Below are positions 1 to 64,000 of a DNA stretch of 64,000 nt, one piece after another. The notes beneath the pieces were generated by a model. That model was not told where the DNA came from and did not search any database. It saw only the letters and a program-made list of their open reading frames with translations. Both the position numbers and the translations under genes were made by a program. This DNA is from Nitrosomonadales bacterium (GTDB lineage: Bacteria > Pseudomonadota > Gammaproteobacteria > Burkholderiales > Gallionellaceae): contig JACOUM010000008.1 in NCBI GenBank assembly GCA_016177795.1, positions 83,582 to 147,581 of the forward strand, read 5' to 3'. How positions within the stretch are numbered: position 1 is the first letter of the stretch; each line of letters begins with the position of its first letter.

Positions 1-289
1 GCGCCGCCAGTTGCAATGCCTCCAGTCTGTAAAGTTCAACGTCGCCGATGAATACCAGCGTGTTATGCAATGTCTCGCCGCTCATGGCGCGCCCGCCGCA
101 CAGGCGTTTCAGCGGCGCTTGCCATGCGGCCAGTTGCGTGCGTTCGGCAACCGTTGGCCATAGCGCAAAAAATACCCGCGCCGTTGTGTGGTCGAGTGAA
201 GGTTTCATCCTTGAAACGGCAATCAACCTACGAAGAACGCGAAGGATATGAAGAAAAGCAGGAAGGTTGCTCTGGGAGCAACCGCTATC

Positions 290-2851
290 CTACGCAGCTT
301 TCGTGGCAGTCTTTATCCTGGTTTTCGCGGTTTTGGCCGCCGTTGTTTTCGCCGCCTTGGGTTTGGCGGCTTTTGTCCTGGCAGCGGGTTTCTTTACCGC
401 CCTGGCCTTCCCTGTCCCGCCCTTTGCCGCTTTGGCGGCGATCAATTCCAGCGCTTGTTCCAGTGTGATGGTGTCGGGCGAGACATCCTTGGGCAAGGTG
501 GCGTTGACTTTGCCGTGGCGGGCGTAGGGGCCGTAGCGCCCGCTGCAAATCTCCACGCTGGCCTTGTCATCCGGATGTTCGCCCAATGTGCGCAGCACGG
601 CGTTGCCTGCTCTGGCTTGCGCCAGCAGCTCCACCGCGCGTTCCAGACTGATGTCGAAGATGCTGTCAGAACGGGGGATGGATTTGAACTTGCCGTCGTG
701 GCCGATGTAGGGGCCGAAGCGGCCGATGTTGACGATGATTTTCTTGCCGGTTTCCGGATGGAGTCCAATATCGCGCGGCAGCGACAGCAGCTTCAGCGCG
801 GCGGCCAGATCGGCCTGTTCCAGCGGCATTTCTTTGGGCCACGAAACGCGCTTGGGCTTGGTTTTCTCGCCCTCGATGACTTCGCCCAGTTGCACATAGT
901 GGCCATACGGGCCGCGCAATAGCAGCACGGGCTGTTGGGTATCCGGATACACGCCCAGTTCCACTCTGGCCGCGGCATCATCCTGCGCTTCGCCGCTGAG
1001 GCTGCGTTTGTATTTGCACTCCGGATAGTTGGTGCAGCTGATGAAGCTGCCGTAGCGGCTGAGTTTCTTGGCGAGCGGTTTGCCGCATTCCGGACAGGCT
1101 TCGTCCAGCAACTCGACCGGGCGGTCGATGTCGGCTTTTTGTTTGATCAGGCTGGAAAAACCCTTCCAGAATTCGCCCATTACGGCGATCCAGTCACGCT
1201 TGCCTTCGGATACTTCATCCAGCTCGTCTTCGAGGTGGGCGGTGAAGCCGTAATCCACATAGCGGGTGAAATGGTCGGTCAGGAATTTGGTGACTACGCG
1301 ACCGACATCGGTGGGCACGAAGCGCTTTTTATCCAGAATGGCGTATTCACGGGCCTGCAACGTGGAAATGATGGTGGCATAAGTGGACGGGCGGCCGATG
1401 CCGTATTCTTCCAGCGTCTTGACCAGGCTGGCTTCGGTGAAGCGCGGTGGCGGTTGAGTGAAATGTTGTTCGCCGTAGAGCTTGTCCGCCGGCAGCACGT
1501 CGCCTTCGGCCAGCGGCGGCAGCTTGCCGCCATCTTCCTCATCGGCATCATCCACGTCTTCCATATACACGCCCATGAAGCCGGGAAACACCAGCGTCTG
1601 CCCGGAGGCGCGAAACAAAGTGTCATCGCTGCTCAAGCGTATGTCCACGCTGACGGTGTCAAAGCGCGCTGGCGCCATCTGGCACGCCAGCGTGCGCTTC
1701 CAGATCATTTCATACAGGCGCGCCTGGTCGGCGCTCAGATGGTCGCGCATGCTGTCCGGCGTGCGCAGGATCGAGGTCGGGCGGATCGCCTCGTGCGATT
1801 CCTGCGCGTTCTTGGTCTTGCTCTTGTATACCGGCTGCTTGCCTGGCAGGTAGTCGGCGGCGAAGTTGTCGCGGATATAACCGCGGATCTCTTCCACCGC
1901 TTCCTTTGCCAGCGATACCGAATCGGTCCGCATGTAGGAAATCAGGCCCACGGTCTGGCCGCCAATGTCGACGCCCTCATACAGCGACTGCGCTGTACGC
2001 ATGGTGCGTTCGGAGGTCATGCCCAGTTTGCGCACGGCTTCCTGTTGCAGCGTGGAAGTGGTGAACGGCGCGGCGGCATAACGCTGTTTGGCCTTCTTCT
2101 CGACGCGCACTACTTTTGGCGGCAGTTTGGCATCGCTGAGCTTGGCGTGTATCGCGTCGTATTCGGCCTGGCTGCCGATGCTGAGCTGTTCCAGCTTCTT
2201 GCCATGGTACTGGAACAGCTTGGCGGTAAACGGTTGCTGGTTTTTCTGGCTGTCCAAGTGCACCGTCCAGTATTCCGTGCTCTTGAATGCTTCGATCTCC
2301 AGTTCGCGCTCGACGATCAGTCGCAGTGCCGGGCTCTGCACACGGCCGGCGGAAAGCCCGGTTCGGATCTTGCGCCACAGCAACGGCGACAGATTGAAGC
2401 CGACGAGGTAATCGAGCGCACGCCGTGCCTGCTGCGCGTTCACCAGCGGCAGCGAGATTTCGCGAGGGTGAGCGACCGCTTCGCGCACTGCGGATTGGGT
2501 GATTTCGTAAAACACCACGCGCTGCATGTTCTTGCCCTTGAGTGCGCGCTTGCTTTTCAGCAACTCGGAAATATGCCAGGCAATGGCCTCCCCTTCGCGG
2601 TCCGGGTCGGGTGCGAGCAGGATGTTGTCTGCAGCGGCTGCGGCCTTGGCAATGGCATCGACATGCTTGCTGTTGCGCGCGATGGTTTCATACTTCATGG
2701 CAAAGCCGTTATCGGGATCGACCGCGCCGGTCTTGGGCACCAGATCGCGCACATGGCCGTACGATGCGAGCACTTCAAAATCCTTGCCCAGATATTTCTT
2801 GAGCGTTTTGGCCTTGGCCGGAGATTCAACAATGAGAAGGTTGGTTGCCAT
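290..2851 (-). CDS. topA: DNA topoisomerase I
   Basis: MATNLLIVESPAKAKTLKKYLG N-terminus, toprim and SAGRVQSPALRLIVERE motifs, C-terminal zinc-finger (CPECGKPLAKK) and Lys/Ala-rich tail. Confidence 0.97.
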   Translation of the reverse strand: MATNLLIVESPAKAKTLKKYLGKDFEVLASYGHVRDLVPKTGAVDPDNGFAMKYETIARNSKHVDAIAKAAAAADNILLAPDPDREGEAIAWHISELLKSKRALKGKNMQRVVFYEITQSAVREAVAHPREISLPLVNAQQARRALDYLVGFNLSPLLWRKIRTGLSAGRVQSPALRLIVERELEIEAFKSTEYWTVHLDSQKNQQPFTAKLFQYHGKKLEQLSIGSQAEYDAIHAKLSDAKLPPKVVRVEKKAKQRYAAAPFTTSTLQQEAVRKLGMTSERTMRTAQSLYEGVDIGGQTVGLISYMRTDSVSLAKEAVEEIRGYIRDNFAADYLPGKQPVYKSKTKNAQESHEAIRPTSILRTPDSMRDHLSADQARLYEMIWKRTLACQMAPARFDTVSVDIRLSSDDTLFRASGQTLVFPGFMGVYMEDVDDADEEDGGKLPPLAEGDVLPADKLYGEQHFTQPPPRFTEASLVKTLEEYGIGRPSTYATIISTLQAREYAILDKKRFVPTDVGRVVTKFLTDHFTRYVDYGFTAHLEDELDEVSEGKRDWIAVMGEFWKGFSSLIKQKADIDRPVELLDEACPECGKPLAKKLSRYGSFISCTNYPECKYKRSLSGEAQDDAAARVELGVYPDTQQPVLLLRGPYGHYVQLGEVIEGEKTKPKRVSWPKEMPLEQADLAAALKLLSLPRDIGLHPETGKKIIVNIGRFGPYIGHDGKFKSIPRSDSIFDISLERAVELLAQARAGNAVLRTLGEHPDDKASVEICSGRYGPYARHGKVNATLPKDVSPDTITLEQALELIAAKAAKGGTGKARAVKKPAARTKAAKPKAAKTTAAKTAKTRIKTATKAA

Positions 2852-2858
2852 GCGTAAA

Positions 2859-3314
2859 TTAATGTAGTTGCGTGGAATGTGCCGGTGCCAGAAGTTCTTC
2901 AACCAGCAGTGGGTCGAGGTGCTCATGGCGATTCCACAATACCATCAGCATGATCAGCTTGAGCTTGTCCAGGCCAAGATTATCCTGGTGCAGCGCCACG
3001 GCGCGGTCAAGAATCATCTCGCGCTCGACGGCGGAAATTATATGCTGCTGTTCGGCGAATACCAGAAACCGGCGTGCCTCATCGCCGATGCGCAGGCATT
3101 CCAGCGCGGCGAAATAGCGGACGCCGGCATGTTGCAGTTCGGCGGGATAATGGTCGGAATTCTGCTGTTGCAGTGCCGACAGCCAGGTCAGCGCATCGCT
3201 GATCTCCTCTTCTTCGAAGCCGGCCGCAGAGAGCTTGCGCGACAGCTTGTCCGGCTCGGGGTAGCTGCCCGCATCAAAATAACTTTCAAACAGGTACATC
3301 AGGATTTCAAACAT
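2859..3314 (-). CDS. smg: Smg/DUF494 family protein
   Basis: MFEILMYLFESYFDAGSYPEPDKLSRKLSAAGFEEEEI; located between topA and dprA as usual in betaproteobacteria. Confidence 0.9.
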   Translation of the reverse strand: MFEILMYLFESYFDAGSYPEPDKLSRKLSAAGFEEEEISDALTWLSALQQQNSDHYPAELQHAGVRYFAALECLRIGDEARRFLVFAEQQHIISAVEREMILDRAVALHQDNLGLDKLKLIMLMVLWNRHEHLDPLLVEELLAPAHSTQLH

Positions 3315-3328
3315 GATTTGTGTGTGAC

Positions 3329-4408
3329 TCAATGAATTCGTTGATATAAGCCGCCGGGCAACGCGCTGACGCGCCCCTCCAGCTCGAGCACCAGCAGCAT
3401 GGCGGATAGCTCGGCCATCGTCAAGCTGCAGCGCGTACCGAGCGTATCCAGGTCGACCGGATCGAAGCCGATCTGTTCCAGCAGCGCAGCCCCTGTGTCT
3501 TGCGTGGCGTGGCTGCAGGCGGGTGACGCCGGCAGGCTGCTGCCTAATTCCTCGAGAATGTCCTGCGCGGTCTCGACCAGTTTCGCGCCCTGCTTGAGCA
3601 GTGCATGGCAGCCTTTGCTTTGCGGCGCGTGGATCGATCCGGGAATGGCAAACACGTCCCGCCCCTGCTCCAGCGCCAGCCGCGCGGTGATCAGCGAGCC
3701 GCTTTGCAGCGATGCTTCCACCACCAGGCAGCCGATACTCATGCCGCTGATGATGCGGTTGCGGCGCGGGAAGTTGGCGGCCAGCGGCGGTGTGCCGAGC
3801 GGGAATTCCGAGAGCAGCGTACCCTGGCTGGCGAGCGCGTGCGCGAGGTCGCGGTTCGCCGCGGGGTAAACCTTGTCCAGTCCGGTGCCGACCACGGCGA
3901 TGCTGCTGCCACGGCCGCGCAGTGCGCCGCGATGCGCGGCAGCATCGATACCGTGCGCCATGCCGCTGATGATGCATAATCCGGCATCGCTCAGCGACCG
4001 GGCGAAAGCCTCGGCGTTGTTGACGCCCTGCGGCGTGGCGTTGCGGCTGCCGACCACAGCCAGCGCGGGTTGGTTGAGCAAGTCGCGCCGCCCCTTCACA
4101 TACAACAACAGCGGCGGGTCGGGAATGTTCAGCAGGGCCTGCGGGTAGTCGCTGTCGGCGAGGGTGACAATGCGGTTGTTGCTGTCTTCCAGCCAGTCCA
4201 GTGCCGGAGTGAGCAGATCGTCAGCGACGCCTTTGCTGATTTCGGCAGCAACATCGGCTTTGACGACAGACTTGAGCGAACCGACAGAAGCGGAGAACAC
4301 TGCTTCCGGCGAGCCGAATTCCTTCAACAGACGGTGCGCACCATCGCCGCCCAGGCCGCGCGTCAGGCTGAGTGCCAGCCACGCTTTCAGCGAAACATCA
4401 TCGATCAC
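3329..4408 (-). CDS. dprA: DNA processing protein DprA
   Basis: VVGSRNATPQGVNNAEAFARSLSDAGLCIISGMAHGIDAAAHRGAL Rossmann motif. Confidence 0.95.
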   Translation of the reverse strand: MIDDVSLKAWLALSLTRGLGGDGAHRLLKEFGSPEAVFSASVGSLKSVVKADVAAEISKGVADDLLTPALDWLEDSNNRIVTLADSDYPQALLNIPDPPLLLYVKGRRDLLNQPALAVVGSRNATPQGVNNAEAFARSLSDAGLCIISGMAHGIDAAAHRGALRGRGSSIAVVGTGLDKVYPAANRDLAHALASQGTLLSEFPLGTPPLAANFPRRNRIISGMSIGCLVVEASLQSGSLITARLALEQGRDVFAIPGSIHAPQSKGCHALLKQGAKLVETAQDILEELGSSLPASPACSHATQDTGAALLEQIGFDPVDLDTLGTRCSLTMAELSAMLLVLELEGRVSALPGGLYQRIH

Positions 4409-4411
4409 GTT

Positions 4412-5443
4412 TTAAGGAGTGGTGGCGCGATCCAGCAATTGCACCGGCAAACGGGTTTGCATCACCAGCGCGTAAGACACTTTTTCAAATACGCGGAAAA
4501 CGAATATCAATCCATAGCGTTCGTCCGGCAATGTGAAATTCTTGCCATCGCTTTTTACCGTTTCCCCCTTGTGATGCAGCGCCAGTACATGGCCGCTTTC
4601 CAGGCCGTCGCGCTTGCCTTTGTTCAGCGTGATGATGGTATTTTGTCCGGCCTGAGAGACGCCGCCGTAAATCGAAATCACGCTTGCGGAAATGTTGCTG
4701 TCGGGTGAACGCGGCAAGTAATTGCTGGCCATTTCCCCGGAAGGTGTGACCAGCCGGTCGCCTTTATAAATTTCCTGTACGGATTGCGTGATGGCAACGG
4801 TGCTGACATCCGCAAATTCCGTTACTTCGGCGCTGCCCAGATAAATGGCTTCGACACCCAGCGTCTCGTTGGTGTCCGGGTCGACAAATGTTTTGCCCGA
4901 ACGGTAAATCTGCCATTTGTTGCCCTTGTCCCGGGTCAGTCCCGAGGCAAAGCCGGTATCGTGGGCACCGAGGATCACGCGTCCTTCGCGCGCGCCGATC
5001 AGCGTCGGGCCGTCTTTCAATGCGCTCTCTTCAACGACCAGCGGCTGGCTCAGGAACGGTGCGATGGCACTGGCGGGGATGCTCAAGATGGCGTCATGAG
5101 CGCTGCGGCCCCCGCGCACTCTGGGAGAGAGCTTGATAACGCCGCTTGCGCTGCCTGTTCCAGCCTGACCGATGCGCAACGTGCCGCTGGCACGATCCAG
5201 AATGATCACGTCGCCCGGATAAATCCAGTGCGGATCCTTGATGGTGTCCTTGTTCATGCCCCAGATATAGGGCCACTTCCATGGGTCTTCGAAGAATTTG
5301 CCGGAAATGTCCCAAAGCGTATCGCCCTTGACGACCACGTGCCGATCCGGCGCGTCGCTGCGAAGCTGGGGACGTGTTTCAGGCTGGGCAGCAAAGGCCA
5401 GGACAGGCAACAGAAAGCAAATCAGCGATATAATCTTGCGCAT
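4412..5443 (-). CDS. LysM peptidoglycan-binding domain protein, secreted
   Basis: Signal peptide MRKIISLICFLLPVLAFA, then HVVVKGDTLWDISGKFFEDPWKWPYIW LysM. Confidence 0.88.
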   Translation of the reverse strand: MRKIISLICFLLPVLAFAAQPETRPQLRSDAPDRHVVVKGDTLWDISGKFFEDPWKWPYIWGMNKDTIKDPHWIYPGDVIILDRASGTLRIGQAGTGSASGVIKLSPRVRGGRSAHDAILSIPASAIAPFLSQPLVVEESALKDGPTLIGAREGRVILGAHDTGFASGLTRDKGNKWQIYRSGKTFVDPDTNETLGVEAIYLGSAEVTEFADVSTVAITQSVQEIYKGDRLVTPSGEMASNYLPRSPDSNISASVISIYGGVSQAGQNTIITLNKGKRDGLESGHVLALHHKGETVKSDGKNFTLPDERYGLIFVFRVFEKVSYALVMQTRLPVQLLDRATTP

Positions 5444-5533
5444 GGAAAACTCCGGCAGAATCAATGTAAAAGGTACGCAATATTGCCGCGTTGCGTTAAA
5501 TTCTGCATCCAGTTATATAAATTAGCAAGCTTT

Positions 5534-5805
5534 AGAGTCTATTTCGGTAGGTTTTACATGATGCATTGCAGTCAGAATCGGGATGACCGCAAGAAGCGCG
5601 ACGAAGGTCGTAGTTATTCTACGAAGCCGAGGAGCGCGACGCAGCGAGCGCCCGATTCTGGCGCAACCCGGAGGGACGGGGCTTTGCGGGCGGCTGACGG
5701 TGTTGCGCGGCTTGTGAAGGGAATAGCCATTCACTGCGTCGCGCGCCTTGCCATCCATCCCGCAAAGCCACCGTCGCACATGCAAAACCTACTGAAATAG
5801 ACTCT
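5534..5805. repeat. MITE-like intergenic element with terminal inverted repeats
   Basis: AGAGTCTATTTCGGTAGGTTTT at left end and AAAACCTACTGAAATAGACTCT at right end; internal inverted repeats CAGAATCGGG/CCCGATTCTG (5573-5582/5651-5660) and GCTTTGCGGG/CCCGCAAAGC (5681-5690/5759-5768). Confidence 0.75.
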
Positions 5806-5817
5806 TATGGAGCATAT

Positions 5818-6321
5818 ATGGCAATCCTGAAGATTTTGCAGTATCCCGATGAACGGCTGCACAAAGTGGCCAAGAAGGTTGAGCAGGTCGATGAAGCCAC
5901 CCGCAAACTGGTGCGCAATATGGCAGAAACCATGTATGCCGCGCCCGGTGTGGGCCTGGCGGCAACGCAGGTGGATGTGCATGAGCAGATCATCGTGCTG
6001 GACATTTCCGAAACGCACAATCAGTTAAGGGTATTCATCAATCCGGAAATTATCGCCAGCAGCGGCGAGGAAGAATGCGAGGAGGGCTGTTTGTCGGTGC
6101 CGGGCATTTATGAAAAAGTGCGCCGTGCGGAAAAGGTGACGGTGCGCGCACTCAATGAAAAAGGCGAGCCAATCATGCTGGAGGCGGACGGATTCCTGGC
6201 GGTCTGCATCCAGCACGAGATCGATCACTTGCGCGGCAGGGTATTCGTTGAATATCTGTCACAACTCAAGCAAACACGCATTCGTGCCAAGCTGAAGAAG
6301 CGCCTGCGCGAAACTCTTTAA
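5818..6321 (+). CDS. def: Peptide deformylase
   Basis: [31 protein letters not shown] motifs. Confidence 0.97.
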
Positions 6322-6460
6322 AAACCTCCGCACAACTATTGCGCTCGCCGATACTGCGTTAAAAAATGGCTCAAAATCCTCATGTACTAAATGTACACTC
6401 CGGTTTCTCGCCATTTTTTGCCTTGTCTCAGCTTCGCTCATTACGTTGTGCGGAGGTTTT
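6321..6460. repeat. Dispersed palindromic intergenic repeat, copy A
   Basis: AAAACCTCCGCACAAC ... GTTGTGCGGAGGTTTT ends, internal AAAAAATGGC...GCCATTTTTT stem; about 80% similar by eye to 31975-32107. Confidence 0.8.
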
Positions 6461-6478
6461 TGCCGGGCCAACTTCATC

Positions 6479-7399
6479 ATGAAAATAATTTTTGCCGGCA
6501 CGCCTCATTTCGCCGCCAGCGCGCTGGCGGGGTTGCTCAGGGAACATCAAATCGTCGCGGTGCTGACCCAGCCGGATCGTCCCGCCGGGCGCGGCATGCA
6601 GCTGGCCGCCAGCCCGGTGAAGCAGCTTGCCTTGCAGCACAATTTGCCGGTATTGCAGCCGGCCACCTTGAAAACCGCAGAGGTGCAGCGTGAAATTGCC
6701 GCGCTGGATGCCGACGTGATGGTGGTGGCGGCTTATGGGCTGATCCTGCCGCAGGCGGTGTTGCAGATACCGCGTTACGGCTGCCTCAATATCCACGCTT
6801 CGCTGCTGCCGCGCTGGCGCGGCGCGGCGCCGGTGCAGCGAGCGATCCTGGCGGGCGATACCGAGACCGGTATCACCATCATGCAGATGGATGAAGGGCT
6901 GGATACCGGCGCTATGCTGTTGCGTCACGTTTGCCGGATCGCACCGGAGGATACCGCGCAGACTTTGCACGACAAACTGGCTGAGCTGGGGGCAGGCAGT
7001 ATTCTCGAGGCGCTGCGGCTGCTGCAGGAACAACGGCTGACACCGGTCAAACAGGACGACGCAGCGGCGACCTATGCTGCCAAGTTGCTCAAAAGCGAGG
7101 GCAAGATCGACTGGCGGCAGGACGCGCAACAAATCGAACGCGCCGTGCGCGCCTTCAATCCCTTTCCCGTGTGTCATGCAGATTTTAACGGCGCAGTGAT
7201 AAAAATCTGGCAGGCGACACTCATACGGCAACAGGGCGAAGCCGGTGCGGTGCTTGCCGTGGACAAGCGCGGCATCACGGTTGCCTGCGGCAACGACGCG
7301 CTGCGGCTGGAAGTGTTGCAACGCCCCGGCGGCAAGGCGCAACCCGCCGCGCAGTTCTTGCAGGCTGTGCCGGTTCGGCCCGGCGACGGCTTCTCGTAA
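6479..7399 (+). CDS. fmt: Methionyl-tRNA formyltransferase
   Basis: MKIIFAGTPHFAASAL; NIHASLLPRWRGAAPVQRAI. Confidence 0.97.
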   Translation: MKIIFAGTPHFAASALAGLLREHQIVAVLTQPDRPAGRGMQLAASPVKQLALQHNLPVLQPATLKTAEVQREIAALDADVMVVAAYGLILPQAVLQIPRYGCLNIHASLLPRWRGAAPVQRAILAGDTETGITIMQMDEGLDTGAMLLRHVCRIAPEDTAQTLHDKLAELGAGSILEALRLLQEQRLTPVKQDDAAATYAAKLLKSEGKIDWRQDAQQIERAVRAFNPFPVCHADFNGAVIKIWQATLIRQQGEAGAVLAVDKRGITVACGNDALRLEVLQRPGGKAQPAAQFLQAVPVRPGDGFS

Positions 7400-8674
7400 A
7401 TGCAGAACACACAACTGGTCGCTGCCGGCATTATTCAACAAGTGCTGGCCAGCGGGCGCAATCTCAACCAGGTGCTGGATGAGATGCTGCGCGGCAAGGC
7501 AGCGTGGGCACCGGCGCAACGTGCTGCGCTGCAGGACTTGAGCTACGGCACGCTGCGCTTCTATGGACAGTTGCAGGCGGTATTGAGCCAGCTGCTGCAC
7601 AAGAACCTGGCAGACGAGCGGGTGCGTTTCCTGTTGCTGGTGGCGCTTTACCAGTTGCAATACAGCAAAGCCGCGCAACATGCGGTAGTCGACCACGCGG
7701 TGCGTGCCGTTCAAACCCTGAATCCGCGCGTAAGCGGGCTGGCGAACGCGATCCTGCGCGGCTTCCTGCGCAACCGGGAAGCATTGCTGGAGCAGGCCGC
7801 GCAGCATGAGGAAGGAAAATACAGCTATCCGCAATGGTGGATAGATGAACTGCGTGCCCAATACGGTGAGCGCAGCGCGGCGATACTCGAGGCGGGCAAC
7901 CGGCATCCGCCGATGACCCTGCGCGTCAACAGGCGGTGCGGCACGGTGCAGGAATACTTGGCACAACTCGAAAAGCAGGATATTGCCGCCCGATTGATCG
8001 AGCCGGGGGCGCTGCAACTGGACAAACCCGTTGCGGTGGACAAGCTGCCGGGTTTTTTTGATGGCATGGTCTCGGTGCAGGATGCCGGCGCTCAATATGC
8101 TGCGCGCCTGCTGGATGTTCACGCCGGCATGCGTGTGCTGGATGCCTGCGCTGCACCGGGCGGCAAGACCGCGCACATTCTTGAAAGCGCCACCGTGCAG
8201 ATGGTAGCGGTAGACAAGGACGAGAAGCGTTTGCAGCGCGTTGCCGAGAACCTGAAACGGCTGAAGCTGGATGCGCAACTGCTGGTCGGCGATGCGGCAC
8301 AGCCGGAGGCGTGGTGGGATGGCCGGTTGTTTGAACGCATTCTCGCCGACGTGCCCTGTTCGGCTTCCGGCGTGGTGCGCCGCCATCCCGATATCAAGTG
8401 GCTGCGTCGCCGCGCGGATATTGCCGGATTCGCCGCGCAACAGCTCGACATTCTGCGTGCATTGTGGCGGCTGCTGGCGCAAGATGGTAAATTGCTCTAC
8501 GTTACCTGCTCGGTGTTCCAGCAGGAGAGCGAGCAGGTCATCGCGGGGTTTCTGGCACAACAGCCGGATGCGCGCCGATCGCCGGTAGCCCTGCCGGAGA
8601 ATAGTGAAGGACAGTTGTTACCCAATGACCGGCACGACGGATTTTTTTATGCATTGCTACACAAAATTGCTTAA
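7400..8674 (+). CDS. rsmB: 16S rRNA (cytosine967-C5)-methyltransferase
   Basis: NusB-like N-terminus, VLDACAAPGGKTAHILE, DVPCSASGVVRRHPDIKW. Confidence 0.95.
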   Translation: MQNTQLVAAGIIQQVLASGRNLNQVLDEMLRGKAAWAPAQRAALQDLSYGTLRFYGQLQAVLSQLLHKNLADERVRFLLLVALYQLQYSKAAQHAVVDHAVRAVQTLNPRVSGLANAILRGFLRNREALLEQAAQHEEGKYSYPQWWIDELRAQYGERSAAILEAGNRHPPMTLRVNRRCGTVQEYLAQLEKQDIAARLIEPGALQLDKPVAVDKLPGFFDGMVSVQDAGAQYAARLLDVHAGMRVLDACAAPGGKTAHILESATVQMVAVDKDEKRLQRVAENLKRLKLDAQLLVGDAAQPEAWWDGRLFERILADVPCSASGVVRRHPDIKWLRRRADIAGFAAQQLDILRALWRLLAQDGKLLYVTCSVFQQESEQVIAGFLAQQPDARRSPVALPENSEGQLLPNDRHDGFFYALLHKIA

Positions 8675-9245
8675 CAGACTGTTGCACAGTGCGCTGCTTG
8701 CCTTGCTGTTTATCGCAACGGCCCAGGCGGAGGGCATTGCCGTCAACAGGGCCGAGGCGCGTCTGAGCGATGATGGCTATCAGCTCTCTGCCAGCTATGA
8801 CATCAATCTGACTTTTGTGGCGCAGCAGGCCCTGGAACGCGGGGTCCCGCTTTATTTTGTGGGTGAATTTTTACTGACGCGCCCACGCTGGTATTGGCTG
8901 GATGAGGAGATTTTCCAGGGCGAGCAAACCGTCAAGCTTTCCTACAATGTGCTGACGCGGCAATACCGCATTTCGCGCGGCGCGCTGTTTCAGAATTTTG
9001 CCGGCCTGGAAGACGCGCTGAACATTTTGTCCAGACAGAGTTCAACCGTTATTCCGGCAGAGTTGGTGGAAAAGAACAAGAGCTATATTGCGGCGGCACG
9101 CTTGCGCCTGGATGTGGCGCAATTGCCCAAACTGTTGCAGGTCAATGCGATGACCGGCAAGGACTGGACGCTCAATTCCGATTGGTATCGCTGGGCGATC
9201 AATACGGCAGAAATGGCCGCAAGCAGCAAAGGTCAAACGGAGTAA
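8649..9245 (+). CDS. DUF4390-like secreted protein
   Basis: Signal peptide; YDINLTFVAQQALERGVPLYFVGEFLLTRPRWYW; located between rsmB and ntrY as in other betaproteobacteria. Confidence 0.8.
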   Translation: MHCYTKLLNRLLHSALLALLFIATAQAEGIAVNRAEARLSDDGYQLSASYDINLTFVAQQALERGVPLYFVGEFLLTRPRWYWLDEEIFQGEQTVKLSYNVLTRQYRISRGALFQNFAGLEDALNILSRQSSTVIPAELVEKNKSYIAAARLRLDVAQLPKLLQVNAMTGKDWTLNSDWYRWAINTAEMAASSKGQTE

Positions 9246-9252
9246 TGCGGCG

Positions 9253-11373
9253 ATGAGGAATCTGATTCTCGTCAGCATAGTCATCGGCGGTGTGTTGCTG
9301 TATCTGCTGTCCAGCAGCAGCGCGAACACCGAAGTATTTTCGCTCAATTACTACAGCCTGCTCGGCCTGACCGGCGCGTTGGCGCTTTGCCTGATGGTGC
9401 TGGTAGGCTATCAACTGTGGCGGCTGCGCAATAAGCTGAAAGACAAAGTCTTCGGCGCCAGGCTGACCACGCGGCTGGTGCTGTTTTTCACGCTGATCGC
9501 AGTGCTGCCGGGCCTTTTTGTGTATGTGGTGTCGGTGCAATTTCTGGGCAAGAGCATCGAATCATGGTTTGACGTGCGCGTCGAGAAAGCGCTGGAAGGC
9601 GGCCTCAATCTTGGCAGAAGCGGCCTCGACAACAGCCTGAAGGAGCTGACCAAAAAAACCCAGTTCATCGCGCTGCTGCTGGCGGAAAAAAGGCCGGAGC
9701 AGTATCAGGGCGCGCTGGAGCAGTTGGTGGATGAAGCGATAGCGCAGGAGGCGGCATTATTTTCCACCAAGGGAAATGTGGTTGCGTTTTCCTCCAGCGG
9801 CAGCGCGCGCCTGCCGAATTTGCCCGACAGCGAGGTATTGCGCCTGGCGCTGGACAAGGGCGAATATGCGGTAATTGATGCCATACCGGAAAAAGGGCTG
9901 ACGCTGCGTGTGCTGGTGACGGTCAATTCCAATACTCGCTGGGGCGGGCGGTATGTGCTGCAATTTACCCAGCCGGTGCCGAAGCAGGTTGAGGCAGATG
10001 CGGAAATGGTGCAGGCGGTATATCGCGATTATCAGGAATTGACGCTTTCGCGCCTCGGTTTGAAGCGGCTGTATGCGATTACCCTGACGCTGTCGCTACT
10101 GGTAGTGCTGCTGACCGCAGTGTCGGCGGCGTTTTTTATCAGCGAGCGGCTGGGCTCCTCGCTGGAGGCGCTCGCGGAAGGCACGCGCGCCGTGGCGCAG
10201 GGCGACTTTACCGGGCAGTACCCGATACAAAGCAGCGACGAGCTGGGGGCGCTGACCGGGCTGTTCAACCAGATGACGCACCAGCTGCATGAGGCAAAGC
10301 TGGCCAGCGAACAGCAACGGCGCGAGGTGGAAAGCGCCAAGGGGCACCTGGAAAGCGTGCTGACCCACCTTTCCTCCGGCGTGCTGGCGCTGGACGATGA
10401 ATTGCGCGTGCGTTCGGTGAATACCAGCGCGACACAGATACTGGGCGTGCCGCTGGCGGACATGCAGCGCATGACGCTGGTGCAGATCGCCGAAAAGCAC
10501 GGCCTGCTAAGGCCGTTCTGCCACACCATTATGGATGCCTTCGGCGAGGCCACCAACTACGAGTGGCAGCGGCAGATCGAGCGCCTGAGCAAGAACGGCA
10601 ACCAGATTCTGCTGATGCGCGGCACGCGCCTGCCGCAGGGCGGCGAAGCCGGCTATGTGGTGGTGTTCGATGATATCAGCCACCTGCTGCAGGCGGAGCG
10701 GCAGGCGGCATGGGGCGAGGTGGCGCGCCGCCTTGCGCATGAAATCAAGAACCCGCTCACGCCGATCCAGCTTTCTGCCGAACGCCTGCAACACAAGCTC
10801 GGCAGCAAGCTGGAGGAAGGCGATGCGCAATTGTTGCAGCGTGCCACGCAAACCATCGTCAGCCAGGTTGCCGCGATGAAGAATATGGTGAGCGACTTCG
10901 CCAATTATGCGCGCGGCCCGGCATTGAAACTGTCGCATCTGGATATGCACAAACTGATCCGTGAAGTGCTTGGCCTGTATGAAGCGAACGCCATTCCCAT
11001 TGTGCTGAAACTGGAAGCGACGCACAGCGAGGTCAACGGCGATGCGACCCGCCTGCGGCAGGTCTTTCATAATCTGCTGCAGAACGCGCAGGACGCGTTG
11101 CAGGGCGTGGCGCAGCCGCAAATAACGCTGAGCACCAAAATGCAGGACGGTGAAATTCATCTGCATGTTGAAGATAATGGCGCGGGTTTCCCGGGAAGTG
11201 TTCTGGCGCGCGCCTTCGAGCCGTACATGACCACCAAGACCAAGGGAACCGGGCTGGGTCTGGCCATTGTGAAAAAAATCGTCGAGGAACATGGCGGCCG
11301 GATCAGTATTGAAAACAGTGCGAACGGCGGAGCACGCATCTATATCGGCCTGCCGCTGATTGAGGAGGCATAA
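9253..11373 (+). CDS. NtrY-like sensor histidine kinase
   Basis: TM segments, HAMP, PAS, RRLAHEIKNPLTPIQLSAERL H-box, GTGLGLAIVKKIVEEHGG. Confidence 0.92.
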   Translation: MRNLILVSIVIGGVLLYLLSSSSANTEVFSLNYYSLLGLTGALALCLMVLVGYQLWRLRNKLKDKVFGARLTTRLVLFFTLIAVLPGLFVYVVSVQFLGKSIESWFDVRVEKALEGGLNLGRSGLDNSLKELTKKTQFIALLLAEKRPEQYQGALEQLVDEAIAQEAALFSTKGNVVAFSSSGSARLPNLPDSEVLRLALDKGEYAVIDAIPEKGLTLRVLVTVNSNTRWGGRYVLQFTQPVPKQVEADAEMVQAVYRDYQELTLSRLGLKRLYAITLTLSLLVVLLTAVSAAFFISERLGSSLEALAEGTRAVAQGDFTGQYPIQSSDELGALTGLFNQMTHQLHEAKLASEQQRREVESAKGHLESVLTHLSSGVLALDDELRVRSVNTSATQILGVPLADMQRMTLVQIAEKHGLLRPFCHTIMDAFGEATNYEWQRQIERLSKNGNQILLMRGTRLPQGGEAGYVVVFDDISHLLQAERQAAWGEVARRLAHEIKNPLTPIQLSAERLQHKLGSKLEEGDAQLLQRATQTIVSQVAAMKNMVSDFANYARGPALKLSHLDMHKLIREVLGLYEANAIPIVLKLEATHSEVNGDATRLRQVFHNLLQNAQDALQGVAQPQITLSTKMQDGEIHLHVEDNGAGFPGSVLARAFEPYMTTKTKGTGLGLAIVKKIVEEHGGRISIENSANGGARIYIGLPLIEEA

Positions 11374-12023
11374 TGGCAAGCAAACAAATTCTGGTGGTGG
11401 ATGACGAAGTCGGCATTCGCGAATTGCTCTCGGAAATCCTGTTTGACGAGGGTTATCAGGTGCATCTGGCGGAAAATGCCGAGCAGGCGCGCGCCTGGCG
11501 CATCGAGCGCGAGCCCGATCTGGTGCTGCTTGACATCTGGATGCCGGATATCGACGGCGTGACCTTACTCAAGGAATGGGTCGAGCAGGACTTGCTGACC
11601 ATGCCCGTGGTAATGATGTCCGGCCATGGCACGATAGAAACAGCAGTCGAGGCAACGCGCATCGGTGCGGTGGATTTTCTGGAAAAACCCATTGCCCTGC
11701 AAAAATTGTTAAGCACTATCGCCAAGGCCATCCGGGAAGACACGCTCAAGCCGCAGGCCCAGGCTGCCGAGGCGCAAAGCCAGAATATTACTCTGAACAT
11801 CGACGGGCAGGCGCAGCAATTTTCCCTGCCGCTTGATTTGCCGCTGCGCGAGGCGCGCGAGCATTTCGATGCGCTCTATTTCGATTACCACTTGCGGAGA
11901 GAAGTCGGCAATGTTTCACGGGTAGCCGAAAAAGTCGGCCTGGAGCGCACCCATCTTTATCGCAAACTCAAGCAACTGGGCATTAAATTTGCCAAAAAGG
12001 GCGGCGGAGACGAATCACAGTAG
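11373..12023 (+). CDS. NtrX-like response regulator without AAA+ domain
   Basis: Receiver domain ILVVDDEVGIRELL...LLDIWMPDIDG; C-terminal Fis-type HTH REVGNVSRVAEKVGLERTHLYRKLKQLGI. Confidence 0.9.
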   Translation: MASKQILVVDDEVGIRELLSEILFDEGYQVHLAENAEQARAWRIEREPDLVLLDIWMPDIDGVTLLKEWVEQDLLTMPVVMMSGHGTIETAVEATRIGAVDFLEKPIALQKLLSTIAKAIREDTLKPQAQAAEAQSQNITLNIDGQAQQFSLPLDLPLREAREHFDALYFDYHLRREVGNVSRVAEKVGLERTHLYRKLKQLGIKFAKKGGGDESQ

Positions 12024-12232
12024 GAAGCCATATCGGTGCTGCGGTATAATCGCGAACCTGAACGGATTACAGGTGACCGCCAATGCAATTCGTCACGCTG
12101 GTCCTCCGGCATAACCAGCGGCCGGCAAGTTTGCCTGGTCGATTGGCTGACAGCTCCATTTAACGACGAAATGTGAATTTTCGAAGCTCCCTAACATAAC
12201 CAACCCACAGAACATCCCGGAGGCAACAGGAA

Positions 12233-14251
12233 ATGGCTGCGACACGCAACATCACCCCACCCAAATTCAATGACATTACCGGCGCAATCCGTATGCTGGC
12301 GGTGGATGCCGTGCAAAAGGCAAATTCCGGACACCCGGGCGCGCCGATGGGCATGGCGGAAATCGCCGACGTGTTGTGGAACCGGCATCTGCGCCACAAC
12401 CCGGCCAATCCAAAATGGCCCGACCGCGACCGCTTCATCCTGTCCAACGGGCACGGCTCGATGCTGGTTTATGCGTTGCTGCATCTGTCCGGCTACGACC
12501 TGCCGATGGACGAACTGAAGCGTTTCCGCCAGCTGCACTCCAGGACGCCGGGCCATCCCGAATACGGCTATACGCCGGGTGTGGAAACCACCGGCGGCCC
12601 GCTCGGCCAGGGCATTACCAATGCGGTAGGCATGGCGATGGCGGAAAAATTGCTGGCGGCAGAATTCAACAAGCCGAACCACGAAATCGTCAACCATCAC
12701 ACCTATGTGTTCATGGGTGACGGCTGCATGATGGAAGGCATCTCGCACGAAGCCTGCGCGCTGGCGGGCACCTGGGGACTGGGCAAGCTGATCGCCTTCT
12801 GGGACGACAACAACATCTCCATCGACGGCCATACCGGCGGCTGGTTCACCGACGATACCCCAAAACGTTTCGAGGCCTACGGCTGGCATGTGATCGCCGA
12901 TGTGAACGGCCATGACCCGGAGGCGGTCGATGCCGCGATCAACGCGGGCAAGAAGGTCACCGACAAACCGACGCTGATCTGCTGCAAGACCATCATCGGC
13001 ATGGGTTCGCCGAACAAGGCGGATACCCACGACGTGCATGGCGCGGCGCTGGGCAATGACGAAGTCGCCGCGACACGCGAGCATATCGGCTGGAAATACC
13101 CGCCGTTCGAAATACCCAAACATGTGTATGAAGCCTGGGATGCGCGCACCAAGGGCGAAGGTCTGGAAAAGCTGTGGAATAACAGGTTTGCCGAATACCG
13201 GGCAGCCTTCCCGAAAGAAGCCGCCGAGTTCGAGCGCCGCATCAAGGGTGAATTGCCGACGAACTGGGCGGCGCATGCTGCCGACATCATCGCCAAAACC
13301 AACGAAAAAGCCGAAACCATTGCGACCCGCAAGGCTTCGCAGAACGCGATCAACGCGCTGGTTCCAGCGCTGCCGGAATTCCTCGGCGGCTCGGCCGACC
13401 TGACCGGTTCCAACCTGACCAACTGGACGGGCTGCAAACACATCCGCGGCAAGAGCACCGGCAACTACATCAGCTATGGCGTGCGCGAGTTCGGTATGTC
13501 GCACATCATGAACGGCATGGCGCTGCACGGCGGCTTGCTGCCGTTCGGCGGCACCTTCCTGATGTTCTCCGAATACGCGCGCAATGCGTTGCGCATGTCG
13601 GCGCTGATGAAGCAGCGCGTGATCTATGTGTTCACCCACGACTCCATCGGTCTGGGCGAAGACGGCCCGACGCACCAGCCGGTCGAGCAGACTGCCACGC
13701 TGCGCCTCATGCCAAATATGGAATTATGGCGTCCGTGTGACACGGTTGAATCCGCCGCCGCGTGGGTTGCCGCAGTCGAGCGCAGGGACGGCCCGACCAG
13801 CCTGGTTTTCAGCCGCCAGAACCTGGCGTTCCAGCAGCGCGATGCGGCGCAGATCGCCAATATCCGCAAGGGCGCCTACGTGCTGTCCGAGGCCACAGGC
13901 GGCAAGCCGCAGGCCGTGATTATCGCGACAGGTTCCGAGGTTGCCCTGGCAATGGAAGCGCAAAAAACGCTGGCCGCAGAAGGTATCAATGTGCGCGTGG
14001 TGTCGATGCCGTCCACCAATGTGTTCGACAAGCAGGATCAGGCCTACCGGGACAGCGTGTTGCCCGGGGGCACGAAGCGCGTCGCGGTCGAGGCGGGCGT
14101 GACCGGCGGCTGGTACAAATATGTCGGGCTGGATGGCGCGGTGGTGGGTATGGATTGCTTTGGCGAATCGGCACCGGCGCCGGAGCTGTTCAAGCACTTC
14201 GGCTTTACCGCAGCCAACGTGGCTGCGACGGTGAAGAAGGTGATTGGCTGA
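12233..14251 (+). CDS. tkt: Transketolase
   Basis: [49 protein letters not shown]. Confidence 0.97.
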
Positions 14252-14299
14252 GAGCTTTACTGGCAACCGCATTGCGGCAAAAAAGTTTTTAATGACTAA

Positions 14300-15319
<1,020 letters not shown>

Positions 15320-15324
15320 GAAAT

Positions 15325-15385
15325 GGTGAGTAGTAAGTAGGAAGTGGAAAGTGGGAAAACCCACAGCGCCTACTCACTACTCACC
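15325..15385 (+). other. Long intercistronic hairpin between gap and pgk
   Basis: GGTGAGTAGTAAGTAGG pairs with CCTACTCACTACTCACC (one mismatch); nested GTGGG AAAA CCCAC. Confidence 0.6.
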
Positions 15386-15421
15386 ACCCCTCACACTGAC
15401 CGTCTTTTCATGGAGCAGAAA

Positions 15422-16654
15422 ATGTCTGTAATCAAAATGACCGATCTGGACCTCAAGGGCAAACGCGTCCTGATTCGTTCCGATCTCAATGTGCCGGTCA
15501 AGGATGGCAGAGTAACCTCGGATGCGCGCATTACCGCATCGATGGCAACCATCAATGCCGCGCTGCAAGCGGGTGCGCATGTGATGGTGACCTCCCACCT
15601 GGGCCGCCCGGCAGAGGGCGTTTATTCCGAAGAAAATTCGCTCAAACCTGTCGCACACGTCATTGCCGATAAACTGGGCAAACCGGTACGTTTGATCCGC
15701 GACTGGATGGATGGCGGCTTCGACATTGCCGAGGGTGAACTGGTGTTGCTGGAGAACTGCCGCTTCAACAAGGGCGAGAAGAAGAACGTCGAAGAGACGG
15801 CAAAAAAATACGCCGCGCTGTGCGACGTGTTCGTGATGGACGCATTCGGCACTGCGCATCGCGCGGAAGCATCGACCCACGGTGTGGCAAAGTACGCACC
15901 GGTCGCGGCAGCCGGAATCCTGCTGACCCGGGAGCTGGAAGCGCTGGGCAAGGCGTTGCTCAACCCGGCGCGCCCGCTGGTGGCCATCGTCGGCGGCAGC
16001 AAGGTATCTACCAAGCTGACCGTGCTGGAGTCGCTGTCGGAGAAGTGCGAACAGCTGGTGGTCGGCGGCGGCATCGCCAACACCTTCCTCAAGGCGGCCG
16101 GCAAGAATGTCGGCAAGTCTTTGTGCGAGGATGACCTGGTTCCCACCGCACAAGCGCTGATGAACAAGATGCAGGCGCGCGGCGCTTCCATTCCCATCGC
16201 GGTGGATGTGGTGGTCGGCAAGAAATTCGACGCCAATGAACCTGCCGTGCTGAAGGATGCGGGCGACGTGGCCGACGACGACATGATCTTCGACATCGGT
16301 CCGCAATCCGCACAGGAAGTCGCCGACATCATCATGCAGGCCGGCACGGTGGTGTGGAACGGCCCGGTCGGCGTGTTCGAATTTGACCAGTTCGGTGAAG
16401 GCACCAGAAAAATCGCCATGGCGATCGCAGCAACACCGGCTTTTACCCTGGCGGGCGGCGGTGACACCATTGCGGCGATCCAGAAGTACGGCATCTATGA
16501 CAAGGTGTCCTACATTTCTACCGCGGGCGGCGCGTTCCTCGAATTCCTCGAAGGAAAGAAACTGCCGGCAGTGGATATGCTGGAACAGCGCGCGGTGAAG
16601 AATGAGGCATCCGGTTGCGGCGGTGGTGGCGGTTGCAGCTGCAGCGGCGAATGA
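15422..16654 (+). CDS. pgk: Phosphoglycerate kinase with Cys/Gly-rich C-terminal tail
   Basis: [33 protein letters not shown]; tail [16 protein letters not shown]. Confidence 0.96.
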
Positions 16655-16661
16655 CTATTTT

Positions 16662-18107
16662 ATGCTGCGCAGAACAAAAATAGTCGCAACGCTGGGGCCC
16701 GCTTCCAGCGACCAGAAAGTCCTTGAGCAGATGATTCGCGCCGGTGTTGACCTGGTGCGGATGAATTTTTCGCATGGCTCGGCGCAAGATCACGTGAAGC
16801 GTGCCGAGACCGTGCGTGCGGCAGCGGCAGTGGTGGGCCGCACCGTGGGCATCCTTGCCGACCTGCAAGGCCCGAAAATACGCGTGCGCAAGTTCGAAAA
16901 CGATAAAATCATCCTGAACAACGGGGATACGTTCATTCTTGATGCCGCGCTGGATGGGCCGGGAAACCAGCAGCGCGTCGGGCTCGACTACAAAAACCTG
17001 TACAAGGATGTCAGCAAGGGCTCGGTGCTGCTGCTCAATGATGGCATGCTGGAATTCAACGTCATCGAAGTCAAAGGCTACGAAATAGTTTGCCGGGTAG
17101 TGCGCGGCGGTGTGTTGTCCAACAACAAGGGCATCAACCGCAAGGGCGGCGGCCTGACGGCGCCGGCGCTGACCGGCAAGGACAGGGAAGACATCAGGAC
17201 TGCTGCGCTGATCAGGGCAGATTACCTGGCGGTGTCTTTCCCGCGCAGCGGCGATGACATGCGCCTGGCGCGCGAGCTGATGGAGGCGGCAGGCGGCAAG
17301 AGCCTGCTGATGGCCAAGATTGAGCGCGCCGAAGCGATACCGGCGTTGAACGATATCATCGAGGCATCCGATGCCATCATGGTGGCGCGCGGCGATTTGA
17401 GCGTGGAAGTTGGCGATGCGGCCGTACCCGGCTTGCAGAAGCGCATGATCAAAATGGCGCGCGCGAAAAACCGCCTGGTGATTACCGCCACGCAGATGAT
17501 GGAGTCGATGATTACCAACCCGATTCCGACACGCGCGGAAGTTTCCGATGTGGCCAACGCGGTGCTGGACGGTACCGACGCGGTGATGCTCTCGGCGGAA
17601 ACAGCGGTGGGCGATTACCCGGTGGAAACGATCGAAGCGATGGCGCGCATCTGTCTCAAGGCGGAGCGGGAAGTTGAAGAGCACGTGTTTGACCGTCGTG
17701 TTGTGCAGCAAAAATTTGCGCGCATTGACCAGTCGATTGCCATGTCCGCGCTGTTTGCTGCGTCGCATTTCAAGGTGAAAGCCATTATTGCGCTGACCCA
17801 ATCCGGCTCGACCCCGTTGTGGATGTCGCGCCTGAATGCAGGCGTGCCGATTTTCGCGCTGACCCCGGTGCCGGAAACCCTGAGCAAAGTGACCCTGTTC
17901 AGCGGGGTGCATCCCATCGCCTTCCATTCCAGAGCCAGGGGGCAGCTGGAAGAATGGCACCAGATCGAGGCAACGCTCCTGGAACGCGGCCTGGTAAAGG
18001 ATGGCGATATGGTGGTCATGACCATCGGTGAAGCGATGGGAAAATCGGGACACACCAACACGATGAAGATTATGTGCGTCGGTGATCATCGCAAAATTGA
18101 AACATGA
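16662..18107 (+). CDS. pyk: Pyruvate kinase
   Basis: RRTKIVATLGPASSDQKVLEQMIRAGVDLVRMNFSHG; MVARGDLSVEVG; ITATQMMESMI. Confidence 0.96.
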   Translation: MLRRTKIVATLGPASSDQKVLEQMIRAGVDLVRMNFSHGSAQDHVKRAETVRAAAAVVGRTVGILADLQGPKIRVRKFENDKIILNNGDTFILDAALDGPGNQQRVGLDYKNLYKDVSKGSVLLLNDGMLEFNVIEVKGYEIVCRVVRGGVLSNNKGINRKGGGLTAPALTGKDREDIRTAALIRADYLAVSFPRSGDDMRLARELMEAAGGKSLLMAKIERAEAIPALNDIIEASDAIMVARGDLSVEVGDAAVPGLQKRMIKMARAKNRLVITATQMMESMITNPIPTRAEVSDVANAVLDGTDAVMLSAETAVGDYPVETIEAMARICLKAEREVEEHVFDRRVVQQKFARIDQSIAMSALFAASHFKVKAIIALTQSGSTPLWMSRLNAGVPIFALTPVPETLSKVTLFSGVHPIAFHSRARGQLEEWHQIEATLLERGLVKDGDMVVMTIGEAMGKSGHTNTMKIMCVGDHRKIET

Positions 18108-18166
18108 ACTCGCGCGGCGCAAGGAAAATTAACCCCAATTTGTATTAAATTCATCAGGAGGAACAA

Positions 18167-19231
18167 ATGGCACTCGTATCTTTGCGTCAACTTCTCGACC
18201 ACGCAGCGGAAAACGGCTACGGCTTGCCCGCATTCAACGTGAACAATCTGGAGCAAGTCAAAGCCATCATGGAGGCCGCTGACGAAACCAACAGCCCGGT
18301 CATCATGCAAGGCTCCGCCGGCGCGCGCAAATATGCCGGCGAGGCATTTCTGCGCCACCTGATCGAAGCCGCGGTAGAAGCCTATCCGCATATTCCGGTG
18401 GTGATGCACCAGGATCACGGGGCGTCGCCGGCGGTCTGCATTCAGGCGATCAAGTCCGGCTTCTCCAGCGTGATGATGGACGGCTCGTTGAAAGAAGATG
18501 CGAAAACGCCCTCCTCGTTCGAATACAACGTGGATGTCACCCGTCGCGTGGTGGAGATGTCGCACGCGGTGGGCGTATCGGTGGAAGGCGAACTGGGCTG
18601 CCTCGGCTCGCTGGAAAGCGGCATGGGCGAAAAGGAAGACGGCCACGGCGCGGAAGGCGCACTGAGCCAGGACCAACTGCTGACCGACCCGAATGAAGCG
18701 GCCGAATTCGTCAAGTTGACCCAGGTGGATGCATTGGCGATCGCCATCGGCACCTCGCACGGTGCCTACAAATTTACCCGCCCGCCTACCGGCGCGGTGC
18801 TGCGCATCGACCGCATCAAGGAAATCCACGCGCGCATTCCCAACACCCATCTGGTGATGCATGGTTCGTCGAGCGTGCCGCAGGAATGGCTGAAGGTGAT
18901 CAACTCTTTCGGCGGCACCATGGGCGAAACCTATGGCGTGCCGGTCGAGGAAATCGTCGAGGGCATCAGGAATGGCGTACGCAAGGTGAACATCGACACT
19001 GACCTGCGCATGGCCTCCACCGGCGCGGTGCGCCGCCATCTGGTGGAGGACACCAGAAACTTCGACCCGCGCAAGTTCCTCGCCGCCGCCACCAAGGCGA
19101 TGAAGGAAATTTGCAAGGCGCGCTATGAGGCCTTCGGCGCGGCAGGCCATGCATCCAAAATCAGGCCGGTCTCGCTGGATGCGATGGCCAACCGCTATGC
19201 CAAGGGCGAGCTGAACGCGATCATTAAGTAA
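18167..19231 (+). CDS. fba: Class II fructose-bisphosphate aldolase
   Basis: [51 protein letters not shown]. Confidence 0.96.
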
Positions 19232-19277
19232 TTGGAGAATTGATTCCGTCGTACCGGCCGGGCCGCGTGCCGATATC

Positions 19278-19709
19278 ATGATCGAATACATCTTCTTTGA
19301 GGCGCCGTTGCGCAACGCTTTCGTTGAATACGCCGAAAGTCTGGGGATCACCTGCGCCTTGCACGATGATCCGATGGGCCTCGTCGTCGCGATACCGGAG
19401 GACATTGCCGAAAACCTCGAAGACGCGCTGGAAGAACGCTACGACGAATTACAGGACGAGCAGGCGCAATTGCTGGCAGCAGAGGAAGGCGGACTCAAGC
19501 GACTGGCCGGTTTCCGCTTCGACCTGCCCGACGGGCAATCGCGCATGGTTCCCCTGCAGCCAGACCTGGCAAAGCGTCTGCTGGCCGGATTCAGCCTCGA
19601 GGAAATACGGGCATTATTTGAAGCGGTCGCGCGCAGCGCGCTGAGCGCCGAAGAGAATTGCCTGCGCAAGGCGCTGGTGGAAGAGCGGACAGTACGCGAG
19701 GAAAAGTAG
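19278..19709 (+). CDS. Conserved hypothetical protein
   Basis: 143-aa ORF co-directional with fba; MIEYIFFEAPLRNAFVEYAESLGITC. Confidence 0.65.
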   Translation: MIEYIFFEAPLRNAFVEYAESLGITCALHDDPMGLVVAIPEDIAENLEDALEERYDELQDEQAQLLAAEEGGLKRLAGFRFDLPDGQSRMVPLQPDLAKRLLAGFSLEEIRALFEAVARSALSAEENCLRKALVEERTVREEK

Positions 19710-19816
19710 CCGCGGCCGCAAGCGCACGGATTTGATTGCCGATTTCCGGTCGCGCGAATCGGTATAAACTGTCCACAGCATTACCAGGCAGTTCAATCCA
19801 CCCGCAGGAGGCTCTC

Positions 19817-20413
19817 ATGTCACGCACTTCATTAGACCAGGCTGCACTCGACCAGCTCTTTTTCGACGCGCATACCCACAACGCCTGGCAAAAGAGGCCG
19901 GTGCCGGACGAACTTCTGCGCCGTCTTTACGCTACCTTCCGCATGGGGCCGACCTCGGCCAATAGTTGTCCGGCACGCATCGTGTTCGTCAAATCCAGGG
20001 AAGCGAAAGAGATGCTTGATCCGGCTTTGCAGGAAGGCAATCGCGCCAAAAGCATGGCCGCTCCGGTCACCGCCATCATTGGCTACGATCTGCATTTCTA
20101 TGAAAGGATGGACAGGCTGTACCCCAATGCGCCGGATGCGCGCAGCTGGTTCGACAAGGACGAGCAAACCGCCTTCACCAACGCCTTCCGCAACGGTACG
20201 CTGCAGGGCGCTTACCTCATCATCGCGGCACGCGCGCTCGGGCTCGATTGCGGCCCGATGTCCGGCTTCGACAATGCCCTGGTAGATAAACTGTTCTTCG
20301 CGGGAACATCCGTGAAATCCAATTTTCTGTGCAACCTCGGCTATGGCGATCCGAAGGGTGTCTATCCGCGCAACCCGAGGCTGGAGTTTGACGAGGCGTG
20401 CAGAATTGCCTGA
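19817..20413 (+). CDS. Nitroreductase-family protein (RutE/malonic semialdehyde reductase-like)
   Basis: [52 protein letters not shown]. Confidence 0.85.
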
Positions 20414-20477
20414 AGGGCATTGAATCGGGGGCAGCCGCAATGAAGAAGGTGATTGTTGTGATTGTTGGAGGTTTCCT

Positions 20478-21764
20478 TCAGACAGTCAGTCCGGATTGAT
20501 ATACCACCTGCCCGTCCACCAGCGTGTAACGCACCCTGCCCTGCACTTCGAGGCCGTTGAACGGCGTGTTCTTGCCCTGGCTCTTCAGCGCGCCCGGTTC
20601 GACCTTCCAGTATGCTTCCGGATCGAATACGCACAGGTCGGCGGCTGCGCCGACGCTCAGGTGACCCGCATCCAGACCCAGCACCTGTGCCGGTTGCAGG
20701 GTGGCCTTGGCAAGCGCATCGGGCAGGCCGATCTTTTCCTGCTGCGCCCACTTCAGCACCAGCGGCAGCAGCAATTCCAGGCCGGTCGCACCCGCTTCCG
20801 CTTCGCCGAACGGCAACTGCTTGGCATCCTCGTCGACCGGCGCATGGTTGGAGCAGATCGCGTCTATCGTGCCGTCCAGCAATCCGGCGCGCAACGCGGC
20901 GCGGTCGCGCAGGCTGCGCAGCGGCGGGATCAGACGGCAGTTCGGGTCGAAGAAACCGATGTCCATTTCCGACAGATGCACATGGTTCATCGAGACATCG
21001 CAGGTGACTTTCAGTCCCTGCTGTTTGGCGGCGCGGATCAATTCCACGCCCGCCGCGCTGGAAAGGCGGCAGACATGCAGCTTCACACCGGTGTCGCGCG
21101 CCAGCGTCAGCATGGTGGCAAGCGCGATGGTTTCTGCGCTCACCGGGATGGCGGGCAGGCCGCAGCGCGTCGCCACTTCGCCATCGTGCGCCACGCCGTC
21201 CTTGGCGAGGAAGCTGTCCTGCGGGCGTAGCCACACGGAAAAACCGAAGGTGGCGGCATATTGCATGGCGCGCATCAGCACGCGGGTATCGGTCAGCGGC
21301 GCATCTGCCTGACTGAATGCCACGCATCCGGCATCGGACAGCTCCGCCATCTCGGTCAACTCCTGCCCTTTCAGCGCGGTGGTCAGCGCGCCGACCGGAT
21401 AGACATGCGCCCGATTCAGATTCCTGGCGCGGTGCTTGAGCATTTCCACCAGGCCGGGTTCATCCAGTGGCGGATCGGTATCCGGCGGGTAGGCGAGGCT
21501 GGTGACGCCGCCCGCCACTGCTGCTTCTATCTCTGATTCCAGCGTGGCCTTGTATTCGTAGCCCGGCTCGCGCAGCCGCGCAGCGAGGTCGATCAGGCCG
21601 GGCGCAACGATCAACCCGCTCGCATCGATCACCTTGTCCGCGACGAAACCGGCCGGAACGCTGCCGACCGCAGCGATTTTGCCTGCCGCGATGAACAGGT
21701 CCTGTTGCGCGTCAATCCTGTTTTGCGGATCGATCAGACGGCCATTTTTAATGTGGATATTCAT
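20478..21764 (-). CDS. pyrX: Dihydroorotase-like protein, probably non-catalytic (PyrX type)
   Basis: [25 protein letters not shown]: the canonical HxH metal ligands are replaced; directly downstream of pyrB. Confidence 0.85.
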
Positions 21765-22717
21765 ACTGCTGCTCCCGCCAACATGCTCATCACCGCCATC
21801 CTTACCGCGATGCCGAAGGTTACTTGCGACATGATCACCGAGCGCGGCCCGTCGGCGACGCTGGAGTCGATCTCGATGCCGCGGTTCATCGGTCCCGGGT
21901 GCATCACGATGGCATCCGGCCTGGCGCGCGCCAGCTTCTCTTCGGTGAGGCCATAGTTCTTGAAGTATTCCTGTGCGCTGGGCAGCAGCGCACCCGTCAT
22001 GCGCTCGTTCTGCAGGCGCAGCATCAGCACCACGTCCACGTCGCGCAAGCCTTGCACCATGTCGTGATAGACCCGCACGCCGAGGTTTTCCACCATGGCC
22101 GGCAGCAGCGTCTTGGGGGCGATGACGCGCACTTCCGGCACACCGAGCGTGGTCAGCGCATGGATCTGCGAGCGCGCCACGCGCGAATGCAGGATGTCGC
22201 CGACGATCGCCACGCGCAGGTTGTGGAATTCTTTCTTGTAGTGGCGGATGGTGAACATGTCCAGCAGCGCCTGCGTGGGGTGCGCGTGGCGTCCATCTCC
22301 GGCGTTGATAACATGCACATCCGGTGCAACGTGTCTTGCAATGAAATGCGCCGCACCGCTTTGCGCGTGGCGCACCACGAACATGTCGGCGTGCATGGCG
22401 CACAGGTTGTCCACGGTATCGAGCAGGGTTTCGCCCTTGCTGGTTGAAGACAAGCCGATGTTGAGATTGACCACGTCGGCGGACAGGCGCTTGGCGGCGA
22501 TCTCGAACGTGGTGCGGGTGCGCGTGCTGTTCTCAAAGAACACGTTGAACACCGATTTGCCGTGCAGCAGCGGGACTTTCTGGATCTCGCGCCCGTCGGC
22601 GGCATCGAGGAAGGTGGTGGCACGGTCGAGGATGTTGCGCACGATCTGCACCGGCAAGCCCTCGGTAGTCAGCAGGTGCTGGAGTTCGCCGTGTTTATTC
22701 AGTTGTGGGTTCTTCAT
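21761..22717 (-). CDS. pyrB: Aspartate carbamoyltransferase catalytic subunit
   Basis: [26 protein letters not shown]; overlaps pyrX by 4 bp. Confidence 0.96.
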
Positions 22718-23214
22718 ACGATCAGCCCCGCTGCGGGTTCATCAAAATATGCCTGCAAGATCTGTTGCGCGGCATACTGGTCGATCAGTTTTTTTTGCTC
22801 CCTGCCGTGGACGCCCTGTTTGTTCAGCTGCGCGCTGGCGGCGAGCGAAGTATAACGCTCATCGACTAATATCGTCGGCAAATTAAACCGCCCCTTGAGA
22901 CGGTTGGCGAAGCGGCGGCACAAAGCGGTCAGTTCGTGCGGCGACCCGTCTTCGTTGCTGGGCAGACCCACCACCAGCGCGCACGGCTGCCATTCTGCCA
23001 GCAAGGCGGCAATTCTGGCAAAGCGCGCATCGGTTTTTTCCTCGTCGATGGTGGTCAGCGGATTGGCCTGGCGCAACAGCGCGCTGCCGGTCGCGACGCC
23101 AATACGCCTGGTGCCAAAATCGAAAGCGAGCAGCGTTCCAGAGGGCTGAGGATTGGGGACTGGGGACTGAATGTTGTCGCTGCGCAGTTTATTCTGTCCT
23201 CTGTCGTCAGGCAT
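22714..23214 (-). CDS. ruvX: Putative pre-16S rRNA nuclease / Holliday junction resolvase-like (YqgF)
   Basis: [48 protein letters not shown]; exact start uncertain. Confidence 0.9.
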
Positions 23215-23767
23215 GCCCGGCATTTTCAACCAGCGAAGCGTAGTCCACGCCGAGCAACGCCATTGCAGCAGGCAGGCGTTCTTCCGGCGGCAGGTCAAAC
23301 AGGATATGTTCGGAGGCCGGTACGGTCAGCCAGGCATTCTCGGTCATTTCATGCTCCAGCTGTCCCTGGTCCCAGCCCGCATAGCCCAGCGTGACGATCA
23401 GGTTGCGCGGCCCATGGCCTGCGCCGACCGCCTCGAGAATGTCCCTGGAGGTGGTCAGCGATAACTTATCGTTGATGCGCAGCGTGGATTGCCAGTCTCC
23501 CGGAGTATCGTGCAACACGAAGCCGCGCTCGGTTTGCACCGGCCCGCCGAAATGCACCGGCATCTTCTCCAGTTCGGGCTGGTGCAACGGAATGTTGATC
23601 TGGTCGAACATTTCGCCCAGCGTCAGGCTGATCGGGCGATTCACCACGATGCCCAGCGCGCCGTTCTCGTTGTGTTCGCAGATGTAAGTCAGCGTGCCGA
23701 CAAAATACCCTTCCTGCAAGGCGGGCATGGCAATCAGGAAATGATGGGTAAGGTTGAAATCGGACAT
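23207..23767 (-). CDS. yqgE: YqgE/AlgH family protein
   Basis: [39 protein letters not shown]. Confidence 0.93.
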
Positions 23768-23798
23768 GTCGGCATTGTAACTTTATTCAGGTTCCATT

Positions 23799-24116
23799 TC
23801 ACTGCCCGCTCTTTTGCAACGAGCCATCCGGCAGTACCCGGTATTTTTCGCTGGCGGCCTTGCTGCCCCTGATGTACTGGTTGACCACGATTGCCTTGCC
23901 GTCCCGATCGAGCAGGATTTCATAATACTGATAGTTCTTGAAAACTTCCTCGATATTCAAAGGCTGCCCCGGTTCCCAAGGCTGCTGGGTAGCGTCAAAA
24001 CTGTCAAAGTAATGCGGCATCCCCGGTGCGAGCCTGTCGGCAAGCGAGGCGGCGCCGGCTGCCGATGCCAAGGTGAGCAGGCAGAATGCCGCAACAACAC
24101 GAGTCGTATGCAGCAT
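23799..24116 (-). CDS. Small secreted hypothetical protein
   Basis: Signal peptide, then YYEILLDRDGKAIVVNQYIRGSKAASEKYRVLPDGSL. Confidence 0.55.
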   Translation of the reverse strand: MLHTTRVVAAFCLLTLASAAGAASLADRLAPGMPHYFDSFDATQQPWEPGQPLNIEEVFKNYQYYEILLDRDGKAIVVNQYIRGSKAASEKYRVLPDGSLQKSGQ

Positions 24117-24317
24117 GCTTGAAATGGACAGTGCAACGGTGACCGGGGTAAACATGCGGCCTCGCAAAGGAAGATCACAGGCGCATTCTAGCGGAAAATG
24201 CACAGGGCCCGTTTTTGTAAAAACAGGGCGGCGGGCTTCTTTATACCCGGAAATCTGGTATCTTTATCCCCAGATTAAAAGCCCCGCAAAAAATTCAACA
24301 GGAGTAAATCCGGAATC

Positions 24318-24671
24318 ATGTCAGCGCATCCCACCGAAATAAAACTGCACCAGCAATCCCGCCTGCTTGAAATCGCATTTGACGATGGTGCCGGTTATCA
24401 ACTGCCCTATGAGTTTTTGCGGGTACATTCCCCATCGGCCGAAGTCGTCGGGCACGGGCGCGGACAGGAAGTGCTGCAAACAGGAAAAAAGAATGTCGGC
24501 GTGCGTGAAGTATCACCGATCGGCAGCTATGCCCTGAAAATAGCCTTTGACGACGGCCACGATTCCGGACTTTACACTTGGGAATACCTTCACAATCTGG
24601 GCGAGCACCAGGATGAATTGTGGCAGGCCTATCTGGAGCGTCTGGCTGCCGCCGGCAAGAGCAGGGAGTAG
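24318..24671 (+). CDS. DUF971 family protein
   Basis: IAFDDGAGYQLPYEFLRVHSPSAEVVGHG; GSYALKIAFDDGHDSGLYTWEYL. Confidence 0.88.
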   Translation: MSAHPTEIKLHQQSRLLEIAFDDGAGYQLPYEFLRVHSPSAEVVGHGRGQEVLQTGKKNVGVREVSPIGSYALKIAFDDGHDSGLYTWEYLHNLGEHQDELWQAYLERLAAAGKSRE

Positions 24672-24755
24672 CTTGCCGGATTGAAAATACCCAAGCAATC
24701 AAGTCGACTATGTTAAAATTAACCCTTAAGCCTTTATCTGATTCAGGAGCAAATA

Positions 24756-25850
24756 ATGAGTTTTAGTGAAACCGATGTGCAAGGCGCATTGAAAAATCTG
24801 ATCGACCCGAATACCAGGAAGGATTTTATCAGCGGCAAATCCGTGAAGAACATCAAGATCAGCGGCAACGACTTGTCGCTGGACATCATGCTCGGCTATT
24901 CGGCAAAGAGCGTGTGGGGCGAGATTCGCGCCATGGTCGAAGCGCATCTCAAGTCCGCCCTGCCGGGCGTCGGCAAGTTAAACGTCAATGTAAGCAGCAA
25001 TGTGGTGCCGCATGCGGTGCAGCGCGGTGCGAAGCTGGTGAATGGCGTGAAGAACATTATCGCGGTAGCGAGCGGCAAGGGTGGTGTCGGCAAGTCAACC
25101 ACGGCGGTGAATATCGCGCTGGCGCTGGCAGCCGAGGGCGCGCGCGTCGGAGTGCTGGATGCCGATATTTACGGCCCTTCGCAGCCGACCATGCTGGGCA
25201 TTACCGGGCAGCCCGAAGCGACCGACGACAATTTCATGATACCGATGAGCAATCATGGCCTGCAGGCGATGTCCATCGGCTTTCTGATCGGTAGCGATGA
25301 CACGCCGATGATCTGGCGCGGCCCGATGGTTATTCAGGCGCTGGATCAATTGCTGCGCCAGACCCGTTGGGATAACCTGGATTATCTGGTGGTGGATCTG
25401 CCGCCCGGCACCGGCGACATCCAGCTCTCGCTGGCGCAGCAGGTGCCGGTAACCGGTGCGGTGATTGTGACCACCCCGCAGGACGTCGCATTGCTGGATG
25501 CGCGCAAGGGGCTCAAGATGTTCGAGAAGGTCGGCGTCAAGATCGTCGGTATTGTGGAAAACATGAGCACACATATCTGTTCCAAATGCGGGCATGAGGA
25601 GCACATATTCGGCGCCGGCGGCGGTGCAAAAATGTGTGCTGACTACAATACGGAGCTTCTCGGCAGCCTACCGCTGGATATCCGCATTCGCGAGCAGGCC
25701 GATTCCGGACTGCCGACGGTAATCGCCGACCCTGACGGCAGCATCGCCAAGGAATACAAGCAGATCGCGCGCCGCATCACGGTCAGGATTGCTGAAATGG
25801 CACAGGATCACAGCGCGGTGTTTCCCAAGATCGTGGTGCAGAATACCTGA
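24756..25850 (+). CDS. apbC: Mrp/ApbC-type Fe-S cluster carrier ATPase
   Basis: IIAVASGKGGVGKSTTAVNIALAL; LDADIYGPSQPTMLG; ENMSTHICSKCGHEEHIFG. Confidence 0.96.
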   Translation: MSFSETDVQGALKNLIDPNTRKDFISGKSVKNIKISGNDLSLDIMLGYSAKSVWGEIRAMVEAHLKSALPGVGKLNVNVSSNVVPHAVQRGAKLVNGVKNIIAVASGKGGVGKSTTAVNIALALAAEGARVGVLDADIYGPSQPTMLGITGQPEATDDNFMIPMSNHGLQAMSIGFLIGSDDTPMIWRGPMVIQALDQLLRQTRWDNLDYLVVDLPPGTGDIQLSLAQQVPVTGAVIVTTPQDVALLDARKGLKMFEKVGVKIVGIVENMSTHICSKCGHEEHIFGAGGGAKMCADYNTELLGSLPLDIRIREQADSGLPTVIADPDGSIAKEYKQIARRITVRIAEMAQDHSAVFPKIVVQNT

Positions 25851-25883
25851 CAATAAGGCTGTTAACGATCCTAGCCCGACAAC

Positions 25884-26405
25884 ATGACGCTGGACAACAA
25901 AAAATCAAATTTGGCATCACTTGAAATTCTGGGGTCTGGCATCGCGTCCTCGGACCGCATTGCGGCCATGCTGGAAAACGCGCAAATGCTCAGGGATTTT
26001 GAGTGGGCGCAAATCAAGGCGCTGGCTGCTTATGTTCAGCTTTATCGTGCTGCACCCGGCGCCATCCTGTTTCGCGAAGGCGACCGGGGCGATTTCATGT
26101 GCATCGTGCTTGAGGGCAAGCTTGAAGTGCGCAAGGAAGATAACCGGCACATCGATAGAACCGTTACCACTGTATTTTCCGGTCGCAGCCTGGGTGAAAT
26201 GACCATCGTGGACGGTGAACCGCGGTCTGCCACGGCAGTTGCCATTGAAACATCGACCTTGGTCGTTCTGACACAAGAAAACTTTTTGCAGATAATGCGC
26301 GACAAACCTGCGCTTTCGGCAAAACTGCTGCTCAAGATAGCGCAGTTGTTGAGCCAGCGTCTCCGTCTAGCCAGCGGCATTCTTGTGGATTATCTCGAGG
26401 GCTAG
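25884..26405 (+). CDS. Cyclic nucleotide-binding domain protein
   Basis: APGAILFREGDRGDFMCIVLEGKLEV; GRSLGEMTIVDGEPRSATAVA. Confidence 0.85.
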   Translation: MTLDNKKSNLASLEILGSGIASSDRIAAMLENAQMLRDFEWAQIKALAAYVQLYRAAPGAILFREGDRGDFMCIVLEGKLEVRKEDNRHIDRTVTTVFSGRSLGEMTIVDGEPRSATAVAIETSTLVVLTQENFLQIMRDKPALSAKLLLKIAQLLSQRLRLASGILVDYLEG

Positions 26406-26435
26406 CAGTCTGTGCCGGGTTTGGGGGGAGCGCCG

Positions 26436-28430
26436 TCAATCGTGCGGGCTAACCAGCATTGCCTTCAGCTTCGCCAGTTTGTCCATGCCCTCGTTCTTGC
26501 TGACGAGGGGCGTGGCTTCCTTGTGGCCTCCCGCATAAACCAGTTCACTTTCCGGCATTTCTTCCAGAAAGCGGCTCGGCTCGCTGGCCAGCCAGTCCTT
26601 GCCGCGTTTGCGGCGGTTGCAGTAGCTGATTTGCAGGCTGCGCTCGGCGCGCGTGATGCCGACATACATCAGGCGGCGCTCCTCCTCGATCTGCTTTTCG
26701 TCGCTGTCGCGGAACGGCAGGATGTCCTCCTCGGCGCCGACGATGAACACATGCGGGAACTCCAGCCCCTTGGCGGCATGCAACGTGGATAGCGAAACGG
26801 CATCCGGCTCCTGATCTTTTCCTTCCAGCATGTTGATCAGCGCGATGGTCTGCACCATGTCGATCAGCGATTTTTCGTCGGCTGCGGCCTTGCGCTTGAG
26901 CCAGCCGATGAATTCCTGCACGTTCTCCCATTTGCTGTCGGCCTGGCGCGGTTCGTGCGAGTCATACAGCCAGGCCTCATAGTTGATGGCACGCAGCAGT
27001 TCGTCGAGCAGTTCGCCGCAAGGGTCCTTGTCGGCGCGCTCCTGAAGGCGGTTGATGAAGTGGCAGAAAGTCAGCAGGTCTTCGTGCTGGCGCGGCGGCA
27101 GTTGCTGCTCCATCTCCATCTCGAAAGCCGCCTCGAACAGGCTAATGTGGCGCGCCCCGGCATGGCTGCCGAGCTTCTCCAGCGTGGTGTTGCCGAGGCC
27201 GCGCTTCGGCGTGGTAACGGCGCGGATGAAGGCCGGATCGTCGTCCGGATTGGCGATCAGCCGCAGGTAGGCGGTGATGTCCTTGATCTCGGCGCGCTCG
27301 AAAAACGATGTGCCGCCGCTGACGGTATAAGGCACGCGCTGGGCACGCAGTTGCTCCTCGAAGGCGCGCGACAGGTGATTGCTGCGATACAGAATTGCGT
27401 AGTCGGCAAACCGGGTGCGGTGCTCGAACTTGTGCGCCATCAGTTTCATCACCACGCTCTCGGCCTCGTGTTCGTCGTCGCGGGCCGCGTAGATGCGCAC
27501 CGGGTCGCCGATGCCGTGCTCGCTCCACAGATTCTTCTCGAACACCTTGGTATTGTGATTGATCAGGTGGTTCGCCACCTTGAGGATACGCTGCGAGGAA
27601 CGGTAGTTCTGTTCCAGCTTGATGACGCGCAGGTTGGCGTAATCGTTGCGCAAATTGTGCAGGTTCTCGATGCTTGCACCGCGCCATGCATAGATTGCCT
27701 GGTCGTCGTCGCCCACCGCGGTGAAGGCGTTGCGGTTGCCCGCCAGCAACCTGGTCAACTGGTACTGGCAGTCATTGGTGTCCTGGTACTCGTCGATCAG
27801 CAGGTAATGCAGCCGGTTCTGCCAGCGGAACAGGGCTTCTGGATGTTCCTTGAACAGCACCACCGGCAAGTGGATCAGGTCGTCGAAATCCACCGCCTGA
27901 TAGGCACGCAATGTTTCCTGATAGCGTGCATAGATCCGTGCATGCACCTTTGCCTCGTCGTTTTCGGCTGCCTGTGCCGCTTGCTGCGGCGCGATGAAGG
28001 CCGACTTCCAGTTGGAAATCTGCGTCTGGATGTCGCGAATCTCCTGCTTGCCACAGGAATTCGCAAGTTCGCCGATGATCTTCCAGGTGTCGCCGGAATC
28101 GAAGATCGAGAACTGCGGCTTGTAGCCCAGCAGCGCAGCTTCCTTGCGCAGGATGTTCATGCCGAGCGAATGGAAGGTGCTCACCACCAGACCCTTGCTG
28201 TTTTTCCCATGCAACAGCGCGCCGACGCGCTCGCGCATCTCACTGGCGGCCTTGTTGGTGAAGGTGATCGCGGCGATGTTGCGCGGCGCATAGCCACACC
28301 GCTCCACCAGATGGACGATCTTCTGCGTAATGACGCGCGTCTTGCCGCTGCCCGCGCCGGCCAGCACCAGCAGGGGGCCGTCAAGATAGGTGACAGCTTC
28401 GCGCTGCGCCGGGTTGAGCTTGTTCAACAT
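26436..28430 (-). CDS. rep: ATP-dependent DNA helicase Rep (UvrD/Rep family)
   Basis: LNPAQREAVTYLDGPLLVLAGAGSGKTRVIT; DEYQDTNDCQYQL; VGDDDQAIYAWRGA. Confidence 0.95.
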   Translation of the reverse strand: MLNKLNPAQREAVTYLDGPLLVLAGAGSGKTRVITQKIVHLVERCGYAPRNIAAITFTNKAASEMRERVGALLHGKNSKGLVVSTFHSLGMNILRKEAALLGYKPQFSIFDSGDTWKIIGELANSCGKQEIRDIQTQISNWKSAFIAPQQAAQAAENDEAKVHARIYARYQETLRAYQAVDFDDLIHLPVVLFKEHPEALFRWQNRLHYLLIDEYQDTNDCQYQLTRLLAGNRNAFTAVGDDDQAIYAWRGASIENLHNLRNDYANLRVIKLEQNYRSSQRILKVANHLINHNTKVFEKNLWSEHGIGDPVRIYAARDDEHEAESVVMKLMAHKFEHRTRFADYAILYRSNHLSRAFEEQLRAQRVPYTVSGGTSFFERAEIKDITAYLRLIANPDDDPAFIRAVTTPKRGLGNTTLEKLGSHAGARHISLFEAAFEMEMEQQLPPRQHEDLLTFCHFINRLQERADKDPCGELLDELLRAINYEAWLYDSHEPRQADSKWENVQEFIGWLKRKAAADEKSLIDMVQTIALINMLEGKDQEPDAVSLSTLHAAKGLEFPHVFIVGAEEDILPFRDSDEKQIEEERRLMYVGITRAERSLQISYCNRRKRGKDWLASEPSRFLEEMPESELVYAGGHKEATPLVSKNEGMDKLAKLKAMLVSPHD

Positions 28431-28595
28431 TTACTCGGGAGGTATTTGGAAAGCGGATTTTTTGCAAGGCGCGCATGATACCAAAGCATCCTGGCCGGAA
28501 CGATAAAGCTCACGCTAATTTTTTGCCGGCCTCTGCCGATATCTCCACCAAGGGCGGTGCATTGTGCGCAAGCCCGCAGCAACAGGAGGCAGATC

Positions 28596-28805
28596 ATGGG
28601 AATCTTTTGCATGGATATGGGCAGCTCTGTAATCGAACGCGGCGGAGCAACGGTGTCTGATTACGGCGATGAAGTCATGTGCGCCGGCTGGATTCCCAGC
28701 CTTGCCTGCCATCAGCAGCACACCGAGAAAACAGCGCTACCAGCGGATTTGGCGAGAGTGGATGTCGATGCCTTTCTGCGCAAGATGTACGCCTGCCAAC
28801 GTTGA
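28596..28805 (+). CDS. Small hypothetical protein
   Basis: 69 aa MGIFCMDMGSSVIERGGATVSDYGDEVMCAGWIPSLACHQQH...; RBS AGGAGG about 7 bp upstream. Confidence 0.5.
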   Translation: MGIFCMDMGSSVIERGGATVSDYGDEVMCAGWIPSLACHQQHTEKTALPADLARVDVDAFLRKMYACQR

Positions 28806-28862
28806 CCCATACGGGGCTTGCCACCTCCCGGCGTCTTCAGGGCATCTCAGAAATTTATATTT

Positions 28863-28890
28863 CGTCATTCCGGCGAAGGCCGGAACCAGA
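28863..28890. repeat. REP-like palindrome
   Basis: CGTCATTCCGGCGAAGGCCGGAACCAGA (ATTCCGGC/GCCGGAA). Confidence 0.55.
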
Positions 28891-29130
28891 CTTTTCCTGT
28901 GTCGCCCTCGACTGTCACTTCCTGGCACTGTTCCGCACATGAGCTGAGGTTATAGCCAGCCGGAAAGCAGCCCTTGGCAATTTGTATTTAGGTCACCGCT
29001 CAATTGCCATATTGAAGGATTGCCCGCACCAAGGCGATGTGTGCCGAACGGTGGGCCAAAGGCTTTTTGATGCGCGTGCGCATATTGGGTTATATTTGAC
29101 GCAATTCATAATCGCGATGGCCACTGAACC

Positions 29131-29877
29131 TTGTCCGGCGCTACCCCAGAAATCACCCTTTCCGTGCGCAATCTGACGCGCCGATTCGGCAACCGCCAGG
29201 TCATTCATGATTTGTCGCTGGAATTGAAGCGCGGCGAAGTGCTCGGCCTGCTGGGTCATAATGGCGCGGGCAAGAGCACCACGCTGCAAATGCTGACGGG
29301 TTGCCTGCTGCCGAACGGCGGCGAGATTGAAATCTGCGGCATCGACCTGCTGCGCCAGCCCGCGCTGGCCAAGGCGCATATCGGCTACCTGCCGGAAACC
29401 CCGCCGTTGTACCGCGAGCTCAGTGTCAATGATTACCTGACTTTTGCCGCACGCCTGCGCGGCATGAAGCGCGGCGAAGCTGCCGCCGCGCTGGCGCAGG
29501 CCAAACAACGCTGCGGACTGGAGGCGGTCGGCAAAGAGATCATCGGCACATTATCCAAGGGCTACCAGCAGCGCGTCGGCATCGCGCAGGCCATCATCCA
29601 TTCACCCGACGTGATTGTGCTGGACGAGCCAACCATCGGTCTCGATCCCTCGCAGATTCGCGACATCCGCAATTTGATACGCGAGCTGGGCAACCGCAGC
29701 AGCGTGATCTTTTCGACGCATCTGCTGGGCGAAGTGGAAAGCGTGTGCGACCGTGTGCATATCATGCAGGAAGGCAGGCTGATCTACGACGACACCACGG
29801 CCGCGCTGGCGAGTTATGGCGGCGAACCCGGCCATCTGGAAGAAAACTTCATCCGCCTCACGGAGACACAGCGATGA
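29131..29877 (+). CDS. ABC transporter ATP-binding protein (GldA-like)
   Basis: GLLGHNGAGKSTTLQMLTG; LSKGYQQRVGIAQAIIHSPDVIVLDEPTIGLDP. Confidence 0.92.
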   Translation: MSGATPEITLSVRNLTRRFGNRQVIHDLSLELKRGEVLGLLGHNGAGKSTTLQMLTGCLLPNGGEIEICGIDLLRQPALAKAHIGYLPETPPLYRELSVNDYLTFAARLRGMKRGEAAAALAQAKQRCGLEAVGKEIIGTLSKGYQQRVGIAQAIIHSPDVIVLDEPTIGLDPSQIRDIRNLIRELGNRSSVIFSTHLLGEVESVCDRVHIMQEGRLIYDDTTAALASYGGEPGHLEENFIRLTETQR

Positions 29878-30617
29878 TCCGCCTGCTCGCCTTGCGCGAA
29901 CTGCGCAGCCTGTTTGCCATGCCATCCACCTGGTTTGCGCTTGCCGCGCTGCAATTCATTTTTGCGTGGTTCTTTCTGGCGCGGCTGGAAGCATTTCTGG
30001 AAATCCAGCCGCAACTCGCGCAGCTTGCCAATCCGCCCGGCGTGACCATCACCGTCGCCGCGCCGATGTTCAATACGGTCGCGTTGCTGCTGATGATGCT
30101 GGTGCCGGTGTTTACCATGCGCCTGATCGCCGAAGAGCGCCGCAACCAGACGTTTGCGCTGCTGCTGTCGGCGCCGCTGTCCGGCTACCATATCGTGCTC
30201 GGCAAATTCTTCGGTCTGCTGGTTTTTCTGGCCGCGCTGATAACCGGCGTGCCGCTGATGCTCTACACTCTGGTGCTTGGCACGGCGCTCGATCACGGCC
30301 TGTTGTTGAGCAATCTGCTTGGCTTGCTGCTGCTCACTGCCAGTTATGTCGCAGTGGGCCTGTATCTCTCCGCGCTTACCAGCCAGCCGATCGCCGCTGC
30401 TATTGGCGCATTGGCGGTGCTGGTCGGGCTGTGGCTGGCCGACATCGGGGCGGCTGCGGAAGACTCACCCTGGCATTTCGTCTCGCCGCTCAATCATTTC
30501 CAGAATTTCAATGCCGGCTTGCTGGACAGCGGCGATGCCGCCTTTTTTGTATTGTTCAGCGCAGTGTTCCTGCTGCTGGCGATACGCCGCATCCACAACA
30601 ACCGCATCTATGGGTGA
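29874..30617 (+). CDS. ABC transporter permease (GldF-like)
   Basis: MIRLLALRELRSLFAMPSTWFALAALQFIFAWFFLARLE; multiple TM segments; 4-bp overlap with the ATPase gene. Confidence 0.87.
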   Translation: MIRLLALRELRSLFAMPSTWFALAALQFIFAWFFLARLEAFLEIQPQLAQLANPPGVTITVAAPMFNTVALLLMMLVPVFTMRLIAEERRNQTFALLLSAPLSGYHIVLGKFFGLLVFLAALITGVPLMLYTLVLGTALDHGLLLSNLLGLLLLTASYVAVGLYLSALTSQPIAAAIGALAVLVGLWLADIGAAAEDSPWHFVSPLNHFQNFNAGLLDSGDAAFFVLFSAVFLLLAIRRIHNNRIYG

Positions 30618-31968
30618 CACGGTGCGCAGATTCATTACCCATCCGGCGTTGCGCAACCTTCTATTCGTGCTGCTGTTGCTGGGCGCCGCATCCGCTGCGG
30701 GCTATTTGGCCGTCCGCTATTCACTGCAGCGAGACATTACACACAATGCCAGCAACAGCCTCATGCCCGCCAGCGTGGAATTGCTTGAACAACTGGCCGG
30801 TCCGGTCAATGTCACGGTGTATGCCACCGAACGCGATGCGCGTCTCGGCGATATTCGCAAAGCCATTCGCGATTTCCTGTCGCTCTACCAGCGTTACAAG
30901 CCGGACCTCAGGCTGGTGTTCATTGACCCCGAGAAGGAAGCAGGCAAAGCCCGTGCTGCGGGCATCCAGCTCAACGGCGAGATGGTGGTCGAATATGCAG
31001 GGCGCAGCGAACACCTGACCCAGATCAACGAGCAGACATTTACCGGCACCCTGTTGCGCCTGGCACACAGCCGCGATCAGACGGTGATGTATCTGGAAGG
31101 GCACGGCGAACGCAAGCTGGACGGCGTGGCCAACCATGATCTGGGCGAGCTGTTCGGCGCGAAGCTCAGGCAGAATGGCTTCCGCCTCAACAGCCTGAAT
31201 CTGGCGCTGGCGCAGGAAGTGCCGGCCAATGTCAGCGTATTGGTGATTACCCATCCGCAGCTTGATCTCATGCCCGGCGAAACGGACAAGTTGCTGCGCT
31301 ACGTCGATCGCGGCGGCAACTTGTTGTGGCTGGTTGATGCCGAACCGCTGCGCGGGCTGGAAGCTCTCGCCGAAAAACTCGACCTGCTGCTGCCGCCCGG
31401 CATCGTGATCGACCCGACCGCTGCCGAGATGAATGCGCCCGCCACCTGGTCGCTGGGTGCCAGCTACTCACCGCATGCGGTGACGCGCAACTTCAATCTG
31501 ATCACCGCTTTCCCGGAAGCGCGTTCCATCAGCTGGAACGAGAATCCGGAATGGGAACATCACATGCTGGTAGAAGTCGCCGCCCGCGGCTGGGTGAGCC
31601 GGTATCCGGCTGAAGGAAAACCGCGCTTCGACAAGCAGCACGACACGCCCGGTCCCGCCGTTATCGCCGTGGCGATGCAACGCAGCATCAACGACCGCGA
31701 ACAGCGCATCGTGGTGGTCGGCAACGGCGCCTTCCTTTCCAACAGCTTCGCCGGCAACGGCGGCAACGTGGACCTGGGAGTGAACATGGTGAACTGGCTG
31801 GCCAGCGAAGAGCATCTCATCACCGTTCAGCCGCGCGCCGCCAGGGACAGCAATCTGGCACTCAGCCAAACACAACTGACCGTCATCAGCGCCGGTTTCC
31901 TGATTATCGTGCCGCTGCTGCTGGCGGGAGTGGGGGGGTATATCTGGTGGAAACGCCGCCGTGCCTGA
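30610..31968 (+). CDS. GldG-like ABC transporter auxiliary protein
   Basis: LLEQLAGPVNVTVYATERDARLGDIRKAIRDFLSLYQRYKPDLRLVFIDPE; TM segments at both ends. Confidence 0.87.
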   Translation: MGDTVRRFITHPALRNLLFVLLLLGAASAAGYLAVRYSLQRDITHNASNSLMPASVELLEQLAGPVNVTVYATERDARLGDIRKAIRDFLSLYQRYKPDLRLVFIDPEKEAGKARAAGIQLNGEMVVEYAGRSEHLTQINEQTFTGTLLRLAHSRDQTVMYLEGHGERKLDGVANHDLGELFGAKLRQNGFRLNSLNLALAQEVPANVSVLVITHPQLDLMPGETDKLLRYVDRGGNLLWLVDAEPLRGLEALAEKLDLLLPPGIVIDPTAAEMNAPATWSLGASYSPHAVTRNFNLITAFPEARSISWNENPEWEHHMLVEVAARGWVSRYPAEGKPRFDKQHDTPGPAVIAVAMQRSINDREQRIVVVGNGAFLSNSFAGNGGNVDLGVNMVNWLASEEHLITVQPRAARDSNLALSQTQLTVISAGFLIIVPLLLAGVGGYIWWKRRRA

Positions 31969-31974
31969 GAGACT

Positions 31975-32107
31975 GCTGCACAACTACTGCGCTTGCCGAT
32001 GCGGTGTTAAAAAATGGCTCAGAATCCTCATTTAGCAATTTGTAAACTCCGGTTCTTCGCCATTTTTTGCCTTGCCTCGGCTGCGCTCGTCACGTTGTGA
32101 AACAGCC
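31975..32107. repeat. Dispersed palindromic intergenic repeat, copy B
   Basis: GCACAACTACTGCGCTTGCCGAT...AAAAAATGGCTC...GCCATTTTTTGCCTTG...GTTGTG matches 6321-6460. Confidence 0.8.
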
Positions 32108-32131
32108 TTTGGAATTGCTCAATTACAAAAC

Positions 32132-32947
32132 ATGCCCGAACTGCCCGAAGTAGAAATTACCCTGCGCGGCTTGGCTGCGCATCTCACCGGCCAGGCCATC
32201 GCCAAGGTTGTCATCCGCCACGCCAGACTGCGCTGGCCGATCCCGAAAAATTTACCGAAGTTGTTGCACGGCAAAACCATCCGTGCGCTGCGCCGCCGCG
32301 CAAAATACCTGCTGGTTGAATTCGATCACGGAACACTGATCCTGCATCTCGGCATGTCTGGCAGCCTGTGCCTCCTGCCCGCCGGAACGCCTGCAGAAAA
32401 ACACGACCACTTCGATCTGGTGCTGGGCAACGGCATGCTGATGCGCTTGCGCGATCCGCGCCGCTTCGGCGCGGTGCTATGGCACAGTGGCGATGTGAAT
32501 GCTCACCCGCTGCTTGCCGCACTCGGACCTGAGCCGCTGCAACCTGAATTCGACGCGGCATATCTCTACCGCACCACCCGCAACAAGACCGCCGCAATCA
32601 AGCTGGTTATCATGGATAACCGCGTGGTCGTCGGCGTGGGCAACATCTACGCCAACGAAGCGCTGTTCCGCGCCGGCATCCGGCCGCAGCTCGCCGCCGG
32701 AAAACTCAGCCGCGAACGCTGCGCGCGATTGGTCGAGGCAATCCGCGCCACGCTCACCGAGGCCATCCGGCATGGTGGCAGCACCCTGCGCAACTTCGTG
32801 GGCAGCGACGGCAAGCCCGGTTATTTCCAACAGCATTATCGGGTGTATGGCCGCGCGGGCGAACCCTGCCGTGCCTGCGGCACACCCATCAAACAGCTAC
32901 GGCAAGGGCAGCGTTCCAGCTTCTATTGCCCGAAGTGCCAACGCTAA
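32132..32947 (+). CDS. mutM: Formamidopyrimidine-DNA glycosylase
   Basis: [15 protein letters not shown]-terminal zinc finger [26 protein letters not shown]. Confidence 0.97.
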
Positions 32948-32978
32948 TCCACAATGCGCCCGCCGAATCGGGAGCGCA

Positions 32979-33012
32979 CAAAAGCCCGCCGTGAGAGCGG
33001 CGGGCTTCTTTT
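32979..33012. terminator. Bidirectional intrinsic terminator between convergent mutM and fdx
   Basis: AAAAGCCCGCCGTGAGAGCGGCGGGCTTCTTTT hairpin with flanking A/T runs. Confidence 0.85.
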
Positions 33013-33029
33013 CCGGCAACAAGGGGGAA

Positions 33030-33293
<264 letters not shown>

Positions 33294-33308
33294 CTAAGTT
33301 AGATCAAT

Positions 33309-33779
33309 TTAGTCTTTTTGCTGCAACTTGGCCGCTACCAAGGGTGATACAAACTTGCTGACATCGCCGCCGAAGCGCGCCACCTCGCGCACCATGGTGG
33401 CCGAAATGAAAGTGTATTGCTCCGCCGGCGTCAGAAACAGCGTTTCCATTTCGGGGTACAGATTACGGTTCATCCCCGCCAATTGAAACTCATATTCAAA
33501 ATCCGACACGGCGCGCAATCCGCGCAACACCACACGTGCCCCTTGCGCCTGCACGAAGTTCATCAGCAAGCCGTTGAAGCCTTCCACGCGCACATTGGCA
33601 AAATCCGCGAACACTTCATGCGCCATGTCCACGCGCTCATTCAGCGTAAACAGGGTTTGCGTGCGGCTTTCCGCCACTGCCACAATGACTTCGCCGAACA
33701 GTCCGGCGGCGCGCCGTACCACGTCTTCATGCCCGCGTGTGATGGGGTCAAACGTGCCGGGGTAGACAACTTTTATCAC
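33309..33779 (-). CDS. coaD: Phosphopantetheine adenylyltransferase
   Basis: [49 protein letters not shown]. Confidence 0.97.
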
Positions 33780-34282
33780 TTAACCACACTCAATAGTTGA
33801 TAATGCACTTGCCCCGCCCTGCCGGATTTCATTACTTGCCAGGGCGGTGGGGCGGTTATCGCAGCGCCCGATTCGACATACATCATGCCGTTCTCGTTCA
33901 GGTGTTGCGGCAGAATTTCCAGCAGTTTGGGCAGGTAATTGCCGTGAAACGGCGGGTCCAGAAAAATCACGTCATACCGGTGTATATCGCGCGACGCAAA
34001 TTCTAACCCATCTTGGCAATAAGCGAAAATGCCGGCGCAAGACAATTTTGCAATATTGTCCCGCAGGGCGTGAAAAACCGCGGGATTTTTCTCCACCATC
34101 ACCACCCGTTCCGCGCCGCGCGAAGCGGCCTCGAACCCCAGCGCGCCGCTGCCGGCGAACAAATCCAGGCAGGTGCGCCCGTGCAGCGTCTGCCCCAGCC
34201 AGTTGAACAGGGTTTCGCGCACCCGGTCCGGCGTGGGGCGCAGCCCTTCCGCATCGGGAAAGGCGATCACGCGGCTGCGCAT
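33776..34282 (-). CDS. rsmD: 16S rRNA (guanine966-N2)-methyltransferase
   Basis: [44 protein letters not shown]; likely N-terminal extension NKVRIIGGE upstream of the annotated Met. Confidence 0.93.
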
Positions 34283-34308
34283 CTCGCCGCCGATGATCCT
34301 GACCTTGT

Positions 34309-35625
34309 TTATTTTGCGGTTTCCCCGGGTGCGCCGACGATCACGGTCGCCATTGCCTGCGGATCGATGCGGCGCGCGAACGCATCGCGGATCTGCGCCA
34401 CGCTGACCTGCTCGACCTTGCGCGTGAAATCGTCCAGATAAGTCAGCGGCAAATCATGGAAACCGATGATGCTCAGGTAATCGATGATCTTGCGGTTGCT
34501 GTCGATGCGCAGCGGAAAACCGCCGACGATGTTCTGCCTGGCGGCGATCAGTTCCTTTTCCGTCGGGCCGTTGGCGATAAATTTTGCGAGCGTGTCGCGC
34601 ACCAGCTGCAGCGCTTCGTCGGCCTGCTCCTTCTTGGTCTGCAGGCCGATCTGGAACGCGCCCGGCTGTTTCAGCGGCATGAAGTAGCTGTAGACGCTGT
34701 AAGCCATGCCACGTTTTTCGCGCACCTCGTTCATCAGGCGCGACACGAAGCCGCCACCGCCAAGAATGTGGTTGCCGACATACAGCGGGAAATAATCCGG
34801 GTCGTTGCGCGACATGCCCGGTGCCCCGATCAGGATATGGCTCTGGCTGGCAGGGTGGGCGATGCGCTGCTCGCTGGCGGAAATGCGCATCGTTACACTG
34901 GGCAGCGCGGCAGGCGCATCCCCCGCAGGCAATTTTTCGGTGAGTTGCTGCGCAATCACCTCGGCCTGACTGCGCGACACGTCGCCCATGATGGCCACAA
35001 CTGCGGTGCTGGCCCGGTAGTGCGCGGCATGGAAAGCGCGCAGGTCCTGCGCGGTAATTTTCTCTACGCTGGCTACTTCACCGGAAACCGGAAAACCGTA
35101 AGGATGCGTGCCGTACAAGGCTTTCTGGAATGCCTTGTCGGCGATGCTTTCCGGCTTGGTCTCGTCCTCTTTCAGCGAGGCGATCAACCGTACCTTTTCG
35201 CGCGCCAGTATTTCCTCCGGGAACAGCGGATGCTGCAGCACGCGCGCCATGATATCCAGCGCCTGGTCACGTTCCGCAGAACTGCTCAGGGTGCGCAGCG
35301 ACACACTGGCTCTGTCCGGGTCAAAACCGCCGCCAAATTGCGCGCCGATATCCGCCATGCCGCGCGCAATGTCGTCCTCGCTCAGCCCTTCCGCCCCGAG
35401 ATCGAGCAGATGGTGAGTCAGCCCCGCCACCCCGGATTTGTCGGCGCTATCGAAGCTGCTGCCGGCCGGAATGCTGACCGATACATCCAGCATCGGAATG
35501 TCGTGATTTTCTACGAACAGCACCTTCGCACCGCTGGTACTCTGCCAGTGCTGGATGTTGGGAGTGGCAGAAGCGGCTGTCGCGACGCAGCACAACGCCG
35601 CCAGTAAGAGTGACTTAATGGGCAT
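34309..35625 (-). CDS. M16-family peptidase-like subunit, zinc motif degenerate
   Basis: Signal peptide; GVAGLTHHLLDLGAEG at the position of HxxEH (Glu missing). Confidence 0.88.
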   Translation of the reverse strand: MPIKSLLLAALCCVATAASATPNIQHWQSTSGAKVLFVENHDIPMLDVSVSIPAGSSFDSADKSGVAGLTHHLLDLGAEGLSEDDIARGMADIGAQFGGGFDPDRASVSLRTLSSSAERDQALDIMARVLQHPLFPEEILAREKVRLIASLKEDETKPESIADKAFQKALYGTHPYGFPVSGEVASVEKITAQDLRAFHAAHYRASTAVVAIMGDVSRSQAEVIAQQLTEKLPAGDAPAALPSVTMRISASEQRIAHPASQSHILIGAPGMSRNDPDYFPLYVGNHILGGGGFVSRLMNEVREKRGMAYSVYSYFMPLKQPGAFQIGLQTKKEQADEALQLVRDTLAKFIANGPTEKELIAARQNIVGGFPLRIDSNRKIIDYLSIIGFHDLPLTYLDDFTRKVEQVSVAQIRDAFARRIDPQAMATVIVGAPGETAK

Positions 35626-36976
35626 GTGCGGCTCCTTGTGGCGCTTTCGGTTTGCCGGAGAGCGGCTGCGGATCGAGCACGGCGACAGTGAGGTTGTCCT
35701 CCTGCAAGAATTCCTCAGCGACTTGGCGCACCTGCTCGGCGTTAACCGCCTGCAACTTCTCCAGCATCAGCGGGAGGGCTTGATAGCCAAGTCCGATACT
35801 TTCCATTTGCCCGATCTGCATTGCCTGGTAAAACAGCGAGTCGAGCTTGTATACCTCACCCGCCGTGACCTGTGCCTTGACACGCTGCAACTCTTCCTCG
35901 CTCACGCCGTCCTTGACGAGCAGCGCGATTTCCTGGCGTAGCGCCGCTTCGACATCGTTCACAGTCCGGCCTTCGCTGGGTGTGGCTTCGAGAGTGAACA
36001 GGCTGGGTCCGCGCGAAGTGGCGTGATAGCCCGCCCCCGCCCCGCTGGCGACCTGCTGTTCGCGGACCAGATGCTTGTTCAGGCGCGCCGATTCGTTGCC
36101 GTCCAGTACGCCGGCCAGTATCTGCAAGGCATAAGGCTTCCAGTCTTGCTCCGGATCGCGGATTACCGGCGTGTGATAACTCATTACCAAATGTGGCAAT
36201 TCGGCAGGCGCCTTGACCACAATGCGCTTGATACCAACTTGTTTTGGTTCGACAAAATTGCGTGGTGCGGGCACCGCGTGCTTGGGGATGGCACCATAGT
36301 AGCGCTGCGCCAAAGCAAAAACCTCATCCGCCTTGACGTCGCCCGCGATGACCAGCGTGGCGTTGTTTGGCGCGTACCAGCGCTTGTACCACGCCCTGGC
36401 ATCGCCCACCGTGAGCGATTCCAGATCGTTCATCCAGCCGATGATCGGATGCTGGTAGGGGTGCTGCTGATAAACCGTCGCCGTCATTTTTTCATACAGC
36501 AGTGCACGCGCCTCATCGTCGGTACGCAGCCGGCGTTCCTCCATGACCACCTTGATTTCCTTTGCAAAATCGGCGGCGGTGAGATTCAGGTTGTGCATCC
36601 GGTCGGATTCCAGCTGCATCGCCAGCGGCAGTTTTGACTTGTGCAGTTGCTGGAAATAGGCGGTGTAGTCGTAGCTGGTAAAGGCATTCTCGCGCCCCCC
36701 CGCTGCCGCGATGCGCCTGGAAAACTGGCCCGCCGGCACGGTCTTGGTGCCCTTGAACATCAAATGCTCCAGCACATGCGCGATGCCGGTCACGCCGGTG
36801 CGTTCGTCCATACTGCCCGCCTTGTACCAGATTTGCTGCACCACCACCGGCGCGCGGTGATCTTCCTTGACGATGACCTTCAGGCCATTCGCCAGCGTGC
36901 GCTCGAACACTTCTGCCTGTACTGCTGCCGGCGCGCTTCCCAGCAACAGCGCGACGCAAAACAAAAAAATTCTCAT
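35615..36976 (-). CDS. M16-family zinc peptidase, catalytic
   Basis: Signal peptide; GIAHVLEHLMFKGTKTVPAGQFSRRIAAAGGRENAFTSYDYTAY (HxxEH). Confidence 0.93.
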   Translation of the reverse strand: MRIFLFCVALLLGSAPAAVQAEVFERTLANGLKVIVKEDHRAPVVVQQIWYKAGSMDERTGVTGIAHVLEHLMFKGTKTVPAGQFSRRIAAAGGRENAFTSYDYTAYFQQLHKSKLPLAMQLESDRMHNLNLTAADFAKEIKVVMEERRLRTDDEARALLYEKMTATVYQQHPYQHPIIGWMNDLESLTVGDARAWYKRWYAPNNATLVIAGDVKADEVFALAQRYYGAIPKHAVPAPRNFVEPKQVGIKRIVVKAPAELPHLVMSYHTPVIRDPEQDWKPYALQILAGVLDGNESARLNKHLVREQQVASGAGAGYHATSRGPSLFTLEATPSEGRTVNDVEAALRQEIALLVKDGVSEEELQRVKAQVTAGEVYKLDSLFYQAMQIGQMESIGLGYQALPLMLEKLQAVNAEQVRQVAEEFLQEDNLTVAVLDPQPLSGKPKAPQGAAHAH

Positions 36977-37090
36977 CTACCTAGCCCTGTAACATGTAAT
37001 CGGCATAAAATAACAACGCCAGCCACATCGTATATGTGGCTGCTTTGTCCGTATTATGCCCCATTTCCCTGCGACCAGAATGTATCCGGT

Positions 37091-38050
37091 ATGTTCAGTT
37101 TCCTGAAAAAAAGTTCACCCGAAGCGCCGGATGAGAAAGTCGGCACTGGCTGGGTTGCGCGCCTGAAGTCCGGCCTGGCGCGCACCGGCGGCCAGCTGAC
37201 CGGCCTGTTCGCCAGCGGCGGGAAAATCGACGACGACCTCTATGAGGAACTGGAGACGATTCTGATTACCGCCGATGTCGGCATGGATGCGACCAGTGCG
37301 CTGCTCGCCGATCTGCGCTATTACGTCAGGGAGCATCGCCTGAGCGAAGCGGCCGAGCTCCGGGAGGCGCTCGCGCACTGCCTGCTCAAGCTGCTCAAGC
37401 CGCTCGCACAACCGCTGCAGGCCGATGCGCACAAGCCGTTCGTCATCATGATGTGCGGCGTGAACGGTGCGGGCAAGACCACCTCGATCGGCAAGCTGGC
37501 GAAGTACCTGCAAACGCAAGGATTGTCGGTGCTGCTGGCGGCGGGGGATACCTTTCGCGCAGCGGCGCGCGAACAGTTGATGACCTGGGGCGAGCGCAAC
37601 AACGTGACGGTCATCGCGCAGCAGAGCGGTGATGCCGCCGCGGTAATTTTTGATGCCGTGCAATCCGCGCAGGCGCGCAGGATTGACGTGGTGCTGGCCG
37701 ATACCGCAGGGCGCCTGACCACGCAGGCGCATCTGATGGAGGAAATCAAAAAGGTGAAGCGCGTCATCGCCAAGGTGCTGCCCGATGCGCCGCATGAAGT
37801 GTTGCTGGTGCTGGACGCCAACACCGGACAGAACGCGCTTTCCCAGGTCAAGGCATTCGATCAGGCGCTCGGCGTGACCGGGCTGATCCTGACCAAGCTG
37901 GACGGCACCGCCAAGGGCGGCGTGATCGCCGCCATCGCCCGGGCGCACCCGATTCCGGTGCGCTTCATTGGCGTGGGTGAAGGACTGGACGACCTGCGCC
38001 CGTTCGTCGCGGAGGATTTTGTCGCGGCGTTGCTGGGGTTCGACGAATGA
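37091..38050 (+). CDS. ftsY: Signal recognition particle receptor FtsY
   Basis: [51 protein letters not shown]. Confidence 0.96.
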
Positions 38051-38109
38051 TTTTGAGAACTATAATTGGCGATACCTGTTGTTTTTATTCGGGGCATCGC
38101 GTTGTTTAT

Positions 38110-38166
38110 GTAGGTGCGAATTTATTCGCACTTAATTTGTGTGCGTGCGAATGAATTCGCACCTAC
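38110..38166. repeat. Nested palindromic repeat between ftsY and ftsE
   Basis: GTAGGTGCGAAT...ATTCGCACCTAC outer; inner GTGCGAA-TTTA-TTCGCAC and GTGCGAATGAATTCGCAC. Confidence 0.8.
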
Positions 38167-38191
38167 CAAGTCGTCGTCTGCGCTTCTACAG

Positions 38192-38842
38192 ATGATCTCG
38201 TTTACTCAAGTCCACAAACGCTACCCCGGCGGCTACGAGGCGCTGAAGGGCATTTCGTTCGACATCGCCGAGGGCGAGATGGTGTTCCTCACCGGGCATT
38301 CCGGCGCGGGCAAGAGCACGCTGCTCAAGCTGATTGCCGCAATCGAGCGCCCCAATTCCGGCAGCGTGCTGGTGAACAGCCAGAATGTCGGTGCGCTCAG
38401 CGGCGGCGCATTGCCCTATCTGCGCCGCAACCTCGGCATCATCTTTCAGGACCATAAACTGCTGTTCGATCGCAGCGTATTCGACAATGTGCTGCTGCCG
38501 CTGCAAATTTGCGGCTTCGACCACCGCGAGAGCGGCAAACGGGTGCGCGCCGCGCTGGACAAGGTTGGCCTGCTCAAGCGCGAAAAAACCAATCCCATCG
38601 CGTTGTCCGGCGGCGAGCGGCAACGCCTGTGCATCGCGCGCGCCATCGTCAACCGTCCGGCCATCCTGCTGGCCGACGAGCCGACCGGCAATCTGGATGC
38701 GGCCTATGCCCAGGAGATCATGGCGATCTTCAAATCCTTTCACCAGGTCGGCGTTACCTTGCTGATCTCCACCCATGATGTCAGCGTGCTGCAGGACAGC
38801 GGCGTGCGCAGGCTCACGCTGAAAGAGGGTGTGCTGCAATGA
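38192..38842 (+). CDS. ftsE: Cell division ATP-binding protein FtsE
   Basis: VHKRYPGGYEALKGISFDIAEGEMVFLTGHSGAGKSTLLKL; LSGGERQRLCIARAIVNRP. Confidence 0.96.
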   Translation: MISFTQVHKRYPGGYEALKGISFDIAEGEMVFLTGHSGAGKSTLLKLIAAIERPNSGSVLVNSQNVGALSGGALPYLRRNLGIIFQDHKLLFDRSVFDNVLLPLQICGFDHRESGKRVRAALDKVGLLKREKTNPIALSGGERQRLCIARAIVNRPAILLADEPTGNLDAAYAQEIMAIFKSFHQVGVTLLISTHDVSVLQDSGVRRLTLKEGVLQ

Positions 38843-39747
38843 CGCGCGCCCTGGCACTGCACCTCGGTGTGCTGCGCGCCGCGCTGCGCCGCATGTTCGC
38901 CTCGAAACTGGGCGGGCTGCTCAACATTCTGGTCATCGGTATCGCGCTCAGCCTGCCCGCCGGCATGTACGCGCTGCTGCAGAATGCGCAGGGGCTGGTC
39001 GCGCAGCTTTCCGGCACGCCGCAAATCAGCCTGTTCCTGGCGACGGATGCGCAAGCGGATGACATCGACGCGTTGCGCAAACAGCTCGCCGCCCATCCCG
39101 CCGTCCACGGCGCCGAATTCGTTGCGCGCGAGCGGGCGCTGGAACAGCTCAAACAAAGCACCGGTCTGGCCGATGTGATCGTCGGGCTGGAAAAGAATCC
39201 GCTGCCTGATGCCTTTGTCGTCTCGCCGAAACAGGGCAACGCGCAAGCGCTGGACATATTGCGCGGCGAACTGGCGCAACTGCCCGGAGTCGAACTGGCG
39301 CAACTCGATTCGGCATGGGCCTACAAGCTGGAAGCGCTGCTCGAGTTCGGTCACCTTGCCGTGCTGATCCTCGCCGTTCTGCTCAGTCTCGCGCTGGTTG
39401 CCGTCACCTTCAACACCATTCGCCTGCAGATCCTCACGCAGCGCGACGAGATCGAGGTGTCCAGACTGATCGGCGCGACCGACGGCTTCATCCGCCGCCC
39501 GTTTCTGTATTTCGGCGCGATGCAGGGCTTGCTTGGCGGTATCATGGCATGGGCCATCGTTACTGCCAGCCTGCTGCTGCTCAACCGCCCGCTGGGCGAG
39601 TTGTCGCAACTCTATGCCAGCCAGTTTGTGCTGCACCCGCTTTCCTTCGGCGACAGCCTGTCGCTGCTGCTGTTTTCGCTCTATCTGGGCTGGCTGGGAG
39701 CGTGGCTGTCAGTGGCGCGCCACCTGTCGCAGATCGAGCCGCGCTGA
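38839..39747 (+). CDS. ftsX: Cell division protein FtsX
   Basis: Permease-like with C-terminal TM cluster; overlaps ftsE by 4 bp. Confidence 0.94.
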   Translation: MTRALALHLGVLRAALRRMFASKLGGLLNILVIGIALSLPAGMYALLQNAQGLVAQLSGTPQISLFLATDAQADDIDALRKQLAAHPAVHGAEFVARERALEQLKQSTGLADVIVGLEKNPLPDAFVVSPKQGNAQALDILRGELAQLPGVELAQLDSAWAYKLEALLEFGHLAVLILAVLLSLALVAVTFNTIRLQILTQRDEIEVSRLIGATDGFIRRPFLYFGAMQGLLGGIMAWAIVTASLLLLNRPLGELSQLYASQFVLHPLSFGDSLSLLLFSLYLGWLGAWLSVARHLSQIEPR

Positions 39748-39754
39748 CGGTTCA

Positions 39755-40069
39755 CTAGTGCAGCTTGTCGGCCGACTGCACCAGCACCCACGGGCTGACC
39801 ACTACCGCCCATACCAGCGCATCGGCTTCAACCCACTGGCGCGCCTGTTCATCCGGCACGCGGGTTAATTGACCAGTTGCCATCCATTGCCTGATTTGCG
39901 CCACGTTATCTTCCGATATCTGGAACGCGGCCTCGACCAGATCCAGGTCGGCGGAGACCATCAGGGCCTTGCCGCCGGCAAAGAAACGCTGCAACTCTTT
40001 CCAGGCGATTTTCGAGGTTTCCAGATTGATCTTGGCGCGATAGATTTCTCGTTGATCTGAATTGGACAT
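39755..40069 (-). CDS. DUF2288-like protein
   Basis: REIYRAKINLETSKIAWKELQRFFAGGKALMVSADLDLVEAA. Confidence 0.82.
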   Translation of the reverse strand: MSNSDQREIYRAKINLETSKIAWKELQRFFAGGKALMVSADLDLVEAAFQISEDNVAQIRQWMATGQLTRVPDEQARQWVEADALVWAVVVSPWVLVQSADKLH

Positions 40070-40121
40070 TGCGATGGTTCAACTCTTCCGTTTTTGGAAA
40101 CCGGTTTACTGCCCGACTACA

Positions 40122-40910
40122 TCAAGCGGATTTATCGGCTCTCTCTTTGCGTGCATCGCGTATTGATACGCGCGGCGTGCCTTCTCCCGCCATCTCAAAC
40201 AACTCTGTAGCACTGACCAGTTTGCTGAATGTTGCATAACCATAATTGCGCGGATCAAAAGAAGCTTGATTGGATATTTGGTTGCGTACCAATGACAATA
40301 ACGCCCAGCCATCATCGCCCTTGGCAGCCTCCACCGCATTTCTTAACAGACTGACCAGCCGGGTGTCTTGTCGCAACTTGGCTGGGGGCACTCTTGTTGG
40401 AACAACGGGTTTGGCGTTTGCATCACTTTGCCCATTCGCACTTTCTACAGCTGCTTCTTGCCCGATTTTTTCGAGATCCAAAAATTGCGAGCATGCATCC
40501 ACGAAAGGCGACGGCGTTTTGCTGGCTCCGAATCCGAATACTTTCGCCCCCCGCTCCTTGAGGTGCAAAACCAGCGGAGTAAAGTCGCTGTCTGAGGAGA
40601 CAATCGCGAACGCGTCCGGCCTCTCCGTGTAAAGCAAATGCAACGCATCTATGCACAAGCTCATATCGGTCGCATTCTTGCCCTTTGTGTAATCAAATTG
40701 CTGTATGGGGCGAATGGCGTAAGGATGCAGTGCGGCTTCCCATCCCTTTAGCTCGGCCTTTTTCCAATTCCCGTAGGCGCGCCGGATATTCACTACGCCG
40801 ACTTTCGCCAGTTCCGCCAACACCACCTCAATCTTTGCTGCCGGTGAGTTGTCGGCATCAATCAACAATGCGATGCGTATTTCATGGCGAATAGTTTCGT
40901 TGCTATTCAT
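40122..40910 (-). CDS. NYN-domain (LabA/DUF88-like) protein with C-terminal OST-HTH-like region
   Basis: [84 protein letters not shown]. Confidence 0.9.
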
Positions 40911-41938
40911 CCCATCCTCCATTTCACTTCTTCGCCGGCGCGCAGCGGCACCAGGCGATGTTCGCCAAACGCGAGGCTGTCCGGCGCCTGCCAGCTTTCC
41001 TTGCGCAGCGTGATCTTGCCGGTGTTGCGCGGCAAACGGTAAAAGTCTGCGCCGTGGAAGCTGGCAAATCCTTCCAGCCTGTCCAGCGCGCCAAGCTGCT
41101 CGAAGGCCTCGGCGTACAGTTCGAGGGCAGCATGTGCGGTGTAGATGCCGGCGCAGCCGCAGGCGGTTTCCTTGGTGTGCTGCGCGTGCGGCGCGCTGTC
41201 GGTGCCGAGAAAGAATTTCGGGTTGCCGCTGGCCGCCGCCGCGCCCAATGCCGCGCGGTGCGTTTCGCGCTTCAGCACCGGCAGGCAGAAATAATGCGGG
41301 CGTATCCCGCCGCTGAACAGGGCGTTGCGGTTATACAGCAGATGGTGCGCGGTGATGGTTGCGGCAACGGTGTCCGGCGCGCCGGTCACGAACTGCACCG
41401 CCTCGCGCGTGGTGATATGCTCGAATACCGTGCGTAGCTGCGGCAGGTAGCGCAACAGCGGCTGCAATATGCGCTCGATGAACACCGCCTCGCGATCGAA
41501 CACGTCCACTGCCGGGTCGGTCGCTTCGCCATGCACCAGCAACGGCATGCCGCAGCGCTGCATTTCTTCCAGTGCGGGATAGGTCTTGCGGATATCCGTC
41601 ACGCCCGCAGCGGAGTTAGTGGTCGCACCCGCCGGATACAGCTTGACCGCGTGGATCACGCCGCTTTCCCTGGCCTTGCGAATTTCCTGCGCCGTGGTGT
41701 TGTCGGTCAGATACAGCGTCATCAGCGGTTCAAACGCGGCGCCTGCGGGCAGGGCGGCGAGAATGCGCGCCCGGTAGGCCTGTGCCTGTTCGGTCGTGGT
41801 GATCGGTGGCCTGAGATTGGGCATCACGATGGCGCGGGCAAATTGCCGTGCGCTATCCGGCAGCACCGATTGCAGCAGCGCGCCGTCGCGCAAATGCAGA
41901 TGCCAGTCGTCGGGGCGGGTGAGGGTGAGGTGTTGCAT
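40907..41938 (-). CDS. pyrC: Dihydroorotase (homodimeric type)
   Basis: [54 protein letters not shown]. Confidence 0.96.
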
Positions 41939-42131
41939 GGCGTATTCCGGTGCGATGGATGGACGGGATTGTAATCCAACGCGCCTGCGCGGGGGAAAGG
42001 CTGTTTCACTTCGTCGTTATGGGATTGGTGTGCTGCGTTATTTTTCGATCGGGTTTGCGGAAGTGGTGCGGTGTAGGATAATCGCCGCCCGCGCTTGCCG
42101 TTTTTGAATGACTGAATCAAGAGGATTTACG

Positions 42132-43070
42132 ATGCACACACTGATTTGCGGTTCGATGGCCTACGACACCATCATGGTATTTCCGGATCAATTCAAGAAG
42201 CACATCCTGCCCGAGCAAATTCACATTCTGAATGTGGCGTTCTTGGTGCCGGAGATGCGCCGCGAATTCGGCGGCTGCGCGGGCAACATCGCCTATAACC
42301 TCAAGCTGCTCGGCGGCAACCCGCTGATCATGGCGACGGTCGGCGACGACTTTTCCACTTATGCGCTGCGCCTGGAAAAGCTCGGCATTACGCAGGCGCA
42401 CATCCGCCATATCTCCGGCAGCTACACCGGGCAGGCGTTCATCACCACCGACCTGGATGACAACCAGATCACCGCGTTCCACCCCGGCGCGATGAGTTTT
42501 TCCGAGAACAACCACGTCGGCGACGCCGCCGACGTTACCCTGGGAATCGTTTCGCCGGACGGGCGCGAAGGAATGTTGCAGCACGCGCGCGAATTCCACG
42601 AGGCGGACATCCCGTGGATATTCGATCCGGGTCAGGGCATGCCGATGTTTTCGGACGAGGAGTTGCTGCGCTTCGTCGAGCAGGCCGACTATGTAACGAT
42701 GAACGACTACGAGGCGCAACTGTTGCAGGACAAGACCGGCAGGAAAATCGAGGAGCTTGCCAGGATGACGCGCGCCTTCATTATCACGCGCGGCGGCGAA
42801 GGTTCGACCATCTACGCCGACGGCAAGGAGATCGTTATTCCCTGCGCCAAGCCGACGGCATTGCTTGACCCGACCGGTTGCGGCGATGCCTATCGCGCCG
42901 GGCTGCTGCACGGCATCCAGCAGGGCTGGGACTGGGAGACGACCGGTCGCCTGGCTTCGCTGTTAGGCACGCTCAAGATCGCCAGCCGCGGCGGGCAGAA
43001 CCACGCGCCGAGCCGCGATGAACTGAAGGCGCAGTTCCGGCAACATTTCGGTTTTGCCGTGCCGCTGTAA
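42132..43070 (+). CDS. PfkB-family carbohydrate/adenosine kinase
   Basis: EFGGCAGNIAYNLKLLGGNPLIMATVGDDF; LLDPTGCGDAYRAGLLHG. Confidence 0.92.
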   Translation: MHTLICGSMAYDTIMVFPDQFKKHILPEQIHILNVAFLVPEMRREFGGCAGNIAYNLKLLGGNPLIMATVGDDFSTYALRLEKLGITQAHIRHISGSYTGQAFITTDLDDNQITAFHPGAMSFSENNHVGDAADVTLGIVSPDGREGMLQHAREFHEADIPWIFDPGQGMPMFSDEELLRFVEQADYVTMNDYEAQLLQDKTGRKIEELARMTRAFIITRGGEGSTIYADGKEIVIPCAKPTALLDPTGCGDAYRAGLLHGIQQGWDWETTGRLASLLGTLKIASRGGQNHAPSRDELKAQFRQHFGFAVPL

Positions 43071-43072
43071 AC

Positions 43073-43534
43073 ATGCGTACCGCCCTGCTCATCATCACCC
43101 TGCTGCTGGCCGGATGCGCCAGCGGTCAGGTGGGAGGTGTCGGCAGCAAGCCGGCCGATGCGCCCAGGGAAGTCGTCAAGCTGGGCGTGATCGAAAGCGT
43201 CAAGCCAATCGAACTGGACGACAGCTCCGGCGGCGGCGCTTCCGTCGGCGGCGTCTTCGGCCAGGTCGGCGGCGCCAGTACCGGCGGCGGGCGCGGCTCA
43301 AACGTCGGCATCATACTCGGCGGGGTGATCGGCGGTACGCTTGGTCATCAGGCGGGCATTGCCACCAAACCCGGCCTCGAGATATGGGTCAGGCTGGATG
43401 GTGAAGAGGGCAAAAGCGCTTACGTGATGCAGCCCGGCCAGCCGGATGACTTCAAGATCGGCGACCGCGTGCGCGTGGTGAGCAAGAAGGGCGAAACGCG
43501 CGTCGAACTCGATAGCGGCGGCACGGCAAAGTAA
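43073..43534 (+). CDS. SlyB-like outer membrane lipoprotein
   Basis: Lipobox LLLAGC; Gly-rich zipper GIILGGVIGGTLGHQAG; IGDRVRVV. Confidence 0.8.
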   Translation: MRTALLIITLLLAGCASGQVGGVGSKPADAPREVVKLGVIESVKPIELDDSSGGGASVGGVFGQVGGASTGGGRGSNVGIILGGVIGGTLGHQAGIATKPGLEIWVRLDGEEGKSAYVMQPGQPDDFKIGDRVRVVSKKGETRVELDSGGTAK

Positions 43535-43541
43535 TCCGATT

Positions 43542-43985
43542 ATGAACAAGACCATTCCGCGCATGACCGTCATCACTCTGGGTGTGGCCGACCTTGCGCG
43601 CGCCACCGCCTTCTACCGCGAGATCTTCTCCATCCAGCCGATCACGCAATACGAAGGCGTCACCTTCATCCCGCTGCCCGGCGTGTGGCTCTCGCTCTAT
43701 CCGCTGGAGAAACTCGCCGAGGATATTGCTGGGGATGCCAAGCTGCCTGCCCCGAACACCTTTCGCGGTTTCACCCTCGCCTACAACGCGCGCAGCAAGG
43801 AAGAGATCGTCAGCATCTTCGCCCGCGCCGCCGAAGCGGGCGCACACATCGCCAAAGTACCGCAGGACACCTTCTGGGGCGGCTACAGCGGCTATTTCAC
43901 CGACCCGGACGGGCACTACTGGGAAATAGCCTGGGGGCCGATGTTCGAATTCAACGAACATGGCGATCTGCGCTTCAAGGCGTGA
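43542..43985 (+). CDS. VOC/glyoxalase-superfamily protein
   Basis: MTVITLGVADLARATAFYREIF; GYSGYFTDPDGHYWEIAWGP. Confidence 0.9.
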   Translation: MNKTIPRMTVITLGVADLARATAFYREIFSIQPITQYEGVTFIPLPGVWLSLYPLEKLAEDIAGDAKLPAPNTFRGFTLAYNARSKEEIVSIFARAAEAGAHIAKVPQDTFWGGYSGYFTDPDGHYWEIAWGPMFEFNEHGDLRFKA

Positions 43986-44863
43986 ATCCCGAACTTCTCT
44001 CTCACCTCTCTGCAGCCATCCGCGATGCGACGCAGCGCCCGTTCGAAATGCGCAATGCAACCCCCGTCGGTGGCGGCTGCATCAACCGGGCTTATCGTCT
44101 GGAGGAAACGGACGGTTCGCGCTATTTCGTCAAGCTGAACGATGCACGGCATCTGCCGATGTTTATCGCGGAGGCTGCAGGGCTTGAGGCGATCGCCGCG
44201 ACGCACACCCTGCGCGTGCCGCTTCCCATCGCGCACGGCAGCGCAAACGCCCACAGCTTTCTCGTGCTGGAACATCTGGAGTTGGGTTCGCGCGGCAATG
44301 CAAGACTGCTCGGCGCACAGCTCGCCGCACTGCATCGTTGCACTGGTAAAAAATTTGGATTCTCACAAGACAACTTCATCGGCACGACGCCGCAGCCGAA
44401 CGGCTGGAAAGACAGTTGGATAGACTTCTGGCGCGAGCAGCGCCTTGGTTTCCAGTTGCGCCTCGCGGCGCAGCACGGCGACAGGCTGCAGACGCTCGGC
44501 GAGAAACTGCTGGACGCGCTGCCCGCGTTCTTCGCCGGCTATTCATCGCAACCCGCGCTGCTGCACGGTGACCTGTGGAGCGGCAACCACGCCTTCCTCG
44601 CGGATGGTACGCCGGTGATCTTCGACCCCGCGCCCTATTACGGCGACCGCGAGTGCGATCTCGCGATGACGGAACTGTTCGGCGGTTATCCCGCAGATTT
44701 TTACGCCGCCTATCGCACGAGCTATCCGCTGGATGCGGGCTATGCGGTGCGCAGGGAACTGTACAACCTGTACCACATCCTCAACCACGCGAACCTGTTC
44801 GGCGGAGGATATGCGAGGCAGGCGGAGGGGATAATGCAGAGGTTGCTGGGGAATGTGGCTTAA
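43982..44863 (+). CDS. Fructosamine kinase family protein (GTG start)
   Basis: VGGGCINRAYRLEETDGSRYFVKLN; LLHGDLWSGNHAFLADGTPVIFDPAPYYGDRECDLAMTELFGG. Confidence 0.93.
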   Translation: MNPELLSHLSAAIRDATQRPFEMRNATPVGGGCINRAYRLEETDGSRYFVKLNDARHLPMFIAEAAGLEAIAATHTLRVPLPIAHGSANAHSFLVLEHLELGSRGNARLLGAQLAALHRCTGKKFGFSQDNFIGTTPQPNGWKDSWIDFWREQRLGFQLRLAAQHGDRLQTLGEKLLDALPAFFAGYSSQPALLHGDLWSGNHAFLADGTPVIFDPAPYYGDRECDLAMTELFGGYPADFYAAYRTSYPLDAGYAVRRELYNLYHILNHANLFGGGYARQAEGIMQRLLGNVA

Positions 44864-44876
44864 CGCCGAGTTAGAT
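44858..44876. other. Truncated attC-like site (R''/R' 7-mers only)
   Basis: GCTTAAC-GCCGA-GTTAGAT: both 7-mers match RYYYAAC / GTTRRRY exactly. Confidence 0.5.
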
Positions 44877-44879
44877 GCG

Positions 44880-45488
44880 TTACCACCCGCAAGCCTTCCT
44901 TAGTGGCTTGATTGCCTCCGAGAGGCCTGCAATCTTGAACGTCGCCATCACAGGGCTTTCGCCGTAAGGAGTAACCTGTGCGAGAAGCTTCTCATGCACC
45001 ATCATCTTCTTAGCAAACGCTATATCGCTACCCTGCACGAACACAGCGGAATTGTCTGTAGATATTGACCATGTATCGGTTGTTGCTTTAGCGCCATCAA
45101 ACCTCGTGAGCATTTCGGTGCTTTCAAGGCCAAGGTATAGGTCCCACGTAAGGAAGACGTTTGTCTTCTTTTCCGCACAGCGAACATAGAGCATGGGCTT
45201 TGCAGTCTTGTAGCCTGACCGCACAATCTCTTCTGCCTCGACGGCCAGATATACGTTTTCACTGTCATCTATTGGAGATCGGTTGACCGTTAGTTTCCAT
45301 TTTCCGCTTCCTTGGACGATTGTGGATTTTGGTTTGTCTACGCCAAGCGAACGTGCTAGGGCGTCATAGCAGACTAACCTCGCCGCATCGCTGTTCTTCG
45401 CTGCGCACTTCGCGATTTCTTGTTTTTCGGCGGCAACTGCTTCGCCGATGAGAAACACTGCCCATACAACAACAATCAAGTACTTCAT
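44880..45488 (-). CDS. VasI/TagO-like secreted protein (type VI-associated family resemblance), candidate integron cassette gene
   Basis: Signal peptide; KCAAKNSDAARLVCYDALARSLG; GSGKWKLTVNRSPIDDSENVYLAVEAEE. Confidence 0.7.
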   Translation of the reverse strand: MKYLIVVVWAVFLIGEAVAAEKQEIAKCAAKNSDAARLVCYDALARSLGVDKPKSTIVQGSGKWKLTVNRSPIDDSENVYLAVEAEEIVRSGYKTAKPMLYVRCAEKKTNVFLTWDLYLGLESTEMLTRFDGAKATTDTWSISTDNSAVFVQGSDIAFAKKMMVHEKLLAQVTPYGESPVMATFKIAGLSEAIKPLRKACGW

Positions 45489-45505
45489 AGCTCCTCCCGA
45501 TAAGC

Positions 45506-45572
45506 GTCTAGCGTTTGAATTCACCGGCCCGCGCGGCTTTTCGCGCAGGTCAGGTGAAATGAAAGGTTACGC
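45506..45572 (-). other. attC-like recombination site
   Basis: Minus strand GCGTAAC CTTTCATTTCACCTGACCTGCGCGAAAAGCCGCGCGGGCCGGTGAATTCAAAC GCTAGAC; imperfect long palindrome; upstream gene stop TAA lies inside GCGTAAC. Confidence 0.75.
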
Positions 45573-46211
45573 CTCATTGGGAAACTCGGTCTCCCGCCGG
45601 GCACGTTGAGAAAGTTGCAGTAACTCCGCATCAGTAACCAGCCTCTCGACGACACCACGATACTGATCTAGCGACTCTCGCAGACTTTGAATCTCTGCAC
45701 AGATGCGTGGCATGTTTAGACTGTCGTTCTCCTCACCAGCCATCGTAGATATGTACCGAGCCTTTTCCTCAGACGTATTTGCCACGGGGAACATGTTCTT
45801 GAAGAAAAGAGCTGCACCGATGCCATGTAATGTGACGGTACGATCCATCTTGTATCCGATAGCTTCGGTTATTCGCTTCTGCAAAACTGGATCAATTACT
45901 GCGATGTGATGCTGACCGAGAAGAGCGCCTTGTAGTTGGTAAAGGCGAATGCCTTGCTTCCGAATCGTGGCATCCCATCTCTCAATGGTCGCGAGTGCTG
46001 CGTCAGGCTCCATTTGGGCAAGCTTTTCGACTGGATTGGGCTGTGCTTCGCTGACAAGCCTCTCTCCGTCGTCGACGCAGTCTTTCAGAATAAAATAGAC
46101 GCGTAAGACATCGAGCACGGCATTTTCACGCGTCTTGGCGGACTGGAAGTTTCGGAGATCAGAAATTCCAGTTCTGATTAGATCGACTACACCCTTAAGT
46201 TGCGCAAACAT
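45567..46211 (-). CDS. Hypothetical protein, candidate integron cassette gene
   Basis: 214-aa ORF bracketed by attC-like sites; MFAQLKGVVDLIRTGISDLRNFQSAKTRENAVLDVLRVYFILKDC. Confidence 0.7.
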   Translation of the reverse strand: MFAQLKGVVDLIRTGISDLRNFQSAKTRENAVLDVLRVYFILKDCVDDGERLVSEAQPNPVEKLAQMEPDAALATIERWDATIRKQGIRLYQLQGALLGQHHIAVIDPVLQKRITEAIGYKMDRTVTLHGIGAALFFKNMFPVANTSEEKARYISTMAGEENDSLNMPRICAEIQSLRESLDQYRGVVERLVTDAELLQLSQRARRETEFPNEA

Positions 46212-46223
46212 GGTAGCTATGAG

Positions 46224-46288
46224 GACTAATGGGTAAAGGTAAGGGGCGCGCCGCTTTTGGCGCGCCCCGCTTGACCGCTATGTTAGAC
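46224..46288 (-). other. attC-like recombination site
   Basis: Minus strand GTCTAAC ATAGCGGTCAAGC GGGGCGCGCC-AAAAGC-GGCGCGCCCC TTACCTTTACCC ATTAGTC; upstream gene stop TAA lies inside GTCTAAC. Confidence 0.75.
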
Positions 46289-46966
46289 GGGCTTGATGAC
46301 CAGCATTTCATTACCACCTCTCTGGAACTCATAAGGGACAGGCTGAACCTCAACATTGAAGTCGTGGCTCGCAAGGTGATTACTCATAAAAGTAAGATGG
46401 GGAGACAAAGTACCATCAAGTGCAAGCAGCGGAAAAACCCTCACTTCGCGAGACACACGCAACATTTCTTGGAGTGCCTGAAGATGAAACTCTACTGACA
46501 AGTGGGCGCTGTACAAAAACAAGAAATGTGACGACAAGGCGATGTCGAATTTTCCACTTTCAAAAGGTAACGATGGCAACTCTCCTGGGATGTATCGGCC
46601 TTCATCCCTCCCTGCATCGAAGTCCGCGAGGAAAGTTTCCATCGCAGACATGCGAAGACTCCCGAGTTGTTCTACCGAAGGAATGGCTTTCCAAACGTAG
46701 CCTCTTTGGTTCTCGCGCATTTGTGCCATCACCGCTTCATATGTTTCGGAGATACGGCCCCTGATCTGTTCTGCGTCAAAGACGTAGATTGGGTCTACCG
46801 AGACGATATTCCCGCCGCGTTTGGTCAGTGCTGCATTGAATCCTGCTGGACCGTCACCACAGCCAAGAATGCGAAGCCCAAGATCGACCTCGGTAAGGCC
46901 AAACATGCTGACATATTCGTCATACGAACGCCCCCACGGCACGACTTTTTCAAGTGTGAATCCCAT
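46283..46966 (-). CDS. SAM-dependent methyltransferase-like protein, candidate integron cassette gene
   Basis: DLGLRILGCGDGPAGFNAALTKRGGNIVSVDPIYVF; SGKFDIALSSHFLFLYS. Confidence 0.7.
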   Translation of the reverse strand: MGFTLEKVVPWGRSYDEYVSMFGLTEVDLGLRILGCGDGPAGFNAALTKRGGNIVSVDPIYVFDAEQIRGRISETYEAVMAQMRENQRGYVWKAIPSVEQLGSLRMSAMETFLADFDAGRDEGRYIPGELPSLPFESGKFDIALSSHFLFLYSAHLSVEFHLQALQEMLRVSREVRVFPLLALDGTLSPHLTFMSNHLASHDFNVEVQPVPYEFQRGGNEMLVIKPV

Positions 46967-46976
46967 TGACCTGCCT

Positions 46977-47060
46977 GTCTAATGTGAAATGGGTGGCAAG
47001 AACGCCGGATATTCCGGCGCGGCTTTTCTTCCTGGTGTGAAAACTATAACAGGGATTACC
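46977..47060 (-). other. Degenerate attC-like site
   Basis: Minus strand GGTAATCCC...GAAAAGCCGCGCCGG-AATAT-CCGGCGTTCTTGCC...CACATTAGAC followed 10 nt later by the ATG of the next gene. Confidence 0.45.
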
Positions 47061-47256
47061 ATCGCTCGGCCCCGAGCATCTGCGTTGTACTCATCTGCTC
47101 GCCGCCATGACGCTCTGGATCGTAGGCCGCCAAGCGTTGCTCCATTGTCAGCGGCACATTCTCCACCGAGGAAACGATGATGTGCTCACCTTGAATGGAG
47201 GTGCATACCTTCAGATTGTTTCGACGGCGTTTGATATCGAGAGCTGTTCTGGACAT
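47056..47256 (-). pseudogene. MazE/AbrB-type antitoxin-like small protein or remnant
   Basis: TALDIKRRRNNLKV...GEHIIVSSVENVPLTMEQRLAAYDPERHGGEQMSTTQMLGAERW resembles a MazE C-terminus, but the AbrB-fold region looks internally shortened; no toxin ORF found. Confidence 0.45.
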
Positions 47257-47326
47257 GGCACACCCTTAAAGCAAAATACTCAAACACGAATCTATACTTG
47301 CTGGACTGTTTGGTCAAACGAACACC

Positions 47327-48148
47327 TCACCAATGTTTCGCCACCGGGTTGTTGCAGGCCGCCTGGAACAGTTGGCGGTCATCCAGACGGATCGCGCTCA
47401 TCGGGCCGCCCCACAGGCAGCCGGTGTCGAGCGCAATGGCGTCTTTCCTGTGCAGCAGGCCGAGCGCCGACCAGTGGCCGAAGATGACGGTGGCATCGCG
47501 GCTGGCACGCTTGGGCACGTCGAACCACGGCAGGTAGCCGGCCGGGATGTTCTGCACCTCGCCCTTGAACTTGAATTCCATCCTGCCTTCTGGTGTGCAG
47601 ATGCGCATGCGGGTGAAGGCGTTAACGATGACGCGCAGGCGCCTGTAGCCGGTCAGGCCGTCGTTCCAGTCGTGCGGGGAATTGCCGTACATGTGTGCGA
47701 GGAAGGTGGCAAAGTCGTCGCCGCGCAATGCGGTCTCGACTTCGCGCGCCAAGCTCCCGGCCTGCGCCACGCTCCATTGCGGCAGCAGCCCGGCATGGAC
47801 CAGCACGTAGCCGTCCTGCGCATGCAGCAGGCGCTGATTGCGCAGCCAGTGCAGCAGTTCCTCGCGGTCCGGCGCGTTGAGAAGTTTATCCAGCGTGTCG
47901 GTGCGATGCAGCTCCGCCACGCCTTCCGCGACGGCGAGCAGGTGCAGGTCGTGGTTGCCGAGCACGGTGATTGCGCTGTCGCCCAAGGACTTGACCAGCC
48001 GCAGCACCTCCAGCGAGCCCGGCCCGCGGTTCACCAGGTCGCCGACCAGCCACAGCCTGTCCTGCGCCGGGTCGAAGCGCACCTGCTCCAGCAACTGCTG
48101 GAGCTCGGCGTAACACCCCTGTATATCGCCTACCGCATAAATCGCCAT
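47327..48148 (-). CDS. apaH: Diadenosine tetraphosphatase (symmetrical)
   Basis: MAIYAVGDIQGCYAELQQLLEQVRFDPAQDRLWLVGDLVNRGPGSLEVLR. Confidence 0.95.
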   Translation of the reverse strand: MAIYAVGDIQGCYAELQQLLEQVRFDPAQDRLWLVGDLVNRGPGSLEVLRLVKSLGDSAITVLGNHDLHLLAVAEGVAELHRTDTLDKLLNAPDREELLHWLRNQRLLHAQDGYVLVHAGLLPQWSVAQAGSLAREVETALRGDDFATFLAHMYGNSPHDWNDGLTGYRRLRVIVNAFTRMRICTPEGRMEFKFKGEVQNIPAGYLPWFDVPKRASRDATVIFGHWSALGLLHRKDAIALDTGCLWGGPMSAIRLDDRQLFQAACNNPVAKHW

Positions 48149-48251
48149 TGCGTTTCCCGGCATGGTTACCTGCGGGATAGGGTAGCAGATTTTTATGGCG
48201 TTTCGATGAAACTCGTCGTTTTCAATTCAGAAATGGCTGGCAGTGCAGCGG

Positions 48252-49643
48252 TTATTGCGCAACCGTGTCGATGCCATACTGTTTCAGTTTTTTCCACAGT
48301 GTCGTGCGCGACATGCCCAGTTTTCTGGCTGCTTCCGCCTTGTTGCCGCCGGTTTCCTGTAGCGCTTGCAGGATCATTTCCTTTTCCTGCTCCTTTTGCC
48401 GTACCGGGGCGCGGTAGTAGCGCTGCATGATTGCCGTGGCCGGAGCAGGAACAGTATCGGTCCGGGCGCTGGCAATCAGACGGCTTGCCTTCTGTATTTC
48501 CGGCGGCAGGTGGTGTGCCAGAATGGTCGTGCCCTCTGCATGCACCGCTGCGTATTCCATAGCGTTCGCCAGTTCACGGACATTACCCGGCCAGCTATAG
48601 GCATTCAGTGCGCCAAGCGCCTCGCTGGAGAGTTGAAGGTCGCGCCCTTGATGGCGTGCAAGCATATTGGTAAGCATGGAGTTGACCAGCAGCGGAATAT
48701 CCTCGCGGCGTTCACGCAGGGCGGGGGCGTGTAGCGGAAGCACGCGCAGCCGGTAATAAAGATCGGCGCGAAATTCGCCACGGCTCACCATCTCCGGCAG
48801 ATCGCGATGGGTCGCCGCGATGATCCGTACATCCACCTTGCGCGTCTTGTTTTCGCCGAGCCGCTCGATTTCATGCTCCTGCAGGACGCGCAACAGTTTC
48901 ACCTGGATATTCAGCGGCACATCGCCGATTTCATCCAGCAGCAGCGTTCCCTCGTGCGCCGCCTCGAAGCGGCCTTCGCGCTGCTCGGTCGCCCCGGTAA
49001 ACGCACCTCGCGCGTGGCCGAACAATTCGTCCTCAAGCATTTGTTCGGGAAAAGCTGCGCAGTGCACGCGTATGTATGGACCCTTGGCGCGGCTCGAGTT
49101 GTCGTGCAGCGCGCGTGCGATCAACTCTTTGCCGACACCGCTCTCGCCGGTGACAAGAATGCTGGCTTCGCTGGCCGCCGCCCGCATGATCTGGCGAAAC
49201 AGTTCCTGCATCACCGCGCTGTTGCCCACCAGGCCGCCCATATGCATTCTGTTGCTAGCCTCTTCCTCCAGCTGTACCTCCTGAGTGCGGTCGCGCAACA
49301 CCACTGCGCAATATGCCAGCGGCTCATCGGAGGGTAGCACCATGGCCCACATGCGCAGTGGAGTCAGAACGCCATCCGGCCGCTGCACGACAAGGTCTTG
49401 AATCTTTTTCCCCTGTTTTGCATTGTCCATGAGCGTGCAATATCCCCTTTTCTCGCAGCTTCGCGCGCACGCCGTTCCCTGAAAAAGGCTGGGGCAGAGT
49501 TTGTTGAGGGTGGTCTCGTGATTTTGCCCCAGCATACGGCTGGCCGCCTCATTGATCGCCACGACGCGGCGCTTCTGGTCGAGGAAAAGAATTCCCTCTT
49601 CGAGGTTGTCGAGGAACTGCCTAAGACCGGGCAAGGTAATCAT
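48252..49643 (-). CDS. PAS-domain sigma-54-dependent transcriptional activator
   Basis: PAS with Cys cluster CPSLFQGTACARSCEKRGYC; ILVTGESGVGKELIARALH; GAFTGATEQREGRFEAAHEGTLLLDEIG; Fis HTH NKAEAARKLGMSRTTLWKKLKQYGI. Confidence 0.93.
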   Translation of the reverse strand: MITLPGLRQFLDNLEEGILFLDQKRRVVAINEAASRMLGQNHETTLNKLCPSLFQGTACARSCEKRGYCTLMDNAKQGKKIQDLVVQRPDGVLTPLRMWAMVLPSDEPLAYCAVVLRDRTQEVQLEEEASNRMHMGGLVGNSAVMQELFRQIMRAAASEASILVTGESGVGKELIARALHDNSSRAKGPYIRVHCAAFPEQMLEDELFGHARGAFTGATEQREGRFEAAHEGTLLLDEIGDVPLNIQVKLLRVLQEHEIERLGENKTRKVDVRIIAATHRDLPEMVSRGEFRADLYYRLRVLPLHAPALRERREDIPLLVNSMLTNMLARHQGRDLQLSSEALGALNAYSWPGNVRELANAMEYAAVHAEGTTILAHHLPPEIQKASRLIASARTDTVPAPATAIMQRYYRAPVRQKEQEKEMILQALQETGGNKAEAARKLGMSRTTLWKKLKQYGIDTVAQ

Positions 49644-49665
49644 AAACGTTCATTCTCCCGCAAAA

Positions 49666-49682
49666 GCGTTAACTGTGAACGC
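49666..49682. promoter_or_regulatory. Inverted-repeat operator / candidate upstream activator site
   Basis: GCGTT-AACTGTG-AACGC, with further TTAACG and CAACGC half-sites to about 49714. Confidence 0.45.
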
Positions 49683-49769
49683 AATGTTAACGTTTAGTGT
49701 TTGCACTGTCAACGCTGAGGCAAATCAAGGTTAATAATAATATGTTGATTATTTAATGAATTAAATTTG

Positions 49770-49785
49770 TGGCACGGTTACTGCT
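49770..49785 (+). promoter_or_regulatory. Sigma-54 (-24/-12) promoter
   Basis: TGGCACG-GTTA-CTGCT against consensus TGGCACG-N4-TTGCW; GG-N10-GC spacing exact. Confidence 0.8.
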
Positions 49786-49848
49786 TATAGTTTGGGCGCA
49801 GGTGATCATTCTGTATTGTCCTGCAACTTAACAAAAGGAGTAACGATC

Positions 49849-50340
49849 ATGAAACTGAACAAATTTGCTTTGACATTGACTGCCGCAGCCTTGTTGCCAA
49901 CTTTTGCCCACGCCGGCACTGACGAGGTTGTTGCCAGCTTCGAGCGTGACCTGCATCGTGGCGCCAGCATCGAATCGCCGATGGTTGCCCAGGCCGAGGC
50001 CGATCCGCTGGACATCATCAATAGCATACTGAACAGGGAGCCGGATGCTGTCGTGGCCAGCTTCGATCGTGATCTATACCGCGAACCAACCGTTGTTGCG
50101 ACAGTGGCTGCCGCTGAGGCCGATCCGCTGGATGTGATCAATGTTGCCTTCCGCAGCGAACCGGATGCCATTCTGGCGAGCTTCCATCGGGACCTGTACC
50201 GTGTGCCGACCACCGCTCCGTTGGTCGCTTCCAATGAAACCGACCCATTGACGATTGCGATCAACTCAGTACTGTGGAGCGAGATGGTAAAGCCGACGAT
50301 ACATGTCGCGCTTGTAAATGGCTACGGCCACACCAAGTAA
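49849..50340 (+). CDS. Secreted three-repeat protein of unknown function
   Basis: AAAGGAG RBS; signal peptide MKLNKFALTLTAAALLPTFAHA; three copies of D(E/A)(V/I)(V/L)ASFxRDL(H/Y)R...VAxxExDPLxxx. Confidence 0.85.
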   Translation: MKLNKFALTLTAAALLPTFAHAGTDEVVASFERDLHRGASIESPMVAQAEADPLDIINSILNREPDAVVASFDRDLYREPTVVATVAAAEADPLDVINVAFRSEPDAILASFHRDLYRVPTTAPLVASNETDPLTIAINSVLWSEMVKPTIHVALVNGYGHTK

Positions 50341-50356
50341 ATCTTTCGGCCAATAA

Positions 50357-50383
50357 ATAACCGGGGCGCAGTGCCCCGGTTAT
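50357..50383 (+). terminator. Hairpin terminator-like structure without U-run
   Basis: ATAACCGGGGC-GCAGT-GCCCCGGTTAT perfect 11-bp stem. Confidence 0.65.
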
Positions 50384-50645
50384 CGCAGGCGAGACCCTGT
50401 TTTGCTTCCTGGTGTTTGAGTGGCGCACGTCGTATCCAGCCACCGAACAGCAATAGTTCCTCCCACCGAACCATGCGGCTGGCCGTTGTTTGATAGCGGT
50501 GCGGCTAGCCGCAAAGGCGGTTTTCACGCGTTAATACCAGAGTCATTCTGTCAAGCATAGGCAAGGCACATAAAACTGAATCAGCAGCCCATCCGGAACT
50601 TATTGGCTGGGCCAGCAACGAACAGGATTTTTTTGAGGAGGAAGT

Positions 50646-51146
50646 ATGTTGGCCCAATGGAAAATAATAGCTGCAACCCTGTCTGCTGCCGTACTGTTCG
50701 GCCTGAGCGCGGGAGTAGTGTCGGCTCAGGATCACGGTCATTCGCATGGCGGGCATGCGCATGGTGAGGGAACTTCGGCGCAGCTCACGCTCGATCATGG
50801 CAAGAAATGGGCTACTGACGACAGCCTGCGGCAAGGCATGAGCCGCATCCGCGACGCGCTGAACGCGGAGCTGCCTGCCGTTCATCCCGGCAAGGCCACA
50901 GCGGAACAGTATCAGGCGCTGGCGCAGAAGGTGAATGATCAACTTGCCTTCATGGTAAAAAACTGCAAGCTGGAGCCGCAAGCGGATACCGTGCTGCATC
51001 TCATCCTAGCTGACATTATTGCCGGTGCGGATATTCTGCAGGTGCAGCAGGGCGGTGAGGCACATCAGGGTGCGGTGAAAATCGTTCATGCGCTGGAAAA
51101 TTATGCCAGCTACTTCGATCACCCCGGCTGGCAAGGCCTGAAGTAG
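50646..51146 (+). CDS. Secreted protein with His-rich N-terminus
   Basis: Signal peptide then QDHGHSHGGHAHGEGTSAQLTLDHGKKWATDDSLRQGMSRIRDAL. Confidence 0.8.
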   Translation: MLAQWKIIAATLSAAVLFGLSAGVVSAQDHGHSHGGHAHGEGTSAQLTLDHGKKWATDDSLRQGMSRIRDALNAELPAVHPGKATAEQYQALAQKVNDQLAFMVKNCKLEPQADTVLHLILADIIAGADILQVQQGGEAHQGAVKIVHALENYASYFDHPGWQGLK

Positions 51147-51178
51147 GCCATAACTCTCTTCATGGAGCGGGCAACAAC

Positions 51179-51907
51179 ATGAAGCTGAAGCGCTTCCTGA
51201 GTTACGAATGGGATGCCATCGCCGGCATACTGGCTGCCGCGCTGGCCATCATCCTGCACCTGCTGCATATCGTCGACGAGCACATCGTCATGCCCATCGT
51301 GCTTGCCCTGATGGCGCTTCTGTTTCTCAATTTCATGCGCCATGAGCGGCACAATGAGCAAACGGCAGAACAGGTGGAGCAGACGCAGGAAATGGTGTCG
51401 AGGATCAAGGCATCACTGGCGGCGCCTGACGTGGTGCTGGTCGGCCCGCGCCAGCTGCGCGCGGCGAACGAACAGTTTGCCCGCAACATGCGCGGGGAGG
51501 CGATCCTGTTCAATGTCTGCCTGTCGATGTACCGGACGCAGCCGCTTTTCGACGCGCTGCTGCACCCGGCCATCGGAAACCCTCAGGTAGCTTCCATCCA
51601 GTTCGTTCTCGATGAGAGCCAGCGAGGCTTGTGGCAAGCCGAAATCATGCCGAAAATTGCCACCTGTGATGGCAGGCACAAGGTGCGGGAGCCGCACTGG
51701 TGCGCTCTCAGCAAGAATATTTCCTTCATCCTCGCGGATACGCCGTCGGAAGGCGCGGCGGAGGCGCTGCTGAGTTTCTGGGGTGAGCCGTTCATGGCGC
51801 AGTCCACCGAGCGCAACGTGCCGCGCTATATTTTCCACGTACAGGCGCATTCCGAGCTGCTGCCGCATCTGGTCGAAATGGAACGGAAGTGCCGCATGCA
51901 TAGCTGA
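51179..51907 (+). CDS. Membrane-anchored hypothetical protein
   Basis: Two N-terminal hydrophobic segments (DAIAGILAAALAIILHLLHI, IVMPIVLALMALLFLNF) and a soluble C-terminal domain. Confidence 0.7.
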   Translation: MKLKRFLSYEWDAIAGILAAALAIILHLLHIVDEHIVMPIVLALMALLFLNFMRHERHNEQTAEQVEQTQEMVSRIKASLAAPDVVLVGPRQLRAANEQFARNMRGEAILFNVCLSMYRTQPLFDALLHPAIGNPQVASIQFVLDESQRGLWQAEIMPKIATCDGRHKVREPHWCALSKNISFILADTPSEGAAEALLSFWGEPFMAQSTERNVPRYIFHVQAHSELLPHLVEMERKCRMHS

Positions 51908-51956
51908 TATGCTGGTGCGCCCGTGCTGCAAATTCTCCCGGCAGGGTGTCAAGCCG

Positions 51957-54098
51957 TTACGAGGATTGTTCGTCACGCCGGCGCAAAGCGCGCCACACGA
52001 AAACGCCGAGCAGTAACAACATGGCAACAACCGATCCTAGCGGCCAGCGTGCCGGTTGATTCCATGCGCGGCGCAACCGGTCGCGTTGCCCGGCATCCAC
52101 GCGCCAGTATTTGAGTCTGTTATTCGCCATCACGTTGGGTTTCACATTGTGCAGCCAGCTGTGCTGCAACACGTAATCCTTCGGATGAAAGCCCCACAGC
52201 CACGGCGCATCGTGGCGCAGAATTTCCAGCATCTGATCGATGATGACCTGCCGTTGCACGCTGTTTTCCATGTTTTTCATCTGCTCGAATAACTTGTCAT
52301 ATTCGGGGTTGTCGTAATTCGCGGCGTTCTCACCGCCCTTGGTTACCTTGGCCTGCGCGCCGTGCAGCAGGAACAGGAAGTTTTCCGGATCGGGATAATC
52401 GGCATTCCAGCCGAAGTAGAACATTTGCGTGTCGCCCTTGCGGACCTTGTCTTGGAAGCGGTTGTAGTCGGTGCTGCGCACCACCAGTTGCACGTTGAGC
52501 TTGTCGAACTGCTTGCGCAGCCAGTCGAGGCGCGCCTTGCTGCCCACGCCGCTGGCGGTGGTGTCCAGATTGACGACCAGCGGCTGATTGGTTTGCGCAT
52601 CCACGCCATCGGGATAGCCCGCCTCGGCGAGCAGGCGCTTGGCTTCCTCGATGGGTTTGCGCCTCGGCGCGCCGTCCACCCAGTCATACACAGTGCGATT
52701 GATGCCGGCTTCGCCATCGCGATAGCCGAAAATGCCGGGCGGCAGCGGCGACTGCGCGGCAATGCCGCGCCCGTTGGCGAAAATGGAAATGTATTCCTCG
52801 AAATCGACGGCAATGGCAATGGCCTGGCGCAGTTTGCGCGCTCGCTCCGAGTTTCCGCCCACAACCGGATCCAGCCAGTTGAAGCCGGTGTACATGGTGG
52901 AAGTCGATACCGCAGTTGACAGGCTGATGCCCTGATCCTTCATTTCATTGGTCACGGTGGCCTCGCCGCCGACGGCTACCTGCACCGCTTGGTCGAAGCT
53001 GTCCGAGCTGATGCCGGAAGCGTCGTAATAACCCTGCAAAAACTTGTTCCAGTACGGGATGGTTTCCTTTTCCAGGCTGAACACCACCTTGTCAATCAAC
53101 GGCAACGGCTTGCCCGCATCCGCCAGCAGCCCGGATTCCTCATCGCCGGCCCCGCCTTCCGACGGATAGGTTTCGCTGTCGTAATACGGGTTGCGCGTGA
53201 GCACCATGCGCTGGTTGGGGTTGTTTTCCGACAGGTAGTAGGGCCCGCTGCCCACCGGCCACCAGTCCAGCACCAGGTTGCGTTCGCGCATCCCGTTCTG
53301 CGCATAAAAGCGTTCGGCTTCGTGCGGCAGCGGCGCGAAGAACGGCATCGCCAGCCAGTAGGCAAATTGCGGGTATTTGCCGTGTATCTCGATGCGGTAG
53401 GTATGCTCGTCCACCACCTGCACGCCCGGTAATGGATATGCATTCAGGTCCAGGAAAGCACCGGGATTTTCTTGCGCCGCCTGCTGCAGCGTCGCGGCGT
53501 AGTCTTTCAGGCCGACGATGTATTCGCTCATCACGCCGAAGATCGGCAAGTGCAGATGCGGATGCGCGAGGCGCTTGATCTGGTAGGCATAGTCCGCAGC
53601 CGTGACGGTGCGCGAGCCGCTGTGCGGAAAATCATTCAGCGCATGAATGCCGCGCAAGTCGTGCAGTGTCAGGCGGTCATATTCCGGGTTGCCCTGCGCG
53701 TCGCGCGCGAATGCCGGATGCGGCTGATAGCGCATATCCGGTTTGATGCGGATTTCATACACGCTGAAGGCGATTCTTTCCGCAGGTGTGCCGTCAGGCA
53801 ACGGCTGGCGACGCTCGTCCAGGTAACGCACCGTCGGCATTTGCGCTGCCGCCAGCGGCACCAGGTGATAGGGGCGTTTCAGGTAATGGTATTGCAGCGG
53901 CGGCGCGTAAATCTGCGCGAGGAATGCATATTCGTTCTCACTGTAAGCCTGTGCCGGGTCGAGATGCTTGGGGCGCTCGGTAAAGGCGCTATAAAGAATC
54001 GATTTGCCTTCGTCCGCAACCGGGTAGGGATTGTTCCATAAACCGCCGGTACAGGCGGAAAGCAGCGCGGCCAGCAGGGAAATGAATACAACTTTCAT
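51957..54098 (-). CDS. Peptide ABC transporter substrate-binding protein (family 5)
   Basis: Lipobox [46 protein letters not shown]-terminal TM anchor. Confidence 0.9.
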
Positions 54099-54263
54099 GG
54101 CGCGGAGTGTAGCGGAATCGAGCCGGCGCGTCATGGCAAAGGAGTGCGGAAACCCCGCCCAATCTGTGGTGCTATACTTGCGCCCGTTTTCTTTTGCCCG
54201 CACCCTTGCGGAGGATGGCGCGTTGTGTGGCGTTGCCGCTGTCGGTCGCATGGGATCAATGAC

Positions 54264-55781
54264 ATGTTGCGTTTATTGCGTTTGCTGAAAATCATTTTCG
54301 TGGTGCTGCGTTTCGGGCTGGACGAATTTCTGCTCGCGCACGAGCGGGTGCGCTGGCTGCGCGTGCCGCTGAACATCCTGCTGTTTCTGCGCAATACTTC
54401 AAAGCCGCGCGCCGTGCGGTTGCGCCTGGCACTGGAAAGTCTCGGTCCGATATTCGTCAAGTTTGGCCAGATGTTGTCCACACGGCGCGACCTGATGCCG
54501 ACTGACATCGCCGATGAACTTGCCCGGCTGCAGGACCGGGTGCCGTCTTTTCCTTCCGCGCAAGCCATTGCCATGCTGGAAGCGACTTACGGCAAGCCGT
54601 TGCATGAAGTATTCAGAAGCTTTGATGAAGTGCCGATAGCCAGCGCATCGGTGGCGCAAGTGCATTTTGCCGTGCTGCCGGACGGGCGCGATGTGGCGGT
54701 AAAAATTCTGCGGCCGGGCATCACCGGAATCATCAGGCACGACGTCGCGCTGCTGAAGGTGGGCGCCGATCTGATGGAGTGGCTATGGGCCGAGGGCCAT
54801 CGCCTCAAGCCGCGCCAGGTGATCGAGGAATTCGAAAAGCATCTGGCCGACGAACTCGATCTGATGCGCGAGGCCGCCAACGCCAGCCAGCTCAAGCGTA
54901 ATTTTGCCGACTCGTCCCTGCTGCTGGTGCCCGAGATGTACTGGGATTATTGCCGACCAGAAGTGATGGTGATGCAGCGCATGTATGGCATCACCATCAG
55001 CCAGGTGGGCGCGTTGCGCGAGGCCGGAATAGATATTCCCAGGCTGGCCGCCAATGGCGTGGAAATTTTCTATATGCAGGTGTTCCGCGACGGTTTTTTC
55101 CATGCCGACATGCATCCGGGCAACGTGCAAGTGGCGGCTGACGGCCGCTATATCGCGCTGGATTTTGGCATCATGGGCACACTCACCGACAGCGACAAGC
55201 ATTATCTCGCGCAGAATTTTATCGCGTTCTTCCAGCGCGATTACCGGCGCGTCGCCCAAGTGCATATCGAATCGGGCTGGGCGCCCGCCGATACCCGCGT
55301 GGATGAGCTGGAAGCGGCTGTGCGCGCGGTATGCGAACCGATTTTCGACAGGCCGCTGCGTGAAGTTTCATTCGGGCGCGTGCTGTTGCGCCTGTTTCAG
55401 ACCTCGCGCCGCTTCGGCATTGAGGTTCAGCCGCAACTGGTGTTGCTGCAAAAAACGTTGCTCAACATCGAGGGGCTGGGTTTGCAACTCGATCCAGAGC
55501 TGGATTTATGGAAAACCGCCAAGCCCTGGCTGGAACACTGGATGAGCGAGCAAGTCGGCTGGCGCGGCCTGCTCAAAACATTGCGCGAGGAAGCGCCTTA
55601 CTACGCGACTCTGCTGCCGCAATTGCCGCGCCTGCTGCATCGTCATCTGGCGAACGAGGCAGCCAACCGCGGCGATGACACGCTGCACAAGTTGCTCGCC
55701 CAGCAAAAACGTTACAATGCACTGCTGGTGCTGATCAGCCTGGCGCTTCTGGGCATTCTTGCATGGCAGCTGCACCTGTGA
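54264..55781 (+). CDS. ubiB: Ubiquinone biosynthesis kinase-like protein UbiB
   Basis: [64 protein letters not shown]. Confidence 0.96.
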
Positions 55782-55919
55782 TGGCCGGTGATTTGATGGG
55801 CGTTTGCTGCGTGTCTGGCCGGACGGCCGGCAGTTCTGTCAATTGCGCTCGTGTCATTTTCCTTGGCTCCCGGCCGCCCTGTTAGTATAGAATTCACGTT
55901 GACTCGTCCGCGAAGGAAA

Positions 55920-57233
55920 ATGGAAATGAAAAAACTCGCAATGCTCCCCGTACTGGCCTGCAGCCTGCTCCTGTTTTTTGCACATTCCGCCGTTGCGCAA
56001 ACCGGCAGTCCGGATTCACCTCCCCTGAATGAATTGTTGAAGCAGGAGGAGGATGTGCGTCTGGCGCGCCAATCCCTCGTTGAGGCGGAGCGTACTTACG
56101 GGGTCAATCACGTCAAGGTGGCCGAGGAGCTCGAAAAAATAGCAACGGTCTATGAAAAGCAGCGCAAATATGCCGCCGCAGAGCATTTTCTCAGGCGCGC
56201 CTTGAAAATCCGCGAAGCGGAGCTGGGAGAAAACCACATCGAAGTGGCCGCTGCGCTCAGGAACTTCGGCGAACTGTATCTCGAGCAGGGCAAGTACGCC
56301 GCTGCCGAACCGCTGTTCAAGCGCGCGCTGGTCATCGAAGCCAACACGCACGGTCCGGACAGCCTCAAACTGGTTGCGCCGCTGATCCGGCTTGCCGAGT
56401 TGCAGGAATCACAACGCCAGTTTGTCGTTGCCATCCAGTTGCATGAGCGCGCATTGGCTATCCGTGAAAAAACCCTGGGGCCAGATCATCGTGATCTGGA
56501 TGGCTCTCTGATGCAGCTGGCGCACCTTCACCAGGTCATCGGGCAATATGATGAGGCCGAGGCGTTGCTCAAGCGCGCACTGGCACTTCGCGAAAAAACC
56601 TTTGGTGCAGAAAGCAGCGCGGTAAAGGTTGCCCTGTTCAATCTGGCGCTGGTTTATCAGGTGCAGGGATTCAACGCCGAGGCCGAGGCATTGCTCAAAC
56701 GCGCGCTGATCATCGATGAAAAGGGCGGCAGTGACCAGCCTGGCGCGCTGACGCCGATTTTTTACCTGGCGAAGTTATACGAATCGCAGCATCGCTATCC
56801 CGCTGCCGAGGATATGCACAAGCGCGCGTTGGCTATCGCCGAAAAAGCTTACGGGGCGGATCATGCGGAAGTCGCCAAGGTGCTGGAGAACCTGACCGAT
56901 CTTTACAGGGGGCAGGGCAAATTCGCCGAGGCACTGCCAGTGGCAAAACGCTCTCTTGGCATCAAGGAAAAGGTTTATGGCCCGAACCAGGCTGAAGTAG
57001 CCAGATGCCTCAACAACCTGGCTTTGATACAAATCGGACTGGCGCAATATGCTGATGCGGAGCAGTCGCTGAATCGTGCTTTAAAGATTGAAGAAACCAA
57101 CTACGGCAGTGACCATCCCAATGTGGCAAAGGTGCTGGATACCTTGTCAGACCTGTATAAAAAACAGGGCAAAGCCGAGTTGTCGGTCTGGGCCGACACG
57201 CGTGCCAAACAGATCCGCCGCAATTGGCGCTAG
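55920..57233 (+). CDS. Secreted tetratricopeptide-repeat protein (kinesin-light-chain-like TPRs)
   Basis: Signal peptide; repeated YAAAEPLFKRALVIEANTHGPDS units. Confidence 0.9.
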   Translation: MEMKKLAMLPVLACSLLLFFAHSAVAQTGSPDSPPLNELLKQEEDVRLARQSLVEAERTYGVNHVKVAEELEKIATVYEKQRKYAAAEHFLRRALKIREAELGENHIEVAAALRNFGELYLEQGKYAAAEPLFKRALVIEANTHGPDSLKLVAPLIRLAELQESQRQFVVAIQLHERALAIREKTLGPDHRDLDGSLMQLAHLHQVIGQYDEAEALLKRALALREKTFGAESSAVKVALFNLALVYQVQGFNAEAEALLKRALIIDEKGGSDQPGALTPIFYLAKLYESQHRYPAAEDMHKRALAIAEKAYGADHAEVAKVLENLTDLYRGQGKFAEALPVAKRSLGIKEKVYGPNQAEVARCLNNLALIQIGLAQYADAEQSLNRALKIEETNYGSDHPNVAKVLDTLSDLYKKQGKAELSVWADTRAKQIRRNWR

Positions 57234-57504
57234 CGGACTGCTGGATATCGAACGGTGTAATGAAATGTCGTTGCACCTGGGCAGGCTGGATTTATTTTGG
57301 GGCGCTTCGGCGAGCGTTGTCATGGATGAAGGTACTTTGCATGTTGTCAATCAACAGGAAATTCTGACATGCTGCTGATGATCGACAATTATTACTGACA
57401 TTTGCCCGCTTTCGTTGCCATTCGCTATTTACCCTGAAAGCCGCTCTGCATATAGGTTTTAGCCTCGTGATCATTCGCAATTATTCGGTGACAGCCTGAA
57501 AAAA

Positions 57505-57543
57505 ACCGGATAAGATACCGGACAAGATTTCGAGTTATCCGGT
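57505..57543. promoter_or_regulatory. Inverted repeat immediately upstream of integrase ATG
   Basis: ACCGGATAA ... TTATCCGGT ending at the base before ATG. Confidence 0.5.
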
Positions 57544-58857
57544 ATGCCATCTCTCACAGACACCAAAGTCAGAACAGCCAAACCTACCGAGAAGCCTTAC
57601 GTGCTTCAGGATGGCAGCGGCCTCTATCTTGAGGTACGTCCGACCGGCGCAAAATTCTGGCGCTACCGTTACTGGCTGACGCCGGAGAAAGATGGCCGCT
57701 ACACCATCGGCGAATATCCATCCGTTTCACTGTCCGATGCCCGGCGCGAGCGTGAGCGCGTTCGTGAACTCGTCAAACAGGGCCTCCATCCCACCCAGGA
57801 AAAGCAGACCGAGAAACTGCGCCAGTCGCATGAGCGCGCCAACACATTCGAAGCTATCGCACGGGAGTGGCTGGAGCGTAAGAAAGGCAAATGGTCTGCC
57901 TATTCACACAAGCAGGCAACCAATTGCATCGAGCAAAACGCCTTCCCGAAAATCGGCAAGCTGCCCATCCGCAAGGTAACGGCTGCGCATCTGCTTCACA
58001 TCCTGCAAGCCATGGAAGAACGCGGTGCAGAAACTTATGCAATGCAACTGCGTCAGTGGTGCTCGGCAATTTTCCGCCACGCGGTGGTTACCCTGCGTGC
58101 CGATGGTGATCCTGCGGCTGCGCTCAAGGGAGCATTGTCGCGCCCCCAGATCAACCACAGCAAGCCGATGTCTGCCGAGCATATCGGCGACTTCAAAGCA
58201 AAGCTCACGAAGTATGGCGGCAACCGGACTACCGTCATCGCCATGAAGTTGATGCTTTACACCTTCGTGCGTACAGCCGAATTACGCAAAGCGCCCTGGA
58301 CCGAGTTCGACATCAATGCCGCCGAATGGAAAATTCAGCCGGGTCGGATGAAGATGAAGCGCGTACATATAGTGCCGCTGCCACGTCAGGCAGTGGAGCT
58401 GCTACAAGAATTGCGGAGGATCACCGGCGCCGGCAACTGGCTGTTCCCCAACTTTCGCCGCCCGGATGATGTAATGAGCGCGACCACGATCAATCGCGCG
58501 CTCGAACACATGGGCTATCCCTCCGGCCAATGGACAGGGCACGATTTCCGGGCGACGGCCTCGACACGACTGCACGAAATGGGCTTCCACTCAGAGTGGA
58601 TCGAGCGCCAGCTTGCCCACGTCGAAGGCAACAAAACCAAGGCCGCCTACAACCATGCCGAGTACCTGCCAGAACGCAGGAACATGATGCAAGCCTGGGC
58701 GGACTGGATCGATAAAATTCCAGAAGAGATCATCGTCAACACGCAGCTTGCGCGTGAGGCAATAAACTTGCTGACTCCGGACGACTTGCCAATATCTGCT
58801 GGCTTATCCAATCCTGCACCTCTGACTCGACCCATCCGGATAAGCGCCCGAGCTTGA
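57544..58857 (+). CDS. P4-type tyrosine recombinase/integrase
   Basis: MPSLTDTKVRTAKPTEKPYVLQDGSGLYLEVRPTGAKFWRYRYW arm-binding domain; TGHDFRATASTRLHEMGF; RQLAHVEGNKTKAAYNHAEYL. Confidence 0.95.
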   Translation: MPSLTDTKVRTAKPTEKPYVLQDGSGLYLEVRPTGAKFWRYRYWLTPEKDGRYTIGEYPSVSLSDARRERERVRELVKQGLHPTQEKQTEKLRQSHERANTFEAIAREWLERKKGKWSAYSHKQATNCIEQNAFPKIGKLPIRKVTAAHLLHILQAMEERGAETYAMQLRQWCSAIFRHAVVTLRADGDPAAALKGALSRPQINHSKPMSAEHIGDFKAKLTKYGGNRTTVIAMKLMLYTFVRTAELRKAPWTEFDINAAEWKIQPGRMKMKRVHIVPLPRQAVELLQELRRITGAGNWLFPNFRRPDDVMSATTINRALEHMGYPSGQWTGHDFRATASTRLHEMGFHSEWIERQLAHVEGNKTKAAYNHAEYLPERRNMMQAWADWIDKIPEEIIVNTQLAREAINLLTPDDLPISAGLSNPAPLTRPIRISARA

Positions 58858-58960
58858 TCTGCCTCGGGAATTCACCCTTCTTGATTTTGTCGTAAATCGC
58901 CGTCGTACCAAGGCCTACCATGGCCTTGACCTGCGGAAGGCGTATCAACCGCTGGTTCAT
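58736..58960 (-). CDS. AlpA-like HTH transcriptional regulator
   Basis: RLIRLPQVKAMVGLGTTAIYDKIKKGEFPRQIKLGRLSGWVESEVQDWI. Confidence 0.88.
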   Translation of the reverse strand: MNQRLIRLPQVKAMVGLGTTAIYDKIKKGEFPRQIKLGRLSGWVESEVQDWISQQILASRPESASLLPHAQAAC

Positions 58961-59056
58961 AAATCACCTCTCATCCAATTCGACATGGTCACTCCATCAA
59001 TGACTATTGATCGTGAATCGAATTGAATATCACCACGTCAGGATTGCGTCGCTGAA

Positions 59057-59944
59057 ATGCGTCCTGCCGGGCCACATTTCGGATGCCATCAAATGCGGGC
59101 GGAAGTTAGCGTCACGGGCTGGACTCCGACCGCCATGCAAAAACCAACTCGAAAAAATAATAATTCCGGGCCACAGCACCTCAAGGCTTGGATGCGTGGC
59201 GACCAGCTTCCCCTCTGGCCGGAAGAAATCCGCTGCGCGCCAAACGAATTTTTACGCAGCGCGCTGTTCAACGCACGCAACCGCAATCAAAAGCGACGAT
59301 ACTTGCGGCAGGAAACATTGGCGATCATCGGCAAGGGGCGCATCACCTACACCGGCGAGGAGCTGCGGCAGGACGATGCCACGGTCTGGCTGCAACTGAT
59401 CCAGATGGCCAGCGATACCCCGTTGGGCGCGCCCGTAGAATTTACACCATACAGTTTTTGCAAGGCCGTCGGCTGGACACCTTCCGGCGAGACCTACGCC
59501 CACCTGCGCAAATGCCTCACACGCTTGCAGGCCACCGCGCTGGCTTTCTATGCCGAACGTACCAAGCACACCATCTCGCTCTCCATGATCCCGGCCTTTT
59601 GCTGGCGGGACGAGAGCACCGGCAAGCCGCTGCCGTGCTACCGGGTCAAGCTCGCCCCGGAACTGGCGGCGCTGTTTCATGGACAGCATTTCACCTACCT
59701 CCACTGGGCGCAGCGTCGGCAATTACCTGAAGGCTTGGCCACCTGGCTGCACGGCTATCTGGCCAGCCACCAGCAACCGCGCCCGCTTCCCCTCAAAGAA
59801 ATCCAGCGCGCTGCCGACCTCACCATCAGCCGATCCGACAATCTCCGCAAGGCAGTAGTCCGCGCATTGGATGAATTGCTGAAGGCCGGATTCCTCGTTT
59901 CATGGCAGATCAACGGCGGCAACATCGCTGTCGTCCGGCGCTGA
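59057..59944 (+). CDS. TrfA-like plasmid replication initiator
   Basis: ITYTGEELRQDDATVWLQLIQMASDTPLGAPVEFTPYSFCKAVGW; FTYLHWAQRRQLPEGLATWLHGYLASHQQPRPL; start site uncertain. Confidence 0.85.
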   Translation: MRPAGPHFGCHQMRAEVSVTGWTPTAMQKPTRKNNNSGPQHLKAWMRGDQLPLWPEEIRCAPNEFLRSALFNARNRNQKRRYLRQETLAIIGKGRITYTGEELRQDDATVWLQLIQMASDTPLGAPVEFTPYSFCKAVGWTPSGETYAHLRKCLTRLQATALAFYAERTKHTISLSMIPAFCWRDESTGKPLPCYRVKLAPELAALFHGQHFTYLHWAQRRQLPEGLATWLHGYLASHQQPRPLPLKEIQRAADLTISRSDNLRKAVVRALDELLKAGFLVSWQINGGNIAVVRR

Positions 59945-60029
59945 CTATTGATTTGGCGTGGTGAAGTATTTAACTCCGTTCGGGCTGAGCCTGTCGAAGC
60001 CTGCCACGCAGCTTCTGGCTGCATCAGTA

Positions 60030-60244
60030 TTGTCGGATGAGTAGGAAAACTATTGGCGTTTGAATAGGGAAATGCCGAAAATCGTTCGATCCAGACGCAA
60101 AATTCCCGTCGAATTACTGCCACACTATAGGCGTTTGAGTAGGGAACTATTGGCGGTTGAGTAGGGAAACGCGGCTCATGACTTGGCGTATGAGTAGGGA
60201 AAAGGATGTTCCACGCAACTCGATATGGCGTTTGAGTAGGGGAG
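60030..60244 (+). repeat. Iteron array (five clear copies plus one degenerate)
   Basis: TATTGGCGTTTGAATAGGGAAA (60051), TATAGGCGTTTGAGTAGGGAAC (60126), TATTGGCGGTTGAGTAGGGAAA (60148), ACTTGGCGTATGAGTAGGGAAA (60181), ATATGGCGTTTGAGTAGGGGAG (about 60223); degenerate TGTCGGATGAGTAGGAAAA (about 60031). Confidence 0.88.
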
Positions 60245-60404
60245 TATTTTCACAAAACCAAGGCGCAGCAAGGCTTTCAGGCTGAAGGTGGCAGGTAACC
60301 TATTTAACCTTTATATAACCAGCCGGGGCGGTTCGCTATCGTTATTGCGGGTGGCTACGTCTGACGTTATCATCAGCACTTTCGAGCTAAAGTCAGCATA
60401 TTTA

Positions 60405-61349
60405 ATGTCGCGATTTCCCATCCATCAACTGCATGACACTGAGTTCGAAGACCTCGTGACGCTAATCTGTCGCCAGATACTTGGTATCAGTGTTACGTCG
60501 TTCGCACCCGGTCGCGATGGAGGGAAAGATGCAAAGTTTGAAGGTATGGCTGTCGCCTTCCCGAGTACGACCAGTCCGGCATCAGGGAAATTCATTATCC
60601 AGGCAAAGCACACCGCAAACCCTGTCGCATCATGTTCCGATCCGGAATTCGAGACGACCTTGCTGAACAAGGAAATCACCAAGATCAAGAGGCAATTCGA
60701 CGAAGGTAGGCTCACTCACTACATCCTCTTCACAAATCGCCGCAAGACTGGCGGCGCGGAAGACCGCATTCCAGATCGCATCAAAGCCGAAACCGGGGTG
60801 CAGAATGTTTGGCTTCGTGGGCTTGAAGATGTCGAGCGTGACCTGCTCCACTACCCCGGCATCGTCAAGCTCTCCGGTTTGGACAAGCTCCGCTCACCCA
60901 TCCAATTCGTGCCGGACGACATTCGCGACGTGATTGTGGCCTTCCACAAACATCGTAGCGCTATAGCAACCGCATTCGACAGTCAGCACGATTTTCGAGA
61001 CTACCCAGGCTTGCCACGAAAGAATGAGATCAATGGCCTGACCGATACCTACTTCAATGAATACATCCTTGCCGATTCAGAGCCGCGATTCCCGGAAATC
61101 CGCCGCTTTCTCCAGAATCCTCGCAACTGGGAGTTTGCAGAGCAATACCACGCCACTGCGAATGAACTGAAAGGCCAGATCATTACCCACCGGGAACAGT
61201 TCATCACCTTTGATGAAGCCTTGGAGCACGTTTATCAGCTCATGCATGAGCGTAGCTCAGAACTACAGTCCGCGCCGCGCCGTATTTTGACGAAGGTTTT
61301 TATTCACTACATGTATGTGAACTGCGATATCGGAGAAAAAGGTTCATGA
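60405..61349 (+). CDS. ABC-3C-type system protein with N-terminal Mrr/PD-(D/E)xK-like domain
   Basis: HDTEFEDLVTLICRQILG...FAPGRDGGKDAKFEG...GKFIIQAKHT. Confidence 0.75.
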   Translation: MSRFPIHQLHDTEFEDLVTLICRQILGISVTSFAPGRDGGKDAKFEGMAVAFPSTTSPASGKFIIQAKHTANPVASCSDPEFETTLLNKEITKIKRQFDEGRLTHYILFTNRRKTGGAEDRIPDRIKAETGVQNVWLRGLEDVERDLLHYPGIVKLSGLDKLRSPIQFVPDDIRDVIVAFHKHRSAIATAFDSQHDFRDYPGLPRKNEINGLTDTYFNEYILADSEPRFPEIRRFLQNPRNWEFAEQYHATANELKGQIITHREQFITFDEALEHVYQLMHERSSELQSAPRRILTKVFIHYMYVNCDIGEKGS

Positions 61350-61594
61350 TCCGCGCAACCAAGCATCTCAACCTGAATACTTGCGTTCTCCGCGCTTCCA
61401 GCCGTTTACTCGCCAAGCTACAGGCCGAGCGCCTGTGCGGTTATGAGGCACTGCGTAGCTCGCTGATGGGGCTTGATCCCGATGCGGACATTCTATTTCT
61501 TCCTACTATCCATTTTCTGTTTCTTCTCGGCCGAGTGAATTATCACGCCCAGACGGATTCATTCGAATACATCCAGCCGGGGAGTGGCGTATGA
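61346..61594 (+). CDS. ABC-3C-type small middle component
   Basis: MIRATKHLNLNTCVLRASSRLLAKLQAERLCGYEALRSSL...FLPTIHFLFLLGRVNY; ATGA overlaps on both sides. Confidence 0.7.
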   Translation: MIRATKHLNLNTCVLRASSRLLAKLQAERLCGYEALRSSLMGLDPDADILFLPTIHFLFLLGRVNYHAQTDSFEYIQPGSGV

Positions 61595-63381
61595 AACTGA
61601 GCCACCTCTACACCAACAAGCCCGACATTTTTTCGCCCATTCGTTTTCGTGAGGGACTGAATGTCATCCTCGCCCGTATCCAGCATCCGACAGACCACGA
61701 AAAAATCTCGCACAATCTTGGCAAGTCGCTTCTCATTGATGTCATTGATTTCTGCTTGCTGAAGGAAGTCGGCACGAATGGGCACTTCCTCAAGACCCGT
61801 GAAGACTTGTTCGGTGAATTGGTTTTCTTTCTGGAGCTTCGCCTCCACGGTGGCGGATTTGTAACCGTCCGTCGCCCCGTACGCGAAGCTACAAGCATTG
61901 CCTTTAAGCGGCATGCCGAGCCACACCAGGATTTTACCGCGCTACCCAATGAGCAGTGGGATCACGTTGATGTCTCACTGAGTGCGTCAGTGAAGCTGCT
62001 CGATAGTTATCTTAACCTCACCGCGATTAAGCCGTGGCCCTATCGTACAGGCGTCAGCTACTTCATGCGCAGGCAAGCAGACTACAGCGATGAATTCCGC
62101 CTCTCCAAATTCAAAGGACGCGACATCAATTGGAAGCCTTACGTCGCCAAAGTTCTTGGTTTCGACGACAACCTGCTTACGCAAAAATACGAAGCTGATA
62201 CCGAGCATGGTCGCATTGAGACCAAGCGCAATGAGCTTCAAGCCGAGGTTAGTGTCAAAGTTTCAGACTACGAAAAACTCCGGGCGAGTATTGCAGTGAA
62301 GCGAGATGAGGTAGAGCGTAAGGTTTCTTCTATTGATCAATTCGATTTCCACCAACAGGAAAGTGCGCTTACTCAAGAACTCGCCGATCAGGTTGAACAG
62401 GAAATTGCTACCACAAACGAACTCCTCTATTCAGCCCGGTTCGATCTCGCACAGATAGAGCGTGGCCTGCAGGACGAAATTAAATTTGATCTTACCGATG
62501 TGAAGCGCGTTTTCTCCGAGGCGCAGATAACTTTTCCAGACCAGCTCGCTCGCGATTACACTGACCTGGTCGAGTTCAACCGCCGCATTCTCACGGAGCG
62601 CCGCACCCACCTGCTAAGTCGAGCAGAAAAACTCCGGAGTGAAATTGCCCACCTGGAAGAATCCAATACCGCCAGCTCTGAAAAGCGCCGAAGCATTCTC
62701 CAGATTCTGGGCGGCACTGACAGCCTGAAAAAATTTAAAGACCTTCAGCGCCAGCTCGATAATGATCGCACCAACCTCGCGCTCATGGAGGAAAAGGCTT
62801 CCAGGCTAAAAGCGATCCGCGATCTCAATGATGATCTTCGACGCACCAAGGCACAATGTGATGAACTCACTGTTGCCATAGAGAAGCTCGTCAGTAATAG
62901 CTCGCTGCGGTTCAGCGAAATCCAAAAAACCTTCAGTCACATTGTCAAAGAAGTCCTCCACCGTAGCGCGGTTCTTTATGTCCGGCAAAATGATAGCGGC
63001 AATTTGGATTTTCATGCCGAGTTCACCGATACCGATACCGATGCCCCTACCCAGGAACGACGCGGGACGAGTTTCCGGCAGGTTCTCTGCATCGCTTTTG
63101 ATCTTGCAGTCCTCACCAACTATGCGCGTGAACCATTCTTTCACTTCGTTTACCACGACGGTGGCCTAGAGCGTCTGGAGAGCAAACGAAAACTTGCGCT
63201 GTTCCAAGTCATCCGCCATACCTGCGAAGAATACGGTATCCAATACCTCATCAGCACCCTCGACGAAGACCTCCCGATCGCCGAAGATACCTCTGGCCTA
63301 TGCCCAAAATTTGAAGAAATCGTTCTCGAACTTCATGACGGTGGCGATGATGGTAGGCTGTTCAAGGTGGGAAGGTTTTGA
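61591..63381 (+). CDS. SMC/RecF-like ATPase with DUF2326-type C-terminus (ABC-3C ATPase)
   Basis: GLNVILARIQHPTDHEKISHNLGKSLLIDVIDFCLL Walker A region; central coiled coil; C-terminal DLAVLTNYAREPFFHFVYHDGGLERLESKRKLALFQVI. Confidence 0.82.
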   Translation: MKLSHLYTNKPDIFSPIRFREGLNVILARIQHPTDHEKISHNLGKSLLIDVIDFCLLKEVGTNGHFLKTREDLFGELVFFLELRLHGGGFVTVRRPVREATSIAFKRHAEPHQDFTALPNEQWDHVDVSLSASVKLLDSYLNLTAIKPWPYRTGVSYFMRRQADYSDEFRLSKFKGRDINWKPYVAKVLGFDDNLLTQKYEADTEHGRIETKRNELQAEVSVKVSDYEKLRASIAVKRDEVERKVSSIDQFDFHQQESALTQELADQVEQEIATTNELLYSARFDLAQIERGLQDEIKFDLTDVKRVFSEAQITFPDQLARDYTDLVEFNRRILTERRTHLLSRAEKLRSEIAHLEESNTASSEKRRSILQILGGTDSLKKFKDLQRQLDNDRTNLALMEEKASRLKAIRDLNDDLRRTKAQCDELTVAIEKLVSNSSLRFSEIQKTFSHIVKEVLHRSAVLYVRQNDSGNLDFHAEFTDTDTDAPTQERRGTSFRQVLCIAFDLAVLTNYAREPFFHFVYHDGGLERLESKRKLALFQVIRHTCEEYGIQYLISTLDEDLPIAEDTSGLCPKFEEIVLELHDGGDDGRLFKVGRF

Positions 63382-63418
63382 AATCGAGTAAACAATTCGG
63401 CTTCTTATAATTGTTGGT

Positions 63419-63718
63419 TCACATGCGTGATTGCAAACTAGGCATCGGCGGCTCCTCCACCCTCCCCAGCCACCCCCACAAAACCTTAACCGCCAACCAA
63501 TAAGCATAAGCTGTCGCCGGTGCCATATCCCGATGATCCTTCCAGAACGCGATCACCTGCCGCTTGCCGATTTGCTCGATGCCGGTCAGCCGGAATTTCG
63601 CCTGCATCCAACTGACCATAATTACCAGCCGATCCACCTGCTGCCGCCGGTTGGTTTTTCCGCCATGCGCGACATATACATGCGCACGGCGGCGAACCTG
63701 TTCAGCCAAGGTAGGCAT
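63419..63718 (-). CDS. Tyrosine recombinase SAM-like N-terminal domain protein
   Basis: QQVDRLVIMVSWMQAKFRLTGIEQIGKRQVIAFWKDHRDMAPATAYAYWLAVKVLWGWLG. Confidence 0.55.
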   Translation of the reverse strand: MPTLAEQVRRRAHVYVAHGGKTNRRQQVDRLVIMVSWMQAKFRLTGIEQIGKRQVIAFWKDHRDMAPATAYAYWLAVKVLWGWLGRVEEPPMPSLQSRM

Positions 63719-63992
63719 TGGTTACCTCAATGCGGCTGTGGCCCAGCTCCTGGGCAATCCGACCGCGCGCTGAAGCGTCACGTTGCTTTGCCTCGTCAAT
63801 GTCAATTCTCAACTCTTGGGCTAGCCAAGTCAGGTGGGCCTGACCATGACCGATATTGACGGCAACCGGGCATTCTTCAAAAACCAATTCCAAGTATCGT
63901 CGCTGAGCGAATGCATGGCGCTCACGATGAAAACGGATGCCATGTTGCGTCGACATACGGTAGCAATACTGCCGGAATTCACGATAGTTCAT
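63702..63992 (-). CDS. Tyrosine recombinase C-terminal (catalytic) fragment or partial gene
   Basis: FHRERHAFAQRRYLELV...ARGRIAQELGHSRIEVTNAYLG (HxxR...GH...Y); may continue beyond the window edge. Confidence 0.6.
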   Translation of the reverse strand: MNYREFRQYCYRMSTQHGIRFHRERHAFAQRRYLELVFEECPVAVNIGHGQAHLTWLAQELRIDIDEAKQRDASARGRIAQELGHSRIEVTNAYLG

Positions 63993-64000
63993 AGCGCTGA

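Follow-up and report, generated by a model that had tools for sequence, protein, structure and literature searches.

A candidate ABC-three-component defence operon carried on a TrfA/iteron element at trpG

What do three overlapping genes on an integrated element of a Nitrosomonadales bacterium encode, and do they serve in defence? The first-pass annotation of the 64,000-nucleotide stretch that we analysed (the window) had read them as a candidate anti-phage operon of the ABC-three-component (ABC-3C) type, a group of systems reportedly described by Krishnan et al. in 2020. We examined the proteins and their predicted folds, the element that carries them, and their relatives in other genomes.

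The three genes and their conserved motifs

The operon lies on the forward strand and comprises gene A (60405–61349, 314 residues), the effector; gene B (61346–61594, 82 residues), the middle component; and gene C (61591–63381, 596 residues), a coiled-coil ABC ATPase. The 4-nt ATGA overlaps between A and B (61346–61349) and between B and C (61591–61594) are exactly where they had been placed. The best relative, a 91%-identical locus from an environmental proteobacterial bin, shares all three ORFs and the two 4-nt overlaps with the operon, and its DNA similarity to the window runs from 37 nt upstream of the ATG of A to the stop codon of C. These limits indicate that the operon was transferred as a single unit, without its present neighbours. 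The dN/dS values against this locus are 0.10 for A, 0.18 for B and 0.09 for C; all three are genuine genes under purifying selection. Scans of the operon region for a sigma-70-like promoter or a terminator were uninformative, with no prominent candidate.

The N-terminal domain of A (approximately residues 1–150, 60405–60860) carries E15, G36xDGGxD42 and Q66-A-K68-H69, and includes both of the motifs noted earlier, GRDGGKDAKF and IIQAKH. Across 68 A proteins, F14, E15, G36, D38, G39, G40, D42, Q66, A67, K68 and H69 are near-invariant, a set characteristic of an Mrr-type PD-(D/E)xK site, and the catalytic-type positions are kept in 62–67 of the 68. The Pfam Mrr_cat profile is matched by 40 of these 68 relatives at E ≤ 0.01, while A itself scores below the cut-off (E 0.0078, 16.8 bits against 21). 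The earlier call of an Mrr-like nuclease effector is therefore upheld by conserved motifs, relatives and fold, and not by A's own profile match.

The C-terminal half of A (residues 164–310, 60894–61334) is a helical CTD12 domain, presumed to serve in docking (Pfam, 3.3e-26, 92.9 bits against a cut-off of 25). It is found in 68/68 relatives, including those with other effectors or none. Three loci (L030, L053 and L073) place an HNH domain instead of the PD-(D/E)xK domain on the same CTD12, and in a plasmid homologue (L006, 3173–3760) gene A consists of CTD12 and a short N-terminus, without a nuclease domain; its effector may have been lost or be encoded separately. The four group as one clade, L006 on a long branch, which suggests a single nuclease replacement event. 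That one nuclease has been exchanged for another while CTD12 stayed the same points to DNA cleavage as the output of the system and to CTD12 as the dock.

The same exchange bears on a restriction-like reading, in which A would be a type IV (Mrr-like) enzyme that senses modified or marked DNA and cleaves it directly, assisted by C acting as a translocase or clamp. The Mrr-type motifs GxDGGxD and QAK in A are what such an enzyme would have; however, no modified-base-binding domain was identified in A, whose C-terminal half is taken up by CTD12, and the three HNH relatives retain CTD12, B and C, so that recognition more likely resides in B or C. We regard direct restriction as improbable.

B was identified as the Pfam middle component MC8 (9.4e-13, 48.5 bits against a cut-off of 25) and C as DUF2326 (6.2e-21, 75 bits against 28.7), matching the middle component and the DUF2326-like ATPase of the first-pass annotation. 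Since CTD12, MC8 and DUF2326 all exceed their curated cut-offs, its ABC-3C assignment stands, and PADLOC, one of the checks it had proposed, places C in the candidate defence family PDC-M68B (1.6e-52, residues 3–591). The PADLOC LmuB profile also matches C (2.5e-5, residues 43–454), weakly by comparison. A matches the N-terminus of PDC-S73; the PADLOC profile search listed no PDC-M68A match for A, and 11 of its 68 relatives have one.

C has an atypical Walker A motif, HNLGKS (residues 41–46, 61711–61728), of which H41, G44 and K45 (HNLGK[ST]) are invariant in 70/70 relatives. The Walker B-like motif HDGxxE (residues 522–527, 63154–63171) is equally constant at D523, G524 and E527 (70/70); here Asp523 is followed by Gly524, replacing the usual adjacent catalytic Glu.

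When PDB sequences were searched with profiles of the three proteins A, B and C, no meaningful match emerged, so fold comparison was needed. AF2 models of A and C (pLDDT 89 and 87) were compared with known structures using Foldseek. The model of C was most similar to YydD (2e-23), followed by Lamassu LmuB (1.9e-14 to 1e-11; 9uxh_F at 1.9e-14, also 9hqx and 9hqu) and then Rad50 and SMC proteins; the LmuB entries bear the titles 'nuclease sequestration state' and 'bound to DNA duplex'. The best match for A was YydB (1.4e-3), which is the companion chain of YydD in entry 9a6c, followed by Avs4 (4.4e-3). The YydB match is weak alone; that both partners independently point to one crosslinked complex is the stronger indication from the models.

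A trpG-targeting element with an exchangeable slot

The operon had been described as lying next to replication and integration genes on an integrated element, and this neighbourhood is borne out. The attL core ATGCTGCTGATGATCGACAATTA (57369–57391, forward strand) is identical to the first 23 nt of trpG and recurs elsewhere in this genome, on contig C9, at the start of the intact trpG, which is preceded by a matching arm-type site. In the window, the attL core is followed by a tyrosine integrase (57544–58857, forward; Pfam Phage_int_M, Arm-DNA-bind_3 and Phage_integrase), an AlpA-type excisionase or regulator (58736–58960, reverse; Phage_AlpA, 1.8e-16), a TrfA-type replication initiator (59057–59944, forward; TrfA, 2.5e-42) and five iteron copies of GGCGTTTGAGTAGGGAA (60055–60248, forward; direct repeats D1/D2). 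Beyond the operon, the backbone continues with a 99-aa ORF and the C-terminal part of a second integrase (63419–63992, reverse), which are 96% and 55% identical to their counterparts in a related element (L115).

This second integrase gene is split: its C-terminal part lies at the end of contig C4, which is the window end, and its N-terminal part at the end of C9, with approximately 140 nt missing. C9 also carries HmaABC beside the intact trpG, with AbiLi/AbiLii-like and PDC-S64-like genes inside (83757–104534; L103, L104). A complete element of approximately 34 kb is found on one contig of a genome from another genus of the same family (G105, C7:114001–150000; L115, L124). Its order is trpE side, integrase, trfA, iterons, slot, second integrase, serine recombinase, two RepB/ParB-type partition proteins, HmaABC with AbiL-like genes, an SLFN/AlbA protein and trpG, and its DNA is 89–91% identical to the window backbone and 87–96% to C9, bar one short stretch of 83%. 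Each host's own trpG variant is present at both ends of its element. Taken with the one-contig copy, the split integrase places HmaABC and AbiL at the far end of an element of at least 27 kb; the operon is cargo on an island at trpG.

Directly left of attL in the window is a TPR gene (55851–57233), which in two relatives is not beside trpG; in G105, trpE lies on this side. The chromosome left of the window attL seems to have been rearranged. We dropped a reading of this attL as an unrelated secondary site, prompted by the TPR genes of the relatives, because the G105 element reaches trpG on one contig and the second integrase is split across C4 and C9.

We compared the slot beside the iterons in four element copies whose TrfA proteins are at least 82% identical; the iteron motif is kept at the same place in all four (the window, L115, L116 and L101). 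The slot holds the ABC-3C operon in the window and IetAS in G056 (L101, C104), where the IetS ORF is short, the contig small and trfA interrupted by an in-frame stop. In G105 it holds SIR2-HerA, a TPR protein with a PDC-S73-like N-terminus and PDC-M19 genes, and in G080 (L116, C132:2–2533) a large DrmD/BrxH-like helicase ORF truncated where the contig ends. The remainder of this G080 contig appears different, with other integrases. A different defence-type gene set therefore occupies the slot in 3/3 of the other related copies found, a small sample (n = 4 with the window). These copies may represent an undescribed family of TrfA/iteron elements that integrate at the 5' end of trpG, with a slot between iterons and second integrase in which each host has its own defence system, and with Hma and an embedded AbiL at the far end where that end is readable; we are evenly divided on this proposal. 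The trpG element with its swappable slot is a more unusual observation than the operon itself, and the interval between the trfA iterons and the second integrase is a natural place to seek further defence systems.

Relatives, mobility and the maintenance alternative

Searching GTDB genomes with a profile of C yielded 182 relatives, of which 80 loci were kept, nearly all in the order A-B-C. They derive from Pseudomonadota, Verrucomicrobiota, Planctomycetota, Acidobacteriota, Actinomycetota, Chloroflexota, Myxococcota and Nitrospirota, and from one Peribacteria and one Woesearchaeota bin. Phyla are intermixed in the tree, to which contaminated bins could contribute. The operon is absent from 24 genomes of the same genus, homologues occur on 45 plasmids (29 predicted to be conjugative), and none of 50,697 phage records holds an ATPase homologue. 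Together, these patterns fit horizontal transfer of the operon. The homologous plasmid operons are named by NCBI as 'ABC-three component system protein / middle component 8 / DUF2326'. Numerous homologues lie on chromosomes, some adjoining restriction-modification genes, and type I restriction genes are the most often matched families in the flanks of relatives. Four near-identical ABC-3C loci (L044, L047, L049 and L050) lie on different contigs of one Gilliamella assembly (wkB308); they may reflect an element present in several copies or an artefact of the assembly.

The Rad50-type fold of C also invites a housekeeping reading, in which the genes would form a DNA repair module for Mre11-Rad50-like end processing with no immune role. 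Sporadic occurrence within the genus, a tree that crosses phyla, carriage on mobile elements and effector swaps all speak against such a module, and we consider it very improbable.

The plasmid homologues and the lack of phage ones lend more weight to a role in element maintenance or competition between plasmids. The nuclease would then strike rival plasmids or plasmid-free segregants and stabilise the TrfA element, rather than act against phages. The operon directly adjoins the TrfA iterons, and the Lamassu system DdmABC targets both phages and plasmids (PMC12409362). However, in other copies of this backbone the slot is filled by unrelated defence-type genes, so the operon is dispensable for maintenance of the element, and many homologues lie on chromosomes, some beside restriction-modification genes. 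On balance we find maintenance or competition rather unlikely. Carriage of homologues on conjugative plasmids implies that the system does not simply exclude all plasmids.

Proposed mechanism and comparison with known systems

We consider it likely that the operon encodes an ABC-3C (MC8/CTD12/DUF2326) defence complex that works like Lamassu, with phage or plasmid as its target. The proposal draws on the gene identities, the active-site and ATPase motifs, the effector swap on a constant CTD12, the predicted folds (which relate C to LmuB and Rad50, and both A and C to the crosslinked pair YydB-YydD), purifying selection, and carriage on a defence-rich mobile element. In Lamassu, the effector freed on activation forms a tetramer that turns on the nuclease (PMC12409362, addendum), and sensing of DNA ends or hairpins has been proposed (PMC12904381). 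C, as a short Rad50/LmuB-like ATPase, would dimerise, bind ATP and engage DNA that is abnormal or foreign, for example ends, hairpins or intermediates of replication. Through B and its own CTD12, A would be tethered to C, with its PD-(D/E)xK nuclease kept inactive. Engagement of DNA by C would then release or re-oligomerise A, which would cut DNA, stop phage or plasmid replication and probably harm the cell. Complex formation here, the trigger, the release of A, the DNA substrate and protection are the steps that we infer. LmuB has an E-to-Q change after the Walker B Asp and probably hydrolyses ATP slowly, if at all (PMC10586767); by analogy, the HDG of C may point to ATP-gated, slow or one-shot activation.

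MC8/DUF2326 ABC-3C systems are spread over many phyla and plasmids. No experiment on any of them was found in the literature searched, in keeping with the earlier remark that data on this configuration are sparse. The window copy combines intact conserved motifs with a clear structural link to Lamassu, which makes it a suitable case for asking whether the sequester-and-release logic of Lamassu extends to the DUF2326 branch.

We compared the operon with known systems. Its closest structural counterpart is the Bacillus subtilis YydB-YydD pair (PDB 9a6c, a crosslinking-MS model), the best match of both A and C, but a PDB sequence search gave no significant match between it and the window proteins; the literature searched gave no biological role for the pair. 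C shares the ABC head and coiled coil of Rad50/SbcC, whereas its coiled coil is short, its sequence has no CxxC zinc-hook motif, and a PD-(D/E)xK protein takes the place of Mre11 as its partner.

With Lamassu/DdmABC (LmuA-LmuC-LmuB), the operon shares three components with a nuclease effector, a short Rad50-like ATPase with the LmuB fold (1.9e-14) and a Walker B without the catalytic Glu, replaced in 70/70 relatives of C. The differences are a Walker B of HDG against the E-to-Q change reported for LmuB, an Mrr-like effector against the Cap4 nuclease of Lamassu, and only a weak LmuB profile match, with none to LmuA or LmuC at E ≤ 1 when PADLOC profiles were searched against the window proteins. 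The ATPase matches PDC-M68B over its length, but A falls below the reach of PDC-M68A and PDC-M68 is itself an unvalidated candidate, as are most PADLOC PDC systems (PMC12988326). The three-gene ABC-3C format of effector-CTD, small middle component and DUF2326-type coiled-coil ABC ATPase is present throughout, with an N-terminal nuclease domain on the effector and the same order and overlaps in relatives; we saw no substantial difference. Judged by its domains, membership of the MC8/CTD12 branch of ABC-3C, equivalent to the PADLOC candidate PDC-M68, is well supported. Since, of the strict Lamassu profiles, LmuB is matched weakly and LmuA and LmuC not at all, we file the operon as ABC-3C/PDC-M68, with a probable Lamassu-like mode of working.
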